From contig JABIBQ010000073.1 of the NCBI GenBank assembly GCA_018652685.1, positions 62,001 to 126,000 on the forward strand: a stretch of 64,000 nucleotides of DNA. The letters run 5' to 3'. Origin of the DNA: Candidatus Bathyarchaeota archaeon. Its GTDB lineage: Archaea > Thermoproteota > Bathyarchaeia > TCS64. Shown piece after piece: positions 1 through 64,000 of this stretch. Made by a program: the position numbers and the translations under genes. The notes under the pieces are model-generated. The model was not told where the DNA came from. It searched no databases and saw nothing but the letters and a program-made list of their open reading frames with translations. Positions within the stretch are counted from its first letter, which is position 1. Each line of letters opens with the position of its first letter.

Positions 1-1038
1 TTCCCATTTGTAGTATTTGTCGCCTGGGCTAGTTCGATTATCGCCGTCCAGTACTACTCGGATTCCTGCTGCCTTGAGCTTGGTTTCAATCTCCATAGCA
101 TAATCCATGGCTATCTCCTCCTTGCCTCTGAATAGGATTGGAACTATTACCACCTGTTTAGGTGCTACCTTTGGAGGTAGTACCAGTCCGTTGTCATCGC
201 CGTGGTGGGCGATTGTTGCGGCAAGAGTCCGTCCGAACCCCATGCCGTAGCATGTATTTGCTGCTGTTGCCTGCTCACCGTTTTCGTCCTCGAATGTCTG
301 CTCGAACGCCTCACCGAAGTTGTATCCCAGTTGGTGTACCGTGCCGATCTGGTTCACTTTACCATCAGGGTTCCACGTATCGAATGCGACACTATAGTCA
401 GCACCCGCAAACTTGTCAAAGACCGGTCTCTTCAGCTTGATGTAGCTCAAGCCCAGCTCATCATAGACCTCGCTGTAGAGCTTGAGGGCTATCCTGATCT
501 GTTTCTCAGCGTCCTCGTACTTGGCGTGGGCCGTATGACCCTCATTCCATAGGAACTCCCTTCCACGGTAGAGCGGCCTGGTTGCCTTTGTCTCATACCG
601 GTAGACATTACATGTCTGCTGCATCCTGATGGGAAAGTCCTGATGGCTCCTCATCCAGAGCTTGAACATAGGATAGATAGCTGTTTCTGAGGTTGGTCTC
701 AGAACGAGCTTGTTCTCCAGCTCGTTCTCGCCTGCGTGTGTAATCCAGAAGACCTCGCCGCTGAAACCGGCGATATGATCCTCCTCTTTTTGGAAACTGC
801 TCTGCGGTATCACAACTGGGAACTGCATTGGATCGTGGTCCGTTGCGTCTAGTTTCTCCTCAAGCATGGCTATGATACGCTTAGCGATACGCATGCCCCA
901 TCCTGTATATACCGTGAATCCCTTCACGGGGTATCTGTCGTCAGCTATCTTCGCCTCAAGAAGGACGTTGTCATACCATTCGGTAAAGTTGTCCTTGGCG
1001 ATTAGCTCTTTCTTCTTAGAGGACTTTTTCCCAGTCAT
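1..1038 (-). CDS. proS: Prolyl-tRNA synthetase, C-terminal part cut by window edge
   Basis: Manual reverse translation from ATG at 1038: MTGKKSSKKKELIAKDNFTEWYDNVLLEAKIADDRYPVKGFTVYTGWGMRIAKRI...LVLRPTSETAIYPMF...; class II motifs typical of ProRS. Open at window edge, so absent from ORF track. Confidence 0.95.
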   Translation of the reverse strand, partial: MTGKKSSKKKELIAKDNFTEWYDNVLLEAKIADDRYPVKGFTVYTGWGMRIAKRIIAMLEEKLDATDHDPMQFPVVIPQSSFQKEEDHIAGFSGEVFWITHAGENELENKLVLRPTSETAIYPMFKLWMRSHQDFPIRMQQTCNVYRYETKATRPLYRGREFLWNEGHTAHAKYEDAEKQIRIALKLYSEVYDELGLSYIKLKRPVFDKFAGADYSVAFDTWNPDGKVNQIGTVHQLGYNFGEAFEQTFEDENGEQATAANTCYGMGFGRTLAATIAHHGDDNGLVLPPKVAPKQVVIVPILFRGKEEIAMDYAMEIETKLKAAGIRVVLDGDNRTSPGDKYYKWE

Positions 1039-1136
1039 TCAATTTCCTCTCCCTTCCCATGAATGAGTTTGGGTTTTAAAAAGGTAGGGTAAGGTGGGAT
1101 AGTTTTCCCCCTTCCTCCGCAAAGACTATAGGTACA

Positions 1137-1340
1137 GTGTATACATTCTATCACATGCCCCAGATTGACACCGATGATATTGTGGCTATGGAGGATCCCC
1201 ATATCACAGTGCGAGGTTACAGAAGGCGAACTACCATACCATCCGGGATTTTCAGGTTCATGGAACTGAAAGATGGCGATGTGATAAGGTGGATAGCGAC
1301 CAAAAATGGAGAAGTCTTCGTTTCTAAATTAGAAAGATAA
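1137..1340 (+). CDS. Small AbrB/SpoVT-like (swapped-hairpin) domain protein
   Basis: 67-aa ORF with ...ITVRGYRRRTTIPSGIFRFMELKDGDVIRWIATKNGEVFVSKL, an AbrB-like pattern. Start may be the Met at 1155. Confidence 0.5.
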   Translation: MYTFYHMPQIDTDDIVAMEDPHITVRGYRRRTTIPSGIFRFMELKDGDVIRWIATKNGEVFVSKLER

Positions 1341-1744
1341 GCGTTTCCACAAAGAGAGTAAAATCTTCAAGTGGACCATATTTATTTCCATTTGACAGGA
1401 TCTTGTGCGTTTGCTTGTTTATCATACCATCACATCGAATTTGATACGCAATATTAAGGCAATTATCGATGAGATGATTGGACGTTAATTATTGATATCT
1501 GCATCGAAGTTCTATAATCTGAGGATTATGTGGGATTAATAATAATTCCTCATATCACAATAGAATCTAATAACATATATTTTCAGAGGGGATCATGCTC
1601 CACATGAACCCGGTCCCCCTCAGTTTCTCATCCATGAGGACAGGATGAATTTGGTTGGAGTTAATAATATCTGTATGTTATATGAAGAAAAATCAAACCA
1701 ATTACCGTTATATGAGCTGAGACAGATCTAATAGAGGGGGAAAT

Positions 1745-2284
1745 TTGACGAAAAACGATAAAGATTTCATAATATTGCATGTTGAAAGGTACCCCGAAGC
1801 CCAGCCGAGGGATGTCTACAAACTCATTTTCCAGGGAGTTTATGGCGTGGGGCACATTATCAGCGAAAAGGCCAAAGAATACCTTTGGGAAGAAGCTGGG
1901 AGAATACCATTAGAGGACTACCCGGACCGTCCCCTGAGAGAGCCCGTTTCTCCCGATGGCTCAATCGTCAGGGTCAACCTCAGACCATTCTTGAGGAGGA
2001 ACCTGAGCCTTGACGACTTGTTCCGGGTGATGACCGCTTCAGCAGAGATGACAGGAAACGATGAAAAGTTCATAAAGCTCTGGATGGTTTTCGTGGGTCT
2101 GGTGGAAGTAGGTGATATCAGAATGGAGTTGAAGGGAATCAAGGAATTACAGGACTCCATCAACAAGAATGGGATAAAGCCCATGCATCACACCGAGCCA
2201 TATCGTCAGGCGTATTACCCAGCGTACAGGGTCGTCACGCTCGACTTGTTCAGAGAAGAGTTTTGCGAACCCGAACATGCTTAA
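1745..2284 (+). CDS. Conserved hypothetical protein
   Basis: 179-aa ORF with good codon structure. No family assigned. Confidence 0.6.
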   Translation: MTKNDKDFIILHVERYPEAQPRDVYKLIFQGVYGVGHIISEKAKEYLWEEAGRIPLEDYPDRPLREPVSPDGSIVRVNLRPFLRRNLSLDDLFRVMTASAEMTGNDEKFIKLWMVFVGLVEVGDIRMELKGIKELQDSINKNGIKPMHHTEPYRQAYYPAYRVVTLDLFREEFCEPEHA

Positions 2285-2302
2285 AAACCTGACAAACAAC
2301 CT

Positions 2303-3742
2303 TTGATTATGACCAGCAAGGTAAAGAAGTCAGCAATAGGTTGGATCAAACAGAACCACGACGAGATTATTGAGCTAAGCGACGAGCTGTGGAACTGCCC
2401 CGAGTTAGGGTTACTGGAGTTCAAGTCAGCAAAATTGATGATTGACGAGCTGAAAAAGCATAGATTCAGAATAACGAAGGGAGTTGGTGGTATGCCAACC
2501 GCTTTCGTTGCCGATTATGGGACGGGAAAGCCAATCATAGGCGTGATGGGGGAGTACGATGCCCTGCCAGGACTCAGTCAGAAGGTATCGACGGACAAGG
2601 ATCCGCTTGAAGCAGGAGCACCAGGTCAGGGATGCGGACATAATATCCATGGAGCGTCGGGGCTAGCAGGAGCGGTAGCCATAAGGTACGCCATGGAGGA
2701 ACACGGGCTTGTGGGCACCGTTAGGTTCTTCGGGACACCTGCCGAGGAGAGCGCCAGCGGTAAGGTCTGGATGGTGCGGGATGGTGTATTTGACGGCGTG
2801 GACGCCGTGATCAGCCACCATCCGAGTAGCATGAATACTGGGAGTCTAGCCAGCAGTCTGGCAAACAACAGCGTCAAGTTCCACTTCACGGGAAAGACCA
2901 GCCACGCGGCAGGGAGCCCAGAACAGGGCAGGAGCGCGCTGGACGCAATCGAGCTCATGAATGTGGGCGTTAACTTCCTTAGGGAGCACGTCGTCCAGGA
3001 TGCACGAATACACTACATCATCGAGGAGGGTGGTGGACAGCCCAATGTTGTACCAGGATACGCTAGGAGCTGGTACCTGGTTAGGGCACCTGAAAGGACC
3101 CAGGTGGATCACATTTACAAGAGGGTGTTAAAGATCGCCGAGGGAGCGACTCTGATGACGGAGACGGAGCTTCGGATCGAGTTCATCAAGGGGATCTACA
3201 ACAAGATTCCCAACAAGGTGCTGAGCGAGACCGTTGTCAACAACATGAGGGCGATCGGGACTCCCATATACACTGATGACGAGATCGAGTGGGGAAAGCA
3301 ACTAACTAAATCAGTGTCCAGGGACGGAAAGATAGGCAGTCTTAGGAAGAGCCAGCGTCCCGGATGGGAGGAGTTAGTGGACGTCGTTATGGACACATCT
3401 GTCCCTGATCCATGGAATGATGGTTTCGTGAGCCCGGGCAGCACTGATGTCAGTGATGTCAGCTGGATGGCTCCAACCATGGAGTTCTCCACGGCGACAT
3501 GGCCTCTGGGGACACCCGGTCATAGTTGGATGAACGTGGCGGCCAGTGCCCACAGCATCGGACATAAGAGTCTCATCTTCGCCTCGAAGATAATAGCCTC
3601 GGTAGGTCTGGACCTATTGACAGATGCTGAGCTCAGGGAGAAGGCGTGGGAGGAGCACGGAAAGAGGACCATGGGTAAAGAGTACAAGACTCCCATCCCC
3701 GAGGGGATGCAGCCCCCGCTGGATATGTGGGGCAAGAAATAG
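2303..3742 (+). CDS. M20 family amidohydrolase/peptidase, AbgB-like
   Basis: 479 aa; ...GVMGEYDALPGLSQ...GQGCGHNIHGASGLAGAVA...FFGTPAEESASGK... metal-site motifs of the aminobenzoyl-glutamate/aminoacylase group. Confidence 0.9.
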   Translation: MIMTSKVKKSAIGWIKQNHDEIIELSDELWNCPELGLLEFKSAKLMIDELKKHRFRITKGVGGMPTAFVADYGTGKPIIGVMGEYDALPGLSQKVSTDKDPLEAGAPGQGCGHNIHGASGLAGAVAIRYAMEEHGLVGTVRFFGTPAEESASGKVWMVRDGVFDGVDAVISHHPSSMNTGSLASSLANNSVKFHFTGKTSHAAGSPEQGRSALDAIELMNVGVNFLREHVVQDARIHYIIEEGGGQPNVVPGYARSWYLVRAPERTQVDHIYKRVLKIAEGATLMTETELRIEFIKGIYNKIPNKVLSETVVNNMRAIGTPIYTDDEIEWGKQLTKSVSRDGKIGSLRKSQRPGWEELVDVVMDTSVPDPWNDGFVSPGSTDVSDVSWMAPTMEFSTATWPLGTPGHSWMNVAASAHSIGHKSLIFASKIIASVGLDLLTDAELREKAWEEHGKRTMGKEYKTPIPEGMQPPLDMWGKK

Positions 3743-4378
3743 TTAGAGGATCAGAGTATCCCCTGGCTTCATCATCTTCACCTGTGTGCTGCAAGAGGAC
3801 TCGACCTGGACCTTGAACTCGTTTGGATCTGTGTCCCAGATGTGCATCGGGATCGCCATGACGGGATTAACTGCCATGGCAGCCTCAACCGCGTCGGGGC
3901 AATCCATTGTATAAGTGCCTCCACTCGGAACAAGCATCACATCAATGCCTTTCACATCCTTCATCTCCTCGATAAAATCCGAGTCACCTACATGGTAGAT
4001 GGATTTTCCCTCGGCGTACACGATGTACCCCACACCAACTCCCTTGGGGTGGTATGGCTCGCCGGGGTTCCTGAACCGTTTGAAGTTGTATGCCTCCACC
4101 GCTTTAATCGCGACCTCTCCTATGCGCGTGGACTCCCCCGGTTTCAGAGACTTGACCTCTGTGCCCAGTTTCTCACCGCACTCGGCGGTGGCGATGATCT
4201 TCGTCCCCTCCGTCTTGATGAGGTCCACCTTATCTGGCTTGCAGTGGTCGTCGTGGTGGTGGGTGCTGAGGATGATGTCCGCCGGTTCATCGTACTCCCC
4301 CTCGGAGGGGTCGATATAGATGGTCACGCCCCCCGTTTTGAGCTTCCATGAAGCGTGTCCTAGCCATTTGAGTTCCAT
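3743..4378 (-). CDS. Metallo-beta-lactamase-fold metal-dependent hydrolase (UPF0173-like)
   Basis: 211 aa; WLGHASWKL..., STHHHDDHCKPD (HxHxDH), YHVGDSDF. Confidence 0.85.
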   Translation of the reverse strand: MELKWLGHASWKLKTGGVTIYIDPSEGEYDEPADIILSTHHHDDHCKPDKVDLIKTEGTKIIATAECGEKLGTEVKSLKPGESTRIGEVAIKAVEAYNFKRFRNPGEPYHPKGVGVGYIVYAEGKSIYHVGDSDFIEEMKDVKGIDVMLVPSGGTYTMDCPDAVEAAMAVNPVMAIPMHIWDTDPNEFKVQVESSCSTQVKMMKPGDTLIL

Positions 4379-4417
4379 AATAATCGTTATGGGCTATGTT
4401 TCACGAGTTTAAGACAG

Positions 4418-5623
4418 TTACTCTGACACCTTCGTCTCGTATGCGAAAGTGTACGCGAACCCGAACACGATTCTCAATCCAGCTGAGATGAGGAGCCCCT
4501 GGTTTATCCCGGTGAAACCTGAGGAGGAGAGGAAGTTATCAACTACATAGCCGCCCAGGTTGCTTCCAATGAAAGTAGCTATTCCGAACGCTGTTGTGCT
4601 ACTGGCCAGGTATGTCGCCCTCAAGTCTGCTGGGGCTAGATCAATGACGTACGTTGACTCACTGATCATCCACGCCGCCATTCCAACGCCCAGGAAGAGC
4701 TCGGCGATGGTGATGTGGTACCACTGCCCGGCAAAAGCATAGGCTATCGGAGCAATCGCCATCATCATCCGGCTCATGACGATGACGGGTTTCCTCCCAA
4801 CGTTATCCATGAACCCGCCTAATCGCCGCTGGGCCAGGGTTGATACCGCGCTGCTGCTGAGGCTCAGGGTGGCGACCTGCCAGACCGTCATTTTGAGCTT
4901 ATCAGTAATCACGTAGGGGAACAGCGGCCAAGCGGTGCTCATGCCCACGCCATAGATGAAGTTGAGGATGAGATAACGGGTCAGCCTTGGGTCGCTGAAC
5001 AGCCTCTTTAGGTCAAGCTGCAGGGATTTTCCCTCTGGCGGTTTCTCCTCCACAAAGAGTACGAGGACTCCACCAACAAGGCTGGCAAGGGCCGCGAGGA
5101 TGAGTACCACTGTGAAACTCTCCCTGGTGGTGTCCCCCACCTGGTTGAAGTTGATGGAAAACGCGACAAGCATCGCAACAAAGCTACCCATCTGTGCAAA
5201 ACTGTTGATCTTACCGATCATCTCACCACGGTTCTTGTCATTCGTGTAGTCCCCGAGAAGGCTGCTCCATCCAGGCCTGGTCATGCTGGTGGCAAAACTG
5301 CTGACCAGAACCCAGAGGATCAACCAGTTCGGCTCCTTGTAGAACACGAGGGCGAGTATTGCCGTGGCATTGAGGAATTGCCCAGCGGCTATGAATTGTT
5401 TCTTGCCGTACCTGTCGGCCAGCTGGCCGAACAGGAGCTGGGTGAGGTTGCCGAAGAGGCTTTTCCCTCCCTGGAGAAAGCCCATCTGGTTGACAGACGC
5501 GCCGGCGATGGAGACCAGCAGGTTGTTGTAGCGGTTGTTGAGACTGTCCCCGAACATCCGGATGAACCCCGTCCATATGAGGATCTTGTTTGTCTCCAAC
5601 GGCTCATCCTTTTGTCTGCTCAT
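4418..5623 (-). CDS. MFS transporter (paralogue of 9049..10233)
   Basis: 401 aa hydrophobic; MFS loop motif FGQLADRYGKK; close match to the second MFS at 9049. Confidence 0.9.
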   Translation of the reverse strand: MSRQKDEPLETNKILIWTGFIRMFGDSLNNRYNNLLVSIAGASVNQMGFLQGGKSLFGNLTQLLFGQLADRYGKKQFIAAGQFLNATAILALVFYKEPNWLILWVLVSSFATSMTRPGWSSLLGDYTNDKNRGEMIGKINSFAQMGSFVAMLVAFSINFNQVGDTTRESFTVVLILAALASLVGGVLVLFVEEKPPEGKSLQLDLKRLFSDPRLTRYLILNFIYGVGMSTAWPLFPYVITDKLKMTVWQVATLSLSSSAVSTLAQRRLGGFMDNVGRKPVIVMSRMMMAIAPIAYAFAGQWYHITIAELFLGVGMAAWMISESTYVIDLAPADLRATYLASSTTAFGIATFIGSNLGGYVVDNFLSSSGFTGINQGLLISAGLRIVFGFAYTFAYETKVSE

Positions 5624-5746
5624 TTGGCTCCGAGAAGGAGGTACAGGGTTTAAACCTACCTGAAAAATGGTAAAACATGCTTGTTAATCAGGAAAATGAC
5701 TAACAAGTCTTAAGTAAATATTATCAGAAATACGACTGATTGACCG

Positions 5747-7444
5747 TTGAAGATAACAAAGACTGACCTCTTGATTGTTGGTGCTGGTGCAGCAGGAAGC
5801 ATGGCTGCCATCAAGGCAAGCGATTACACGAAGGATATCATCGTGCTTGAGAAGGCGACCCACAGGAGCGGTGGGGCACTAGGGATTGGCCATTTTACCA
5901 GCGAGATTAACCCGCTATGCAATATCCCGGGAGGGCCCACGAGCATGGAGTTCGTGGAGGGTTATCTGAGCAGTAGTTCCGGTTGGAGTGGACAGGAGCG
6001 TCCACTTGACAAATACATCATAGCAGAGGAGTTCACCCCGATTGTGAGGGAGCTGGAGAGCTGGGGCCTTGAGATATACAAGGCAGGGGACGGCACGTGG
6101 GACAACTACTGGCACAAGAAGATCGGGGAGCGCATGGAGAGTGGATGCTGGGTCAAAGGCGGTTCAATGAAGAAATGCCTTATGGATGAGGTGGAGCGCA
6201 GGGGTATCAAGATCGAGGAGCGCACGATGGCAGTTGACCTCCTCACGAACGATGGGAAAGTCATCGGGGCAGTCGCATTGAACACCAGGACGGGTGAGTT
6301 AACGGCTTACCACGCCAAGGCAGTGGTCCTGTGCACCGGGAGCAGTAGTCGTTCATACATCGTGAACCCTGGAAAGAAATGGTTCTACATGAGAGACATG
6401 GGTACAAACAGCGGCGACGGCAGGGGGATGGTCTACCGAGCCGGGGGAGAGCTGACCATGATGGAACTCATCAGGACAGACCACATGAATGGAAACGTCA
6501 TGGCCCGTTTCTGGGGAGGAAGTGCTGTGAATCACAAGGGTGAGGACTTCTTGGCCGAGACCTACAAGAAGCGTTGGAGTAGGAGCTACGCAATGCACGA
6601 GGAAGAGGAGAAGGGAAACGGACCCCTCTTCTGGGATAGCAGGGATATGCCGCAGGAGGGACATGACAAGTGGGAGGCTTACACGAGCGACGAGAAGAAC
6701 TTCCCAGACGTGGTCTTGACGGAGACTTACACCCAGAAGGGGCAGGACAGGAGGAAGGGCAGGTACGAGTTTGAGAGCCAGCCCATTGGTTTCCTAGGAG
6801 GCCCGGTCTTCAATTACTATGGCGCTACGACCTTACCTGGTTTGTACGCTGCTGGCGACGAGATCTGGCAGGACAGCCTTTCGGGTGCCTACGTGTTCGC
6901 AAGGAGAGCCGGGATTGCGGCTTCGAAGTACATCGAGGGGCAGGATGAATGGACTCCCATTGATGAGAAACAGTTGAAGATGATATCAGACACAATTCTC
7001 GCACCAAGTAAGCGAGAGAATGGGGTTCCACCCCAAGAGCTTGAGGAAAAGGTCAGGGGAATCATGACAAAGTACGCCTACATCAGTAAGACGGGTGGTA
7101 TGCTGGAGCAAGGCCTGAAGAACATACGGAGGATCAGGGAAGAATGGGAGGGAAGGATCAAGGCAGATACCCCCCATGACCTGATGCGGTGGGCAGAGGT
7201 CAGGAACATCATGGAGGTTGCCGAGGTTCACATGGAGTCTTCGCTCTTCAGGACGGAGTCTGTCCCCTACGGCCGCCACTTCCTTGACAGGAAGGACTAC
7301 CCCCCACAGCACCCGACATGGCACAGGCAAAGGGTCGTGGTCAAGAGGGAGGGCGGCGAGATGAAGGTCTTCAAGCGCAGGACCGTGGAGCAACGGCCAC
7401 CCACGCTTGAGGAATACGAGGCTGTGAAGGAGGTCAAGCCATGA
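5747..7444 (+). CDS. FAD-dependent oxidoreductase, fumarate reductase/AprA-like flavoprotein
   Basis: 565 aa from TTG; dinucleotide fold LLIVGAGAAGSMAAIKA, GxxxxLYAAGDE..SGAYVFARRAG. Confidence 0.85.
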   Translation: MKITKTDLLIVGAGAAGSMAAIKASDYTKDIIVLEKATHRSGGALGIGHFTSEINPLCNIPGGPTSMEFVEGYLSSSSGWSGQERPLDKYIIAEEFTPIVRELESWGLEIYKAGDGTWDNYWHKKIGERMESGCWVKGGSMKKCLMDEVERRGIKIEERTMAVDLLTNDGKVIGAVALNTRTGELTAYHAKAVVLCTGSSSRSYIVNPGKKWFYMRDMGTNSGDGRGMVYRAGGELTMMELIRTDHMNGNVMARFWGGSAVNHKGEDFLAETYKKRWSRSYAMHEEEEKGNGPLFWDSRDMPQEGHDKWEAYTSDEKNFPDVVLTETYTQKGQDRRKGRYEFESQPIGFLGGPVFNYYGATTLPGLYAAGDEIWQDSLSGAYVFARRAGIAASKYIEGQDEWTPIDEKQLKMISDTILAPSKRENGVPPQELEEKVRGIMTKYAYISKTGGMLEQGLKNIRRIREEWEGRIKADTPHDLMRWAEVRNIMEVAEVHMESSLFRTESVPYGRHFLDRKDYPPQHPTWHRQRVVVKREGGEMKVFKRRTVEQRPPTLEEYEAVKEVKP

Positions 7445-7638
7445 CGGCCACGTTTGACTATGTGAAATGCACGAGATGTGGCACCTGTTATAGCCTCTGT
7501 CCGCTGGACGTTATCGTCAAGGACGAGGACGGCAAGCCCAGCGTCAGATACCCCGACGAATGCCAGCTATGCTTCATCTGCCAGGAGGAATGCCCGGCGA
7601 AGGCAATCCACGTCAAGATCCCCCTAGCTTTCTGGTAA
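7441..7638 (+). CDS. 2x[4Fe-4S] ferredoxin (AprB-like small subunit)
   Basis: 65 aa; CTRCGTCYSLCP and CQLCFICQEECP; overlaps the flavoprotein stop (ATGA). Confidence 0.9.
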   Translation: MTATFDYVKCTRCGTCYSLCPLDVIVKDEDGKPSVRYPDECQLCFICQEECPAKAIHVKIPLAFW

Positions 7639-7696
7639 CCTGCCCTCACTTTCTTCTTGTATATCATGTTAAATTTGTTACAGCCAGGTATCCTTT

Positions 7697-9052
7697 ATGG
7701 ATAAATCGGTTCTCAAAGGGAAGCTACTTGACGCGGTGGAGGCCAGGGCGGACGACATCATCGCCGTGGGCCAGTGGATATGGAGGAACCCGGAGGTCGG
7801 GTTCAAGGAGCACAAGACCGCAGAGTACACATCAAGCATCTTCAAGGGCTTGGGGCTGGAGGTCGAGGAAAAGATAGGTCTGACTGGGCTGCAGACAGTG
7901 ATCAAGGGAAGGGATGACCGCCCCAACATCGCGGTTATCGGTGAGCTCGACGCACTGACGATACCGGAGCACCCGGATTCTGATCCAGTGACGGGCTCGG
8001 TCCACTCGTGCGGTCACAACGGCCAGATGGCGAACATGATCGGCGTCGCCATGGCACTTGTTGACTCCGGGATCATGGAGCACCTTGACGGCTCGGTGAC
8101 GTGCATGGCGGTCCCAGCGGAGGAGCCCATTGACATCGAGTGGAGGAGGGAGCTGTATAGCGAGGGGAAGCTGTATTTTCTCGGCGGCAAGCAGGAGTTC
8201 ATCAAGGACGGATACTTCCAGGACGTAGACATCAGTTTAGCAAACCATATGGCGACCAACACCGACTGGAAGATAGCGGTCAGGGGCGGTGAAGGACCTC
8301 AACCGGGCGGTGTAGGCTTCATGGGAAAAATGATACGATTCAAGGGGGCGGAGGCTCACAGCGGGGCTGCCCCATGGAACGGCGTGAACGCCTTGAACGC
8401 AGCTAACATAGCAATGTCGGCCATTGACGCTCAGAGGGACACTTTCAAGGACTCGGACGCGGTTCGCGTTCACTATTTCATAACAAAGGGAGGGGACGCC
8501 GTGAACATAGTACCCAGCGAGGTGAGAATGGAGATGATGATCAGGGCAGCATCGGTTGATGCCATCAAGGACGCCTCCATGAAAGTGGACAGGGCTCTCA
8601 AGGGAGGCGCGATGGCACTGGGGGCGGAGGTCGAGATCGACAACATCCCCGGTTACCTGCCGAGCCCGAAACAGGGCAGCGATGCCCTGTGGAGGAACAT
8701 GAGAGACAACGTTGCCGAGATCTTCGACGAAGAGAACACCTTGATGGGAGTGGTAAACCCATCACCAATCAGGACCCCACACGGAGCTGTTTCTGACATA
8801 AATGACGTTGCAAGCATCATGCCGAAGGCCAGCTTCGGCGTGGGAGGAGCGATAGGCGTCGGGCACAGCCGCAGCTATTCGATAGTTGACCCTTACGCGG
8901 CCTATGTTATGCCTGCAAAGCTCTACGCGGGTATGGTATTGGACCTTCTCTGGGACGGGGCGAAGCTCGCAAGGCAAGTCATCGACGAGTACGAGCCAGA
9001 AGTCCAGAAATCAGGGTATATGGACTACTGGAAGGACATCCTGGAGAGTTAA
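7697..9052 (+). CDS. M20 family amidohydrolase/peptidase
   Basis: 451 aa; AVIGELDALTIPEH...VHSCGHNGQMAN...AVPAEEP; same fold as 2303..3742. Confidence 0.9.
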   Translation: MDKSVLKGKLLDAVEARADDIIAVGQWIWRNPEVGFKEHKTAEYTSSIFKGLGLEVEEKIGLTGLQTVIKGRDDRPNIAVIGELDALTIPEHPDSDPVTGSVHSCGHNGQMANMIGVAMALVDSGIMEHLDGSVTCMAVPAEEPIDIEWRRELYSEGKLYFLGGKQEFIKDGYFQDVDISLANHMATNTDWKIAVRGGEGPQPGGVGFMGKMIRFKGAEAHSGAAPWNGVNALNAANIAMSAIDAQRDTFKDSDAVRVHYFITKGGDAVNIVPSEVRMEMMIRAASVDAIKDASMKVDRALKGGAMALGAEVEIDNIPGYLPSPKQGSDALWRNMRDNVAEIFDEENTLMGVVNPSPIRTPHGAVSDINDVASIMPKASFGVGGAIGVGHSRSYSIVDPYAAYVMPAKLYAGMVLDLLWDGAKLARQVIDEYEPEVQKSGYMDYWKDILES

Positions 9053-10233
9053 CCCCTCTTCTCTTTTATGGTCAGGAACAGCAGCCCGAGGACGAGCCTC
9101 AGTGCTCCCGCGATGTATAGACCTGTCTCTACTGCGGCCAGGTTCCCGCCCAGCACATTCTGAACTAGCTGGCCTCCTATGTTGCTGCCGATGAATGTGG
9201 CGACTCCTATAGAGGCCATACTTGATGCCAGGTATGTTGCCCTCAGTTTTCTGGGAGCGATATCAATCATGTAAGTGGACTGTGCACTTAGCCAACTTGA
9301 TATGGCCAGCCCACTGATCGCCTCAACGGCAGCGATATGGACCCAGGATGTCGCGACTGGGTAGATTAGGCAACTTGACGCCATTGCCATCCTGCTGAAC
9401 GCCAGTATCTTCTTCCTGCCCAGCCTGTCGAGGAGTTTGCCGACATATGGCTGGCTCAGGACCGCCGCCAGCATGTTTGTTATGCTGGTCACGGCTACCT
9501 GCCATACAGATAGCTGGAGCTTCGCGGCCATGATGTACGGGAAAAGGGGCATGCCGACGCTTGATCCCACGTGGTAGATGAAAACCAGCCCGAGGAAGCG
9601 TTTCAGATCTGGGTTTCTCAGCACCTCTTTCAGGTCGAGAGTTTCTCCTGCTTTGGACTCCTGCTCTTTGAGGAACAGCGAGGTCACACCGGCGATGAGA
9701 CTCGCGGTAGAGGCTATCACCATGACGGGGGTGTAGCTTGCCCGGGTTATTGGTCCGAACTGGTTAACGCTGATGAGGAACGCTGTTATCATGGCGATTA
9801 ATCCACCGATGTAGCTGACGCTGTTGACCCTTCCGATCACCTCGCCTCGCTTTGTTTTTGAAGTATAGTCGCCTAGCAGGCTGTTCCAGCTGGGAGTTGC
9901 CATACTTGTGAAGATACTGGCGGCTATTACCAGGCTCACGACCCAGCCTGGGGTATCCACTAGGAGGATGGCGGCTAACGTGAGCCCGTTGAGTATTCTG
10001 CCGATGGCTATTAGCCGTTTCTTGCCGTATCTGTCGGCGAGCCTGCCGAATAGTACCTGGAATAGGTTTGATGCCAGCATCCTGGTGGCGTTGAGGGTTC
10101 CCAGCTGGTCTACGGTGGCCCCAACTGCGATGGCTAGGAGGTTGATGAAACGCTTGATGAGCTCATCGCTGAAGTTCTGGAGGAAACCGGTGGCGTAGAG
10201 TGTTCTGTTGGTCTTAAGTGGCTCCTCGGTCAT
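9049..10233 (-). CDS. MFS transporter (paralogue of 4418..5623)
   Basis: 394 aa; FGRLADRYGKK, SLLGDYT..RGE.IG..NS shared with the other MFS; stop overlaps the stop of 7697..9052. Confidence 0.9.
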   Translation of the reverse strand: MTEEPLKTNRTLYATGFLQNFSDELIKRFINLLAIAVGATVDQLGTLNATRMLASNLFQVLFGRLADRYGKKRLIAIGRILNGLTLAAILLVDTPGWVVSLVIAASIFTSMATPSWNSLLGDYTSKTKRGEVIGRVNSVSYIGGLIAMITAFLISVNQFGPITRASYTPVMVIASTASLIAGVTSLFLKEQESKAGETLDLKEVLRNPDLKRFLGLVFIYHVGSSVGMPLFPYIMAAKLQLSVWQVAVTSITNMLAAVLSQPYVGKLLDRLGRKKILAFSRMAMASSCLIYPVATSWVHIAAVEAISGLAISSWLSAQSTYMIDIAPRKLRATYLASSMASIGVATFIGSNIGGQLVQNVLGGNLAAVETGLYIAGALRLVLGLLFLTIKEKRG

Positions 10234-10312
10234 GGGGTTTGGGATGCCCCCACGGTATTTGACCTTTATTAGGAAGATTCTTTAATCTCTTGGGCGTTGT
10301 TTGGTACCGTCT

Positions 10313-10398
10313 GCGGGGGTTCCCGAGCGGCCAAAGGGGTCAGGCTTAGGACCTGATGGACTAGTCCTCCGTGGGTTCGAACCCCACCTCCCGCACCA
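10313..10398 (+). tRNA. tRNA-Leu(TAG), CCA encoded
   Basis: GCGGGGG acceptor pairs CTCCCGC; anticodon stem/loop TCAGG-CTTAGGA-CCTGA; long variable arm; T-arm GTGGGTTCGAACCCCAC; 3' ACCA. Confidence 0.95.
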
Positions 10399-10674
10399 TT
10401 CTTCTGTATAGTAAGTAACCTACTAAATCGCGGAAAAATGAGTTCCTGCAACTGGTATTATCGAGAAAAAACTATTATTTCGGAGGCATTGAGGTGTGTC
10501 CGCTGTACATACAGATTGATACTTGGTGACTTTTATTAGCGATGGGAAACGGTGGGAGCGATTGATATCACCAAGACAGAGGGGTTCGACCCCAACTTGA
10601 GGAAGGGAGGAAAACAAGTTGGATATCGACTCATTTATCGTTAGAACTAAATTTGAATTAATCGTTGTTTAATT

Positions 10675-11373
10675 ATGTCGACTGATGAGGTGAAAGCCGA
10701 GTTGGACAAACTCTCTGACCCTGAGTACGCAAGAAGACTTCAAGGGTTCTTCAAGACAGGTGAGGGTGAATACGGGGAAGGTGATGTTTTCCTCGGTTTA
10801 CGTGTCCCAGAGACTCGTCGAGTTGCGAGAAAGTACAGAACAATACCCTTAACTGATGTCCAAGAGCTTTTTCGGAGCGGGATTCATGAACACAGGTTGA
10901 CTGCGCTGTTCATTCTTACCGAGCAGTTCAACAGGGGAGACGAGGTTGTAAAACAACAGGTTGTTGAGATGTATCTTCGCAACACCGAATACGTGAACAA
11001 TTGGGACCTTGTTGATAGCAGCGCGCATAAGATCCTGGGGGAGTGGCTTGTTGACAGGCCAAGGGACGTTCTCTACGATTTGGCTGGGTCAGAGAGTCTC
11101 TGGGAGAGGCGAATATCGATTATCTCGACGTTTGCGTTCATTGACAAGGGAGACCTGACTGACGCGCTTGCTTTAGCTACGGTCCTGGTCGGTGATGGGC
11201 ATGACTTGATCCACAAGGCATCCGGATGGGTGTTGCGTGAGATAGGAAAAAAGGACCAGTCTGTCTTGGAGGAGTTCCTCTCAGAACATTACAAAACGAT
11301 GCCCAGAACGATGCTGAGATACTCGATTGAAAAGTTACCCGAGGATCTGAGAAGATTCTATTTGGGCAAGTGA
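10675..11373 (+). CDS. DNA alkylation repair protein (AlkD-like HEAT-repeat glycosylase)
   Basis: 232 aa; ...[15 protein letters not shown]-like segment, [31 protein letters not shown] typical of AlkD. Confidence 0.9.
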
Positions 11374-11411
11374 ATGGGTTCGAACCACACTCAAGACTAT
11401 TACCGCATCAT

Positions 11412-12347
11412 TTACCTGAAATAGAGTCGATTAGCGTTCTCCCAATATAGCTTTCTGAGGACATCAAGCGGCAGGTCAAGGCCGTTGATGAAGGTGCCTC
11501 CGGTGTTCACGGTGTCGGCATCAGGAATCGGGAGAGGGGTATCCCGCTCATCTGTTTCCCACAGGATTCTCTGTGCAAGATACCTGCCAGAGAAATAGTT
11601 ACCTTGACCTCTATTACTAACGACATCGGTCCCGAAGAGGACCCTGTCCGAGTACTTGATCATGAACTCGCGGGCCTTCTTAACCTCCTTGCTCAGCTCG
11701 CGGGCCATCCACCTTGACGAAGCGGTATCCACCACGACGTTCGGGTACTTGTCCAGCCACCTGGAGAGGGCTGGCAGCCGGTGTATCTCGGGCTGTGCTC
11801 CGAAGTGGGGGATCTGGACCCGGAGTTTACGGTACCGGGATAGTACGTCCTCCAGCTCCTGGAGGTGTTCATCCTTGAGCCCGTACTTTTCCGAGTCCTT
11901 GTACTGGTTCGCGTAGTAGGTGTCAGGGTCACTGATGTGGACAATGAGGGGGATATCATTGTCAACCAGAGCTTGGTAGAATAGGTCTAGTTTTGGGTGG
12001 TTGATCCTGAAATCACTCGGTACATTATCTACATAATCGCGCCACCTGGGTCCAAACCATGTTTTAGCGATTGAGAAGCCATTGTCCAACAGTTTGGATA
12101 TCTCGTCAATGATGGGTTCCACGTTGTACTGGGCAATATCGCTCAGGGAGAGATATTTCGCGTACACGAACCTGCCTGGGAAACGTTCCTTGGCCTGCTT
12201 GAAACCTTCCTCGTCATGAACAATCCCCACCTGTTTGATTACGCCATACTCCTCCTCGATGGCGATCATCCTGGATGTGTTCTCGATGGAGCCAATGTGG
12301 GTGTGGGCATCAAAGATGGGGCCGGTGTACTTCCATGCATCTCTCAA
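11412..12347 (-). CDS. Amidohydrolase_2-type TIM-barrel metal-dependent hydrolase
   Basis: 311 aa; N-terminal FDAHTHIG, central HISDP, HFG, C-terminal VLFGTDVVSN. Confidence 0.85.
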   Translation of the reverse strand: MRDAWKYTGPIFDAHTHIGSIENTSRMIAIEEEYGVIKQVGIVHDEEGFKQAKERFPGRFVYAKYLSLSDIAQYNVEPIIDEISKLLDNGFSIAKTWFGPRWRDYVDNVPSDFRINHPKLDLFYQALVDNDIPLIVHISDPDTYYANQYKDSEKYGLKDEHLQELEDVLSRYRKLRVQIPHFGAQPEIHRLPALSRWLDKYPNVVVDTASSRWMARELSKEVKKAREFMIKYSDRVLFGTDVVSNRGQGNYFSGRYLAQRILWETDERDTPLPIPDADTVNTGGTFINGLDLPLDVLRKLYWENANRLYFR

Positions 12348-12410
12348 TATAGTCCAGTGTATGATGGCTTACTTCCTCAAAAGCCATTCCACGCGTAGAG
12401 GGAGTTAGCA

Positions 12411-12749
12411 TCAGATAGATTCAGCGAACTTTGCCTCGATATGTAGCAACCACTCGCTCCCACCCGGTCTCTGGGCTAACACTTTCTTCCATTCATTAAG
12501 CACTCCAAGTTTATTCCATCCCATATCACGCTGCTCTTTGTCGTCCCAGCGGATAATCCACGTGAGGTTTGCAGGAGTCCCCCTTGCCTCTGGGTGCGCA
12601 CCTCCATACGTTGGAGGAATGTCGTTTGATGACCAGAATCCCACCATGTCCCAATGTGCCCTGAAAACCGGGGCCGCCTTCTCACCGAACCATTTTATCC
12701 ATTCATCAAAATGGGCGGGATCAATCCAATAATTGCGAATTTCGTACAT
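12411..12749 (-). CDS. NIPSNAP-like protein
   Basis: ORF from the internal Met at 12749 (MYEIRNYWIDPAHFDEWIKWF...); the track's longer start overlaps the aminotransferase gene. Confidence 0.6.
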   Translation of the reverse strand: MYEIRNYWIDPAHFDEWIKWFGEKAAPVFRAHWDMVGFWSSNDIPPTYGGAHPEARGTPANLTWIIRWDDKEQRDMGWNKLGVLNEWKKVLAQRPGGSEWLLHIEAKFAESI

Positions 12750-12862
12750 CAGCTCAACTCTAGTTCCAAACAAGTTAAACGTATTCAAACTTGGTGAGGT
12801 GAGGAAAAAATAGACCAGTCTAACGAAAAATAGTAAAAAAGAAAAACGGGCTCTAGGAGCAC

Positions 12863-14062
12863 TTACAGGTTGTTTACCGCTTTTTCCAGACTGTTCAGGG
12901 CTCGCACCAGGATTGACCTGGGACATGCGAGGTTGAACCTCATGAACTTTGAGCCCTCGATTCCGAACAGTGTGCCCTCGTCGAGCCATAGCTTTGCCTT
13001 CTTCAGCATGAAGTCGTTGAGTTTCTCGTCGTCCATTGCCAATGATGTGCAGTCAACCCATGCTAGATATGTCCCCTCAAGTGGGTAGACCACCAGGCCG
13101 GGGATCTTCTCGGCTAGGAATTCTTCAAAGTACTTCAGGTTCCCCCTCATGTACTCAAGCGCCTCCTCAAGCCAGGGCTCACCATGGTTGTACGCGGCGT
13201 CCTGGGCAATGATGCCGATTAGGTTGTTGTGCAGTGCGCTCTTTGCGGCGGCTGCCTGGAACTCGTCCCTCAGCTTTTTGTTGGGGATAATACAGTTCGC
13301 CGTTGACATACCTGCTAGGTTGAAGGTCTTGCTGACCGCGACCAGTGTAACCGTCCTGTCCATCGCCTTCTTGGAAATGGTGGCGGTCGGGGTGTGTTTG
13401 ATGTCCCCGAGGATGAGGTCGTTGTGGATCTCGTCAGAGATTATAATGATGTCCTTCTCAATACAGATCTCGACCAGCTTCTTCAGCTCATCCTTTTTCC
13501 ATACTCTTCCAATGGGGTTGTGTGGGCTGCAAAGAATGATCATCTTTGTCCTTGCATCAATCTTCGCCTCTAGGTCCTCAAAATCCATCTCGTACTTTCC
13601 ATCGACGATTTTGAGTGGGTTGTCCGCGACCTGCCTACCGTTAGCCAAGATCTGGTTCCTGAACGGGTAGTAGACAGGTGGCTGGATTACGACCTTGTCT
13701 CCCGGCTGTGAGTATGCCTGGATGGCTAGGCTGAACCCTGAGACTACTCCAGGTGTGTAGGTGACCCACTCTTTCTCAATTCTCTTCCAATCGTGGCGCT
13801 TCTCCATCCACTTAATGAGTCCGTCGTGGTACCCGTCTGTTGGTCCAGTGTACCCGTAAATGGGATGCGCTACTCGGTCTTTGAGTGCTTGAACTACCTC
13901 GGGGGGGCAGGCAAAGTCCATGTCAGCTACCCAGAGAGGGAACAGATCTTCTAGCCCTGTGATTTGTTTCATCCAACTCCACTTGTATGAGCTAGTTGGC
14001 ATCCTGTCGATCTCTGTGTCAAAGTCGTAAACCATTTTGATTCCCATCGTCAAGATTCTCAT
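12863..14062 (-). CDS. PLP-dependent aminotransferase, MalY/PatB (cystathionine beta-lyase) family
   Basis: ~394 aa; PPVYYPF, CSPHNPIGRVW, SDEIHNDL, VAVSKTFNLAGM (PLP Lys). Start may be internal (MVYDFDTEIDRMP). Confidence 0.9.
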   Translation of the reverse strand: MRILTMGIKMVYDFDTEIDRMPTSSYKWSWMKQITGLEDLFPLWVADMDFACPPEVVQALKDRVAHPIYGYTGPTDGYHDGLIKWMEKRHDWKRIEKEWVTYTPGVVSGFSLAIQAYSQPGDKVVIQPPVYYPFRNQILANGRQVADNPLKIVDGKYEMDFEDLEAKIDARTKMIILCSPHNPIGRVWKKDELKKLVEICIEKDIIIISDEIHNDLILGDIKHTPTATISKKAMDRTVTLVAVSKTFNLAGMSTANCIIPNKKLRDEFQAAAAKSALHNNLIGIIAQDAAYNHGEPWLEEALEYMRGNLKYFEEFLAEKIPGLVVYPLEGTYLAWVDCTSLAMDDEKLNDFMLKKAKLWLDEGTLFGIEGSKFMRFNLACPRSILVRALNSLEKAVNNL

Positions 14063-14284
14063 AGAATATAAAATATCGTTTTACGGGATAATGCATCTAA
14101 AACGTTAGTTTTGGTATAAAATAAGATAAAATATTCGATAAATATGGAGCCATCTTGTCGATAGCTGCAGGGTTCGATCAGAATAAAGCACTCAGAACCC
14201 ATGCATACCTAAAACTCGGTTCTGGTTAAGAATAATAAATTAAAAAGGGGGCGCGAACGGGGTTTTCACCCGTCTCGCTTGTTC

Positions 14285-16639
14285 TTACTTGAAGTAGTAC
14301 ATGATGTCGTCGATTACCGTACCGAGTTCGGCTGCGTAGTCGTCCACTTCCGCAATTAGGTAACCACCGGCCTTCATGTGCTGGAACAAGATCTCAAGAC
14401 CACCGGCATCATCCGCGTTGATCAGGTCTGTCCTGTGACATCCACCACAAGCTCTTGTAGCGGGTCCAGTGAGGTAGATCGGATAGTCTCCGATATCTCT
14501 ATCATCAACGGAGTCAGTTGCAGACAAGGCGCCTGGTAGCGACTTTGACTGATCTGGCACCTCGTAGGTCCCCTCGTTGTGGCATGCTTCACAATCCTTG
14601 ATTGTGAACAGTGGCATCGTGTGCGCAACGTGGGTTTCGTACCTAGTAGCCTCAACAGCGTCGGTGAAATCAACATCGCCGATATCATACGCCTGGAATG
14701 AGTGTATCGCATGTACGTAAGAGTCGATTGACCTCGACTGCAGCTCCAAGTGGGAACCGCGGCTCTTCGTAATGTGACACATCCTACAGACGACAATACT
14801 TCCGCCTCTATCAGGTCCGTGGAAAGTTATACCAAGTGCCTCGTGGCACGTGTTACATCCCTCAACATCGGTTATAGGGTCGTAATAGTCGACGAACTCA
14901 GCTGTAGCTAAGTCATAGGTCTTTGAGACAGCGTTGATAGCTAGCTCGACATCGTCAGCATCCACGAGTTCACCCATTACAGCGACCTCGATCCTGCTAA
15001 CAGTACCGTCATCGATCAGGTTACCCCATGTGGACATATCGACAGTAACTTCCCAGCTACCATCTGCTGCCGAAACGGTGGCACCACGTGGGTGATCATC
15101 GTCACCTACGCCGTATTCCAGTGCACGGTCATCGCCGCTGCTCCTGGAAATCTCACCATCGCCGTTGTCGTCAACAAGCCTCTCGTGTGGACCAATGATG
15201 TAGTCTTTCGTGTCCCAGCCGTACATTCCAACCATCACAGTAGGCTCGATGTCCGCGACATCGATAGCTGCCAAGGAAGATGTTGCACTGAACTTCACGG
15301 TAACTACGTCATCAGAGACAGAAGTCTCATCAATTGTGATTACAACTGCATCAGCGTACTTCACGCCATCAGCGGTGTAAACCTGCTTATCATATCCGGA
15401 GTGGATCTCGCTGAACACTGGGAATCCGCCCGCTGCGCTGTGGCAGCTTGCACAATTCACTGTGTCCAAGTTCATTCCATCGTGAACCGCGGGTAGTACT
15501 GTCGCCAGTGCGTATTCTGCCGTATCGTACTCCTCTGAGCCGGTAACCGCGTGACAGCTCTTGCATGTCTCAATAGTGAAGTAATCATCCGTTAAGATCA
15601 TATCGAGCTTACCCTCGTGGCAGGTTACACAGTTAGACATTGACTGCGGGTATGGGAACTCCATAGCGTGCGTAATGTGAGTGTCCTGCATGACAGTCGC
15701 CATATACGAATACTGGATTTCCTCCTCCTCCGTCAAGTCATCGCCAGCATGAAGCTCAGTATACCTTACAGGATCGTTTGGGATAACCAACCAGTCCTGG
15801 TGGCCGCCCTTGCGGTCATCGTAGTGGCATACCTTGCATGATGCAAAGTCGGATAACCCTTCAACTTCAGCCTGCCTATAACCGTGCTTTCCGTATGGTT
15901 CACCGTGGCATTTCTCACAACCAGAGACAACGGCTACGGACTCGTATTCATCAGCAGCACCATAGGAGATGCCTGCACTGGCAACGTCAGCGTACAGATG
16001 TACGTGACTTCCACCGGCCTCAACGTCAAGTGGACCTTGCGCGATATATGCATAAGCAATAGCGTCAGAAGTCTCAATGTCGTATGTTACGCCAGAAGCG
16101 GTTATAGTGTATTGACCGCCTCCAATCGCTGCGACAGTTGAGTACCTAACGTAGCCAGATGGAACGTAGTCTTCATCACGTCCATCCCACATGCCGGTCG
16201 CGCTATCATATGCCATGGCATAGAATCTCGCCTGGTCAAGATCTGATAGGTCATCCTCAACATAAGCTGCACCATCCTTCATGATGGTGACCGTCATAAC
16301 GGAGGTAGTACCAGTTGTTGAAACGCTATCAATGGTAATCGCAAGATTGCTCTCGTCGTTGTAGTCATCGTAGTCAGCCTGATGGTCAGCACCGGCTCCT
16401 TCGTGGCACACTACACAAGTCTCTGCCTCCGCAACTTGAGTATATGACTCACCTTGCGCTCCAGCAGGACCAACTGCACCATCAGAGCCATCGGCACCAT
16501 CAGGTCCAGCTACTCCCTGAGGCCCCTCAGGACCCGTGAGTCCCGCTGGTGCCTCAGTTGTGTATGTTATTCCAATAGCTAGTACTGCGATAACGAGCGC
16601 AATAATAGCTATGTACATTGACTGTTTTTCGTTTATCAT
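14285..16639 (-). CDS. OmcA/MtrC-type decaheme c-type cytochrome with N-terminal collagen-like repeat
   Basis: 784 aa with exactly ten CXXCH motifs (CVVCH, CEKCH, CKVCH, CVTCH, CKSCH, CASCH, CNTCH, CRMCH, CEACH, CGGCH); N-terminal hydrophobic segment then GLTGPEGPQGVAGPDGADGSDGAVGPAGAQG. Confidence 0.92.
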   Translation of the reverse strand: MINEKQSMYIAIIALVIAVLAIGITYTTEAPAGLTGPEGPQGVAGPDGADGSDGAVGPAGAQGESYTQVAEAETCVVCHEGAGADHQADYDDYNDESNLAITIDSVSTTGTTSVMTVTIMKDGAAYVEDDLSDLDQARFYAMAYDSATGMWDGRDEDYVPSGYVRYSTVAAIGGGQYTITASGVTYDIETSDAIAYAYIAQGPLDVEAGGSHVHLYADVASAGISYGAADEYESVAVVSGCEKCHGEPYGKHGYRQAEVEGLSDFASCKVCHYDDRKGGHQDWLVIPNDPVRYTELHAGDDLTEEEEIQYSYMATVMQDTHITHAMEFPYPQSMSNCVTCHEGKLDMILTDDYFTIETCKSCHAVTGSEEYDTAEYALATVLPAVHDGMNLDTVNCASCHSAAGGFPVFSEIHSGYDKQVYTADGVKYADAVVITIDETSVSDDVVTVKFSATSSLAAIDVADIEPTVMVGMYGWDTKDYIIGPHERLVDDNGDGEISRSSGDDRALEYGVGDDDHPRGATVSAADGSWEVTVDMSTWGNLIDDGTVSRIEVAVMGELVDADDVELAINAVSKTYDLATAEFVDYYDPITDVEGCNTCHEALGITFHGPDRGGSIVVCRMCHITKSRGSHLELQSRSIDSYVHAIHSFQAYDIGDVDFTDAVEATRYETHVAHTMPLFTIKDCEACHNEGTYEVPDQSKSLPGALSATDSVDDRDIGDYPIYLTGPATRACGGCHRTDLINADDAGGLEILFQHMKAGGYLIAEVDDYAAELGTVIDDIMYYFK

Positions 16640-17093
16640 TTGAATCTGAGTCTGGTATTTCGATTTACTATTTAAGATTTTATTAACTTGAATGCGGCCT
16701 CGTTTTGAAAAAGGTTAAAGAAAACAGAGAAATAATTACCAAATTGCATACGTCATAACTGGTTGAGTAATACGCAGAAAGAGAAATGATGTTTTGTTTT
16801 TTCAGCGAAAGAATGAGGGCAAATACTGTCGTTTCATGAATCCGTGACTCTGTAAATCCGTGTAATAAGTACCTGGTTTAATAACAAACATAAACGCATT
16901 CTCGGATTCATTACGTTCTAAAAGCACTGTTTTTCGTCTTTCAAAGCGCGGGGGCGAAAAACAATACTTCTTAGGTAAAGTATTAAAGCCAAGTTTATGT
17001 GAAAGACAATATCTAGCGAATCCAGTTTAGCATACACTCCATAAAATAGGGATTGGATATTCTTGATCCCTTAAATCGGGAAAGGGAATATTA

Positions 17094-17957
17094 TTAGGGA
17101 CGTATGTTCTCGGCGATGTCCCACTCACGTTTGTACGGGTCTTTAACTTGGACGGACATTGTCCCGATCTGACCTATCTCAATGGTGACCTTTTCCCCGT
17201 CCTGCATAGGGCCTAGACCGTGGTGGTTCGTCCCGCAGGCCATGACGTCCCCAGGACTGAGGGTACAGATATCGGAGAGGAAGCTAATCTTCGCCCCAAG
17301 GTCATGGCTCATGTCATCGGTGTTGTAATTCTGCCTGAGTACACCATCGACCCACAGCTTGATCCCCAAGGAATAGGGATCAGGAATCTCGTCCTTTGTG
17401 ACAAGAACGGGGCCCATCGGTCCAAAGGTGTCAAAGGATTTTTGTGGCCAGAAACCGCCCGCATCAGGGACTCCTCTGCCTGATACATCAATGAGCATCG
17501 TGTACCCGAATATACTGTCAAGCGCCTCTTTCTCGGACACATTCTGAGTGTGTTTCCCGATTATGACCGCTAGCTCGGCCTCGTGCTCGTATATCCTCGC
17601 CTTAGCCTTTGGCAAGACCACCGTGTCTCCGGGGCCAATGATCGTGGTCCAGGCTTTCAGGAAAAAGTTTAGTGGACGCTTCCTCCCCTCACCCTCACCG
17701 AATCCGCCTATCCCGCATAGGAATAGCCCTGGTTTTGGCACGGGTTGCCTGAGGCGAACATCTTTGATGGGCGTCCCCTTCTTTTCCTTGAGGGCTTTCT
17801 CAAGTGCTGGCTTGAGTTTTTCGTATTCTTTAATGAATTTCTCCACTATCATCTGGGGTGTCTGATATGGCTTGACTCCTAACTCGTCGCTGATGTCCAC
17901 TATTGTGTCGTTCTTGACCAAACCTGGTTTGAAGTCATCGTAGAAAACGTATCTCAT
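17094..17957 (-). CDS. Fumarylacetoacetate hydrolase family protein
   Basis: 287 aa; YEHEAELAVIIGKHTQNVSEKEALDSIFGYT, GDVMACGTNHHGLG. Confidence 0.9.
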   Translation of the reverse strand: MRYVFYDDFKPGLVKNDTIVDISDELGVKPYQTPQMIVEKFIKEYEKLKPALEKALKEKKGTPIKDVRLRQPVPKPGLFLCGIGGFGEGEGRKRPLNFFLKAWTTIIGPGDTVVLPKAKARIYEHEAELAVIIGKHTQNVSEKEALDSIFGYTMLIDVSGRGVPDAGGFWPQKSFDTFGPMGPVLVTKDEIPDPYSLGIKLWVDGVLRQNYNTDDMSHDLGAKISFLSDICTLSPGDVMACGTNHHGLGPMQDGEKVTIEIGQIGTMSVQVKDPYKREWDIAENIRP

Positions 17958-18061
17958 GATAATTCACCAGTATGTATCATCTGATTATGGATAAGATATT
18001 CGACGAAGAAGACAGGGGCGCTCAACCATGCTACCCACTATGATTATGGACCAGAAAATAC

Positions 18062-18751
18062 ATGTATCTTCGGACGGCAATTTACCAAATGAGACCGTTG
18101 AAAGACATACTTGATCTGAACAAAAAGGCATGGGACAACATCGCGGGGCGATACGACGAAAGGTCGGGGGCTCTAAAAGAGTTCAGCGATGTCTTCAATG
18201 CGTTCACTGGAAAGCTCCCCCGAAACGGGAGGGTGCTTGACCTCGGCTGCGGAACCGGACTACCCTACGCGAGCCACCTGGTAAAGAATGGGTTTGATGT
18301 GCTGGGAGTAGATCTCAGCGAGGAGATGGTCAAAGTAGCCACAAGGAACGTCCCAGAAGCCAAGTTCGTCCAGCGTTCCATGAGCGAGATAGAGTACAGG
18401 GACAAGTTCGACGGAGCCCTCTCGTCTTTCTCGATGCTCCTGCTGACCCCAGAATTATTCAGAGAGACCGCCTCAAGAATCTACGCCTCCCTAGTAGATG
18501 GGGGGTGCTTCTACCTCTCGTTGAATGAACCGGGCAATGACTCGCATGACCCTGTTTCGGATGTCTTCGTGAACCTGATGGGCCAGGATATGTACACGCG
18601 GGGCTACAGGGTGGAGGAGATTGAGGGCTATTTCCTGCCCCTCGGTTTCTCGCTGGTGAAATTCCACCGCGAGACCCAGGTATCAGAGGAGTTCGGGGAG
18701 GAACACGTAATCGAGTTCATCTTCCAGAAAAGCGGGAAGGCTACTGTCTAA
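18062..18751 (+). CDS. Class I SAM-dependent methyltransferase
   Basis: 229 aa; VLDLGCGTGLPYASHLVKNGFDVLGVDLSEEM. Confidence 0.9.
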   Translation: MYLRTAIYQMRPLKDILDLNKKAWDNIAGRYDERSGALKEFSDVFNAFTGKLPRNGRVLDLGCGTGLPYASHLVKNGFDVLGVDLSEEMVKVATRNVPEAKFVQRSMSEIEYRDKFDGALSSFSMLLLTPELFRETASRIYASLVDGGCFYLSLNEPGNDSHDPVSDVFVNLMGQDMYTRGYRVEEIEGYFLPLGFSLVKFHRETQVSEEFGEEHVIEFIFQKSGKATV

Positions 18752-18995
18752 CCATTGCGTGTTTGATCACTGCGTCAAAGGATTTATGACAACATTCACC
18801 TGTGGGATTGAATTCCGAGCAATTCGAGATGACCTCGTTCCTGAGGTGCTCTTTGATACCTGAAATCGTTGTCACCCCCGTCTCTTTGACGGTTTTAACG
18901 ATCTCCTGGGCCGTAATATGATTGCAATAGCATATCGTACCTGTTTCACCTAGGGTAGGCGAGGGCAAGTTGTCCCCGCAGCATCCTTTTGACAT
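18741..18995 (-). CDS. BFD/CopZ-N-like [2Fe-2S]-binding small protein
   Basis: 84 aa; CYCNHITAQEIVKTVKETG...C...CCHKSF cysteine pattern; 3' end overlaps the methyltransferase. Confidence 0.65.
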   Translation of the reverse strand: MSKGCCGDNLPSPTLGETGTICYCNHITAQEIVKTVKETGVTTISGIKEHLRNEVISNCSEFNPTGECCHKSFDAVIKHAMVRQ

Positions 18996-19104
18996 CGATA
19001 CTGCTCTCCGGGGACGAGGTATAAGACTAGCTTGACAAAAATCACGAAAAAAGGTGCACTAACCGGGCGAAAATCTCTTTAGTCCACGCCATGACGAGCT
19101 AAAC

Positions 19105-19917
19105 ATGAATTCCAAGGGATGGTTCAACGAGCTGTTCGGGGTCAGCAAGCCCATTATCGCCATGGCGCACATACCTGCACTACCGGGTACCCCACACTAC
19201 GACAACAAGAAGGGAGTCGAATACCTAGTTGATTGCGTGGCACGGGACGTTGAGCACCTCCTGGAGGGCGGGGTGGACGCCATCATGTTCTGTAACGAGG
19301 ACGACCGCCCCTACGTGTTCGAGGCGGGCATCGAGCAGATCGCGGCAATGACCAGGGTTGTCTCCGAGGTAAAGCCAAGCATCCCATTCGGTGTAGACTT
19401 CCTTTGGGACCCCATGGCGGCCATAGCCATAGCACATGCCACAGGTGCCAGCTTCATCAGAGAGGTGATTACAGGAGTCTACGAGTCGGACATGGGACTT
19501 TGGTCACCGGACGCGGGAAAGTTTGCAAGGTTCAGGTCCCAGATCGGGGCCGGTGATATCAGGGTGTTCTACAACGTGGTGCCAGAATTCGCTTCACCAC
19601 TGGGCTCACGCAGCGAGGCTGACCGTGCCCACAGCGCGGTGGTGTCGTCGTTGGCCGACGTGATACTGGTTTCGGGAAAGATGGCGGGAGCGGAGGCCGA
19701 TCTATCAGTCATCAAGGACATCAAAGACCACATCGACGCCCCTGTGTTCGTCAACACCGGTGTAAAAGCCCACAACGTAGAGGAATACCTGTCTGTGGCC
19801 GACGGTGCCATCGTTGGATCAAGTCTCAAGGTGGACGGTTATACATGGAACCCTGTGGACCCCCAGCGCGTCAAGGATTTCATGGCAAAGGTCAAACAAG
19901 GTAGGCATAAGAGTTAG
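19105..19917 (+). CDS. BtpA/SgcQ family TIM-barrel protein
   Basis: 270 aa; KPIIAMAHIPALPGTPHYD...GVDAIMFCNEDDRPY...TGVKAHNVEEYLSVADGAIVGSSLKVDG. Confidence 0.9.
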   Translation: MNSKGWFNELFGVSKPIIAMAHIPALPGTPHYDNKKGVEYLVDCVARDVEHLLEGGVDAIMFCNEDDRPYVFEAGIEQIAAMTRVVSEVKPSIPFGVDFLWDPMAAIAIAHATGASFIREVITGVYESDMGLWSPDAGKFARFRSQIGAGDIRVFYNVVPEFASPLGSRSEADRAHSAVVSSLADVILVSGKMAGAEADLSVIKDIKDHIDAPVFVNTGVKAHNVEEYLSVADGAIVGSSLKVDGYTWNPVDPQRVKDFMAKVKQGRHKS

Positions 19918-19933
19918 CCTGAATATTTTATAA

Positions 19934-20488
19934 TTGAAGCAGATGATTCCCCAGCATACCCTTGAGACAGAGCGTCTCGTTCTCCGACCGTTTACATTGA
20001 ACGACGCCGAGCGAGTTCAGATACTAGCAGGTGACAGGAAGATAGCTGCCACCACGTTGAACCTCCCGCACCCTTACGAGGACGGCATGGCCGAGACATG
20101 GATCGGCACCCACGAGGAGAGATATCAGAGCGGGAAGGGCGTCGCATTCGCCATCATCGAAAAAGAGAGCGGCGAACTAATCGGGACAGTCAGTTTAATT
20201 GGCATCGTTGAGGGTCATCAGGGTGAGCTGGGGTACTGGGTCGGGGTTCCCTACTGGAACAAAGGGTACTGCACGGAGGCGGCTAGGGAGGTCCTCAGGT
20301 ACGGGTTCACGGAGAGGGGCTTGTTGCGGATTCACGCGAGGTACCTGAGCAGAAACCCCGCGTCGGGCCGGGTCATGGAGAAACTGGGCATGAGTCATGA
20401 GGGGATAAGGAGACAACACGTCCTAAAATGGGGAGTTTTAGAGGACATGGAGATGAGGGGCATCATCAGGGCCGAATGGGAAAGATAA
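19934..20488 (+). CDS. GNAT family N-acetyltransferase (RimJ/RimL type)
   Basis: 184 aa; LETERLVLRPF, ELGYWVGVPYWNKGYCTEAAREVLRYGF. Confidence 0.9.
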   Translation: MKQMIPQHTLETERLVLRPFTLNDAERVQILAGDRKIAATTLNLPHPYEDGMAETWIGTHEERYQSGKGVAFAIIEKESGELIGTVSLIGIVEGHQGELGYWVGVPYWNKGYCTEAAREVLRYGFTERGLLRIHARYLSRNPASGRVMEKLGMSHEGIRRQHVLKWGVLEDMEMRGIIRAEWER

Positions 20489-20558
20489 TCGGAAGGTAAC
20501 TCCGCGCAGCATCTGCAAGTGTTAAATTAAGAAAATACGATTACATTTACAGATTATT

Positions 20559-22331
20559 ATGACTGAATACGACATTCTCATCAAGAACGCGAAGATCTAC
20601 GAGGGAACCGGTAAGAAGCCATACAAGGGTTCCATCGGAGTAAAGGGAGACAAGGTTGAGTCATTAGGAGCTGTAACGGGAGACGCCGAGAAGACCATCG
20701 ACGCCAAGGGGCTAACAGCGGTCCCCGGGTTCATCGATGCCCACAGCCACGCAGACTGGAGCCTCCTTCACTTCCCTGACTGCCAGAACTATATCATGCA
20801 GGGGATCACTACTTTCGTCGGTGGCCAGTGCGGGGGATCGCCCGCGCCTCTAGGCGAGTACGTCAGAACCCCTAGGGGGTTACAGGATAAGATACCGGAC
20901 CTGGATCCGTTCAAGTTCTACCAGAATCAATCATACTATCCAATTGACCAGATAAACGAGTGGATGGACCAGGAGTATGGCTGGAATCTTGACTGGAAGA
21001 CCATGGCGGAGTACTTCAAGAGGGTTGAAAAGACAGGAATCGCGGTCAACTTTGCACCCCTTGTAGGACAGGGAACCGTGCGTACTGTTGTTATGGGCAA
21101 GGACTACAAACGCCACTCCACAAAGGAAGAGTGGGCCCAGATGCGGGAACTTATCCATCAGGCCATGAAAGACGGCTGCATCGGATTGAGCACCGGACTG
21201 GACTATGACCCCGGAGTCTACGCCGCCCACGAGGAGATCATCGACTCGGTCTCCGTCCTCAAGGAGTACGGCGGCGTCTACTGCCCCCACTGGAGAAGGA
21301 CAGGGAGGAGGAGGGGAGTATCAGCTGGACACGTGCCCAACGAGAAGATCACTGCACTCATGGAGTGTGTAGATGTCTGGAAAAAGACTGGTGTGAGGCT
21401 CCACTACGCCCACATGTCCACGGGTTGGCAGATGCACCCACCTGCACCCGACGAGCTGGAGTACCACAACGTCAAGACGACCCTTGATATGATCTCAGAG
21501 GACGCCAAGACCGACCTTGACATCACATGGGACGCGATCCCGCAACTCACGAGGAGTGGCTTCTCCACAATGCCTTACCTGGCATCCCTGTACAGCCCAT
21601 GGCTCAGGGAGCTGGGCGGACTTGAGGGCTTCGGCAAGTGGCTCAAGGTAAAGGACTTCAGGGAAGAGGTCAAGGACGCCGTTCGCAGGGGCAAGTGGTT
21701 CATCAGGGTAGCTTACAACCCCAACACCGCGCCAAAGTGGGCCGAAAACATCATCGTGATCCAGAGCAAGGTACCAGGCATTGACGGGAAAACCGTTGCC
21801 GAAGTGGCTGCTGAAAGGGACGCGGACCAGTGGGACACCTACTTCGACATCATCGCGGAGGACCCCTATACGAGGGGCGCGACTGGCACCCTCGGGCCGA
21901 GGAAGCCATACCTGCAGTACTGGACGCACCCCAGGGGCATGGTCGGGCTGGACACCAGCGTGTTCGACAAGGACTACCAGGGAAAGAGCCCGCCGTACAA
22001 CATACCGGGAATCAATCCGTTCAGCGCGTTCCCAATGTTCTACATCAAGTACGTCAGGGACGGAGATGTCTTCAACATGGAGGAGGCGGTGCAGAAGACC
22101 GCGACCATGGCGGCGCGTGTCCACAATATGAAAGGCCGTGGAGTCCTCAAGGAGGGGGCATACGCGGATATCGTGCTGATGGACCTGCCCAACTTGAAGG
22201 TGCTTAGTACGGAGATCGAGCCGAGACAGCACCCGGAGGGCATCGAGTATGTCGTTGTGAACGGCACGGTAGCTGTTGACGAGGGCAAATACACGGGTGA
22301 GAGAGCGGGAAGGGTTCTGACAAGGGAGTAA
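20559..22331 (+). CDS. N-acyl-D-amino-acid deacylase-like amidohydrolase
   Basis: 590 aa; DILIKNAKIYEGTG...PGFIDAHSHAD...GITTFVGGQCGGSPAP; paralogue of 28831..30609. Confidence 0.88.
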   Translation: MTEYDILIKNAKIYEGTGKKPYKGSIGVKGDKVESLGAVTGDAEKTIDAKGLTAVPGFIDAHSHADWSLLHFPDCQNYIMQGITTFVGGQCGGSPAPLGEYVRTPRGLQDKIPDLDPFKFYQNQSYYPIDQINEWMDQEYGWNLDWKTMAEYFKRVEKTGIAVNFAPLVGQGTVRTVVMGKDYKRHSTKEEWAQMRELIHQAMKDGCIGLSTGLDYDPGVYAAHEEIIDSVSVLKEYGGVYCPHWRRTGRRRGVSAGHVPNEKITALMECVDVWKKTGVRLHYAHMSTGWQMHPPAPDELEYHNVKTTLDMISEDAKTDLDITWDAIPQLTRSGFSTMPYLASLYSPWLRELGGLEGFGKWLKVKDFREEVKDAVRRGKWFIRVAYNPNTAPKWAENIIVIQSKVPGIDGKTVAEVAAERDADQWDTYFDIIAEDPYTRGATGTLGPRKPYLQYWTHPRGMVGLDTSVFDKDYQGKSPPYNIPGINPFSAFPMFYIKYVRDGDVFNMEEAVQKTATMAARVHNMKGRGVLKEGAYADIVLMDLPNLKVLSTEIEPRQHPEGIEYVVVNGTVAVDEGKYTGERAGRVLTRE

Positions 22332-22351
22332 TAACCTCCCATCTCTTTTTT

Positions 22352-23254
22352 TTAATAAAAAAGTTTCTCTTTTTCAGTTACAAGATCATTATACGTCTCG
22401 AAGAAAGCCCTTGGACCATCTATCAATGTCCTCTTGAGGGCATCCTTGCTCCCTTTCTCCTCTATGACCCTGCACATGTGGGCACCCGTCACGTAGTAGC
22501 TCCTCTCCATGACTCCGATGTCCCATGAGAGCTTGTCCAATTCTTCCTCGGTTATAGAACCTAACTTTGACAGGATCTCGTTGACGTTCTTATGATGTCT
22601 ATGGATATCCTTTGTATTGTTTAGCATATCGTAATCCTTCTCATCTGGTGCTGGGAAGATATTCTGAGCCATGTACCCGATGTAGGTGCAGACGCCCTCG
22701 TTGTGGATGTTCCTCATGATATCAATCAACGGCCCCTCATCATTATCGCCCCTGAGGTTTTCACAGTAGCTGTACCCCACGTGGAACAGCTCGTGAACCA
22801 TGGTGTTCAGTATGTTATCGGGGTTGTTGTTCCAGTACGTAGCTGTCATGTTGATGACGATCTCACCCATAGCGAACGCCCTGGGGGGCACGTACGCAGT
22901 GAAGTGCACACTGATATCCAAGTCAGCATTGTCTGGGAGATAGGAGCAGACATGGGGCAGTGCCTTATCGATGAATACCTGCCTCCCCTCGATGATCCTC
23001 TCCGCGTTCTTCAGGAAATCCATACCATGCCTTGTTTTGGTGGGAACCTCGCTCCATTCCTTGACCGTTGCCCTCCACGTTTCGTAATCTATGGGGTATT
23101 TCACTTGCTCAGACCAGTCCCTAGTGTATCTCTGGGAAGGATATTCTGACCAGAAAGCCTCCTCGTTTTCCAGGACCCACTCAGGGTCATACACCATTTT
23201 CTCAAGGGCTTCTGTGTTGAACAGTATCTTGGATTCGAGACATCTGCACGGCAT
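22352..23254 (-). CDS. Putative zinc metalloprotease (HExxH), DUF-type
   Basis: ~300 aa from the likely start MPCRCLES (ORF extends to 23344); MVHELFHVGYSYCEN contains HELFH. Confidence 0.65.
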   Translation of the reverse strand: MPCRCLESKILFNTEALEKMVYDPEWVLENEEAFWSEYPSQRYTRDWSEQVKYPIDYETWRATVKEWSEVPTKTRHGMDFLKNAERIIEGRQVFIDKALPHVCSYLPDNADLDISVHFTAYVPPRAFAMGEIVINMTATYWNNNPDNILNTMVHELFHVGYSYCENLRGDNDEGPLIDIMRNIHNEGVCTYIGYMAQNIFPAPDEKDYDMLNNTKDIHRHHKNVNEILSKLGSITEEELDKLSWDIGVMERSYYVTGAHMCRVIEEKGSKDALKRTLIDGPRAFFETYNDLVTEKEKLFY

Positions 23255-23345
23255 TGTTACCAACGGGATATTGGAAAATGAGGTTAAATAATATACTAAA
23301 AAAGCGTGCATAAAAAACAAGAACTGTTGTGGGAAATACTCCATC

Positions 23346-24581
23346 TTACTTGGGGATGGCGGCGACTACCTTCGACACAACGGTCTCCACGAACTCGCCT
23401 CGCTTGTCTCTTGTTGGGTTCTCGTTACCGAACCTAACAATCACAAGGTCGAGGCTGGGTATCACGTAGCTGTCGTTCATGTTGTGGCCACGGGATGCGA
23501 AGCAGTCCTTGGGCACGTTCTTCCACTCGTCCATGATCCAGAAGGTGTAACCGTAGGGGCTGGGAGTCTCACCGTTGTCACGTACAAACCGACTCGTTGC
23601 CACATTTATCCACTCCTCGGGGACCAACCGCTCGCCGTTCCATTTCCCTTTCCTGAGCCATAGGTAAGCCAGCCTCGCGTATTCCCTTACAGTCAGCCTG
23701 AAGGTGCTGCCCACGATGGTGTTGTGTCCATAGGGGCTTTCACTCTCGTCAGCGCCGTATGCGTTGCAACCGGTGCTTCCACCGACACCCCATCCAGGTT
23801 CGTCTGAGAAGTTGAGCTCCCTTGGGTCGTTGTAGACCATCTCTCGGTACTGGTTGTCCCTGAGCTTGATGTCCATCCCGATCTTGCCCAGAACGCGGTC
23901 ATACACATAGGGACCCACCTGTTCGCCCGAGACGTTCTTCATGGCCAGGGCGACCTGCTCCATCCCGAAGTTGCTGTAATTGAAACTGGTGCCCGGGTCA
24001 AACATCAATGTGTGGTGGGCTGGGACGTTCTCGAAGTACCACCAGCCGAAGCAGTACTCGTACATGTTGAGTGCCCCCTTGTAGTCCTTGTAGTGGTGGC
24101 GGGAAGATGGAGCCAGCCATGGCTCATCGGACTCGTGGCCTGATGTCATTGAAATGGCGTGTTTGAGCTTGATGTCCGTCTTCCTCTCATCTGTCAGCGG
24201 CTGGTCCCAGATCTGGGGGATCAGCGACTCTTCCCTGTTATTTCCCACGAGGTAGGAGTCTAGGTTCACCTTGTCCTTGAATTCGTCGAGGAAAACACCC
24301 ACCGCCGTGCCGAATACTGATTTCGTCGATGATTTAACGTCGTTGCACGATGTTGGCTTCCAGGGCTGTGGCCCTCCATCTGTCCCTGTCACGTAACTCT
24401 CGCCGATGATGTGCCCCTTGTAGATAACAAGTAGCGAGCCTCCATGGCTAGCTGTGTATTCCGAGCTATCGTGGTACTCGTAAGCGGACTTGAGCTTCCC
24501 CGCGTCCACTCCCAAGGTCTCTGGGTCGGCGACACGCCAGCCGCCGTCACTTATTGATGGTGGATAGTAATCTTCAGACAT
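23346..24581 (-). CDS. Serine hydrolase, class C beta-lactamase/D-aminopeptidase-like
   Basis: Start MSEDYYPP at 24581; SSTKSVFGTAVG (SxxK), FNYSNFGMEQVALAM (YxN), C-terminal ASRGHNMNDSYVIPSLDLVIVRFG. Confidence 0.85.
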   Translation of the reverse strand: MSEDYYPPSISDGGWRVADPETLGVDAGKLKSAYEYHDSSEYTASHGGSLLVIYKGHIIGESYVTGTDGGPQPWKPTSCNDVKSSTKSVFGTAVGVFLDEFKDKVNLDSYLVGNNREESLIPQIWDQPLTDERKTDIKLKHAISMTSGHESDEPWLAPSSRHHYKDYKGALNMYEYCFGWWYFENVPAHHTLMFDPGTSFNYSNFGMEQVALAMKNVSGEQVGPYVYDRVLGKIGMDIKLRDNQYREMVYNDPRELNFSDEPGWGVGGSTGCNAYGADESESPYGHNTIVGSTFRLTVREYARLAYLWLRKGKWNGERLVPEEWINVATSRFVRDNGETPSPYGYTFWIMDEWKNVPKDCFASRGHNMNDSYVIPSLDLVIVRFGNENPTRDKRGEFVETVVSKVVAAIPK

Positions 24582-24625
24582 AATGATGCACCTGTACTGT
24601 GTACCGACTAGGGTTTTAAAATAAA

Positions 24626-25513
24626 CTAGAAAAGGAACCCGATCAGATAGCAGACTCCTCCCATCTGGAGGTTCCTGAACAGACGCTTCTTCAGCCTCCA
24701 CACGCTCTCAGGGCTCTGGTCAATCAACAGTTCCCTTGAAATCAGGAGACGGTTGGCGACAGAGACCATGACGAGACCTAGGAACAGGTAATCCCTGAAT
24801 AGCCTTGGGTCAACCTGGAAGAAGAACGGCAGTGGGTTTACGAAGACTGCGCCTATCCCGATGATGACACTCAGCCAGGCCGCTTTCCTCGTTCCAAACC
24901 TACCAGGGATAGTCTCGACGCCCATAGCAAGATCGCCTTTGACATCGGCGATATCAAGCATTACCTCGTAGCTGATGCTGAAGAAGAATCCAATAATTGC
25001 TAGATACCATGCAAGAGTCTCCACGTTATTATCAAGCACCAGTGCCCCGACGAGTATGACTCCTGCGTTTGCAAGGCCCGTGAAGAGGTTCTTGAATGCG
25101 ATATACTGCTTCAAGTAGAGGTTGTAGGCAAGGGAAACGGGTAGACCCGCTAAGATCATATACCTTGGGATCGGCCTGAGCTGGAACGATAGGGCATACG
25201 CGATGATACAGCTTGCCCCTGCAATCCAAACCGCGACGCTGGGGCTGAAAACACCGTTTGCGAGGGGCCTGTCCTCCCTCTTGTTGAATCTGTCAATGTC
25301 TATGTCATGATAGTCGTTCAGTGCAAAGTTGGCGAACGTGGAGAAAAACACGCTTAGGCTCGCGATGACGTACTCCCATTGGAAGACAGTCAGATCTTTC
25401 ACGATGATTCCGGTGAGGATAACTCCGGTTGCGGCTGAGATTGCCCTTTCAAGCCTCAGCAGCCTGACATATCCCAGAGTCCTGTTCATACTCATCCGTG
25501 ACATTGCATCCAA
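24626..25513 (-). CDS. UbiA prenyltransferase family, digeranylgeranylglyceryl phosphate synthase-like
   Basis: 295 aa membrane protein; FALNDYHDIDIDRFNKREDRPLANG, YEVMLDIADVKGD. Confidence 0.85.
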   Translation of the reverse strand: MDAMSRMSMNRTLGYVRLLRLERAISAATGVILTGIIVKDLTVFQWEYVIASLSVFFSTFANFALNDYHDIDIDRFNKREDRPLANGVFSPSVAVWIAGASCIIAYALSFQLRPIPRYMILAGLPVSLAYNLYLKQYIAFKNLFTGLANAGVILVGALVLDNNVETLAWYLAIIGFFFSISYEVMLDIADVKGDLAMGVETIPGRFGTRKAAWLSVIIGIGAVFVNPLPFFFQVDPRLFRDYLFLGLVMVSVANRLLISRELLIDQSPESVWRLKKRLFRNLQMGGVCYLIGFLF

Positions 25514-25537
25514 TAATAAATTATCGAAAAGGAAGGG

Positions 25538-26872
25538 CTACCCCTTCAGCTCGTTCACCAGCAAGGGCATGAATGTTCCGACATCGGTCACAATCCCGAC
25601 TGCCTGGCTGGTGCCCCTGTCGCTGAGCTTGGTTACGACAGAAGGATTGATGTCAACACAGATGGTTTTAACCTGGCTGGACAACATGTTGCCGACAGCG
25701 ATACTGTGCAGGGTTGATGCCAGCATGATGACGAAGCTAGCGTCCTTGACGATCTCCCTGTACCTTGCCTGCGCCTCGCCTGAGCACTTGATGACCTCGG
25801 GTATCGGCCCGTCGTCCCTGATGGAACCAGCAAGTACGAAAGGCACATCCTTCTTAATCAACTCGTAGAAGATTCCCTTGGTGAGTTTACCACTTTCCAC
25901 CAGTGCTTTGATCGAACCAGCCTTCAACACCTGGTTGATGGCCGCAATGTGGTTCCTTGGGCTCTGCGCCTTGACATGCTCAAGGTTCACGCCCAGGGAC
26001 GTCCCATATAGCGCGTACTCGATGTCATGCACGGCCAACGCGTTCCCAGAGAGGACCGCGTCAACGTAACCCAGCCTGATCATCTCGGCCAGGTACGGCG
26101 CAGCGCCTGTGTGGATCAAGGCGGGCCCCGCAACCACCACTATCTTACCGTCGTTGACTGCGTTGCTCTTGAGGCTCCTTGCTATTTCTCTGATTATCGA
26201 TGTGGCTGGCTTCTCAGGGGAGACATCGCTGTTCATGAATTCGAATACACCGACGCCTTCCCTCGGCCTCTCGGGGTGCTTGACCATGATTCCCCTGTCG
26301 CCTACCACCACCAGGTCACCTTCATTGACCATGCTGATGGGCATACAGTATACCCTGTTATTCTCGGGCTCCACTATGATGTGCTTGTCCATCATCAGAC
26401 TCTCCACCTCGACCCAGTCACCATTCAGGTAGACACTCGTTGGGTGGTGGGTGGTGCAGTAGAACTCGTCTGGTAGCATCATGTCTCCAGGGGACGCCTC
26501 GTAAGTTACCTCAGGAGTCTCCTGGAGCATAGCACCCACGCGAAGCAGTTCGCTTATTATTTTCTCTAGATGCTCCCCCGTTTCACCTATTACGCGGATA
26601 CTCGTGGAGCTGTAATCGTCTTTCCTCTTGCCGACATTGAACTCTAGGAACTCGAAATCGCCCTGCATGTCCATGACCGTGTCTAAGACCTTTGACAGGA
26701 TGTTAGAATCGATGAGGTGACCCTCTAGTTCAATGACCTGGGAGTGTGTTTCTTCGTCCTTAACGGACCGGAATACTATCCCTTGCCATCTCTTACACCG
26801 AGGGATAGAACTCATGAAGCCTAAATGATAAAGGTTTACGCTGGACCTAATCGCAAAATGAGCGCGCGTCAA
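25538..26872 (-). CDS. TIGR00300-family protein (archaeal ornithine cyclodeaminase-like)
   Basis: 444 aa; VIELEGHLIDSNILSKVLD...GDFEFLEFNVGK...YCTTHHPTSVYLNGDWVEVE...HIGAAPYLAEMIRLGYVDA-like core. Confidence 0.85.
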   Translation of the reverse strand: MTRAHFAIRSSVNLYHLGFMSSIPRCKRWQGIVFRSVKDEETHSQVIELEGHLIDSNILSKVLDTVMDMQGDFEFLEFNVGKRKDDYSSTSIRVIGETGEHLEKIISELLRVGAMLQETPEVTYEASPGDMMLPDEFYCTTHHPTSVYLNGDWVEVESLMMDKHIIVEPENNRVYCMPISMVNEGDLVVVGDRGIMVKHPERPREGVGVFEFMNSDVSPEKPATSIIREIARSLKSNAVNDGKIVVVAGPALIHTGAAPYLAEMIRLGYVDAVLSGNALAVHDIEYALYGTSLGVNLEHVKAQSPRNHIAAINQVLKAGSIKALVESGKLTKGIFYELIKKDVPFVLAGSIRDDGPIPEVIKCSGEAQARYREIVKDASFVIMLASTLHSIAVGNMLSSQVKTICVDINPSVVTKLSDRGTSQAVGIVTDVGTFMPLLVNELKG

Positions 26873-26993
26873 GAGTTACAGAGTTACAAAACACCAATTA
26901 TTCTCTCTACATCAAGTAGGATAACAAAAAGTGACGTCTGGGACGGGAGAGCCAATAAATAACCACCCCAACCCAACGTTGGGTCTGTGGGAA

Positions 26994-27833
26994 CTAAAAG
27001 AGGATCTCCATAACGATGAACGGAGATGACTCCTTGTTGAACCCGTAGCCAGTCAATGCCTCCTCGATCTCTGTAAGATGGTCTGGATACAGGCAGTGAA
27101 TTGACACATTCCTCTTAGAAGCATCTGCCTTTGCAAAGTCAAGGCATTTCGTGATATCGCCATCAAACAGCCCGATGTGAAGCTGATAATCCTTCATGAA
27201 CCGGGCCCCCATGACTACCATGTTTCCATCCGCATCCCTATAGACCATCCCATTCTCGGTGAGCCACTTGCATAGCTCGGGACTCCACTTGTAGTACGTG
27301 CGGTTCATGACCATCCAGCCTCCCCACTTCTCACCAAGGGGGATTAGAAGCTTGGTCGCCTCGTCAACATCATGGATGTTCTCAAAGGTGGAGTCAGACT
27401 CAAACTTTGGAGCAGCCATCTTGGTGCCGTGGAAGGTTTGTGCTAATGACAGCCCATACCTCCTAGCAAGACCCGCGCTGACAACGTTATTGACGCCTGT
27501 GTACATCCTCATGGCCTTGACCCCCTTCTCCTCGGAGAGCTTGAGCCAGTGCTCGTACAGGCGTTTGCCCAGCCCGTTGCCCTGGGCCTGAGGAACAACC
27601 CTCAAGGTCTCAAGCCAAGCGGAACCATCAGGTAGAATGCTGTACTTACCGCATCCCATGATCTTTCCGTCAAGTAAGTCCACGCTCCAGTCGCCCTTCT
27701 TATCGTTGAAGAACATGTCCCAGACATGTTGGACGTAGCTTAGTGATGGCGTGCTAAGAGACTCGACCCAAATGACATCATCCTTGTCCTCGGCTCTCGC
27801 CTTACGCAGCAGGATATTCGGTTTATCAGACAT
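26994..27833 (-). CDS. GNAT family N-acetyltransferase
   Basis: 279 aa; LETLRVVPQAQGNGLGKRLYEHWLKLSEEKG acetyl-CoA site. Confidence 0.85.
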   Translation of the reverse strand: MSDKPNILLRKARAEDKDDVIWVESLSTPSLSYVQHVWDMFFNDKKGDWSVDLLDGKIMGCGKYSILPDGSAWLETLRVVPQAQGNGLGKRLYEHWLKLSEEKGVKAMRMYTGVNNVVSAGLARRYGLSLAQTFHGTKMAAPKFESDSTFENIHDVDEATKLLIPLGEKWGGWMVMNRTYYKWSPELCKWLTENGMVYRDADGNMVVMGARFMKDYQLHIGLFDGDITKCLDFAKADASKRNVSIHCLYPDHLTEIEEALTGYGFNKESSPFIVMEILF

Positions 27834-27935
27834 GTCACTTGACTACGTGCTTAAGGGGATAAGATTAACGCTATTACCCCGTTTTGATAAAGCGCCTACG
27901 ACAACTTGTTCGAGAACTTATTTTTATGGAATTAT

Positions 27936-28778
27936 TTAATCAGTGGGCTTGGACCCGTACGCCTGAATTGTGTACCACGTAATCTTGAAACCTCTGGGGC
28001 CTGACCTTTCCTTCATCTCCGACAGTATTCTCGAGTCAAGTTCTGCTCTGTTTTCTGCAGGTACTGACGATGTCCAATAAGCAGGATATGGATTTCCGAA
28101 CCAGAAATCCTCCGGTTTGACGTTCATCACCCGATGGTAGCCGTAGACAAAGGGCTTCCTGAACCCAGCCTCCCAAAGCAGCCGTTGAACTGCTTCCAGG
28201 TCGATGTGGAGTCTGACCACGTCCTCAACCGCCTCACGCAACCCTATCAGGTCGGGGTCACCCTTTGAAACATCAAGGCAGATAGAGATCAGTTCTTCGA
28301 CGTGTTTTCCCCCTCCGAACAGGTGGCCCATCCTCCCGCCCGGGGTCATGACTCTGTGAATTTCCTTCAGCGCCCTGAGCTTGTCTGGGAAGAACTGGAA
28401 AGACATGTTGCTTATAGCCATATTGAACAGGCCATCAGGGTAAGGCAGGTTTTCCACATCCCCCTCTTTGAACTCAATATTGAAATCGAGTTCATCAGCG
28501 TTCTCAACGGCCTTCCTCACCATCTCAGGTGAGAGGTCAACGCCGTGGACATCCCCCTTTACTATGTAATCGATGAGGCTGAAGGTTGAAAGCCCGGTAC
28601 CGCACGCTATGTCTAGGGCTACGGGGTTTTCCGGCACCCTCATCTCCCCGAGCAACATACCCGTTAGAGATTCAATCCCCCATCTGGAGGACCCCAACCG
28701 CTCGCTTACCCCCCGGTCATAGGTATCAGCGGTCAGTCTGTAAGTCTCAAGAACCCTCTCCCTTACCCTGTCTGGCAT
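27936..28778 (-). CDS. Class I SAM-dependent methyltransferase
   Basis: 280 aa; VALDIACGTGLSTFSLIDY...GVDLSPEMVRKA. Confidence 0.9.
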   Translation of the reverse strand: MPDRVRERVLETYRLTADTYDRGVSERLGSSRWGIESLTGMLLGEMRVPENPVALDIACGTGLSTFSLIDYIVKGDVHGVDLSPEMVRKAVENADELDFNIEFKEGDVENLPYPDGLFNMAISNMSFQFFPDKLRALKEIHRVMTPGGRMGHLFGGGKHVEELISICLDVSKGDPDLIGLREAVEDVVRLHIDLEAVQRLLWEAGFRKPFVYGYHRVMNVKPEDFWFGNPYPAYWTSSVPAENRAELDSRILSEMKERSGPRGFKITWYTIQAYGSKPTD

Positions 28779-28830
28779 GGATGAAAAACGGTGGCTAGAC
28801 GTGTTTAAGTTTAATGAAAAAAGAGGAGAC

Positions 28831-30609
28831 TTACTCCCTGTAGAGAACCTTGCCCGGTTTCTTCCCGGTGTGGCTCATCTCGTCGACGACATGAATGCCG
28901 TTGACGATTACGTGATGAATCCCATCGGGGTAGACACACGGGTCAAGGGATGTGGACATGTCCTTGACCTTGTCAATGTCCATGATGACGAGGTCGGCGT
29001 ATGAGCCAATCTTGACTACCCCCCTGTCCTTGAGCTTGAACTTCTGGGCTGGGAAGCCCGTCACGTGGTGAACTGCCTGCTCGATGCTCAGGACCTTCTC
29101 CTCTCTCACGTTGTCCTCGAAATATGCTGCGAACCCGTTGAAGCTGTTCTGGCTGGGTTTGAACCATGGAACTGACTTGGCCTCCCACTCGGTGTTGATA
29201 GCCAAGGTGTCGATGCCGGCCATCATGGCGGGGTGCTTGTAGAACAAGCTCTTCACAGGACTGGAGAAGTTCCTGGCGTGGAGCTTTGTGTAAGGGTCCT
29301 CCATGAGAATTTCAAACAACGCGTCAAGGGGCTTCACACCCATTTCTGACGCGACCTTTGACACTGTTTTCTCAAGATAGGACTCGTTCTTGCACTCAGC
29401 TATTTTCCTACCCATGCTCCATCGGGGGTTGATGTTAGGGTTGAGCCCGTACCACTTACCTGACCAGATGGTTGCCTTGATCTCATCGCGGAAATCTGTC
29501 ATGCTCAACGCCTTAGCGAGCTGTTCACGGCTGCCCGTGACTCTGACCCATGGAGTGAGAGCTGCTGCAAGCCAGTTGTTTGCGTAGAGACCGTAACCTC
29601 CTGTGTTCGGGATGAGGTCAAATGATACGTCCAAGCCTTCCTCGATGGCATCGTCCACGGCTTGAAGCGTTGCCTTTGCTGCTGCCGCTGTCATCAATGC
29701 GTTACCTCCAGGGTAGACATCGTATAGCGGGCCGAGATGGCTAATCTGGACCGCTGTCCCTGCCTGCCTGCCTACATCGATGGCTTCCAGTATACCGTTG
29801 ATCTTGGGTGGTGGGAACTCTCCTGGACGCCTTGCCTTCCTGAGGCCAGTCCTGAGGCTGTGACTCTGGTAGATTCCGTTGTACTCTGCGACGATCTTGT
29901 TGAGCTCGATGAGCTCCTCCTTGACTGCCCAGTAACCAGGGTCGTAGTCCCTGCCGACGCTCATGCCTAGACACCCATCCTCCATGGCCTGCCTGAGGTG
30001 GGGCTTCATAGAATCTATCTCGTCATTTGTTGCTTTTCGTTCATAATCAAGACCCATTGCCATGACCCTGACGTTTCCGTGGCCAACCATTGGCACAAAG
30101 TTTGGGCTTATACCGAAGGACTCCACTTTGACGCAGAACTCCCCCATGGTATTCCAATCAACTTCCCATCCTACTTGCTCCTTGTGATGGACGTTGAACT
30201 CATCCCTCTCGATATGCCCAGATGGGTAGTACATCGCCGGGTATAGCTCTCTGAACAGGTCGTAAAGGATCATACCACCGCTGACGTATTCGCCGTATGG
30301 GCCAGGGCTTCCGCCGCACTGTCCACCGATGAATGTGGTTATCCCCTGCCTTAGGAATCCTTCTGCTTCTGGGTAGTAGAGGATGCTGATATCGCCGTGG
30401 TTGTGTACATCAATAAAGCCTGGGCTCACGATCCTGCCCTTAGCATCGATCTTTTTACTTGCGTACCCTAGGTCTTCCCCGATAGCGGCGATCCTGTCTC
30501 CGTTCAATGCCACTTCGCTCTTGAACGGCTTCTCCCCGGTACCGTCAACGATGGTGGCGTTCTTGATTATGACATCGTAGTCGTCTGACATGAATAAAGT
30601 ATGTTCCAC
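28831..30609 (-). CDS. N-acyl-D-amino-acid deacylase-like amidohydrolase
   Basis: 592 aa; DVIIKNATIVDGTGEKP...PGFIDVHNHGD...GITTFIGGQCGGSPGP; paralogue of 20559..22331. Confidence 0.88.
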   Translation of the reverse strand: MEHTLFMSDDYDVIIKNATIVDGTGEKPFKSEVALNGDRIAAIGEDLGYASKKIDAKGRIVSPGFIDVHNHGDISILYYPEAEGFLRQGITTFIGGQCGGSPGPYGEYVSGGMILYDLFRELYPAMYYPSGHIERDEFNVHHKEQVGWEVDWNTMGEFCVKVESFGISPNFVPMVGHGNVRVMAMGLDYERKATNDEIDSMKPHLRQAMEDGCLGMSVGRDYDPGYWAVKEELIELNKIVAEYNGIYQSHSLRTGLRKARRPGEFPPPKINGILEAIDVGRQAGTAVQISHLGPLYDVYPGGNALMTAAAAKATLQAVDDAIEEGLDVSFDLIPNTGGYGLYANNWLAAALTPWVRVTGSREQLAKALSMTDFRDEIKATIWSGKWYGLNPNINPRWSMGRKIAECKNESYLEKTVSKVASEMGVKPLDALFEILMEDPYTKLHARNFSSPVKSLFYKHPAMMAGIDTLAINTEWEAKSVPWFKPSQNSFNGFAAYFEDNVREEKVLSIEQAVHHVTGFPAQKFKLKDRGVVKIGSYADLVIMDIDKVKDMSTSLDPCVYPDGIHHVIVNGIHVVDEMSHTGKKPGKVLYRE

Positions 30610-30664
30610 TGAGAACTTAACATTTAGTCCGTTGGTTTAAATCAACGACATAGGATATCAGTCT

Positions 30665-31513
30665 ATGAAAGTCGTTCTTCTTGGCACCGGGGGTCCGAGA
30701 CCTGATCCTCACAGGATGGGGCCGTCAACGCTAGTCTCCATCGGGGATAACAACATCATCGTTGATGCTGGGAGGGGAGTTGCAACCCGTTTGGTGCAGG
30801 CAGGTGTCTCCATCACTGATTACGGTTTTGTCTTTATCACGCACCACCATTTTGACCACACGGGCGGACTTGGCGATCTCCTCTTCGCGGCGTGGAACAA
30901 GGCCAGGAATAAATCGATTCACGTATTCGGTCCCAGGGGAACCAGGAAGATGGTCAATCACCTCTTTGAGGCATATGAGCGTGATATCTGGTACAGGTTG
31001 TCCGAGACTGAGCTGACGGTGGAGAAGCTCATTGATATAAGGGAGATGGTCAAGGTTCACGACGTGGACCCAGGGGTGATCTACATTGGTGAGGAATGGA
31101 TGGTCTCTGCGGATTATGTCGAGCACGGACATGGGTTGGGACTGAGCCGTAATGATTGGCCATGCCTTGCATACAGGGTTATTGAGGGAGAGAGTAGCGT
31201 GGTAATCAGCGGTGACGCTGTGTACTCAAAGGAGTTGGTTCTGTTCTCCAAGGATGCCGATGCCCTCGTCATGTGCTGTTACTTCGCGGGGGAGGAGCTC
31301 AAAGACCATGACACAAGGCTAATTGCTGAGCACGTGCTGACAAGCTCACTTGATGCCGGTAGGATCGCTGCTGAGGCAAACGTCGGAAAGATGGCCCTCG
31401 TCCATATCAAGGAAAAGCCCCAGAGGCTTCTCGATGCCATGATCGATGAAATCAGAAAAGATTATGACGGGGAGGTAATCGTGGGCGAGGACCTCCTTGA
31501 GATAATGGGCTAG
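30665..31513 (+). CDS. MBL-fold metallo-hydrolase (RNase Z-like)
   Basis: 282 aa; VVLLGTGGPRPDP..., ITHHHFDHTGGLGDLLFAAW, VVISGDAVYSKEL. Confidence 0.88.
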   Translation: MKVVLLGTGGPRPDPHRMGPSTLVSIGDNNIIVDAGRGVATRLVQAGVSITDYGFVFITHHHFDHTGGLGDLLFAAWNKARNKSIHVFGPRGTRKMVNHLFEAYERDIWYRLSETELTVEKLIDIREMVKVHDVDPGVIYIGEEWMVSADYVEHGHGLGLSRNDWPCLAYRVIEGESSVVISGDAVYSKELVLFSKDADALVMCCYFAGEELKDHDTRLIAEHVLTSSLDAGRIAAEANVGKMALVHIKEKPQRLLDAMIDEIRKDYDGEVIVGEDLLEIMG

Positions 31514-32034
31514 ACTCGTTTTATCGAGACTATCTCGATGGGCGGAGTGAGCCTCTGGCCCTCGTATGGCTCCACTTGGATGGCCCTTACAACGTTCATT
31601 CCCTCGATGACCATACCGAATGCGGCGAATCCTTGCATGTCTGGGTTCCTGTTGCCCTGGTAATCAAGCGAGGGCTGGTTGCCGATGCAGAAATAGAAAC
31701 TGCTCTTGGCAGAGTTTGGCTTGAACCTGCCCATGCTTATGACGCCGTCAACGTGCTTCAAACCAGTTAGGCTTGTTCGCTCCAGCTTTATGGGACTATA
31801 CTCCTTGTCCTTTGGCACCTGGCCGCCCTGGATAACCTCGATCTTGACAGGAGAGTCAGGCTGGTTGTCCATTGTAACAGTTCTGAAGAAAGTGGTTCCA
31901 TTATAGAGGCCACCATCGGTGTACTTCAGGAAGTTGCCTGAAGTGATCGGAGTCTTCGATGCGAAAATCTCCACCTTGATGTCCCCCATGGTGGTCTTGA
32001 TCAATACAACTGGATTAGAACTCAATTCAATCAA
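31510..32034 (-). CDS. Peptidyl-prolyl cis-trans isomerase, cyclophilin type
   Basis: 174 aa; VEIFASKTPITSGNFLKYTDGGLYNGTTFFR, GFAAFGMVIEGMNVV. Confidence 0.92.
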   Translation of the reverse strand: MIELSSNPVVLIKTTMGDIKVEIFASKTPITSGNFLKYTDGGLYNGTTFFRTVTMDNQPDSPVKIEVIQGGQVPKDKEYSPIKLERTSLTGLKHVDGVISMGRFKPNSAKSSFYFCIGNQPSLDYQGNRNPDMQGFAAFGMVIEGMNVVRAIQVEPYEGQRLTPPIEIVSIKRV

Positions 32035-32069
32035 TTAGAATCGTGGAAGGTTGTATATGAAAAGAGGGG

Positions 32070-33428
32070 TTAGTGCCTTCGTCGGCGCTGACCCTGTCCA
32101 CGTGAACCGCGTGATCCGCCTGATCCACGAGACCCTCGAGATCCACGGTACCCACCAGGCCCATATGATCCGCCGGATGAACGCTTCTTGGTCTTCAGGC
32201 ATGGTAGACAGTAGACAGGTCGTCCATCGGTTGGTTTGAAGGGCAACTTGAACTCGGTCTTGCACTTTCTGCAGATGGCCTTGTACTTCTCAGCTGGACC
32301 GCCTTTAATCTCGACGGTTGTTTTCAGCTCGGTAATCTTCGTGTTGTTCTGTGCCCTGATATCGGCTAGAGCCCCTTCCTCGCCGTGTGCGACGAAAGTG
32401 ATTGCGGTTCCCTCGGTCTGCATTCTAGCTGTTCTTCCGATCCTGTGGAAGTACGCCGTGGTTTCATTAGGTATGTTATAGTTGATGATGTGAGTGATAC
32501 CGCTGATATCAAGACCTCTTGCCGCGATATCTGTGGCTGCCAAGAAGTCTATCCTGTCCTTCCTGAATCCACGAGTGACCTTGTCCCTCTGGGACTGGGT
32601 CAGGTCGCCATGAAGTGCTCCGGCGTTGAATCCACCGTTTTTCAGCTTTTTTGAAAGCCTGTAAGCACCCCTCTTGGTCCTTGTGAAAATAATGGCTTTC
32701 TGGATGTTCTGCTCCCCAATGAGTTCCTTGAGTACTGGGTAACGGCTGTTATGGTCAACCTTGATGAACCTCTGCTCAATCTCCTCAAGAGTGATCTCGT
32801 CCTTGCTAACTAGGATCTTCTCAGGCTTGTTCATGTATTTGTTGCATATCTTCCAGATGTTCCTGTCCATGGTTGCAGAGAACAAGCTAGTCTGCCTATT
32901 CTCTGGGACCTTGTCCAGTATCTTGTTGATGTCCTTGATGAAGCCCATGTCCAGCATCCTGTCTGCCTCGTCCAGAACCACCATCTTGACGGCCCTGAGT
33001 CTCAGGGTGCCCCTGTTCAGGTGATCGATGAGTCTGCCTGGTGTGCCTACGACTATGTGGACGCCTCTCTTGAGCTGGTTTATCTGTTTGTTAATTTTCT
33101 CGCCACCATAGACGGGTAAAACCCTGACCCCGGTGTACCTGCTGATTCTTGAGATGTGCTCTGCTATCTGTATCGCCAGCTCACGGGTTGGCGCTAAGAC
33201 GAGTCCCTGGACCCGCTTGTCGCTTAGATCGACGGATTCCACCATGGGAATGCCAAAAGCTGCTGTCTTGCCAGTTCCTGTCTGGGCCTGACCTATTACG
33301 TCCCTGCCTTTGAGTAGGGGCACAATTGATTCTGCCTGAATAGGCGATGGCGTTTTGAAACCCAGAGCCTGGATGCCTTTGAGGACATCCCTGCTGAGGG
33401 GAAGATCGTTGAAATTCTCTACCTGCAT
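32070..33428 (-). CDS. DEAD-box RNA helicase with C-terminal CxxC-x17-CxxC zinc ribbon and RGS/RGG-like tail
   Basis: 452 aa; AQTGTGKTAAFGIP, VLDEADRML, SATMD, HRIGRTAR; CRKCKTEFKLPFKPTDGRPVYCLPC then GYRGSRGSRGSGGSRGSRGQGQRRRRH. Confidence 0.95.
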   Translation of the reverse strand: MQVENFNDLPLSRDVLKGIQALGFKTPSPIQAESIVPLLKGRDVIGQAQTGTGKTAAFGIPMVESVDLSDKRVQGLVLAPTRELAIQIAEHISRISRYTGVRVLPVYGGEKINKQINQLKRGVHIVVGTPGRLIDHLNRGTLRLRAVKMVVLDEADRMLDMGFIKDINKILDKVPENRQTSLFSATMDRNIWKICNKYMNKPEKILVSKDEITLEEIEQRFIKVDHNSRYPVLKELIGEQNIQKAIIFTRTKRGAYRLSKKLKNGGFNAGALHGDLTQSQRDKVTRGFRKDRIDFLAATDIAARGLDISGITHIINYNIPNETTAYFHRIGRTARMQTEGTAITFVAHGEEGALADIRAQNNTKITELKTTVEIKGGPAEKYKAICRKCKTEFKLPFKPTDGRPVYCLPCLKTKKRSSGGSYGPGGYRGSRGSRGSGGSRGSRGQGQRRRRH

Positions 33429-33557
33429 ACGTTTCTGCTCATATCACTAAACTACGCATGCGGTTGCCTTGTAAGCGTCTCCATACATGAATATGTTTGA
33501 CGTGATTAGCCCCCTAATCCAGTAGGTGGCATTTAAAGGTATCATCCTTTATTAAAC

Positions 33558-33595
33558 AAAAAAAGTTTTTACTGGAACCCCGATAGCGGGAATCC
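33558..33595 (-). terminator. Hairpin plus U-tract, intrinsic-terminator-like, downstream of the CxxC-x17-CxxC gene
   Basis: Minus-strand GGATTCCCG-CTAT-CGGGGTTCC stem followed by AGTAAAAACTTTTTTT. Confidence 0.5.
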
Positions 33596-33615
33596 GGCAA
33601 CTATGACGAAGGTAA

Positions 33616-33783
33616 CTAGTACCTACGTGGTGGCCTGTGCTTCTTGAAGCATTCCTGGCAGTAAACTGGTCGACCCTCGGTTGGCTTGAACGGAACCTCG
33701 GCTTCTTGTCCACAGTCGCTGCAGGTGACCTTAGTCATCTCGCGTGGACCACGGTCGTAGCTGCGCCTCTCTCTATAACCCAT
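33616..33783 (-). CDS. CxxC-x17-CxxC domain small zinc-ribbon protein (not in ORF track)
   Basis: Manual translation: MGYRERRSYDRGPREMTKVTCSDCGQEAEVPFKPTEGRPVYCQECFKKHRPPRRY*. Confidence 0.9.
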   Translation of the reverse strand: MGYRERRSYDRGPREMTKVTCSDCGQEAEVPFKPTEGRPVYCQECFKKHRPPRRY

Positions 33784-33941
33784 TAATTTCACTCCTCTTA
33801 CGTAATTGGATACTCAGAATAAACGCCTAAACGATACTCCAGATATCTAGAAAACAGAAACCGACATAGTATTAAAACACTACGCAGTCGAGGTATTTAT
33901 TTCTCGAATAGGTTGAAATATTGAGGTTCTCCAGATAAGTC

Positions 33942-34256
33942 ATGGCTGGCAAGGTAGGGAAGGACAGCAAAGTCCTGGAGCAGTTCATCCAAATATACTG
34001 CGATACCAAGCACACGGAAGCTGAGAAAAGCGATAAAGATGGGTCGAACCTCTGCATTGAGTGCAACGAGACCTTGGAGTACTCAAAATCAAGGAGAGAG
34101 TTATGCCCACTTGATCCGAAACCTGTCTGTAAGAACTGTGAGATTCACTGCTACAAGCCAGATCAGAGGCAGAAGATCAAGGACATCATGAGGCACTCCG
34201 GGATGCAACTCATCAAGAGGGGTAGGTTAGATATGCTATTCCATTACTTTTTCTAA
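33942..34256 (+). CDS. Nitrous oxide-stimulated promoter family protein (YgbA-like)
   Basis: 104 aa; IYCDTKH...LCIECNETLEYSKSRRELCPLDPKPVCKNCEIHCYKPDQRQKIKDIMRHSGMQLI. Confidence 0.85.
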   Translation: MAGKVGKDSKVLEQFIQIYCDTKHTEAEKSDKDGSNLCIECNETLEYSKSRRELCPLDPKPVCKNCEIHCYKPDQRQKIKDIMRHSGMQLIKRGRLDMLFHYFF

Positions 34257-34598
34257 TTGTTACCATCCAATGAAACCGTTTTTTCATCTATGTCACTCTA
34301 TCTGCAACAAGACTATAAGCCACTGTTCCAACCCAGTGACGCCATGTTCACCATGCTCGATGTGGGAAACTTCTTTCTATTCATCTCAGGATTCCTGATG
34401 ATTCACACGGCCTACAAGGACAGGGAAGTCTTGACCGGGTACAACTTCACGGGGAGTCTGATGCTTGCCATAGGCATCTCCTTCGTCATTGTCTTCTACA
34501 TCCAGCAAGGATTCTGGTTGAGCACGTTCCTCACACTGCCAAACTACCTCTACTGGATCGTGGTCGTGGTATCACTGCTAAGAATTAAGAGAAAATAA
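34257..34598 (+). CDS. Small integral membrane protein
   Basis: 113 aa, about three hydrophobic helices; directly follows 33942..34256. Start uncertain (TTG 34257 or ATG 34290). Confidence 0.55.
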   Translation: MLPSNETVFSSMSLYLQQDYKPLFQPSDAMFTMLDVGNFFLFISGFLMIHTAYKDREVLTGYNFTGSLMLAIGISFVIVFYIQQGFWLSTFLTLPNYLYWIVVVVSLLRIKRK

Positions 34599-34667
34599 TC
34601 AGTGGCACCATACTCTTTCTATATACATTTAGTTTAAATGTAAGAGTTCATCCATATTCTCGGTCTG

Positions 34668-35882
34668 GTGTATATATTGGAAAACAGCATGCGCGAATAT
34701 TATCTCATGGTTATTAGCGGGACATTGACGATGTTCGCAGGAGGTTTTATCTGGCCCATCTTCGCGCCCTTCGTCAGGACCGAGTTCACAGCATCTCTCC
34801 AGCTAGTCGGATTCGCCGTATCAGGATATTTCCTCCTGAGGATGTTCACAGAGTTCCCCATCGGCGTCCTGAGCGACAGGATGGGACCAAGACTCCCTCT
34901 GATTGTGGGAAGGGTATTTGCAGTCATCGGGGCCTACCTCTGTTACAGGACCACAAACATCTGGATGCTCATCGTCGCCAGAATGATCTGGGGAATGGGT
35001 GACGCCAGTTTCTTTTGTATAGGCATGAGCTACGTTAGTCGTCTATTCCCCGCGGAGAAGAGAGGCAGGGCAATGGGAATCTTCCAGGCCGTAGAGATGG
35101 TCGGAAGCTTCATGGGTCAGACTATTGGTGGCTATGTCGCAGCAGTTTATGGTCCACGATTAAACTTTCTTCTCACAACAATCGTAGCGGTCATCGCATT
35201 GATATCGGTAACCATGATTAGGGGAAACAACAGCACTATGAAAATAAGCAACAAGAAGGTGAGCCTCATCCCTACGAGGGAAGAGATGAAGAAAGTTCTC
35301 AGCAAGACGCTCATAGTTGCCTGCATAATCAATCTAGTCACCATGATGATAAACAGTGGTCTCCTAGGCACCATACTACCTATCTACGCTACGGAGAACC
35401 TCGGACTACCTCTGACACAGTACGCGCTACTTGTATCAGCCAGCACCATCGGTAGCATCTCAGGCAACCTCATCGGGGGCGCTTTAAGCGACAAGATGGG
35501 CAGGAAAAAGATTCTCCTAATCGGATTTGCCATTGGAGCTCTATCAATATTCGGAATAACGATATTCCCTTCATTCATTCCACTACTGGTAATGATGTTC
35601 TTCAAGGGGATATTTTGGGGAATCGTCTATGGTGTGGTTCCGGCTTACATAGCAGACGCGGTACCCGACGAGGTCAGGGGAATTGGTATAGGCACGTTCA
35701 GGACATTCATGGACCTGGGTGGACTGGTAGGCCCCATGGTTATGACTTCCATCGTAGCTGGCTTCGGTGGAGCACAAGGCTATGTCTATAGCTTCTACTT
35801 TGGAGTCGCCACGATAATCGCGCTCATCGGTCTAACCATGACTCTTAAGGACACTACGGGCAAATCTGTAACAGTTCATTAA
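34668..35882 (+). CDS. MFS transporter
   Basis: 404 aa; FPIGVLSDRMGPRLPLIVGR, GGALSDKMGRKKILLIGFAIGALS. Confidence 0.92.
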   Translation: MYILENSMREYYLMVISGTLTMFAGGFIWPIFAPFVRTEFTASLQLVGFAVSGYFLLRMFTEFPIGVLSDRMGPRLPLIVGRVFAVIGAYLCYRTTNIWMLIVARMIWGMGDASFFCIGMSYVSRLFPAEKRGRAMGIFQAVEMVGSFMGQTIGGYVAAVYGPRLNFLLTTIVAVIALISVTMIRGNNSTMKISNKKVSLIPTREEMKKVLSKTLIVACIINLVTMMINSGLLGTILPIYATENLGLPLTQYALLVSASTIGSISGNLIGGALSDKMGRKKILLIGFAIGALSIFGITIFPSFIPLLVMMFFKGIFWGIVYGVVPAYIADAVPDEVRGIGIGTFRTFMDLGGLVGPMVMTSIVAGFGGAQGYVYSFYFGVATIIALIGLTMTLKDTTGKSVTVH

Positions 35883-36046
35883 CTAGGACTGCATGAGAAA
35901 AAAGGCCAATTTCATTTTTCAGAGTTATAGGAGAATCCTAGTACTCCTTGGGTATCATTGTGCGCGCTCAACATGATCATGCCCGACAGGTAGGTAGTAG
36001 CTTGTAACATATATGGAAAATAAAATGGTGAAAGAGGTTTAGGCTT

Positions 36047-37330
36047 CTACTTAATTTGGGCAACATGAACGCTACAGGAGATACATGGATCATAGGCTCT
36101 CACCATGATCTCGAGTGCATGTTTCACCTCGTCCACCGGTTTGTCAGCCAGATTACCTGCTATGACCCTTGTGTCCTTCTCGATGTTGTAGGCATTTTGG
36201 GCGGTTGGGGTTATGATGTTTGACTTTGTTATCCGTCCCTCACCGTCAAAAGTGTAGTCGTGGTAAAGAAGACCTCTTGGAGCTTCAACCGCGTTGATGC
36301 CTCTGGACTCGAAAACCTCGAAATCAACCAAGCCCTCGTTTTCCAGACCGGAGTCTATCAATGAGTCTATTACCTTTACGCTGTGTTCAACATCGTGTAC
36401 GAGTTCGATGGCTTGTGCTAGATTGTTGCTGATGGTATTCCTGAAATCCAGAAGCCCTCCGTGTTCATTGTACAGTTCGGCGGCTGTTCCTTTGAGTTTC
36501 CCGTGGTTGAAGTATAATCTCGGTAAAGCTCCAACCATGAAAGGCCTGTCTTTGTAGGACGAGAACTTGGCGTACGAATGGCGATTAACCGACTCGTTTG
36601 TCAAGCTCTCATATTCTTTCTCTGGGATTCGCTCATTATCAGAAGTGAGGATATGGTCACCCAGATAGCCGAACTCGGCGCCTGAGTCCAACGCGAGAAG
36701 CACGTTGTCGGAAACGTTGTAATCCGGAAGAGTGAAACCGCTTAGAAGATTTACGGCAAGAACTGTAGTGGGCTGCACTTTCAATAGCTGTTCCTTGATC
36801 TCAAGTAGAGCATCCTCGGATGGAACTTTGGAGAAGCCCCCAACGCGCTCGTTCATTCCGTGCACATCTCTACCACTCAGTGCAGTATGGATCATGTTCC
36901 CAGTTTTCTTGAGATCAAGAGCAGCCTCGACGGCGTCAAGATGCGCTGTGCTCATGTGGATAGCGTCTGGAAACCCTAGGAAATCCGGCAACGCCAACAT
37001 GAAAACGTGTAACGCATGGCTTTCTATCGTCTCTCCGTGGATTAGTAGGTCTCTTAGCCTGTGAGTCTGTGGTGTTGAGTCCACCTTAAACGCGTTTTCG
37101 ATGGCTCCTATACTTGCCAAGCTATGACTGGCAGTGCAAATAGCGCAAATCCGTCTGGTAACATCAGGTACTTTATCGTACTGCATAGTCTTGATGAGAT
37201 GCTCGAAGAACCGTGGACCTTCAAAGATGTTGAACTTGACGTCCTTCACCTTATTACCCTCCAGTATTACCTCGATTCCACCGTGGCCTTCGACCCGTGT
37301 AAGTTCGTCTATTGTTATGGTTTTACTCAT
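36047..37330 (-). CDS. [NiFe] hydrogenase large (alpha) subunit, group 3b-like
   Basis: 427 aa; N-terminal RICAICTASHS and C-terminal DPCISCSVH nickel ligands, with a 5-residue extension VAQIK. Confidence 0.95.
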   Translation of the reverse strand: MSKTITIDELTRVEGHGGIEVILEGNKVKDVKFNIFEGPRFFEHLIKTMQYDKVPDVTRRICAICTASHSLASIGAIENAFKVDSTPQTHRLRDLLIHGETIESHALHVFMLALPDFLGFPDAIHMSTAHLDAVEAALDLKKTGNMIHTALSGRDVHGMNERVGGFSKVPSEDALLEIKEQLLKVQPTTVLAVNLLSGFTLPDYNVSDNVLLALDSGAEFGYLGDHILTSDNERIPEKEYESLTNESVNRHSYAKFSSYKDRPFMVGALPRLYFNHGKLKGTAAELYNEHGGLLDFRNTISNNLAQAIELVHDVEHSVKVIDSLIDSGLENEGLVDFEVFESRGINAVEAPRGLLYHDYTFDGEGRITKSNIITPTAQNAYNIEKDTRVIAGNLADKPVDEVKHALEIMVRAYDPCISCSVHVAQIK

Positions 37331-38096
37331 TGTTGTTACCTCCTAAGAACCCAGCCGCAAGCTCGCCGCTGAAGACCCTCAGCCTGTTCATGATATCCAC
37401 TTCGGTATATCCCAAGTCGAGTAACATCTTGTACTCGGCAGCAAAAGTTTCTGATCCCTCAACGGTTCCCCGACATCCTATGCAGTCAAGACCTAGGGAT
37501 GGACATCTCGCGTTACATCCTGCTTTTATGATTGGTCCAAGGCAGGGCTTTGACTCTTCTGTGATCAAGCAAGGATACTCGTTGATCTTGCACTCTACAC
37601 AGACCGGGTAGGTATACCTCTGTGGGAGGTCTCCGTGTAGCAGAGATGAGACTGCCTTGAGTACCTCAGTCTTCTCGACAGGGCACCCTGGTATCTGGAG
37701 GTCTACCGTGACATACTCTCTGATTGGTTTTGAGGGTAGCGCATCGAAGAAACCTGGCTCCACTCCATAGACATCCTGCAGTTTCTCAGCCAATGTCGTC
37801 TGGTCATTCCTCATGGACTGTATGCATCCGTCGATGGCACAGTTACCGAAAGCTATGATGACCTTGGACCTCTCTCTGATCTCTTTCAGCTTCTTGAGGT
37901 CATGTTCTGTTGACACTGTCCCCTCAACGAAGGCTATGTCCACTTCTCCCGGCTCCTTGTAGCTGCTTCCCTCTTGGAAATCAACTATCACAAACCTGCT
38001 GACAAGATCAAGTAACTCGTCCTCCATGTTGAGTATCTGTAACTGATCTCCCGCACATCCTGTCAGGCTGAAAATCCCTAGTCTTGGTTTGCTCAT
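37323..38096 (-). CDS. [NiFe] hydrogenase small (delta) subunit
   Basis: 257 aa; GIFSLTGCAGDQLQ, FGNCAIDGCIQ, IPGCPVEK, Cys-rich FeS segment. Confidence 0.93.
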   Translation of the reverse strand: MSKPRLGIFSLTGCAGDQLQILNMEDELLDLVSRFVIVDFQEGSSYKEPGEVDIAFVEGTVSTEHDLKKLKEIRERSKVIIAFGNCAIDGCIQSMRNDQTTLAEKLQDVYGVEPGFFDALPSKPIREYVTVDLQIPGCPVEKTEVLKAVSSLLHGDLPQRYTYPVCVECKINEYPCLITEESKPCLGPIIKAGCNARCPSLGLDCIGCRGTVEGSETFAAEYKMLLDLGYTEVDIMNRLRVFSGELAAGFLGGNNNE

Positions 38097-38097
38097 C

Positions 38098-38982
38098 TTA
38101 GATCATCCCCTTCGTGTTTATTGCATCCCACTGTGTGAACACCGGTCCGTCCTTGCACACATACTTGATTGATTTCCCGGTGCCGACAAGGCAGTGGCCG
38201 CATTGGCCTACTCCACATCGCATCCGACGCTCAAGGGTCATGAATATCTGTTCTGGAGGGACTCCCAGCTTATCAAGTTCCATGGCCGTAAACCGGTACA
38301 TGATTGGAGGTCCTCCGAGTATGGCCACGGTATTTGCGTCCTGAGGGTCTAGTAACCCGAATAGCTTGGTGACCAGTCCGTGGATACATCTATCGTTCAT
38401 ATCTTGTTGTAGTCCCATAAACACCTTATCGGTCTCGTCCTCGTAGCTTAGGTAGGTCTTGACATCATAACTATCACCGTGTTTGAAATGTTCAAGTATC
38501 TCGTCTCGATATAGCATTAGATCATAGTTCCTGACACCGTAGAGGAGACAGATCTTCCCAAACCTCTCCCTGTTGTTGAGGGCATATTGAAGCACACCAC
38601 GAATGGGTGCCACCCCTAGACCACCTGCAACAAGTAAGAGATCCTTTCCCACGAAATCCTCCATCGGGAAACCGTTTCCGTATGGACCTCTAACCCAGAC
38701 ACTGTCACCCACTTCAAGTTTGTGGATAGCGTTGGTTACCCTACCTGCATTTCGGATACAAAGCTCAAGACCTGTTTTTTCAGTCTGAGCCGTGCATATC
38801 GAGATGGGGGCCTCTCCAACGCCCATGACACCGAGTTTGATGAACTGCCCCGGCATGTATTTAAATTTCGTCTGGTCCGTGGGGTCCTGAAAATTGATGG
38901 TCACGAACTTTTCGATATCAGTCATTTTCTGGATCTCTGTGATCTTGGCCTTCACAGGCATTAGCGGGTTGATCTTTATCAT
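38098..38982 (-). CDS. FAD/NAD(P)-binding hydrogenase gamma subunit (HydG-like)
   Basis: 294 aa; RGPYGNGFPMEDFVGKDLLLVAGGLGVAPIRG; C-terminal CGVGQCGHCLVG [2Fe-2S] motif. Confidence 0.92.
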   Translation of the reverse strand: MIKINPLMPVKAKITEIQKMTDIEKFVTINFQDPTDQTKFKYMPGQFIKLGVMGVGEAPISICTAQTEKTGLELCIRNAGRVTNAIHKLEVGDSVWVRGPYGNGFPMEDFVGKDLLLVAGGLGVAPIRGVLQYALNNRERFGKICLLYGVRNYDLMLYRDEILEHFKHGDSYDVKTYLSYEDETDKVFMGLQQDMNDRCIHGLVTKLFGLLDPQDANTVAILGGPPIMYRFTAMELDKLGVPPEQIFMTLERRMRCGVGQCGHCLVGTGKSIKYVCKDGPVFTQWDAINTKGMI

Positions 38983-40004
38983 TGGGACTCACCTCTAATC
39001 TTACTCATTATTTCAAGGAAATCAATATCAGCTGGGCAGTAAACGGAGCATCTTCCACAACCGACGCAGTTGGGCATGTCCTCTCTCAAGCTTCCCTTAC
39101 AATTGAAACGGTTTCTAATCCGCTCATACGCACTAGGCCTGAAGTTGTGACCACCTGCAACAAGACCGTGGTCCTGTAACATACAACTGTACCAACGCCT
39201 AACCCTCTCCCCTGTGGTGAGATTGAGGTCAATGTTGTCCTGAACATCATAGCACCTGCATCGGGGGCAAACCATGTTACATGATCCGCATCCCAAACAT
39301 CGGTCACCATACTCTTTCCAGATTTGGCTATCATAGGACAGGTCAAGCATGTCCTGGAGACCAGCCATCTCAATGGACTTTTTGAAAGAGTTCATTCTCT
39401 CGTTTTCTACCGCCTTGAATTGGTCGAGGTCATTATCACCCAGTTCAGTGAACAGATCTGGGTTTTCGCTGATTATTCGGAGACCCTTTGGAGAACCTAC
39501 TCTAACGAGATATTTTTCGCCGATATCGTGGAGGAAGAGCTCAAACCCTTCTGATGCGAAGCTTGTCCCGGTTGACTTGCAGAAGCAGAAATCATCTGGA
39601 CTGCAGCTAATACCCACAATGAGAGTTCTATCTCTCCTTGACGAGTATAGGGTATCAGTGAACTCCTCAAGGAACACCTTTGCTAATAGATTCAGTGCAT
39701 GAAGATCACAGGGATGGACACCGAACATAACGAGTTTTTCCGAGGATTCCTCAGGTTCTATGTATATCTCCTTCTTTTTGTCGAACGTGAAAATGGTTTC
39801 CTCGGGAGCAATAAACATTTTTTTCGGCGAGATCATGGTTCGGTTGTAATTCAGTTCAACCTTTTCCATTGAATCCACTTTCTGGAAGGAATGGTTTTTC
39901 TCACCATGTTTGACGGGAGCAAAAACAGAACCATGATTCTTCAAAATGTCGAAGAATCTAGGCAGTTTGTCTTTTCCTAGCACCTTGAGTAATAGAGCGG
40001 TCAA
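38979..40004 (-). CDS. 4Fe-4S hydrogenase beta subunit (HydB-like)
   Basis: 341 aa from TTG; CLGCGSCNMVCPRCRC and CVGCGRCSVYCPADIDF. Confidence 0.92.
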   Translation of the reverse strand: MTALLLKVLGKDKLPRFFDILKNHGSVFAPVKHGEKNHSFQKVDSMEKVELNYNRTMISPKKMFIAPEETIFTFDKKKEIYIEPEESSEKLVMFGVHPCDLHALNLLAKVFLEEFTDTLYSSRRDRTLIVGISCSPDDFCFCKSTGTSFASEGFELFLHDIGEKYLVRVGSPKGLRIISENPDLFTELGDNDLDQFKAVENERMNSFKKSIEMAGLQDMLDLSYDSQIWKEYGDRCLGCGSCNMVCPRCRCYDVQDNIDLNLTTGERVRRWYSCMLQDHGLVAGGHNFRPSAYERIRNRFNCKGSLREDMPNCVGCGRCSVYCPADIDFLEIMSKIRGESQ

Positions 40005-40205
40005 TGCATAACACTTCGACGATAAGTACTATAAGATCGGTAATTATAATTTTCTACATAGTAAACTATAGATATTTCAGTATTGTAGAAAAATGAAATA
40101 GCTACTTGTTAATAATTGCGTGCGCGGTATGTCAAAGAGTAGAAAACCAATCCATCAAATTCTTTGTCTTCATGCATGCAGTAAGAGGTATTCGTTTGGT
40201 GTAGA

Positions 40206-40283
40206 TGGCGAGCCCGGGGGGATTCGAACCCTCGGCCCCAGCCTTAGGAGGGCTGTGCTCTATCCAAGCTGAGCTACGGGCTC
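40206..40283 (-). tRNA. tRNA-Arg(CCT), CCA encoded
   Basis: Reverse complement GAGCCCGTAGCTCAGC...CAGCC-CTCCTAA-GGCTG...GAGGGTTCGAATCCCCCCGGGCTCGCCA; anticodon CCT; one apparent A-C mismatch in the T-stem. Confidence 0.9.
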
Positions 40284-40573
40284 GCGCGCCTTCTTGTACG
40301 TGTAACCTGATTTAAAAATACTCCTGATGTTCATCTAACCATCAACGTACATTAAATGCATTCTACGAGAATAACAGGGATTGGATGATACAAACAGGCA
40401 TCCGCGGTGTCCGTGTCCTTGATTCACAGACTAAAAGATTGTATTGTCTCAGAGATATGGGATGTTATTATAACATCCATGTTAAAACCCTATTAAACAC
40501 GGCCAGAAAAAATTCACCAGTTGCCTCCCTCACGTAACCGAACTGTGATATAGATTATTCGTACATTATAGAA

Positions 40574-40771
40574 ATGCCCGAGTGGGAGCGGAAAACCGCC
40601 AAAGGAGCGAAAGACGGAAGACCGCTGAAACGAAGGAGATGGGCTTCAAAAGATTCACGGGCTTGGGCTCGCGAAAAACTGACATCTCCAAGTGAGAACA
40701 CTTGGGCAACTTGCATTTTAGAGAAATTAAACATTAAAAAAGGGTTAGAGGACCCTCTTCTAGACAAATAA
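40574..40771 (+). other. Small basic ORF (65 aa) or non-coding RNA with upstream TATA-like element; nature unresolved
   Basis: TATA-like gatatagattatt ~25-30 nt upstream of ATG; another ORF of similar length runs antisense, so coding status is ambiguous. Confidence 0.35.
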
Positions 40772-40808
40772 GAGCCTGTTTCAAATACTCGCGGACGGTA
40801 TCATTCCC

Positions 40809-41270
40809 ATGGCAAGAAAGATAGAACTGGAGTGGCCAAGCGAGGAGATCACAGTCGTGGCCACTCTTCTCGAGGACGAGGAGCCTGAGCTCTGCACCCT
40901 CCTATGGGAAAACCTGGAGGAGCCACTTAAGCTGTTTTGCAGACACCCCGTGAGCACGGGGGAGGAGTTCAGCGCTGCCGCTAGGCCACCAAGACACCCG
41001 GTTAAGACGGGCGTTGTCATGGGCAGGACCAAGCGGATGTTCAGCCAGATAGAGCCAGGGAGCATCAACTACAGCGTCCACGGCGGCTACGGCGGCCTGA
41101 GCTGCTACTACGGCCCATGCACAGAGCCAATCATGGTCAGCGGCGCAGTGGTGGGAAAGGTCAGCGAGGCCCAGATGCCCGTTCTCATCAAGGCAGGTAA
41201 GGCGGTATGGAACGCCTACTACATGCTACACGAGCCTATCCTAATGTATGCCAGGAGGCACGTGGAATGA
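40809..41270 (+). CDS. DUF3830/cyclophilin-like family protein
   Basis: 153 aa; IELEWPSEEITVVATLLEDEEPELCTLLWENLEEP..., INYSVHGGYGGLSCYYGP. Confidence 0.6.
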   Translation: MARKIELEWPSEEITVVATLLEDEEPELCTLLWENLEEPLKLFCRHPVSTGEEFSAAARPPRHPVKTGVVMGRTKRMFSQIEPGSINYSVHGGYGGLSCYYGPCTEPIMVSGAVVGKVSEAQMPVLIKAGKAVWNAYYMLHEPILMYARRHVE

Positions 41271-41815
41271 GCTGGGTAAAAGTTAAGGACATGATCGAGG
41301 ACGAGATCGACCGTATCTTCTGGGACGAGCCCGAGGAGATAACAATGTGCAAGAAGGGCATCTTCCCCAGTGGAGCAAGCGTCGGAGGCCAAGTTCTGGG
41401 AAACCTGGTTTTCCTCATAGCGGACACACAGGCAATGGGTTGGAAGTGCGCAAAGCCCGCTGTATCCTCCGCCATAAAGGACCCAGACATGAGCCTTGAG
41501 GTTTGTAAGAAAATCTGGATGTACAGCACACTCCACATCTCAAAGATGTTGGGGGATAAAGACCCTCCAAACTGCCCCGCGCCATGGTTAAACGTGCCAA
41601 ATCTGTACAAGTTCAGCCAGGCAATCGACGGGGTGCTGCCCGAGGTCAAGACAAAGGACGAGCTTGAAGATCTGCTCTGGAGTTGGTTCAACTACGTTGA
41701 CTGCCTCAACAGGTGGTTCTTCCTGGTCTTCCCGTGGCACCTTGGCAAGGAGTTCCAGATAGTGAAGCCGGAGGATATCTCCGAGCTGGACAGGCTCAGC
41801 AAGCATTGGGAGTAG
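41267..41815 (+). CDS. Conserved hypothetical protein, translationally coupled to 40809..41270
   Basis: ATGA overlap; starts MSWVKVKDMIEDEIDRIFWDEP. The track's 41207 start lies inside the upstream gene. Confidence 0.65.
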   Translation: MSWVKVKDMIEDEIDRIFWDEPEEITMCKKGIFPSGASVGGQVLGNLVFLIADTQAMGWKCAKPAVSSAIKDPDMSLEVCKKIWMYSTLHISKMLGDKDPPNCPAPWLNVPNLYKFSQAIDGVLPEVKTKDELEDLLWSWFNYVDCLNRWFFLVFPWHLGKEFQIVKPEDISELDRLSKHWE

Positions 41816-41868
41816 GGCATCCCAGCCTGCCCAAACGTTTTTTCAATCGTCACACCCTCTTCTCTGCC

Positions 41869-42324
41869 ATGTCGGACGAGGTTAGGGCACACACAGCACT
41901 GCACATCATCAAGGGGGCCATTGTCAAAGTCTTGGGCGAGGACGCTAACTGGAGTACTAGCGCCAACGTGAAAGATCTCCATGGCAGAATTGCGGTGGAG
42001 TTCAACAGGAAGCCAACCGTGGAGGAGATAGCGGAGATAGGGAGGCAGGCAAACGCGAAGGTGACTGAGGACGCAGAGGTAGAAATACACAATATGAGCA
42101 GGAGCGAGGCCGAGACGCGGTGGGGGGACCTAATATACGACAAGTGGCCGCTGCCCGATCACATCCAGCAGGTCAAGGTGTTCCACCTTCCAGGCTGGAA
42201 CGTGAACTGCTGCGGTAACAAGCACACGGAGAGGACCGGCGCTGTGGGATCGATAAAGATCACTAAAACTAGGTATCGTAACAGTAAAAATGTGCTAGAA
42301 GTGAGTTATGATGTTGAGGATTAG
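41869..42324 (+). CDS. alaX: Alanyl-tRNA editing protein AlaX-like (trans-editing domain)
   Basis: Starts MSDEVRAHTALHIIKGA (HxxxH); C-terminal NCCGNKHTERTGAVGSIKI (CxxxH), as in the AlaRS/ThrRS editing domain. Confidence 0.85.
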   Translation: MSDEVRAHTALHIIKGAIVKVLGEDANWSTSANVKDLHGRIAVEFNRKPTVEEIAEIGRQANAKVTEDAEVEIHNMSRSEAETRWGDLIYDKWPLPDHIQQVKVFHLPGWNVNCCGNKHTERTGAVGSIKITKTRYRNSKNVLEVSYDVED

Positions 42325-42485
42325 AGGTTCGCGCTCTTTGCGCGCTTCGGCCTGAGGTTCTTGCTACGGCATTTCCTGCACTTTGTAGCCCTCGGGGGGT
42401 TTGTTACGCCGCAGCTCCTGCATACGGTCTTGTCTATCCTGTGGCTTCTTGCGATCGCGATCTTAACTGGGTCCCTTAGTGACAT
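42321..42485 (-). CDS. rpl40e: 50S ribosomal protein L40e (not in ORF track)
   Basis: Manual translation: MSLRDPVKIAIARSHRIDKTVCRSCGVTNPPRATKCRKCRSKNLRPKRAKSANL*. Confidence 0.95.
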   Translation of the reverse strand: MSLRDPVKIAIARSHRIDKTVCRSCGVTNPPRATKCRKCRSKNLRPKRAKSANL

Positions 42486-42587
42486 TGTTTCAACCCCTGA
42501 GCTTTGATGGTATACAATGTACCTCTATTTAGATATTCCCTAATGGGGAGAATAGTAGATAACCCCACCATTACGGGAAAATATGGG

Positions 42588-42962
42588 CTAGGGCTTGTAG
42601 GCCATGGCCTCCATTTCTATGAGGAAGCCTGGGACCACGAGGCCGGCGACGCAGGTGGCCCTGGCGGGGAGATCCCCTTTAAAGTAGCTCCTGTAGACGT
42701 CGTTCATCTTGGACCACTCGGCTTGCTCGCCGATGAATATGGTGACCTTGACCAGATCGTCCAGGGTCGCATCAAAGTTTGCCAGGGTCCTGGCCATCTG
42801 TTTCATTATCTGGTGGGTCTGCCCGTCGATGGTAGTGAGGTCGTTGCCGTCGTCGTCCTTGAGGGCGGCCGTGCCGCTTAGGAAGATAAAGTCGCCCGCC
42901 TTGACGGCGCTGCAGAAGGGAAGGTGCTCCATCCCTGGTGTGGTATATGTCGTTTTGCTCAA
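42588..42962 (-). CDS. RidA/YjgF/UK114 family protein
   Basis: 124 aa; FCSAVKAGDFIFLSGTAALKDDDGND...QIMKQMARTLANFDATLDDLVKVTIFI...PARATCVAGLVVPGFLIEMEAMA. Confidence 0.92.
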   Translation of the reverse strand: MSKTTYTTPGMEHLPFCSAVKAGDFIFLSGTAALKDDDGNDLTTIDGQTHQIMKQMARTLANFDATLDDLVKVTIFIGEQAEWSKMNDVYRSYFKGDLPARATCVAGLVVPGFLIEMEAMAYKP

Positions 42963-43107
42963 ATCTAATCATCATAATCTTGTTGTTCGAGTACAAAAAA
43001 CCAGTTATCCACAGATTAGTTTGGTTACATCAACGTAACAAGGTTGACAGGTGTGTCACAAAGTCTTCATATCCTTTGTGGGAGACTCGTACAAGTCACC
43101 AACATGA

Positions 43108-43134
43108 CAAAAAAACCCGTCCGTTTGGACGGGT
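43108..43134 (-). terminator. Hairpin plus U7 intrinsic-terminator-like structure downstream of 43143..43889
   Basis: Minus strand ACCCGTCC-AAAC-GGACGGGT followed by TTTTTT; 8-bp perfect stem. Confidence 0.6.
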
Positions 43135-43142
43135 AAATTTTC

Positions 43143-43889
43143 TTAAAGATGGAATGGTGTCGCTTGCTCCCAAAAGTATCTAAAACAATGAAACACCCAA
43201 TGCCTAAAGACAGCATCGTACCCAAACAGGTAATGATTCCGATCGGGGTCTCCATCGAGATTTGGGAAACAGATTAGAGAGTGTTTGTCGCTGTAACCGA
43301 GAACAAGGGGTACGCTGTCCATTGTTCTGACATGCATCTTTTCTTTGATGATGGGGGTGGCCTCTTGCTTAATCTTTTCAGCCAGATCAGGGGTCACTAT
43401 TGCTTGTATCTCTACGTCATGCTCTAGCAAGCTTTGTATTGAGGAGGTCCAGGAGGAGGAGAGATCGTCGGTCAACATCCAAAATCGTTCTTGTATTGTC
43501 GGGATTACATTTCGTTGGAGATTTATTGACTCGTAAACTGAACTCACCATATTCCCTTTCCTTAAAGAAGAAATGTCTTCTATCAAGTTGGATGGAATGA
43601 TGGACAGGTCATGGGTGTTGAAATATCCTTGATATTCAATTAGGAAAGAGCCCATTGGGATCGCGGTCATTACCAGTCGACCAAATTGTGTCAACTGATA
43701 CAGGTCAGATGAATCCTTCTCAATAATAGAGTCCTTGATGAGCCTGGTTAATTGGCGTGAGAGGTCTGTTGTGTTTAAGCCTGAGATCCGCATTATCTCG
43801 GAGTACCTATGCGGGCCCGTTTCAAGAACATCGATAACGACGAGACGTGACTTTGATGATAGTGTCTTGAATAGGCCCCAAGTACTCAT
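43143..43889 (-). CDS. HTH transcriptional regulator with DUF1724/FilR1-like C-terminal domain
   Basis: 248 aa; N-terminal winged helix (SSKSRLVVIDVLETGPHRYSEIMRISGLNTTDLSRQLTRLIKDSII) plus archaeal C-terminal domain. Confidence 0.8.
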   Translation of the reverse strand: MSTWGLFKTLSSKSRLVVIDVLETGPHRYSEIMRISGLNTTDLSRQLTRLIKDSIIEKDSSDLYQLTQFGRLVMTAIPMGSFLIEYQGYFNTHDLSIIPSNLIEDISSLRKGNMVSSVYESINLQRNVIPTIQERFWMLTDDLSSSWTSSIQSLLEHDVEIQAIVTPDLAEKIKQEATPIIKEKMHVRTMDSVPLVLGYSDKHSLICFPNLDGDPDRNHYLFGYDAVFRHWVFHCFRYFWEQATPFHL

Positions 43890-43953
43890 AGCTATTTCCG
43901 AACGATCATTGCTTATGTATATTACTAGTGAAGGAAATTTCAGGTGTATATAG

Positions 43954-44709
43954 TTAGAAAAGGATGCTGAGGCAGGTCAGTGCCCCATCGCATTTCTGTA
44001 TTTCGGAGACATCCATGCTGATGACGTCGAAACCAGCCTCTTTTACCATGAGTTGCGCAGTATCGTATCCTGCCGCCATGAGAATAGTATCTCCAACTGC
44101 CAAGGTATCGGCTGCGTACTCATCCTCGCATGGCGGGATTAGTATGTTGAATCCCTCCAGCGCGGGGTGTTTTGCGTATTTTTCGGTTGCTATCATGATG
44201 TCCTTGCCGAGGTAGGTTACGTAGCTCTTCAGGTGCATAATAGTGGGATCAAATACTGTCGCAACGGGGACATCCAGCCATTCCTTCATCTGTGCCACGC
44301 CTTCAAGGTTGGTACGACCGCTTATCCCGCTGATGAGCTTACCTTTGGCATGGACCACGTCCCCGCCCTCGATAGTTGCGGGGGCTTCTGCCCACTTGAT
44401 GGGCATGATTTCCTCAAGAACCGCTGCTACCCCTGGTTGCTCTCCACGCCGTGACTCTTTCGCCATCCTGCATATCAACGCCTTGTTGTTCTCGACTACC
44501 GCGTTGTCCTCCACGAAACAGCTATCGGGATACTCGTCGTCACGGGGGACGTGAATCACTTCAAGGCCGAGCTCAGACAGGGTCTCGCAGTACTTTGCAT
44601 GTTGCTCCCTTGCCTTCTTGAGGTTCACGGTGTGATGTAGTGGGTGTTCTGAGAGACAGCTCGTGTACATGTTGCCGGGGATTCGGACAATGGCGTGTTT
44701 TGGATCCAT
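43954..44709 (-). CDS. Dimethylarginine dimethylaminohydrolase/arginine deiminase-superfamily protein
   Basis: 251 aa; PDSCFVEDNAVV, ATIEGGDVVHAKGKLISGISGRTN, HLKSYVTYLG, C-terminal CDGALTCLSILF. Confidence 0.9.
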   Translation of the reverse strand: MDPKHAIVRIPGNMYTSCLSEHPLHHTVNLKKAREQHAKYCETLSELGLEVIHVPRDDEYPDSCFVEDNAVVENNKALICRMAKESRRGEQPGVAAVLEEIMPIKWAEAPATIEGGDVVHAKGKLISGISGRTNLEGVAQMKEWLDVPVATVFDPTIMHLKSYVTYLGKDIMIATEKYAKHPALEGFNILIPPCEDEYAADTLAVGDTILMAAGYDTAQLMVKEAGFDVISMDVSEIQKCDGALTCLSILF

Positions 44710-44808
44710 AGAAATTGAGGGTTGTCAGCCCCGTAAAAGCGTTGGGGGTTTGTCCACCTTTTGGGGAATAAGCTTAACTTTGCCAAATGGAAACTCACAA
44801 CGATATCT

Positions 44809-45900
44809 ATGGTAGATTTGTACGATACACTTCAATACTTTATGCAAGCCCCGAGCGTCACAGGGTTTGAGCAGCAGCGCAGGGAGCGAATCATCGATGT
44901 ATTTAGCAAGTATTGTGAAACGGTCAGCGTCGACGTTATGGGGAACGTGATCGGGACACTCGGAGACGGTGAGAGGGATGTTATGTTGGCGGGCCACTAT
45001 GACCAGCTAGGATTCATGATCACCCATGTCCAGGACAACGGGTTCGCAGGTTTCACCCAAGTAGGCGGCTGGGATAAGAGAGTCGCATACGGAACCAGAG
45101 TCAAGGTCTGGATAGGCGATGGTCCGGAGGACTATATAATCGGGGCGGTTGCCGTTAAGGCTGCGCACCTGACTGACGCAAAGGAGAGGGACAAGAGTCC
45201 GGCGTTGAAGGATATGCTCCTTGACCTAGGGGTGGATTCCAAGGAGGAAGCGGTGAAGCTGGGTATCAAGTCGGGAACCGTCTGTACGCCATACCTGGAT
45301 GTGACACGCCTGGGAACGAGGGATTCCGACAAGATCGTTGGGCCAGCTTTCGATGATGTATGTTGCGTCGCGGGTCTAGTCAAGACCATGGAGATACTCA
45401 AGGAGAATCCTCCGAAGAATATCAAGGTCCATTTTGTGGCAACGGTCCAGGAGGAAATCGGGCTGAGGGGAGCGACCATCGCGTCTTATAACATCAAGCC
45501 GTGGGCAGCGATAGCCACCGACGTAACGCACGCGGTGGCACCGGGCGTCAAGGCTAACCTGGTTGCGGGGATAGAGCTAGGCAAGGGTCCAGTTGTTGCC
45601 CTTGGCGGCAACTTTACACGGGAGCTATGGGAAATGATGGAGTCAGCGGCCGTGAAACACGAGGTTCCATGTCAGAGACAAGGTGTTCCATCAAGGAGCG
45701 GTACTGATGCATGGGCGATCCAGGTAGAGCGCGGTGGTACAATCTGCGGCCTCATTAGCATGCCCAACAGGTACATGCATAGCCCGAACGAGGTCATCAG
45801 CCTTTCGGACCTAGACAACCTAGGCAAGCTCATTGCTTACACGGTTCAGGCGTTGGGTGAGAGCGACCTTCAGCACACCGTCGAGGTTTTTCGGCGGTAA
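44809..45900 (+). CDS. M42 family metallopeptidase (TET/endoglucanase-like aminopeptidase)
   Basis: Likely start MVDLYDTLQY at 44809 (track 44761); VMLAGHYDQLGFMITH, GPAFDDVC, FVATVQEEIGLRGA. Confidence 0.92.
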   Translation: MVDLYDTLQYFMQAPSVTGFEQQRRERIIDVFSKYCETVSVDVMGNVIGTLGDGERDVMLAGHYDQLGFMITHVQDNGFAGFTQVGGWDKRVAYGTRVKVWIGDGPEDYIIGAVAVKAAHLTDAKERDKSPALKDMLLDLGVDSKEEAVKLGIKSGTVCTPYLDVTRLGTRDSDKIVGPAFDDVCCVAGLVKTMEILKENPPKNIKVHFVATVQEEIGLRGATIASYNIKPWAAIATDVTHAVAPGVKANLVAGIELGKGPVVALGGNFTRELWEMMESAAVKHEVPCQRQGVPSRSGTDAWAIQVERGGTICGLISMPNRYMHSPNEVISLSDLDNLGKLIAYTVQALGESDLQHTVEVFRR

Positions 45901-46078
45901 ATATTTTTTCTTTTATTACATAAACATTGTGCGATAGTTGTAACTAGCGATATAAACGAGTGCAAACAAGCTAATTTCGGTGAAGAATCCACCCATAAAT
46001 GATTTGACTTGGGCCTTAGCTTCCGCATGCCTCATTTTTAAATGAACAGCCTAGAAAACGATATAGAATTGAAATTAC

Positions 46079-46831
46079 TTAGCTGAAGTTAATAACTAAA
46101 TACAATATTTCATCATCATAAGCGATACCGATACTTGCCATTGTGTAGGTCTCGTAGTAGATGTTGTTCCTGTTGCCCCAGTTGTTGTCCGCGTCGTTGT
46201 AGACCTGCCCATAAACTAGGAAATCCAGGACTTCAGTTGCGTTGAACTCTCCCGCGGCAATGAAGATATCAATATTTTCACCCATAGTCCTGGGTAGTGC
46301 CGGGTTGTGCTTGAAATCCCCTGTCTCCAGAAGGCCTTCGGCGTATCTCTGGGCAATACTGTTGTTGTCATAGACAAGGGGCAGTAACTCAATCTCGTCC
46401 CTTTCTTTGTTGATAAGCTCAATCACGTACTTCTGAATCCTCACGGTCTCGGCAGATATCGGGAAAACCCCGCCTACATTTGGTAGCTCTGGATCGGGTT
46501 CCCACTGGTTGATTATCATGATGCTTGCCAGACTAATGGCGACAATAAGGGCTACTAGAACCAATTTCCTCGGTGATACGCCCGCGCCTAAGATGCTTTG
46601 CCTCTGCTTCTTCCGCCTCACAATTCTGGGCTTTTGAGGCTCTTTCTCAGGCTCAACAAAGTGGATAGTTTTTGTAGCTGCTGGTTCAGTGGTTCCACCT
46701 GACAGCTGACGGTTTTGGGCCATGCATTTGTGCGACTTTTGAGTACCATGTTCATCGCAGAAGGTCAAGTTACAGTGGGGGCAGCGGAATGGCTGTTCTA
46801 CTTCAATCCCACAGTGATAGCATATGCCCAT
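46079..46831 (-). CDS. AN1-type zinc finger-TM-CAP (SCP-like) domain fusion protein
   Basis: 250 aa; CYHCGIEVEQPFRCPHCNLTFCDEHGTQKSHKC matches AN1 spacing; one TM helix; C-terminal LINKERDEIELLPLVYDNNSIAQRYAEGLLETGDFKHN...GENIDI CAP-like. Confidence 0.8.
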   Translation of the reverse strand: MGICYHCGIEVEQPFRCPHCNLTFCDEHGTQKSHKCMAQNRQLSGGTTEPAATKTIHFVEPEKEPQKPRIVRRKKQRQSILGAGVSPRKLVLVALIVAISLASIMIINQWEPDPELPNVGGVFPISAETVRIQKYVIELINKERDEIELLPLVYDNNSIAQRYAEGLLETGDFKHNPALPRTMGENIDIFIAAGEFNATEVLDFLVYGQVYNDADNNWGNRNNIYYETYTMASIGIAYDDEILYLVINFS

Positions 46832-46983
46832 TTAATAGCTCCTTAATCTTGTGTTTTTTAAAGGTTTTTCATGTAGACATCCATATACTGCCTATTTACA
46901 GTTAGAACAAATTGAAGTATTGTAGTTTCTTGAATATATTAGCTTACAGTTTTAATACCGTGACTGGGATTGGATATCAGTGA

Positions 46984-47442
46984 ATGATTATGAAGGCATC
47001 TAAGATCATTGGCTTGCTCATAACCATCGTCCAGCTCACCGGGACCGTGGCCATGGTGTTAGGAATGTACACGATGGTAAGCGTCTTCTCCACGGCTATA
47101 CCACAGGGGGAGGGAGAGATTGATATCCAGATTGGCGACCCAGTTGTCATTCCGTTCTCAATCACTCCTAGCAATCCGGGGTATCTCGCCGCTGAGCTCA
47201 GTGTTTCCATTAGCCTGGTTGTTGACGGAGATGAAGAGATAGTCAGTGACTCAGCAGAGCTTGTGATACCCGCCATGTCCCAAGTCCCGGTGGACCTTGA
47301 GTTATCGCTTTCACAAGCATTAGCGGAGGAGTATCTTGTGGAGGGCGCTGATGTTGCATGGGTCATCGATATGCGGGTAACCACACTATATGACCTCATT
47401 AGTTTCAGTAACACCTTGACCATGTCAGGAGGCGCCCAGTGA
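46984..47442 (+). CDS. Hypothetical membrane-anchored protein
   Basis: 152 aa with N-terminal hydrophobic helix; overlaps the next gene by ATGA. Confidence 0.6.
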   Translation: MIMKASKIIGLLITIVQLTGTVAMVLGMYTMVSVFSTAIPQGEGEIDIQIGDPVVIPFSITPSNPGYLAAELSVSISLVVDGDEEIVSDSAELVIPAMSQVPVDLELSLSQALAEEYLVEGADVAWVIDMRVTTLYDLISFSNTLTMSGGAQ

Positions 47443-47924
47443 TGGCAAAGAACACAACAGGAGCCATAATATCGGCTCTGATAACCCTCGTTATATTCGT
47501 GGGTATCCCATACGTCGCGCCTAGCTACCTGAGCCCAGAAATCATGACTATGGCCACGGAATATGGCTTCGACCTACCGTCCCTGTTCAACCAGATGATG
47601 ATGATAGGGGCCGTAACAGCCACCTTGACGCTGGTAAAGGGATTCGTTGACGAGACAAGCATTATTTCACTTCTTGTAACTATCGCACAGAACCTGTCAT
47701 CACTAATGTTCACGGTGATCCTACTCGGGGCAGGAAACATCATGAGCATGGGACTCACAGAGTTTACAATCGAGGAAGCAGGCGTAACAAGCCTCATCAG
47801 GATGGACTTGAGGGTGTTCATCTACTTCACCTTTGGAACCATCGGGCTGAAGGTGATCCAGTCCTACCTGGAGTGGATCGAGGCAAAGAGGGCCGGGGCC
47901 CCACCTGGTAGAATTGCCGCCTAA
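47439..47924 (+). CDS. Hypothetical integral membrane protein
   Basis: 161 aa, several hydrophobic helices; coupled to the upstream gene. Confidence 0.6.
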   Translation: MMAKNTTGAIISALITLVIFVGIPYVAPSYLSPEIMTMATEYGFDLPSLFNQMMMIGAVTATLTLVKGFVDETSIISLLVTIAQNLSSLMFTVILLGAGNIMSMGLTEFTIEEAGVTSLIRMDLRVFIYFTFGTIGLKVIQSYLEWIEAKRAGAPPGRIAA

Positions 47925-47959
47925 TCCCTTTTCTATAACATACCCCCTGTCTTCATCCT

Positions 47960-48970
47960 ATGACCATCAAGGTAGCCGTTAGCGGTATCCCAAGAGGATA
48001 TCAGTTCCCCAAAAGTGACCTCAACTGGCTCCAGGACAAACACAAGGAGCAGATCAAAGCAATAAGCCCAGATATTGAACTGATAGAGATTCCCCCGAAC
48101 AGAGTCATGGATGTTGACGGTCTTGAAGTGGTCCTCGCCGAGGGAGGAAACAGGACCCACTACCACGGCGAGTTGGACTGGGAGGACTACAAAAAGTTCT
48201 TCGTGCCTGGACTGAAATGGATACAACTCTGCAGCACAGGTTTCAGCGACAACATCACACCGCAAGTGCTCGATGGGTCCGTAACCCTCACAAACGCCCC
48301 CGGTCTCCACACCTACCCAATAGCCGAGGCAGTCATCACTGCCATGCTGGATCATGCCAAACTCCTGAAACAGAGAAGGATTGACCAGAAAAAGCACCTA
48401 TGGAGCCAACTAAAATGTGATGAGTTGTACAAGAGAACGGTCCTCATCATCGGGCTGGGAAACATAGGGAAGAGGACAGCGGCGCTGTGCAAAGCGTTTG
48501 ACATGAAGGTAATCGGGACGAAGAGAAGGGTCGAAGAGGTGCCCAACGTGGACAAAGTGTTCCCAGTATCGGAGCTCATCGAGTATATCCCTGAAGCGGA
48601 CTATGTTGTGGTTGCCGCCCCGCTGACGCCAGAAACAAAGGGAATGCTTGGTGAGGCAGAGTTCAGGGCGATGAAGCCCACGTCGCATTATATCAACATC
48701 GGAAGGGGGGCGGTGGCAGAGGAGCCATCACTGATCAAGGCACTGGAGGGAAAATGGTTTGATGGTGCTTACCTTGACGCCCTCGAAGTTGAGCCGCTGC
48801 CAGAGGATCATGCATTTTGGGATATGGAGAACGTGCTGCTTGTCCCACACGACAGCCACAGCAGTCCATACATCGGTGACAGGATAGTGAACCAGTTCTG
48901 CGTCAATCTGGAACGTTACGTGAAAGGAGAGAAACTCAACAATATATGTGATCCTGGGAAAGGGTACTAG
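47960..48970 (+). CDS. D-isomer-specific 2-hydroxyacid dehydrogenase, NAD-binding
   Basis: 336 aa; VLIIGLGNIGKRTAALCKAFDMKVIGTKR, YINIGRGAVAEEPSLIKAL, DALEVEPLPEDH. Confidence 0.92.
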   Translation: MTIKVAVSGIPRGYQFPKSDLNWLQDKHKEQIKAISPDIELIEIPPNRVMDVDGLEVVLAEGGNRTHYHGELDWEDYKKFFVPGLKWIQLCSTGFSDNITPQVLDGSVTLTNAPGLHTYPIAEAVITAMLDHAKLLKQRRIDQKKHLWSQLKCDELYKRTVLIIGLGNIGKRTAALCKAFDMKVIGTKRRVEEVPNVDKVFPVSELIEYIPEADYVVVAAPLTPETKGMLGEAEFRAMKPTSHYINIGRGAVAEEPSLIKALEGKWFDGAYLDALEVEPLPEDHAFWDMENVLLVPHDSHSSPYIGDRIVNQFCVNLERYVKGEKLNNICDPGKGY

Positions 48971-48974
48971 GGAA

Positions 48975-49250
48975 TTAACCGACTATCATGGTCAGCGTTG
49001 CGTTGATGTCCCCTAGCCGCCTGATCTTGGTGTTGATAATATCCTTCAACGCGCTCATGGACTCCGCCTCAACGAACACGATGATATCGTAGATCCCGTA
49101 GAGGCCATGGACCTCCTTAACACCCTCTATGGCATTTAGGGACTCTGTTATGCCCTCGGCATCCGGTTTCATGTTGATGAGCACAATAGCCATCTCGTTT
49201 GACATGTCGAAATAGAACCCACTACTACTATTTGAAATATTAACCATCAA
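48975..49250 (-). CDS. Stand-alone Lrp/AsnC ligand-binding (RAM) domain protein
   Basis: ~75-91 aa; AIVLINMKPDAEGITESLNAIEGVKEVHGLYGIYDIIVFVEAESMSALKDIINTKIRRLGDINATLTMI. Confidence 0.88.
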   Translation of the reverse strand: MMVNISNSSSGFYFDMSNEMAIVLINMKPDAEGITESLNAIEGVKEVHGLYGIYDIIVFVEAESMSALKDIINTKIRRLGDINATLTMIVG

Positions 49251-49327
49251 TAATCGATGGTTTCAAGGGGTACCCCACCCTTTTTTAATGACGCCTCTAA
49301 GTTAAAAGAAAATTCGGGGACAATAAG

Positions 49328-50272
49328 ATGACAGTTCTATCGATAGTACACGGCGACGATACGGACGGGCTCACATGTGGCGCTTTCCTCAAGAGAGCCA
49401 GAGAGAGCGACATATACCTAGCCAACTACGACAACCTGGAGAAGGCACTTCAAGACGTCAAACTCCCAGTAGATGTGCTTTACATATGTGACCTGAACGT
49501 AAGGGACTCCCTTGAGTCGGAGCTTCTAAGGATACGGGAATTTGCGGACGTCCATATCATCGACCACCACCAGATGAGCCCTGAGTTGATGGAGCGCCTC
49601 ACTGAGGCGGGTGTAACCATCAGGCTTCAGACAGATGACTGCGCCTCTGTGCTGGTCTACGACACATTCAAGGAACAGCTGGGACAGGAAGGAAAACGTC
49701 TCGCTGCCTACGCCGCTATCTCTGATATGTTCGAAAACGGACCTCTAGCAGGCCCGATTATGGCAAAGTTGGACCGAAAGTTCGCTCAGCACGAGGCACA
49801 GCTACTGACCCACGCCCTTGGAGGAGACCAGACTATGGACTTCAAACGCCTGGTCCTTGATGAGCTGAGCAAGTTCAGTTATCCCCACAGGATACCGGGG
49901 CTAGTGGAAAAGTCGATCCAGAGCCTTGAGGAGATGACCCAGATGAAGGAGCTGATCCCAGGGAACGCTATTGTGAAGGGAAGGGTCGCGTTTATGGAGT
50001 CAATCAATGATTACAGTACAGGGGGTATCTCGAATCTCCTGATAGACACTCTGGGAACAGATGTCGGCATCAGCTACAAGACCAATGGCGAGCACTACAA
50101 CATGAGCCTCAGGGGGGAGATGATGCTAAAGGAGCACCTGGGCGATATGTGTAAGGAGATTGCGTCAAAGTACGGTGGATTCGGGGGAGGCCATAGCAGG
50201 GCATGCGGCATGAAGATTCCGAAGGAGCATTTGCAGGCAGTACTGGACGAGTTCGACGCCCGCCTCAACTAA
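49328..50272 (+). CDS. DHH family phosphoesterase
   Basis: 314 aa; IVHGDDTDGLTCGAFL, VHIIDHHQ, C-terminal GGFGGGHSRACGMKI. Confidence 0.9.
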   Translation: MTVLSIVHGDDTDGLTCGAFLKRARESDIYLANYDNLEKALQDVKLPVDVLYICDLNVRDSLESELLRIREFADVHIIDHHQMSPELMERLTEAGVTIRLQTDDCASVLVYDTFKEQLGQEGKRLAAYAAISDMFENGPLAGPIMAKLDRKFAQHEAQLLTHALGGDQTMDFKRLVLDELSKFSYPHRIPGLVEKSIQSLEEMTQMKELIPGNAIVKGRVAFMESINDYSTGGISNLLIDTLGTDVGISYKTNGEHYNMSLRGEMMLKEHLGDMCKEIASKYGGFGGGHSRACGMKIPKEHLQAVLDEFDARLN

Positions 50273-50685
50273 GATTTCATTCTTTTACGCCACTCGATCT
50301 TACGGCGTTCGATCTTAATCTTGGCTACGAGGCTCTGGAGCCTTTCCGGGTCAAAAGGGACATACTTGATATCTACAGTCGTGGGGTCGAACAGCTCCTT
50401 GTTCGTGCAGATGGTCACTCTGCACTCCTTGATGCCTCTTTCACCTTTTTGACATTCCAATGCATTTAGGGCTCTAGCCAGCCGTACCAACCTGTCCCTG
50501 GCGAATGGATCATCAAGGCCGTAATTCTCGATATGGTTGTAGTTGATCTCTCTCTGCCTCCCGGTGTCAGAGTAAACGATGAACTCCTCGCCCTCCCATT
50601 TCTGGGTAACCGGATAGAAGAATCTCTGGTAGACGCGCAGGTTGATTCGCTGCCCCTCGGATACTACGTTCAATCCCTTTGCCAA
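50269..50685 (-). CDS. Conserved hypothetical protein
   Basis: 138 aa ORF ending convergently with the DHH gene (4-nt overlap). No family assigned. Confidence 0.55.
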   Translation of the reverse strand: MAKGLNVVSEGQRINLRVYQRFFYPVTQKWEGEEFIVYSDTGRQREINYNHIENYGLDDPFARDRLVRLARALNALECQKGERGIKECRVTICTNKELFDPTTVDIKYVPFDPERLQSLVAKIKIERRKIEWRKRMKS

Positions 50686-50751
50686 GTCTTCTCCCTCCGT
50701 TTCTCCGTTGGTCAGTGGTCTGTTGATAATAAACTTGTTCGATGCCGAGTA

Positions 50752-51384
50752 TTAGAAGAGGGCCCTTAGGGACTCGTAGGCCGCCTCGGGGTCACCGCTC
50801 TTCATGATATACGAGCCAGACGCGATCTGGTTTGCGCCAGCATTGACGGCAGTCACCATGGTTTTGTCGTTCATGCCGCCATCAACCTCGATAGTAATGG
50901 TCTCAGAATGTGCCCTGATCTCCTTGACCTTTTCAAGCTGCTCAGGCAGGAACTTTGCCCCGTACTGGCCTGGGTGAACGGACATAATGAGCACGCCATC
51001 GAGTCTGTCAAGGTATGGTTCCAGTACACTGATGGGAGTTTCCGGGTTCAAGGCTATGAAGAGCTTGACCTTTTTCTCGTGGGCCGCCTCGACGGCCACT
51101 TCGATATCGTCAAGGGTCTCTGCGTGGAGCACGACTGTATCAACCTCATCGGGGGCATTAATCAATCTCTGAATGGGATCAACTGCCATTACGTGGAACT
51201 GGTACCGGGGTCCTTCCGGTAGGCTCATGGGAAAGTCCAGTGATGAGGCCTTGACCAGTTTTCCATCCATCAGGTCCAGCATAATGTTTCCAGCGAAATC
51301 CTTTACTCGGTTAAGCATCTCGTCAAGTCCCTCCTGGTCCGAGGCTATTATTGCGGGCAATACCTCTTTGATTAGGGCCACCAT
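50752..51384 (-). CDS. Ribulose-phosphate 3-epimerase-like protein
   Basis: 210 aa; LPAIIASDQEGLDEMLNRV, IMLDLMDG, VLIMSVHPGQYGAKFLPEQLEKV, IEVDGGMNDKT. Confidence 0.85.
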   Translation of the reverse strand: MVALIKEVLPAIIASDQEGLDEMLNRVKDFAGNIMLDLMDGKLVKASSLDFPMSLPEGPRYQFHVMAVDPIQRLINAPDEVDTVVLHAETLDDIEVAVEAAHEKKVKLFIALNPETPISVLEPYLDRLDGVLIMSVHPGQYGAKFLPEQLEKVKEIRAHSETITIEVDGGMNDKTMVTAVNAGANQIASGSYIMKSGDPEAAYESLRALF

Positions 51385-51696
51385 TTCGTGTTCAGAGTAT
51401 GGGGTTCGTTATTAACCTTATTCGAAGATGAATACATCTTTGTCTCCCATATAATGGCATTGTCTCATGTTATAGTGACATTGTGTTTCTTTTTTAATCT
51501 ATGAAAAATGTCTTGACATAATACCAACTCTTATTAATTTACTTAAAATATACTCCAACCAATTGGTAATTCATTATCTAGAACAAATTTAATCTAAAAA
51601 ATATTCAAACGGATTTAATAGAAATAGTATTCCAAACATTATTAACTTTAAAACACCCATTTATTCTTCATATATTACCGCTCAGAGACGACAATA

Positions 51697-53583
51697 ATGA
51701 CAGGTGAACGCCCGCTTAGAATACTCCACGTAGATGATGAGGAAACCCAACTGGAGTTAACCAAGCTGTTCCTTGAGCAAATTGACAAAGACCTCATGGT
51801 AAGATCAATTCATTCCCCAGAAGAAGCCTTGAGGTTGCAAAAGGAGAATGCCTTCGACTGTATTATTAGCGATTACAAGATGCTGAGCATGAACGGCGTC
51901 GAGCTCGCCGAGAAACTTCGTGAGAATAGTAACATCCCGTTCATTCTGTACACGGGTCAGGGAAGCGAGGAGGTAGCCGAGAAAGCGTTCAATGCCGGAA
52001 TAGACGACTACCTCCGAAAAGAGGGAGAGCCAACACATTTCCAGGTACTTGCCAAGAGGATCAGGGACACGGTGGAGAAGCACCGCACGGATGAACTGTA
52101 CAAGAAAGTGGTCGAGGAGAGCAGGGACGCCATCGTCATTCTGAAGGATAACAAGATACAATTCCTGAACAAATCAGCCAGCAGGCTAATCGGCTTTGAT
52201 AAGATGGAAAGCGGCGTCGGGAGAGACATCCGGGAGTACTTCATTGATATCGAAGACCAGTTTAACCCGCCAGCGGATGGCTCAAGCTACGTCTTTGGGA
52301 TAGATTTCAGGACAGATAATGGAACCATGAGGGGAGGAGAGGTCACCCTGAGCAAGACCACCTACCAAGGTGAGGAAGCGCACCTCGTCTTCATTAGAGA
52401 CATTACCGAGAAAAAGAGAAACGCGGAACGCCTTGATGCCATATACCAGCAGGCGATGCGGCTTAGCTCGGCAGTAACCATCCAGGAGGTATCTGAAAAG
52501 ACTCTGGACATCATGGAAACCGTCTTTGAGTATCAGACAATAACATTCCACATAGTCGAGGGCTCACAGTTAAAGACCCTGGGAATTAGAGGAGCCCAGT
52601 ATATGGACCTCACCATGCCCATCCTCGGGAAAGGTATAACCACGAAGGCTGTTAGGGAAGCGAAGAGCATTCTCGTCCCTGACACATCAAAGACTCCGGA
52701 GTTCATCAGGGGGCCAACTGATGCAAAATCGGAGCTGGCAGTGCCCGCCGTGCTCAACGGGGAAACAGTGGCCGTGCTAAACGTTGAGAGTCTGAAGCTA
52801 AACGACTTCACAGAGGACGACAGGAAGCTCCTAGAAACGCTCGCATATCACGTCGCGTTCACGTTCAACAGGATAAAACGGAATGACGAGGATGCGATAG
52901 AGGAGGAGGAAAAACGCAGGAATCTCAACTACGCCCTGGGCCGTCTGGACCACGCTGAGAAGGTGACCACCATGGTCAAAGGTGAGCTGCAGAAAAACAT
53001 CCTCAGCATCATCAACGCCAGCCTGTTGATCCGCAACCAGCCCGAGTTGATCCCACAGATAGCGGACAGTATCGACGCAAACGCCGAGGTCTCACTACAA
53101 GTCGCTGAGAAGATACGCGAAACGGTTTCAAGCAACTCACTAGGGGATGCTTTCATCGAGGTCAACCAGCTCATGAGGAAGGTCCTTGACGAGACCTTCC
53201 TGCCTAGAAACGTCAGGGTAAAGACTCAGTACGACGAGGCACTATTGATAGTGGAGATTGACGAGACCAGCTTCACCAGGATACTCAGGAACCTTCTGAA
53301 CAATGCCATAGAGGCCATGCCGGGAGGGGGAACCCTATCGATGAAGGTCACATCTCAATATGACATGGCCATCGAGGTGAGGGACACGGGCATGGGAATA
53401 CAGGATAGAGCCTTGAACAAGCTTTTCCAGCCGTTCAACACCACGAAACAGGGGCACAGTGGTCTAGGGTTGGCGTTCTGCAAGAATACCATAGAGACCA
53501 ACGGCGGCTCGCTGGAGATGAGCGAGACAAGCGCAAAGGGCACCACATTTGTCCTGAAGCTACCGCTGAGAAGAAAATTATAG
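51697..53583 (+). CDS. Hybrid signal-transduction protein: REC-PAS-GAF-HATPase_c
   Basis: 628 aa; REC (CIISDYKM, LYTGQG, YLRKEG), PAS, GAF, and ATPase boxes LRNLLNNAIEAMP, VRDTGMGI, GHSGLGLAFC. Confidence 0.9.
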   Translation: MTGERPLRILHVDDEETQLELTKLFLEQIDKDLMVRSIHSPEEALRLQKENAFDCIISDYKMLSMNGVELAEKLRENSNIPFILYTGQGSEEVAEKAFNAGIDDYLRKEGEPTHFQVLAKRIRDTVEKHRTDELYKKVVEESRDAIVILKDNKIQFLNKSASRLIGFDKMESGVGRDIREYFIDIEDQFNPPADGSSYVFGIDFRTDNGTMRGGEVTLSKTTYQGEEAHLVFIRDITEKKRNAERLDAIYQQAMRLSSAVTIQEVSEKTLDIMETVFEYQTITFHIVEGSQLKTLGIRGAQYMDLTMPILGKGITTKAVREAKSILVPDTSKTPEFIRGPTDAKSELAVPAVLNGETVAVLNVESLKLNDFTEDDRKLLETLAYHVAFTFNRIKRNDEDAIEEEEKRRNLNYALGRLDHAEKVTTMVKGELQKNILSIINASLLIRNQPELIPQIADSIDANAEVSLQVAEKIRETVSSNSLGDAFIEVNQLMRKVLDETFLPRNVRVKTQYDEALLIVEIDETSFTRILRNLLNNAIEAMPGGGTLSMKVTSQYDMAIEVRDTGMGIQDRALNKLFQPFNTTKQGHSGLGLAFCKNTIETNGGSLEMSETSAKGTTFVLKLPLRRKL

Positions 53584-53600
53584 AATATCCCTATTCTCTG

Positions 53601-54128
53601 TTAGATTTTTGAGTCCTTGGATAATACTCTTGGTTCCCATTCATCCCTCAAGATGCTGTACATCGAGCCGTCGTTGAACTTGCCCTGCGAGAAGAACACC
53701 ATGCGCCTTACACCTTCAAATGTGAACCCCACCTTCTCAAGGATCCTGATAGATGGCGTGTTCTCCGGGTTTGTCTCGGCTTGGACCCTGACGATGTTCC
53801 TTGACAGGAACAGATAATCCACCATGATCTCCAAGGCCTCGGTGCAGTAGCCCTTCCCCCTTGAATCTGGGTGGACGATGTAGCCGATGAATTGGTGGGT
53901 CGAGTCTGGTCCCGTTATAACCTGCCCCACGGGGTTCCCGTCTTTGTCCTCTATGACCCACCACGAGTTACTGTTCTCCTGGCTGAACCATTTCTCGATT
54001 GCATCTCTGCCTGATACATCCATGGGCTCGTACGGACCCGTGTAACAGGGATCGTTGTTCCACTCGGTGAACCAGTTAAGGTCACGTGACTCTAAGGGCC
54101 GGACGTTGACCTTCTTTCCCTTCAGCAT
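53601..54128 (-). CDS. GNAT family N-acetyltransferase
   Basis: 175 aa; HQFIGYIVHPDSRGKGYCTEALEIMVDYLF, NPENTPSIRILEKVGFTFEG. Confidence 0.9.
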   Translation of the reverse strand: MLKGKKVNVRPLESRDLNWFTEWNNDPCYTGPYEPMDVSGRDAIEKWFSQENSNSWWVIEDKDGNPVGQVITGPDSTHQFIGYIVHPDSRGKGYCTEALEIMVDYLFLSRNIVRVQAETNPENTPSIRILEKVGFTFEGVRRMVFFSQGKFNDGSMYSILRDEWEPRVLSKDSKI

Positions 54129-54206
54129 ATTTGATCAAAGGTGGTTGATCCGTTGATAGGTGTTTCTGGTGGTTAATATTATCAATTCGAGGGGTGACTC
54201 TGATCC

Positions 54207-55673
54207 ATGTCAAAGGGAAAAGAGTACGGGAGCCTGGTTATCAGGGATGCAATGATTGTTAACGGGAAGGGGACGCCACCATACGGCCCATGCGATATCT
54301 TGGTTGAGAAGGGAAAGATCAAGCAGATACAGAACGTGGACTCCATCAGTCTCGCTCGTTACAAGAACAAGAGACAGGAGGCGGACCACGTTATCGAGGC
54401 GAAGGGTATGTACGTGACCCCTGGACTCGTTGACATGCACGTCCATATCAACATCGCCGACGACAAGTGCGGCCCCAAGGGGACAGAGTACGCTTACAAC
54501 CTTTTCCTGGCTCACGGCATCACCACTATACGCACCTGTGGGTTCAACACGGACGAGAAACTCCTTGAGCACAAAAGGCTCAGCGAGAGGAACGAGATAA
54601 CCGCACCCCGAATCGTGGTCCTGGGCTCTTGGCCTGTGGAGGTACATTCCGTTGAGGAGGCCAGAATTGCAGTCAGGAAGCTGAAGGAGATGGGCGTGGA
54701 CGGAATCAAGTCCATCCCAAGGCCCCATGTCACATCTGAGATGGTGGAAGCCATGGCCGACGAGGTCAGGAAGGTAGGATTACCAGCGGGGATAGCGATC
54801 CACCATCCCGTGAACTGCGACCTAGACGCCGTGATATCGAGCAACGCCGCCAAGGAGATGCTGAGCATCGAGCACACATATGGGATACCACAGGCGGCGA
54901 TACCGGGGACCCAATCGTTCCCACCGGGCTATAACTACGCCAACGAGGTTGACAGGTTCAGGATGAGCGGGTACATCTGGACCGAGGCAGCCAAGTACCC
55001 TAACAGGGTCAGGGCCGTGTTTGACACACTCCTTGAGAACAAGACCGTGTGGGACCCCACCATGGTGGTATATGAGGGTCACAGGGACTATCAGAGGGTT
55101 AAATCCCTACCATGGCACGAGATGTACACCGTGAGGCAGCTTTGGGAGGCTTACAGTCCCAGCCCAGGAAGGCACGCCACTCACTTCTTCAACTGGAAGA
55201 CCAGCGACGAGATCGCGTGGAAGCAGAAATATAGTATATGGATGGACTGGGTCAAGTACTTCTTCGACAACGGGGGAACACTGGTGGCGGGCAGCGACAC
55301 CGCATTCATCTATGCGCTCTTCGGGTTCGCCCTCATCAGGGAGCTTGAGCTCTACCAGGAGGCGGGGATACACCCCATTGACGTCATACAAATCGCCACC
55401 ACAAACGCTCACAAGTGCCTCAGGGATGAGGACAGGGGCCACGGTCTCAGGCAAGGGGCACCGGCAGATATAGCCATCATCGACGGAAATCCGTTGGACA
55501 ACTTCAAGGTGATGTATGGAACTGGCATCAACATCTACGGCGAGGACGGGAAGACTGTGACACACGGAGGGGGAGTCCGCTGGACAATCAAGGGCGGCGT
55601 GGTCTTTGACTGCAAGGAACTGCTTGAAGACGTGGCCGAGTACGTTGAGTCGCAGGGACCTAAAGAGCCCTAG
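54207..55673 (+). CDS. Amidohydrolase family protein
   Basis: 488 aa; VTPGLVDMHVHIN, IAIHHP, VAGSDTAFIYA. Confidence 0.88.
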   Translation: MSKGKEYGSLVIRDAMIVNGKGTPPYGPCDILVEKGKIKQIQNVDSISLARYKNKRQEADHVIEAKGMYVTPGLVDMHVHINIADDKCGPKGTEYAYNLFLAHGITTIRTCGFNTDEKLLEHKRLSERNEITAPRIVVLGSWPVEVHSVEEARIAVRKLKEMGVDGIKSIPRPHVTSEMVEAMADEVRKVGLPAGIAIHHPVNCDLDAVISSNAAKEMLSIEHTYGIPQAAIPGTQSFPPGYNYANEVDRFRMSGYIWTEAAKYPNRVRAVFDTLLENKTVWDPTMVVYEGHRDYQRVKSLPWHEMYTVRQLWEAYSPSPGRHATHFFNWKTSDEIAWKQKYSIWMDWVKYFFDNGGTLVAGSDTAFIYALFGFALIRELELYQEAGIHPIDVIQIATTNAHKCLRDEDRGHGLRQGAPADIAIIDGNPLDNFKVMYGTGINIYGEDGKTVTHGGGVRWTIKGGVVFDCKELLEDVAEYVESQGPKEP

Positions 55674-56944
55674 ACTTGGTCGCCGGTCAGGAAACCCACG
55701 CCGGCCCCCTTCACTTTCACCCTGATAAATGAGCCCAGGGGGGCATCTGTTTTTACAGCCACGGTCTTGTACACGTAGTTTCGACCCACCTTTGTGTCGT
55801 TCTTCCCGTCCTCGGTCAATAGGATCTCTCCCTCCCAGCCGAGCCATCTCTCCCCCACCTCGACGGCGAGCTCTTTCCAAAGGTTTGTCATTCTGCGCGA
55901 TCGCTGCTTGGTGTCTCTGCCGTGTAGCCTTCCAGGCATTGTGGCTGCATCAGTCCCTGGCCTCTCCCAGAACCTGTTGATGTTGAGGACATCAGGCCTA
56001 AGCCACGTGACGAGATCGAGTGAGTCCTGGAACTGTTCCTCGGTCTCACCGGGAAAGCCGCATATGATGTCGGTGCTGATTCCTATCTCGGGGTAAGCAG
56101 CTCTCAATTTGTTGGCTACCTCCTTGAACTCCTTGAGCGTGTACTTTCGCCGCATTGAATGCAATATCTCGTCGTTCCCCGCCTGGATGGGTATGTGGAT
56201 GAACTTGTACATCTTCTCGTGATCGAGTGACGCAATCAGTTCGTCCATTATCTCGTCGAGGCTGTTTGGGGTGGTCATCCCCACCCTGACCCTGAACTCG
56301 CCCTCCACAGCAGTGATCATGTTCAGCAGTTCTGGAAGCCTGATCCCGTCGTGGTTGTAAAGCGCGGTGTCCTCCGCTGTGACCCAGACCTCTAGGCACC
56401 CATCGGCGACGGCATCCGTGATGTCCTTGATTATCTTTTCAGCAGGGAAGCTACAGAGGTTCCCTCTGGCGAATTTGACTATGCAGTAACTGCAGTTTCC
56501 CAGGCAGCCCGTGCTGATAGGGGCTATGTGGACCAAGTTGTTTGCCCTGACCCGCGGGAGGCAGGTCCGGTCCGTGGGCTCGCCGTTGATATAGTTCACT
56601 TTCTTACCGTTGAGCGCATGGTGAACTGCCTCTGCCATTCTTTCTATGTCATCCGGACCCACCATACTTGCAGAAGGGACCAGCTGGTTGACTCTGCTGT
56701 TCATGGACTTGGGCATGCACCCAGCCACAATGAGGGGTTTTCCAGATGCCTCCAGCTCCCTGAGTTCCCTTGAGATCTTCTGTTCCGTAGGCGTCTTGAC
56801 GACGCATGTTACAATGATGTTGATATCGGCCTCTTCTGGGGTGTCCACCAGGGCATGCCCGTCTTCGATGAGCACGCCTTTCGCTATCTCTGCGTCAGCT
56901 GTGTTCGCGCTGCATCCATAGGACTTTACGTGTACATTGGGCAT
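55670..56944 (-). CDS. tRNA (N6-threonylcarbamoyladenosine(37)) methylthiotransferase, archaeal/eukaryal MiaB-like
   Basis: 424 aa; VKSYGCSANTADAEI, STGCLGNCSYCIVKFARG (radical SAM), IHIPIQAGNDEIL, TDIICGFPGETEEQF; C-terminal TRAM-like. Confidence 0.93.
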   Translation of the reverse strand: MPNVHVKSYGCSANTADAEIAKGVLIEDGHALVDTPEEADINIIVTCVVKTPTEQKISRELRELEASGKPLIVAGCMPKSMNSRVNQLVPSASMVGPDDIERMAEAVHHALNGKKVNYINGEPTDRTCLPRVRANNLVHIAPISTGCLGNCSYCIVKFARGNLCSFPAEKIIKDITDAVADGCLEVWVTAEDTALYNHDGIRLPELLNMITAVEGEFRVRVGMTTPNSLDEIMDELIASLDHEKMYKFIHIPIQAGNDEILHSMRRKYTLKEFKEVANKLRAAYPEIGISTDIICGFPGETEEQFQDSLDLVTWLRPDVLNINRFWERPGTDAATMPGRLHGRDTKQRSRRMTNLWKELAVEVGERWLGWEGEILLTEDGKNDTKVGRNYVYKTVAVKTDAPLGSFIRVKVKGAGVGFLTGDQV

Positions 56945-57184
56945 TGGGATTCCTTCTTTTGGGGGATTTGGTGTTTATTAAACGGTGCGGGGGGACGAAG
57001 CATATAAAGTAATTACCATTACCCACCGGATTAGGGGTGGGGTGAGTGAAAGTAAATATAAATCCAACGGCTATTTTTTACAATGAATCGTTGTATTATC
57101 AATTATATTTTCGGGTGAATTTCCTCGCCGTTTTGACTTGTTTCTGTTATCAAGAGAACGCATCATAGTGGAGGGATAATATAC

Positions 57185-57242
57185 AGTTACTCTCATCGAA
57201 TGAGAATATCGAAAGTTACCCTCTTTCCATGAGGATATTTAA
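57185..57242. repeat. Two 29-nt imperfect direct repeats, each with a dyad
   Basis: agttactctcatcgaatgagaatatcgaa / agttaccctctttccatgaggatatttaa (21/29 identical, exact 29-nt period). Confidence 0.5.
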
Positions 57243-57399
57243 CAGTACCAATACAACCTAGCATGTCGGTAATACGGGAGATGTTATTAGATTTGCATTA
57301 TATTACAGGGTTAGCTCTGATAAACCCAACTTATTGAGACAAAATAGTTGTGTGTAGGACATTACGCGTCAGGGCTAAATTGGGGGAGAAAAAAGAGAC

Positions 57400-57633
57400 A
57401 TGGTACTAGTTGAAAAAGCGAGAAACTTTTCTCGTTCAGAGTTATTGCAGGACACCTACAAGTTCCTGTGGGGATCAAAAATTAGGCCCGTATTGGACCT
57501 AACGGGAATAATCAAGGGGGTAATGGCACTGGAAGAGATGGATTTGTACAACATGGAAGATAGCGTCGGCAGAGCCACGACGAAAATCGACCTTGGTGTA
57601 GAACTCTATGACATGGAAGCGGGCTGGGATTAA
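57400..57633 (+). CDS. Hypothetical small protein
   Basis: 77-aa isolated ORF with no competing frame. Confidence 0.4.
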   Translation: MVLVEKARNFSRSELLQDTYKFLWGSKIRPVLDLTGIIKGVMALEEMDLYNMEDSVGRATTKIDLGVELYDMEAGWD

Positions 57634-57635
57634 CC

Positions 57636-58283
57636 CTAACGCATCCTTTTCCGTACATTCTTGGCGAACCACTCGCCAAACTTGGTGTATGATCCACCAG
57701 TTCTAGTGTGACCTAATTTGATCGCGTTAATTACATCTAGATAATCGGTTGACTCGGATTCAACAATTGTATAGGACCTCCCCACCGTCCCAGGTATATG
57801 TGAGTCACTCCCCCCGGTGGTCGGCAATCCTAACCGGTCAGCAAGCTTCTGGTTCAAGTTGCAGATGACATCATATGGGACCTGTGCACTGTTGGCAACC
57901 TCTATAGCATCAAGGTTAGCGGACTCAACCTGATGCAACTGGGGCCAGCTCCTGGGCAATCCGTAAGGATGCGCCAGTATGGCTGTCGCTCCCTGATCAT
58001 GGATGAGGTCAACGGTCTCAGGGAGGCTCAATCCCGGAGGTACGACCTCGACTGGATCAAGGGCCACGACGTGGGCTCTTCTGGCAGATATCTCAATCGC
58101 AGGAATGAAGACCAGATCACCGGATTTCTCCCGGGCTTCATCAAGCCCCTTGAGGGTATCATGGTCTGCAAGCGCGTACCCGTCGAATCCCTGTTCCACG
58201 ATACGCTTGTTGATCTCGTCGATTGAGTTGAAGCTGTCAGGGGAATATTCTGAATGTATGTGAAGATCCAGCTTGAGCTCCAT
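57636..58283 (-). CDS. PHP domain metal-dependent phosphoesterase
   Basis: 215 aa; LDLHIHSEYSPDS, YALADHDTLKGL, ILAHPYG, GGSDSHIPGTVG. Confidence 0.9.
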   Translation of the reverse strand: MELKLDLHIHSEYSPDSFNSIDEINKRIVEQGFDGYALADHDTLKGLDEAREKSGDLVFIPAIEISARRAHVVALDPVEVVPPGLSLPETVDLIHDQGATAILAHPYGLPRSWPQLHQVESANLDAIEVANSAQVPYDVICNLNQKLADRLGLPTTGGSDSHIPGTVGRSYTIVESESTDYLDVINAIKLGHTRTGGSYTKFGEWFAKNVRKRMR

Positions 58284-58325
58284 TGTGTTCAGAAAGAATA
58301 GTCTTGTGAGGGCTTCTATTTGTTG

Positions 58326-59968
58326 CTATGAGGAGTTGCCTGAGGCCATCGATATCCTACGGGATAAAGTCGCCTCCAGCTCCTGGAGCCTCTCCTCAGA
58401 TAACTGGTTGAAGAGCGGCCTTGGCTTGGTGAGCTTGCGACCGATGTTCACTGCCCTCAGTGCTTCGTCCAAGCTGTAGCTGTTGCCGTCAAGTCCCAGC
58501 TGCCTATAGACCTCGTATGCATGGAACGGGAACACGGGCTCCCCAAGTATGGCTATCGCCCTACTGAGCCACAAGGCGTTGTGGATGACATCTCTCGCCT
58601 CGTCTGGGTCAGTCTCCTTAAGCTTCCACGGCTCCCTCTCCTGGAGATATTTGTTGCCAGTTATGGCGAGCCCCAGCAGGGTGTCGCAGATCTTCTTGAA
58701 CTCATAGTTTTGGACGTACACTCTGATGTCCTCGATGGCCTTCTTAACTGCTCCTTCTATCTCGGGCTCGATGAAACCCGAGGGTACCTTACCATAGTTC
58801 CTGTACGCGAAGAGGAGGCTCCTGTATATGAAGTTCCCCAGAATGCCCACGAGTTCCTTGTTGAGCTTGGCCGCGTAGGTTTTCCAGCTAAAGTCAAGGT
58901 CTCTTGTGTGACCCGTGTAGCTAGCAATGTAATAACGGAGCGAGTCAGCGTCCAGACCCTCCTCAAGGTACTCGTCCTCGACCCAGAGTACATAGCCCCT
59001 GCCTTGCTGAAGTTATGGCCCTCCACTTTTACCATTCCACTGGCGACAACTGCGTCGGGGACGCTGTAACCTGCCCCCTTGAGCATACTGGGCCAAAAGA
59101 GGCAGTGGTGGTAGACTATGTCCCCTCCAATGAAGTGGATTAGCCTGCCTGGTCCCTTCCAGTAGTGCTCCCAGTCGCCTCCCGTTCGTTCTGCCCACTC
59201 CTCCGTGCTACCGATGTAGCCGATTGGGGCATCGAACCAGACATAGAATGTCAGGTCCTTTGAGCCGGGGAACGGGATCCCCCAATCAAGGTTTCTAGTG
59301 ATATTCCAGTCTTTTAGGCCTCCCTTGAGCCATCCCTTGGCGTAGTTCCTAGCATTCTCTGTCCCTCCAAGTCTCTCAAGGAACTCTTTGAGGAAGCTCT
59401 CAAAGGCAGTTAGCTTCAGGAATTGATGCGATGTCTCCTTGTACTCAGCCGTAGTTCCACATATAGTGCATCTGGGGTTCAATATCTCCCCAGGCTCTAG
59501 GTACACGCCGCATCCTTGGTCGCATTCGTCGCCACGGGCATCCGTCCCGCAGTGGGGACAGGTTCCCTCCATGTATCTATCGGGGAGGAAACGATCGCAT
59601 GATGGACAATGGGGTAACGTCACGTCCTTCTGGTAGATGTAGCCGTTCTCGATGAGGTTCATGGCTATCGCCCTGGTCCTGTGATGGTTCACGGGGTCAT
59701 TAGTGCTTCCGTAGTTATCGAAGAATATTCCCAGCCTGGGGAATATTTGTCTGAAATGTTCATGATACTGTTTGGCTATCCGCTCCGGTGTTGTGCCCTG
59801 CTCCTCGGCCTTCACCGTTATCGGTGTGCCGTGTGTGTCGCTCCCACAGAAGAATAATACGTCCCTCCCCAGCTTGCGCTGGTACCTGACATAGATGTCT
59901 GCGGGGAAGTACGTTCGGAGATGGGCGATATGCATGGGACCATTGACGTATGGTAGCCCGCATGTCAC
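58326..59968 (-). CDS. metG: Methionyl-tRNA synthetase, split by a -1 frameshift near 59003
   Basis: ORF 58757..59968 has [17 protein letters not shown] and Zn-knuckle cysteines. The MetRS frame continues in 58326..58850 after restoring one nt in VEGHNFSK[S][17 protein letters not shown]. Confidence 0.9.
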
Positions 59969-60112
59969 GAGAAGTTTATCGGATTCTGGATACCCTTCCG
60001 GGTTAAATTTATTGAGTCTCTTGCACCTCGGGAAATCTAGTCACTGTTGAGGCACTTAAGGATAATGTATGTAGTTAACGAATAATAGTAGACGATCCTC
60101 TGGTTCTATGTA

Positions 60113-61342
60113 TTACTCGTCGTCGTAGATTCCGCCGTAACACTCCTTTATGAAGAGGAAGAATATCAGCGGCATCATCAGGGACAGCACTTGGATCAGG
60201 GTATTCGATGTAGTGTATGACCCCGTAATGTCAACAAAGTACCCGTAGATTGGGGTGAAGATGCTGAAGCCTATCGTGCCAAGACCGTTGACCAAGCCAA
60301 GCCCTACAGCGGCCTTCTGGGGCGGAAGGGTCTCGGGGATCATGCTGAAGTATAGTACCCAGTAGCTGTACGCGAACCCCATTAAAAAGTTCAGAGCCGA
60401 GAATACGTAGATTGGTGTTGAGGTTGGTAGGTTAAGGAACACTATCAGTATAGCTGATGCTAGAATCGAGAAGCCCAGTAGTGGAGCCTTCCTCTTCTTG
60501 AGCCTGTCACTTATCGCCGAGACGAGGATACAACCGGGGATACCCGCGATGGTACCCAGGCTTGCGATCTGACCGACCTGGATGTAGGTCATTCCCCTGA
60601 CGTCAATTAGGAACTGGGGCATCCAGTTCATGAAGACCCACGCGGTCGTGCTCAGCATGTAACCGGCGAAGAAGGGGTATAACCTCTTGTCTTTGAGGGT
60701 CGCAACTATGCTTTTCAATACAGGAGGTTTGTCCGGCCTCGACGTGTGTACTTGGATATCGCCCTTGTCTTTGAGAAGGAAGATATTCATGACCCAGTTG
60801 ATCACGAGGAGTATGCTCATCCAAAGATATAGAGTCCTCCATCCGCCCAGCCTCTCGACCGCTAGGGGGAACCCCATGTATGAGATAAAGTTTCCAAGAC
60901 CGCTTGATGCGCTAAGTATGCCTATTGCAGTTGCCTTTCTGTTGGCTGGGAACCAGGCGGATACCAGTCTTACTGCGTTGATGTAGAATGTGCTGCACCC
61001 GATCCCGATGAGGAACTGGGCAATGAAGAGAAACTCGTAGCTCTTGCTCCACCAGAACAGGAAAATCCCGACAATAGTCAGTACCGTAAAGTACAGGATA
61101 GTCTTCCTTGCCCCCAGCCTGTCGCTGAGAATTCCACTGGGCACCTGCATGACACCGTAGATGAAGAAGTAAGCAGAGATCAGCATGCCCATAGAGCTGT
61201 GACTGATGTTTAACTCCTCGATGAGTAGTGGAGTCAAGGCCCCCGCCGCGCTTCTAAGGAAGTTCTCAGCAAAATAGGTGATGCATATCGTTGTGAGCAA
61301 TATTAGCGCATAGTGGCGGGACTTCTCCATTTTATATTCCAC
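60113..61342 (-). CDS. MFS transporter
   Basis: 409 aa; VPSGILSDRLGARKTILYFTVLTIVG; 12-TM-like hydrophobicity. Confidence 0.92.
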   Translation of the reverse strand: MEYKMEKSRHYALILLTTICITYFAENFLRSAAGALTPLLIEELNISHSSMGMLISAYFFIYGVMQVPSGILSDRLGARKTILYFTVLTIVGIFLFWWSKSYEFLFIAQFLIGIGCSTFYINAVRLVSAWFPANRKATAIGILSASSGLGNFISYMGFPLAVERLGGWRTLYLWMSILLVINWVMNIFLLKDKGDIQVHTSRPDKPPVLKSIVATLKDKRLYPFFAGYMLSTTAWVFMNWMPQFLIDVRGMTYIQVGQIASLGTIAGIPGCILVSAISDRLKKRKAPLLGFSILASAILIVFLNLPTSTPIYVFSALNFLMGFAYSYWVLYFSMIPETLPPQKAAVGLGLVNGLGTIGFSIFTPIYGYFVDITGSYTTSNTLIQVLSLMMPLIFFLFIKECYGGIYDDE

Positions 61343-61416
61343 CGGAGGAGCGGCGCCAAGGTCTTAAACGTTGCTGTAGATTCCAAAACCAAACATTTAT
61401 CGTATTTACACGTGAT

Positions 61417-62220
61417 ATGCAAGGCATGTCAAAGCCATCAGCTGATTTAGCGATCATAGGAGGGACAGGGGTCTATGACCCAGAACTCATTGATAACGCA
61501 GAGAGGGTAAAGGTTCACACACCTTACGGCTCTCCATCAGCCACAATAACCATCGGGGAATACGAGGAAAAGCGAATAGCATTCCTCCCAAGGCACGGGG
61601 ACGGACACATCATCCCACCACACAAGATCCCTTTCAGGGCGAACGTTTGGGCATTAATGAAGCTGGGAGTCAAACGCATCATCGCCAGCAGCGCGGTGGG
61701 CAGCCTCAGGATGGATTATGAGCCTGGCCACTTTGTAATCACTGACCAGTTCATTGACAGGACGAGGAAGCGCATAGACACATTCTATGAGGGCGGGCAG
61801 ATTTGCCACATCAGTGCAGCTGACCCAATTTGCCCCCAGCTCCACGGGTTCTTCGGAGTCCACGCCAAGAAGCAGGGCCTCACGGTACACAAAGAGGGAA
61901 CCTATGTCTGTATTGAAGGCCCCAGGTTTAGCACCAGGGCCGAATCTAAGCTGTTCAGGCAATGGGGATGCGATATAATAGGGATGACAATGTATCCAGA
62001 GGTGATCCTGGCAAGGGAGGCGCAGATCTGCTACGTCAGCGTGGCAATGGTCACGGATTATGATGTCTGGGCCGACAAGCCCGTGAGCGCAGCCGAGGTA
62101 CTTGAGACTATGGAAGGCAACAGCGCTAACTTCAAGAAGCTCATAATGAGCGGTTTAACAGAGATCCCAGATGAGAGGACCTGTAACTGCAGTAACGCGC
62201 TGGCAGGCGCCCTCTACTAG
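61417..62220 (+). CDS. mtnP: S-methyl-5'-thioadenosine phosphorylase
   Basis: 267 aa; LAIIGGTGVYDPELI, FLPRHGDGHIIPPHKIPFRANVWALMKLGV, IEGPRFSTRAESKLFRQWGCDIIGMTMYPEV. Confidence 0.93.
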   Translation: MQGMSKPSADLAIIGGTGVYDPELIDNAERVKVHTPYGSPSATITIGEYEEKRIAFLPRHGDGHIIPPHKIPFRANVWALMKLGVKRIIASSAVGSLRMDYEPGHFVITDQFIDRTRKRIDTFYEGGQICHISAADPICPQLHGFFGVHAKKQGLTVHKEGTYVCIEGPRFSTRAESKLFRQWGCDIIGMTMYPEVILAREAQICYVSVAMVTDYDVWADKPVSAAEVLETMEGNSANFKKLIMSGLTEIPDERTCNCSNALAGALY

Positions 62221-62249
62221 GAACATTATTAACTTAATCCACCCCCATT

Positions 62250-62972
62250 TTGCGCATGCCCAGTAAACAGTTCGTTTTCATGGTTCTGGAAGAGCACCCG
62301 TATGGTAGGGAGATGTTGATGCAACTCATGGAAGCGGAACACTATCCTATGGCAATCATCGAGGAAGCCTCAGATATAGCCGAGGAGGAGAAGGGAAAGT
62401 TCCTTGAGAGGATCATGGGTCACAGGGTCGCCCCGACATTCACCGAGCTTCTTGAGGGAAAGGATATCCCAAGGTACAAGGTTCCCCACCACAACAAGAA
62501 GACATGTAGGCTGCTCCTTCAGGAGTTAAATCCGGACCTCGGAGTTCTGGGCGGAACAAGGATAATCAGGGACCGCATACTCAGAATCCCACAGGACGGT
62601 ATGCTCAACTCCCACCCAGGTCTTCTGCCAGAGGTACGAGGCTCTGCGAGCCCGGCGTGGTCAGTGTACTACGATATCCCAATCGGCTCGACATGCCACT
62701 TCATTGACCCCGGCATTGACACGGGAGATATAGTCGGAAAACGGGAGATATCCATTCACAAGGGCGACACATACGAGAAGATGTGCTGGCTTACGCTTGT
62801 GGAGGCTGGAGCGTTGATGACTGAGGCAGTGAGTTCCTGGAGAAACGGAGAGCTTGAAAGGACACCACAGGGCGAAAGCGACCACCCCACGTTCAGGGTA
62901 CCGTCTGACGAAATCATGAAAATCGTGTACCAAAAGCTCAGAGACCATACCTACAAGCACTACGTGGACTAA
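62250..62972 (+). CDS. Formyltransferase-domain protein
   Basis: 240 aa; LNPDLGVLGGTRIIRDRILRIPQDGMLNSHPGLLPEVRGSASPAWSVYYDIPIGSTCHFIDPGIDTGDIV. Confidence 0.9.
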   Translation: MRMPSKQFVFMVLEEHPYGREMLMQLMEAEHYPMAIIEEASDIAEEEKGKFLERIMGHRVAPTFTELLEGKDIPRYKVPHHNKKTCRLLLQELNPDLGVLGGTRIIRDRILRIPQDGMLNSHPGLLPEVRGSASPAWSVYYDIPIGSTCHFIDPGIDTGDIVGKREISIHKGDTYEKMCWLTLVEAGALMTEAVSSWRNGELERTPQGESDHPTFRVPSDEIMKIVYQKLRDHTYKHYVD

Positions 62973-63042
62973 TCCTCCCATTTTAACGGGTATTGGGACA
63001 TATGTTTTTACACTACCTTCCCGAAATCTTCTCTGATTAGAT

Positions 63043-64000
63043 TTGAGTGATGAGTACTCTACCAGAAACAGGGACAATATGCTCTGGGTCATCGTCGTGG
63101 CGATGATGGTCGTGAACGTTGGCGTCCTGATGTTCTCCACCACGTATGGGGGAAACGATGTCGAAACTGCAGCCCTATCCACAGAGGTGGAAAACCTCGG
63201 GTTCCAACTAAATAGCGCGATCCAAGAGATAGAGGCGCTCCAGGACGAGGTACGTATCTCCAGCCTACCCGATAATACACCCAACCTAGGCTTCATCGAG
63301 CTTTACAACACCACACGTAACAGCGTGGTGCTTATTGAGACAGATATCGGGTCGGGAAGCGGTTGGATCTATGATACAAACGGACATATTATCACAAACA
63401 ACCACGTCGTTGAGAATACAAACTGGATCCGAGTCACATTCCAAAGCGGGACTATTATTCAAGCAACCCTAGTGGGTAGAGATCCATACAGCGATATGGC
63501 TGTAATCAAGATCAACGCATCGGATGAACCCCTGTTCCCACTGGAAATCGGCGTTAGTGCCGACCTTTTGGTGGGCGAAACGGTGACGGCTATAGGTAAC
63601 CCGTTCGGGCTTGACAACACCATGACCGCGGGCATAGTCAGTGCCACAGGACGGCAGATGAGTACAATCAATAATTATGCCATAGTGGACGTGATACAGA
63701 CGGATGCCGCAATCAATCCAGGCAACAGTGGGGGACCATTGTTTAACCTGAAAGGGAAGGTCGTCGGGATGAACACGGCAATCATCAGTAGTACAAGTGA
63801 GTTTAGTGGAATCAGTTTCGCCATCCCCTCCGACACCATCCAGAGAGAGGTAGAGGCTCTAATCGAGAATGGAAGCTACGAGCATCCATGGCTCGGTGTT
63901 AGTGGACTTAACCTGGCACCCCAGTTCGCTGAGGCGATGGGACTCATCAATACCACCAAGGGAACTCTTGTTGTTGAGATTCTTGAAGGGGGGCCCGCTG
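63043..64000 (+). CDS. HtrA/DegP-like trypsin-family serine protease, 3' part cut by window edge
   Basis: Manual translation: N-terminal TM (MLWVIVVAMMVVNVGVLMF), GSGSGWIYDTNGHIITNNHVV, DPYSDMAVIKI, NPGNSGGPLFN, beginning of a PDZ. Absent from track because open at edge. Confidence 0.92.
   Translation, partial: MSDEYSTRNRDNMLWVIVVAMMVVNVGVLMFSTTYGGNDVETAALSTEVENLGFQLNSAIQEIEALQDEVRISSLPDNTPNLGFIELYNTTRNSVVLIETDIGSGSGWIYDTNGHIITNNHVVENTNWIRVTFQSGTIIQATLVGRDPYSDMAVIKINASDEPLFPLEIGVSADLLVGETVTAIGNPFGLDNTMTAGIVSATGRQMSTINNYAIVDVIQTDAAINPGNSGGPLFNLKGKVVGMNTAIISSTSEFSGISFAIPSDTIQREVEALIENGSYEHPWLGVSGLNLAPQFAEAMGLINTTKGTLVVEILEGGPA

Follow-up and report, generated by a model that had tools for sequence, protein, structure and literature searches.

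Anoxic sediments harbour few archaea as abundant as the Bathyarchaeia, which have been described as fermenters or acetogens. The locus described here raises the question of what a decaheme cytochrome akin to bacterial OmcA and MtrC might be doing in such an organism. In 19 Bathyarchaeia genomes, a 2022 study did not find multiheme complexes that would serve extracellular electron transfer (PMC9534799); a 2025 review does not mention multihemes, the only cytochromes it names being cytochrome c oxidases in one genus (PMC12694404), and, according to a further report, archaea do not possess MtrCAB (PMC8805035). In ANME archaea, multihemes fused to S-layer domains are proposed to handle electron transfer at the cell surface (PMC9012536). 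We propose, with a probability of roughly two in three, that the decaheme is the outermost cytochrome of a porin-free extracellular electron transfer chain, matured by a Ccm system and fed by an NrfD module.

The window analysed here comprises 64,000 nucleotides, corresponding to bases 62001-126000 of a 149 kb contig (C33) in a draft genome of 2.38 Mb that is estimated to be 94.9% complete and 8.7% contaminated. The gene lies mid-contig, at window positions 14285..16639 on the minus strand, as an intact reading frame with an ATG start that encodes 784 amino acids plus a stop. Exactly ten CXXCH motifs, the number given by an earlier, sequence-only reading, are found at residues 75, 241, 268, 337, 359, 396, 595, 618, 683 and 731, while 10,000 shuffles of the protein gave a mean of 0.02 motifs and a maximum of 3. 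All 20 cysteines sit in these motifs, leaving none spare, and 13 non-motif histidines are invariant in an alignment of seven relatives, which is enough for ten distal ligands.

The layout of the protein, all of it encoded on the minus strand, departs in one respect from the earlier description. A hydrophobic N-terminal helix, predicted to be a membrane anchor (about residues 7-26; 16562..16621) and modelled as a helix by AF2, is followed by a collagen-like stalk of 11 Gly-X-Y triplets (residues 33-65; 16445..16543); both had been recognised before. The first heme motif (residues 75-79; 16403..16417) lies N-terminal to beta domain I (residues 98-232; 15944..16348), which was delimited by the AF2 model and domain comparison. 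Motifs and alignments then place hemes 2-6 in heme domain II (15410..15943), followed by beta domain III (residues 425-588; 14876..15367) and by heme domain IV with hemes 7-10 (14288..14875). The hemes are thus not arranged in two groups of five, as had been stated, but in the order of one heme, a beta domain, five hemes, a second beta domain and four hemes (1-beta-5-beta-4). This order is kept in relatives with a complete N-terminus, the exception being the Myxo_G1051 row, which has 8 motifs and looks like a frame problem.

Is this protein a member of the OmcA/MtrC family? The family model TIGR03507 matches residues 213-739 with 135.3 bits (E 2.4e-39), under its curated cut-off of 209.3 bits, and orthologs from a second genome of the genus (G002) and from Planctomycetota score similarly (125 and 127 bits). 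The PF22113 model for domains II/IV of MtrC and MtrF is matched over two stretches, the best covering residues 591-756, with 95.4 bits against a cut-off of 30. A phmmer search of PDB sequences with the decaheme gave no match at E 0.01, and a profile built from seven sequences found MtrF as its sole match there (E 1.5e-5). AF2 models were of low confidence, both for the whole protein (seven sequences; mean pLDDT 47.6, heme domains mostly under 50) and for the C-terminal half (mean pLDDT 51.3), in which beta domain III is the best-predicted part and the heme part is weak. When the weak whole model was compared with the PDB by Foldseek, the first nine matches were nonetheless MtrC, UndA, MtrF and OmcA (E 2.8e-7 to 1.4e-3), the next match having an E of 0.08, and MtrC, OmcA and UndA again ranked first for the C-terminal half alone; TM-scores to structures of the family, computed from these low-confidence models, were 0.2-0.35. 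Against a viral structure library the model had no match under 0.02.

An alignment of the N- and C-terminal halves shows them to be internal repeats (HHalign probability 97.5%, E 5e-12), with heme 1 pairing with heme 6. In comparison with a classical decaheme, hemes 2-10 pair with classical hemes 1-9, so the last, C-terminal heme is missing and an extra one lies ahead of beta domain I. The four-domain order of the OmcA/MtrC family is beta-5 hemes-beta-5 hemes; a CX8-15C disulfide in domain III is conserved across all outer-membrane clades and, in the proteins from Shewanella, governs the binding of flavin (PMC4486940). As the archaeal protein has no spare cysteine, this disulfide cannot form. 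The earlier assignment to the OmcA/MtrC type therefore stands as far as homology to MtrC, OmcA, MtrF and UndA is concerned, given the ten CXXCH motifs, the PF22113 match and the Foldseek ranking, but not as strict family membership. Because it scores below the TIGR03507 cut-off, has a shifted heme register and lacks the domain III disulfide, we place the decaheme, on its sequence, in a register-shifted sibling subfamily of OmcA/MtrC, one that it shares with Phycisphaerae, Nitrospirota and Myxococcota and that very probably works like OmcA/MtrC.

Within the window the gene is flanked, without partner genes, by a PatB-like lyase and a gene of the fumarylacetoacetate hydrolase family, and the reading frames read there include no cytochrome maturation genes, in agreement with the earlier statement. 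Elsewhere the window contains a four-gene [NiFe] sulfhydrogenase-like operon (36047-40004, minus strand), all below curated equivalog cut-offs, and a methionyl-tRNA synthetase gene split over two frames (58326-59968, minus strand), a frameshift that is perhaps an assembly or sequencing indel. A search of the whole genome located the maturation genes on another contig, C47, which carries an ABC ATPase, a CcmB-like gene, CcmE, CcmC, CcmF and a TatC-like gene. CcmC, CcmF and CcmE exceed their Pfam cut-offs; the ABC ATPase and the CcmB-like gene adjoin them and were assigned by position and sequence only. Next to this cluster are genes for an 11-heme protein (11 CXXCH) with a C-terminal helix, an FeS protein (Fer4_11, 75 bits) and NrfD (PF03916, 123 bits), together with a UbiA prenyltransferase, which lies below the MenA cut-offs and is a mere hint of a quinone pathway. 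The contig also has a complex I-like operon (NuoD, NuoH) and replication factor C-like genes. A split-Soret cytochrome c-like protein with two CXXCH is encoded beside the complex I-like genes (L029:2543-3343, minus strand), and G002 has a similar one near ccm and hydrogenase-like genes (L075:12577-13389). A second undecaheme-FeS-NrfD set with the same gene order is found on contig C62. The tetranucleotide profile of this contig (L031) correlates with that of the window at 0.53, where most of the other contigs read reach about 0.9, a divergence that reflects either a recent acquisition, a short-contig effect or a binning error.

It is in related genomes that these genes come together. In G003, a stretch of 13 kb contains ccmB, ccmA, ccmC, ccmF, a 12-heme protein, the decaheme itself, the undecaheme, the FeS protein and NrfD; in G010 and G016 a stalked gene directly follows ccmA-ccmB, and in G006 the decaheme comes after NuoM/NuoN-like genes. 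CcmF was detected in 18 of 257 genomes of the class, half of which (9) belong to the window's family. Of all the evidence that the decaheme and the NrfD module are parts of one respiratory chain, this gene order weighs most, and the sequence-only reading had understated the genomic support for its own interpretation. The 12-heme protein, which has an N-terminal helix, adjoins the decaheme or undecaheme cluster in G003 (L053:5761-6669) and G024 (L076:18271-18972, a copy with 11 motifs and a cut start) and is possibly an extra quinol-side or shuttle cytochrome.

In the chain that we envisage, the decaheme would be extracytoplasmic, with its uncleaved N-terminal helix anchoring it in the single archaeal membrane and the short Gly-X-Y stalk keeping it away from that membrane. 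A complex I-like dehydrogenase would reduce membrane quinone, the undecaheme-FeS-NrfD module would oxidise the quinol and hand electrons to surface multihemes, and the decaheme, its hemes presumably attached by the genome's own Ccm genes, would relay them to an extracellular acceptor such as a mineral, a humic substance or a partner cell. A porin would be unnecessary, since there is no outer membrane. The surface electron-transfer role proposed earlier is retained as the best inference from homology and gene order, on which all functional steps rest; from the same evidence we infer the membrane topology, the heme loading, the direction of electron flow, the acceptor and the contact with the NrfD module.

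With this anatomy and these partner genes, the protein could equally pass electrons outwards to a syntrophic bacterium by direct interspecies electron transfer, as opposed to reducing minerals or humic substances. Sequence cannot separate these two roles; no feature of it points to a partner cell, and we regard this specialised use as unlikely. Electrons might also flow inwards, from an outside donor (Fe(II) or a partner cell) through the surface cytochrome and the NrfD module to the quinone pool, given that NrfD-type complexes can reduce quinones, QrcABCD being a cytochrome c3:menaquinone oxidoreductase (PMC13059093). We consider this very unlikely: no sequence feature sets the direction, and the complex I-like operon on the same contig as the NrfD set fits reduction of quinone from the inside. 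More doubtful still is that the protein is no conduit at all but an enzyme, at the surface or in a pseudo-periplasm, that reduces a soluble nitrogen or sulfur compound. Multiheme cytochromes are often enzymes, and a Hao-like octaheme gene (PF13447) is present on contig C70 of the same genome; against this stand the kinship with the MtrC/OmcA conduits, the confinement of all cysteines to CXXCH motifs and a number of conserved histidines sufficient for bis-His ligation of every heme.

The contig is native to the bathyarchaeon, as shown by a methylthiotransferase gene that lies 39 kb away from the decaheme gene and is 90% and 86% identical to those of two congeners, and by the ortholog that G002, a genome of the same genus, carries on a contig of 77,520 bases (positions 51654-54008). 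The archaeal context assumed earlier is thus borne out, contamination of the contig can be rejected, and a chimeric bacterial contig, which the sequence-only reading had itself named as a refutation, is not what we find, the longest exact DNA match of the gene to any relative being 23 bases, without a chimeric join. That the gene is bacterial, has nothing to do with the archaeon and came into the bin by mis-binning or a chimeric assembly is accordingly highly improbable, despite the contamination estimate of the bin, bacterial relatives that reach 54-56% identity and a tetranucleotide correlation in the decaheme region that is the lowest of 79 windows (0.315; median 0.726) and partly expected from composition, in view of the length of the contig, the central position of the gene, the same-contig gene shared with congeners, orthologs in four other genomes of the family (the closest 62% identical) and the shortness of the exact matches.

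Among the 257 genomes of the class searched, the decaheme is confined to the window's family. It is full-length in the window's genome (G000), G002, G003 and G024; G006 has nine hemes in one frame and the N-terminal part in another, and the copy in G010 is interrupted by a gap. The curated OmcA/MtrC model had a match in the window's genome only among 398 genomes of the phylum, a sample that lacked some genomes of the family. The nearest relatives of the decaheme occur among other bathyarchaea and Planctomycetota, and the same heme order is rare in the bacteria sampled, being found in 1 of 248 Phycisphaerae, 1 of 296 Nitrospirota and 7 of 284 Myxococcota genomes.

The history of the gene is not a simple one. 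In the whole-protein tree the window's copy groups with G006 (100/99), G002 with G024 (100/99) and G003 with Phycisphaerae (99/97), and a single clade of archaeal copies is rejected (p-AU 3e-58), a value that, in a mosaic protein, does not tell how many transfers took place. Domain I alone gives the same archaeal split (100/100): the version in the window and G006 groups with Myxococcota, Nitrospirota and one Phycisphaerae copy (G258b), and those of G002, G024, G010, G003 and the other Phycisphaerae are separate, with under 20% identity to the window. In the domain III tree, by contrast with these pairings, the window's copy groups with G002 (100/98), next to Phycisphaerae, and G006 groups with G024 (100/99); the heme-domain tree pairs the window with G006. 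At the DNA level, domain III of G002 is 80% identical to Phycisphaerae G258a and 60% to its archaeal cousin G024, and bacterial copies fall among archaeal ones in a part of the tree. These trees show the beta domains to be mosaic and to have been exchanged between archaea and Phycisphaerae. With no exact match longer than 23 bases, mixing during assembly is not the cause of this pattern, and a transfer of single origin is likewise rejected. The suggestion that the gene was perhaps acquired from bacteria therefore holds as to horizontal exchange with bacteria but not as to a single bacterial gift, since the archaeal genes fall into more than one clade and the protein is made of domains with different histories.

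The N-terminal module has a wider distribution than the decaheme. The stalk is matched by Pfam Collagen with 21.8 bits (E 1.7e-4), under the cut-off of 27.2, and such a short Gly-X-Y run may be a mere flexible linker; if it were a triple helix, its 33 residues would span roughly 9 nm, going by the collagen rise per residue. A helix and Gly-X-Y start also heads other multiheme cytochromes of the same archaeal family, namely an unrelated one with eight CXXCH (G001, L055:481-1710, minus strand) and stalked classical decahemes of beta-5-beta-5 order in G002 (L074:1145-3412) and G010 (L051:9026-11236); the start of the stalked gene in G016 is cut by the contig end. With a TIGR03507 score of 433.8 bits, the classical decaheme of G002 demonstrates that strict OmcA/MtrC members exist in Bathyarchaeia. 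That the collagen-like stalk is an archaeal novelty can be rejected, for Gly-X-Y runs are present in Shewanella MtrF and, with 5 to 33 triplets, in the Nitrospirota and Myxococcota relatives. What varies is the anchor, which, read from the sequences without a prediction tool, is a helix in archaea, a lipobox-like start in Nitrospirota and Myxococcota and a plain signal peptide in Phycisphaerae. In G005 (L063), G014 (L062) and G030 (L064), too, bathyarchaeal proteins combine a hydrophobic N-terminal helix and Gly-X-Y runs with unrelated C-terminal parts, and display on a helix plus stalk may be general in the class.

A bolder proposal, which we hold to be rather unlikely as a whole, is that the subfamily represents a second, hitherto undescribed decaheme conduit architecture. 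It would retain ten hemes in a register moved by one position, with heme 1 at the foot of the molecule beside the membrane stalk; the beta domains would be cassettes passed between Bathyarchaeia and Phycisphaerae, and the stalk would trimerise to give a 30-heme surface conduit replacing the porin in archaea with a single membrane.

To judge from the decaheme, some bathyarchaea may use extracellular acceptors for respiration, and the candidate chain would add a respiratory, possibly metal-reducing, lifestyle in one family to those described for Bathyarchaeia. MtrC/OmcA-type cytochromes do occur in archaea, although MtrCAB was reported absent there, and a conduit of the outer-membrane type can apparently be re-anchored in a cell that has no outer membrane. 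Furthermore, the mosaic beta domains make domain exchange between archaea and bacteria directly testable in this protein. Within a partial coverage of the literature, we found no paper describing the decaheme or pairing 'collagen-like' with 'multiheme cytochrome'.

Among known systems, the Shewanella proteins MtrC, MtrF, OmcA and UndA, which gave the top structural matches, are alike in alternating beta and multiheme domains and in having about ten CXXCH motifs, and MtrF shares a short Gly-X-Y run near its N-terminus (GSDGDDGSPGEPGKP). They differ in their beta-5-beta-5 order, as against 1-beta-5-beta-4, and the archaeal protein has a helix anchor where they are lipoproteins, no outer membrane and no CX8-15C disulfide. 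The stalked classical decahemes of G002 and G010 share the N-terminus and the genome family of the window's protein and differ in heme order. Conversely, the 1-5-4 decahemes of Phycisphaerae, Nitrospirota and Myxococcota (L012-L016, L034-L049) share its heme order, with 47-52% identity in the seven-way alignment and local identity of up to 56%; those of Nitrospirota and Myxococcota have Gly-X-Y runs like the archaeal protein but start with a lipobox-like cysteine, and those of Phycisphaerae differ in having a plain signal peptide and no stalk. The S-layer multihemes MHC-A/B of ANME archaea (PMC9012536) resemble it as a means of passing electrons out of an archaeal cell without an outer-membrane porin; they do so with S-layer domains and C-terminal anchors, whereas the decaheme has no such Pfam domain and would rely on its N-terminal helix and stalk.
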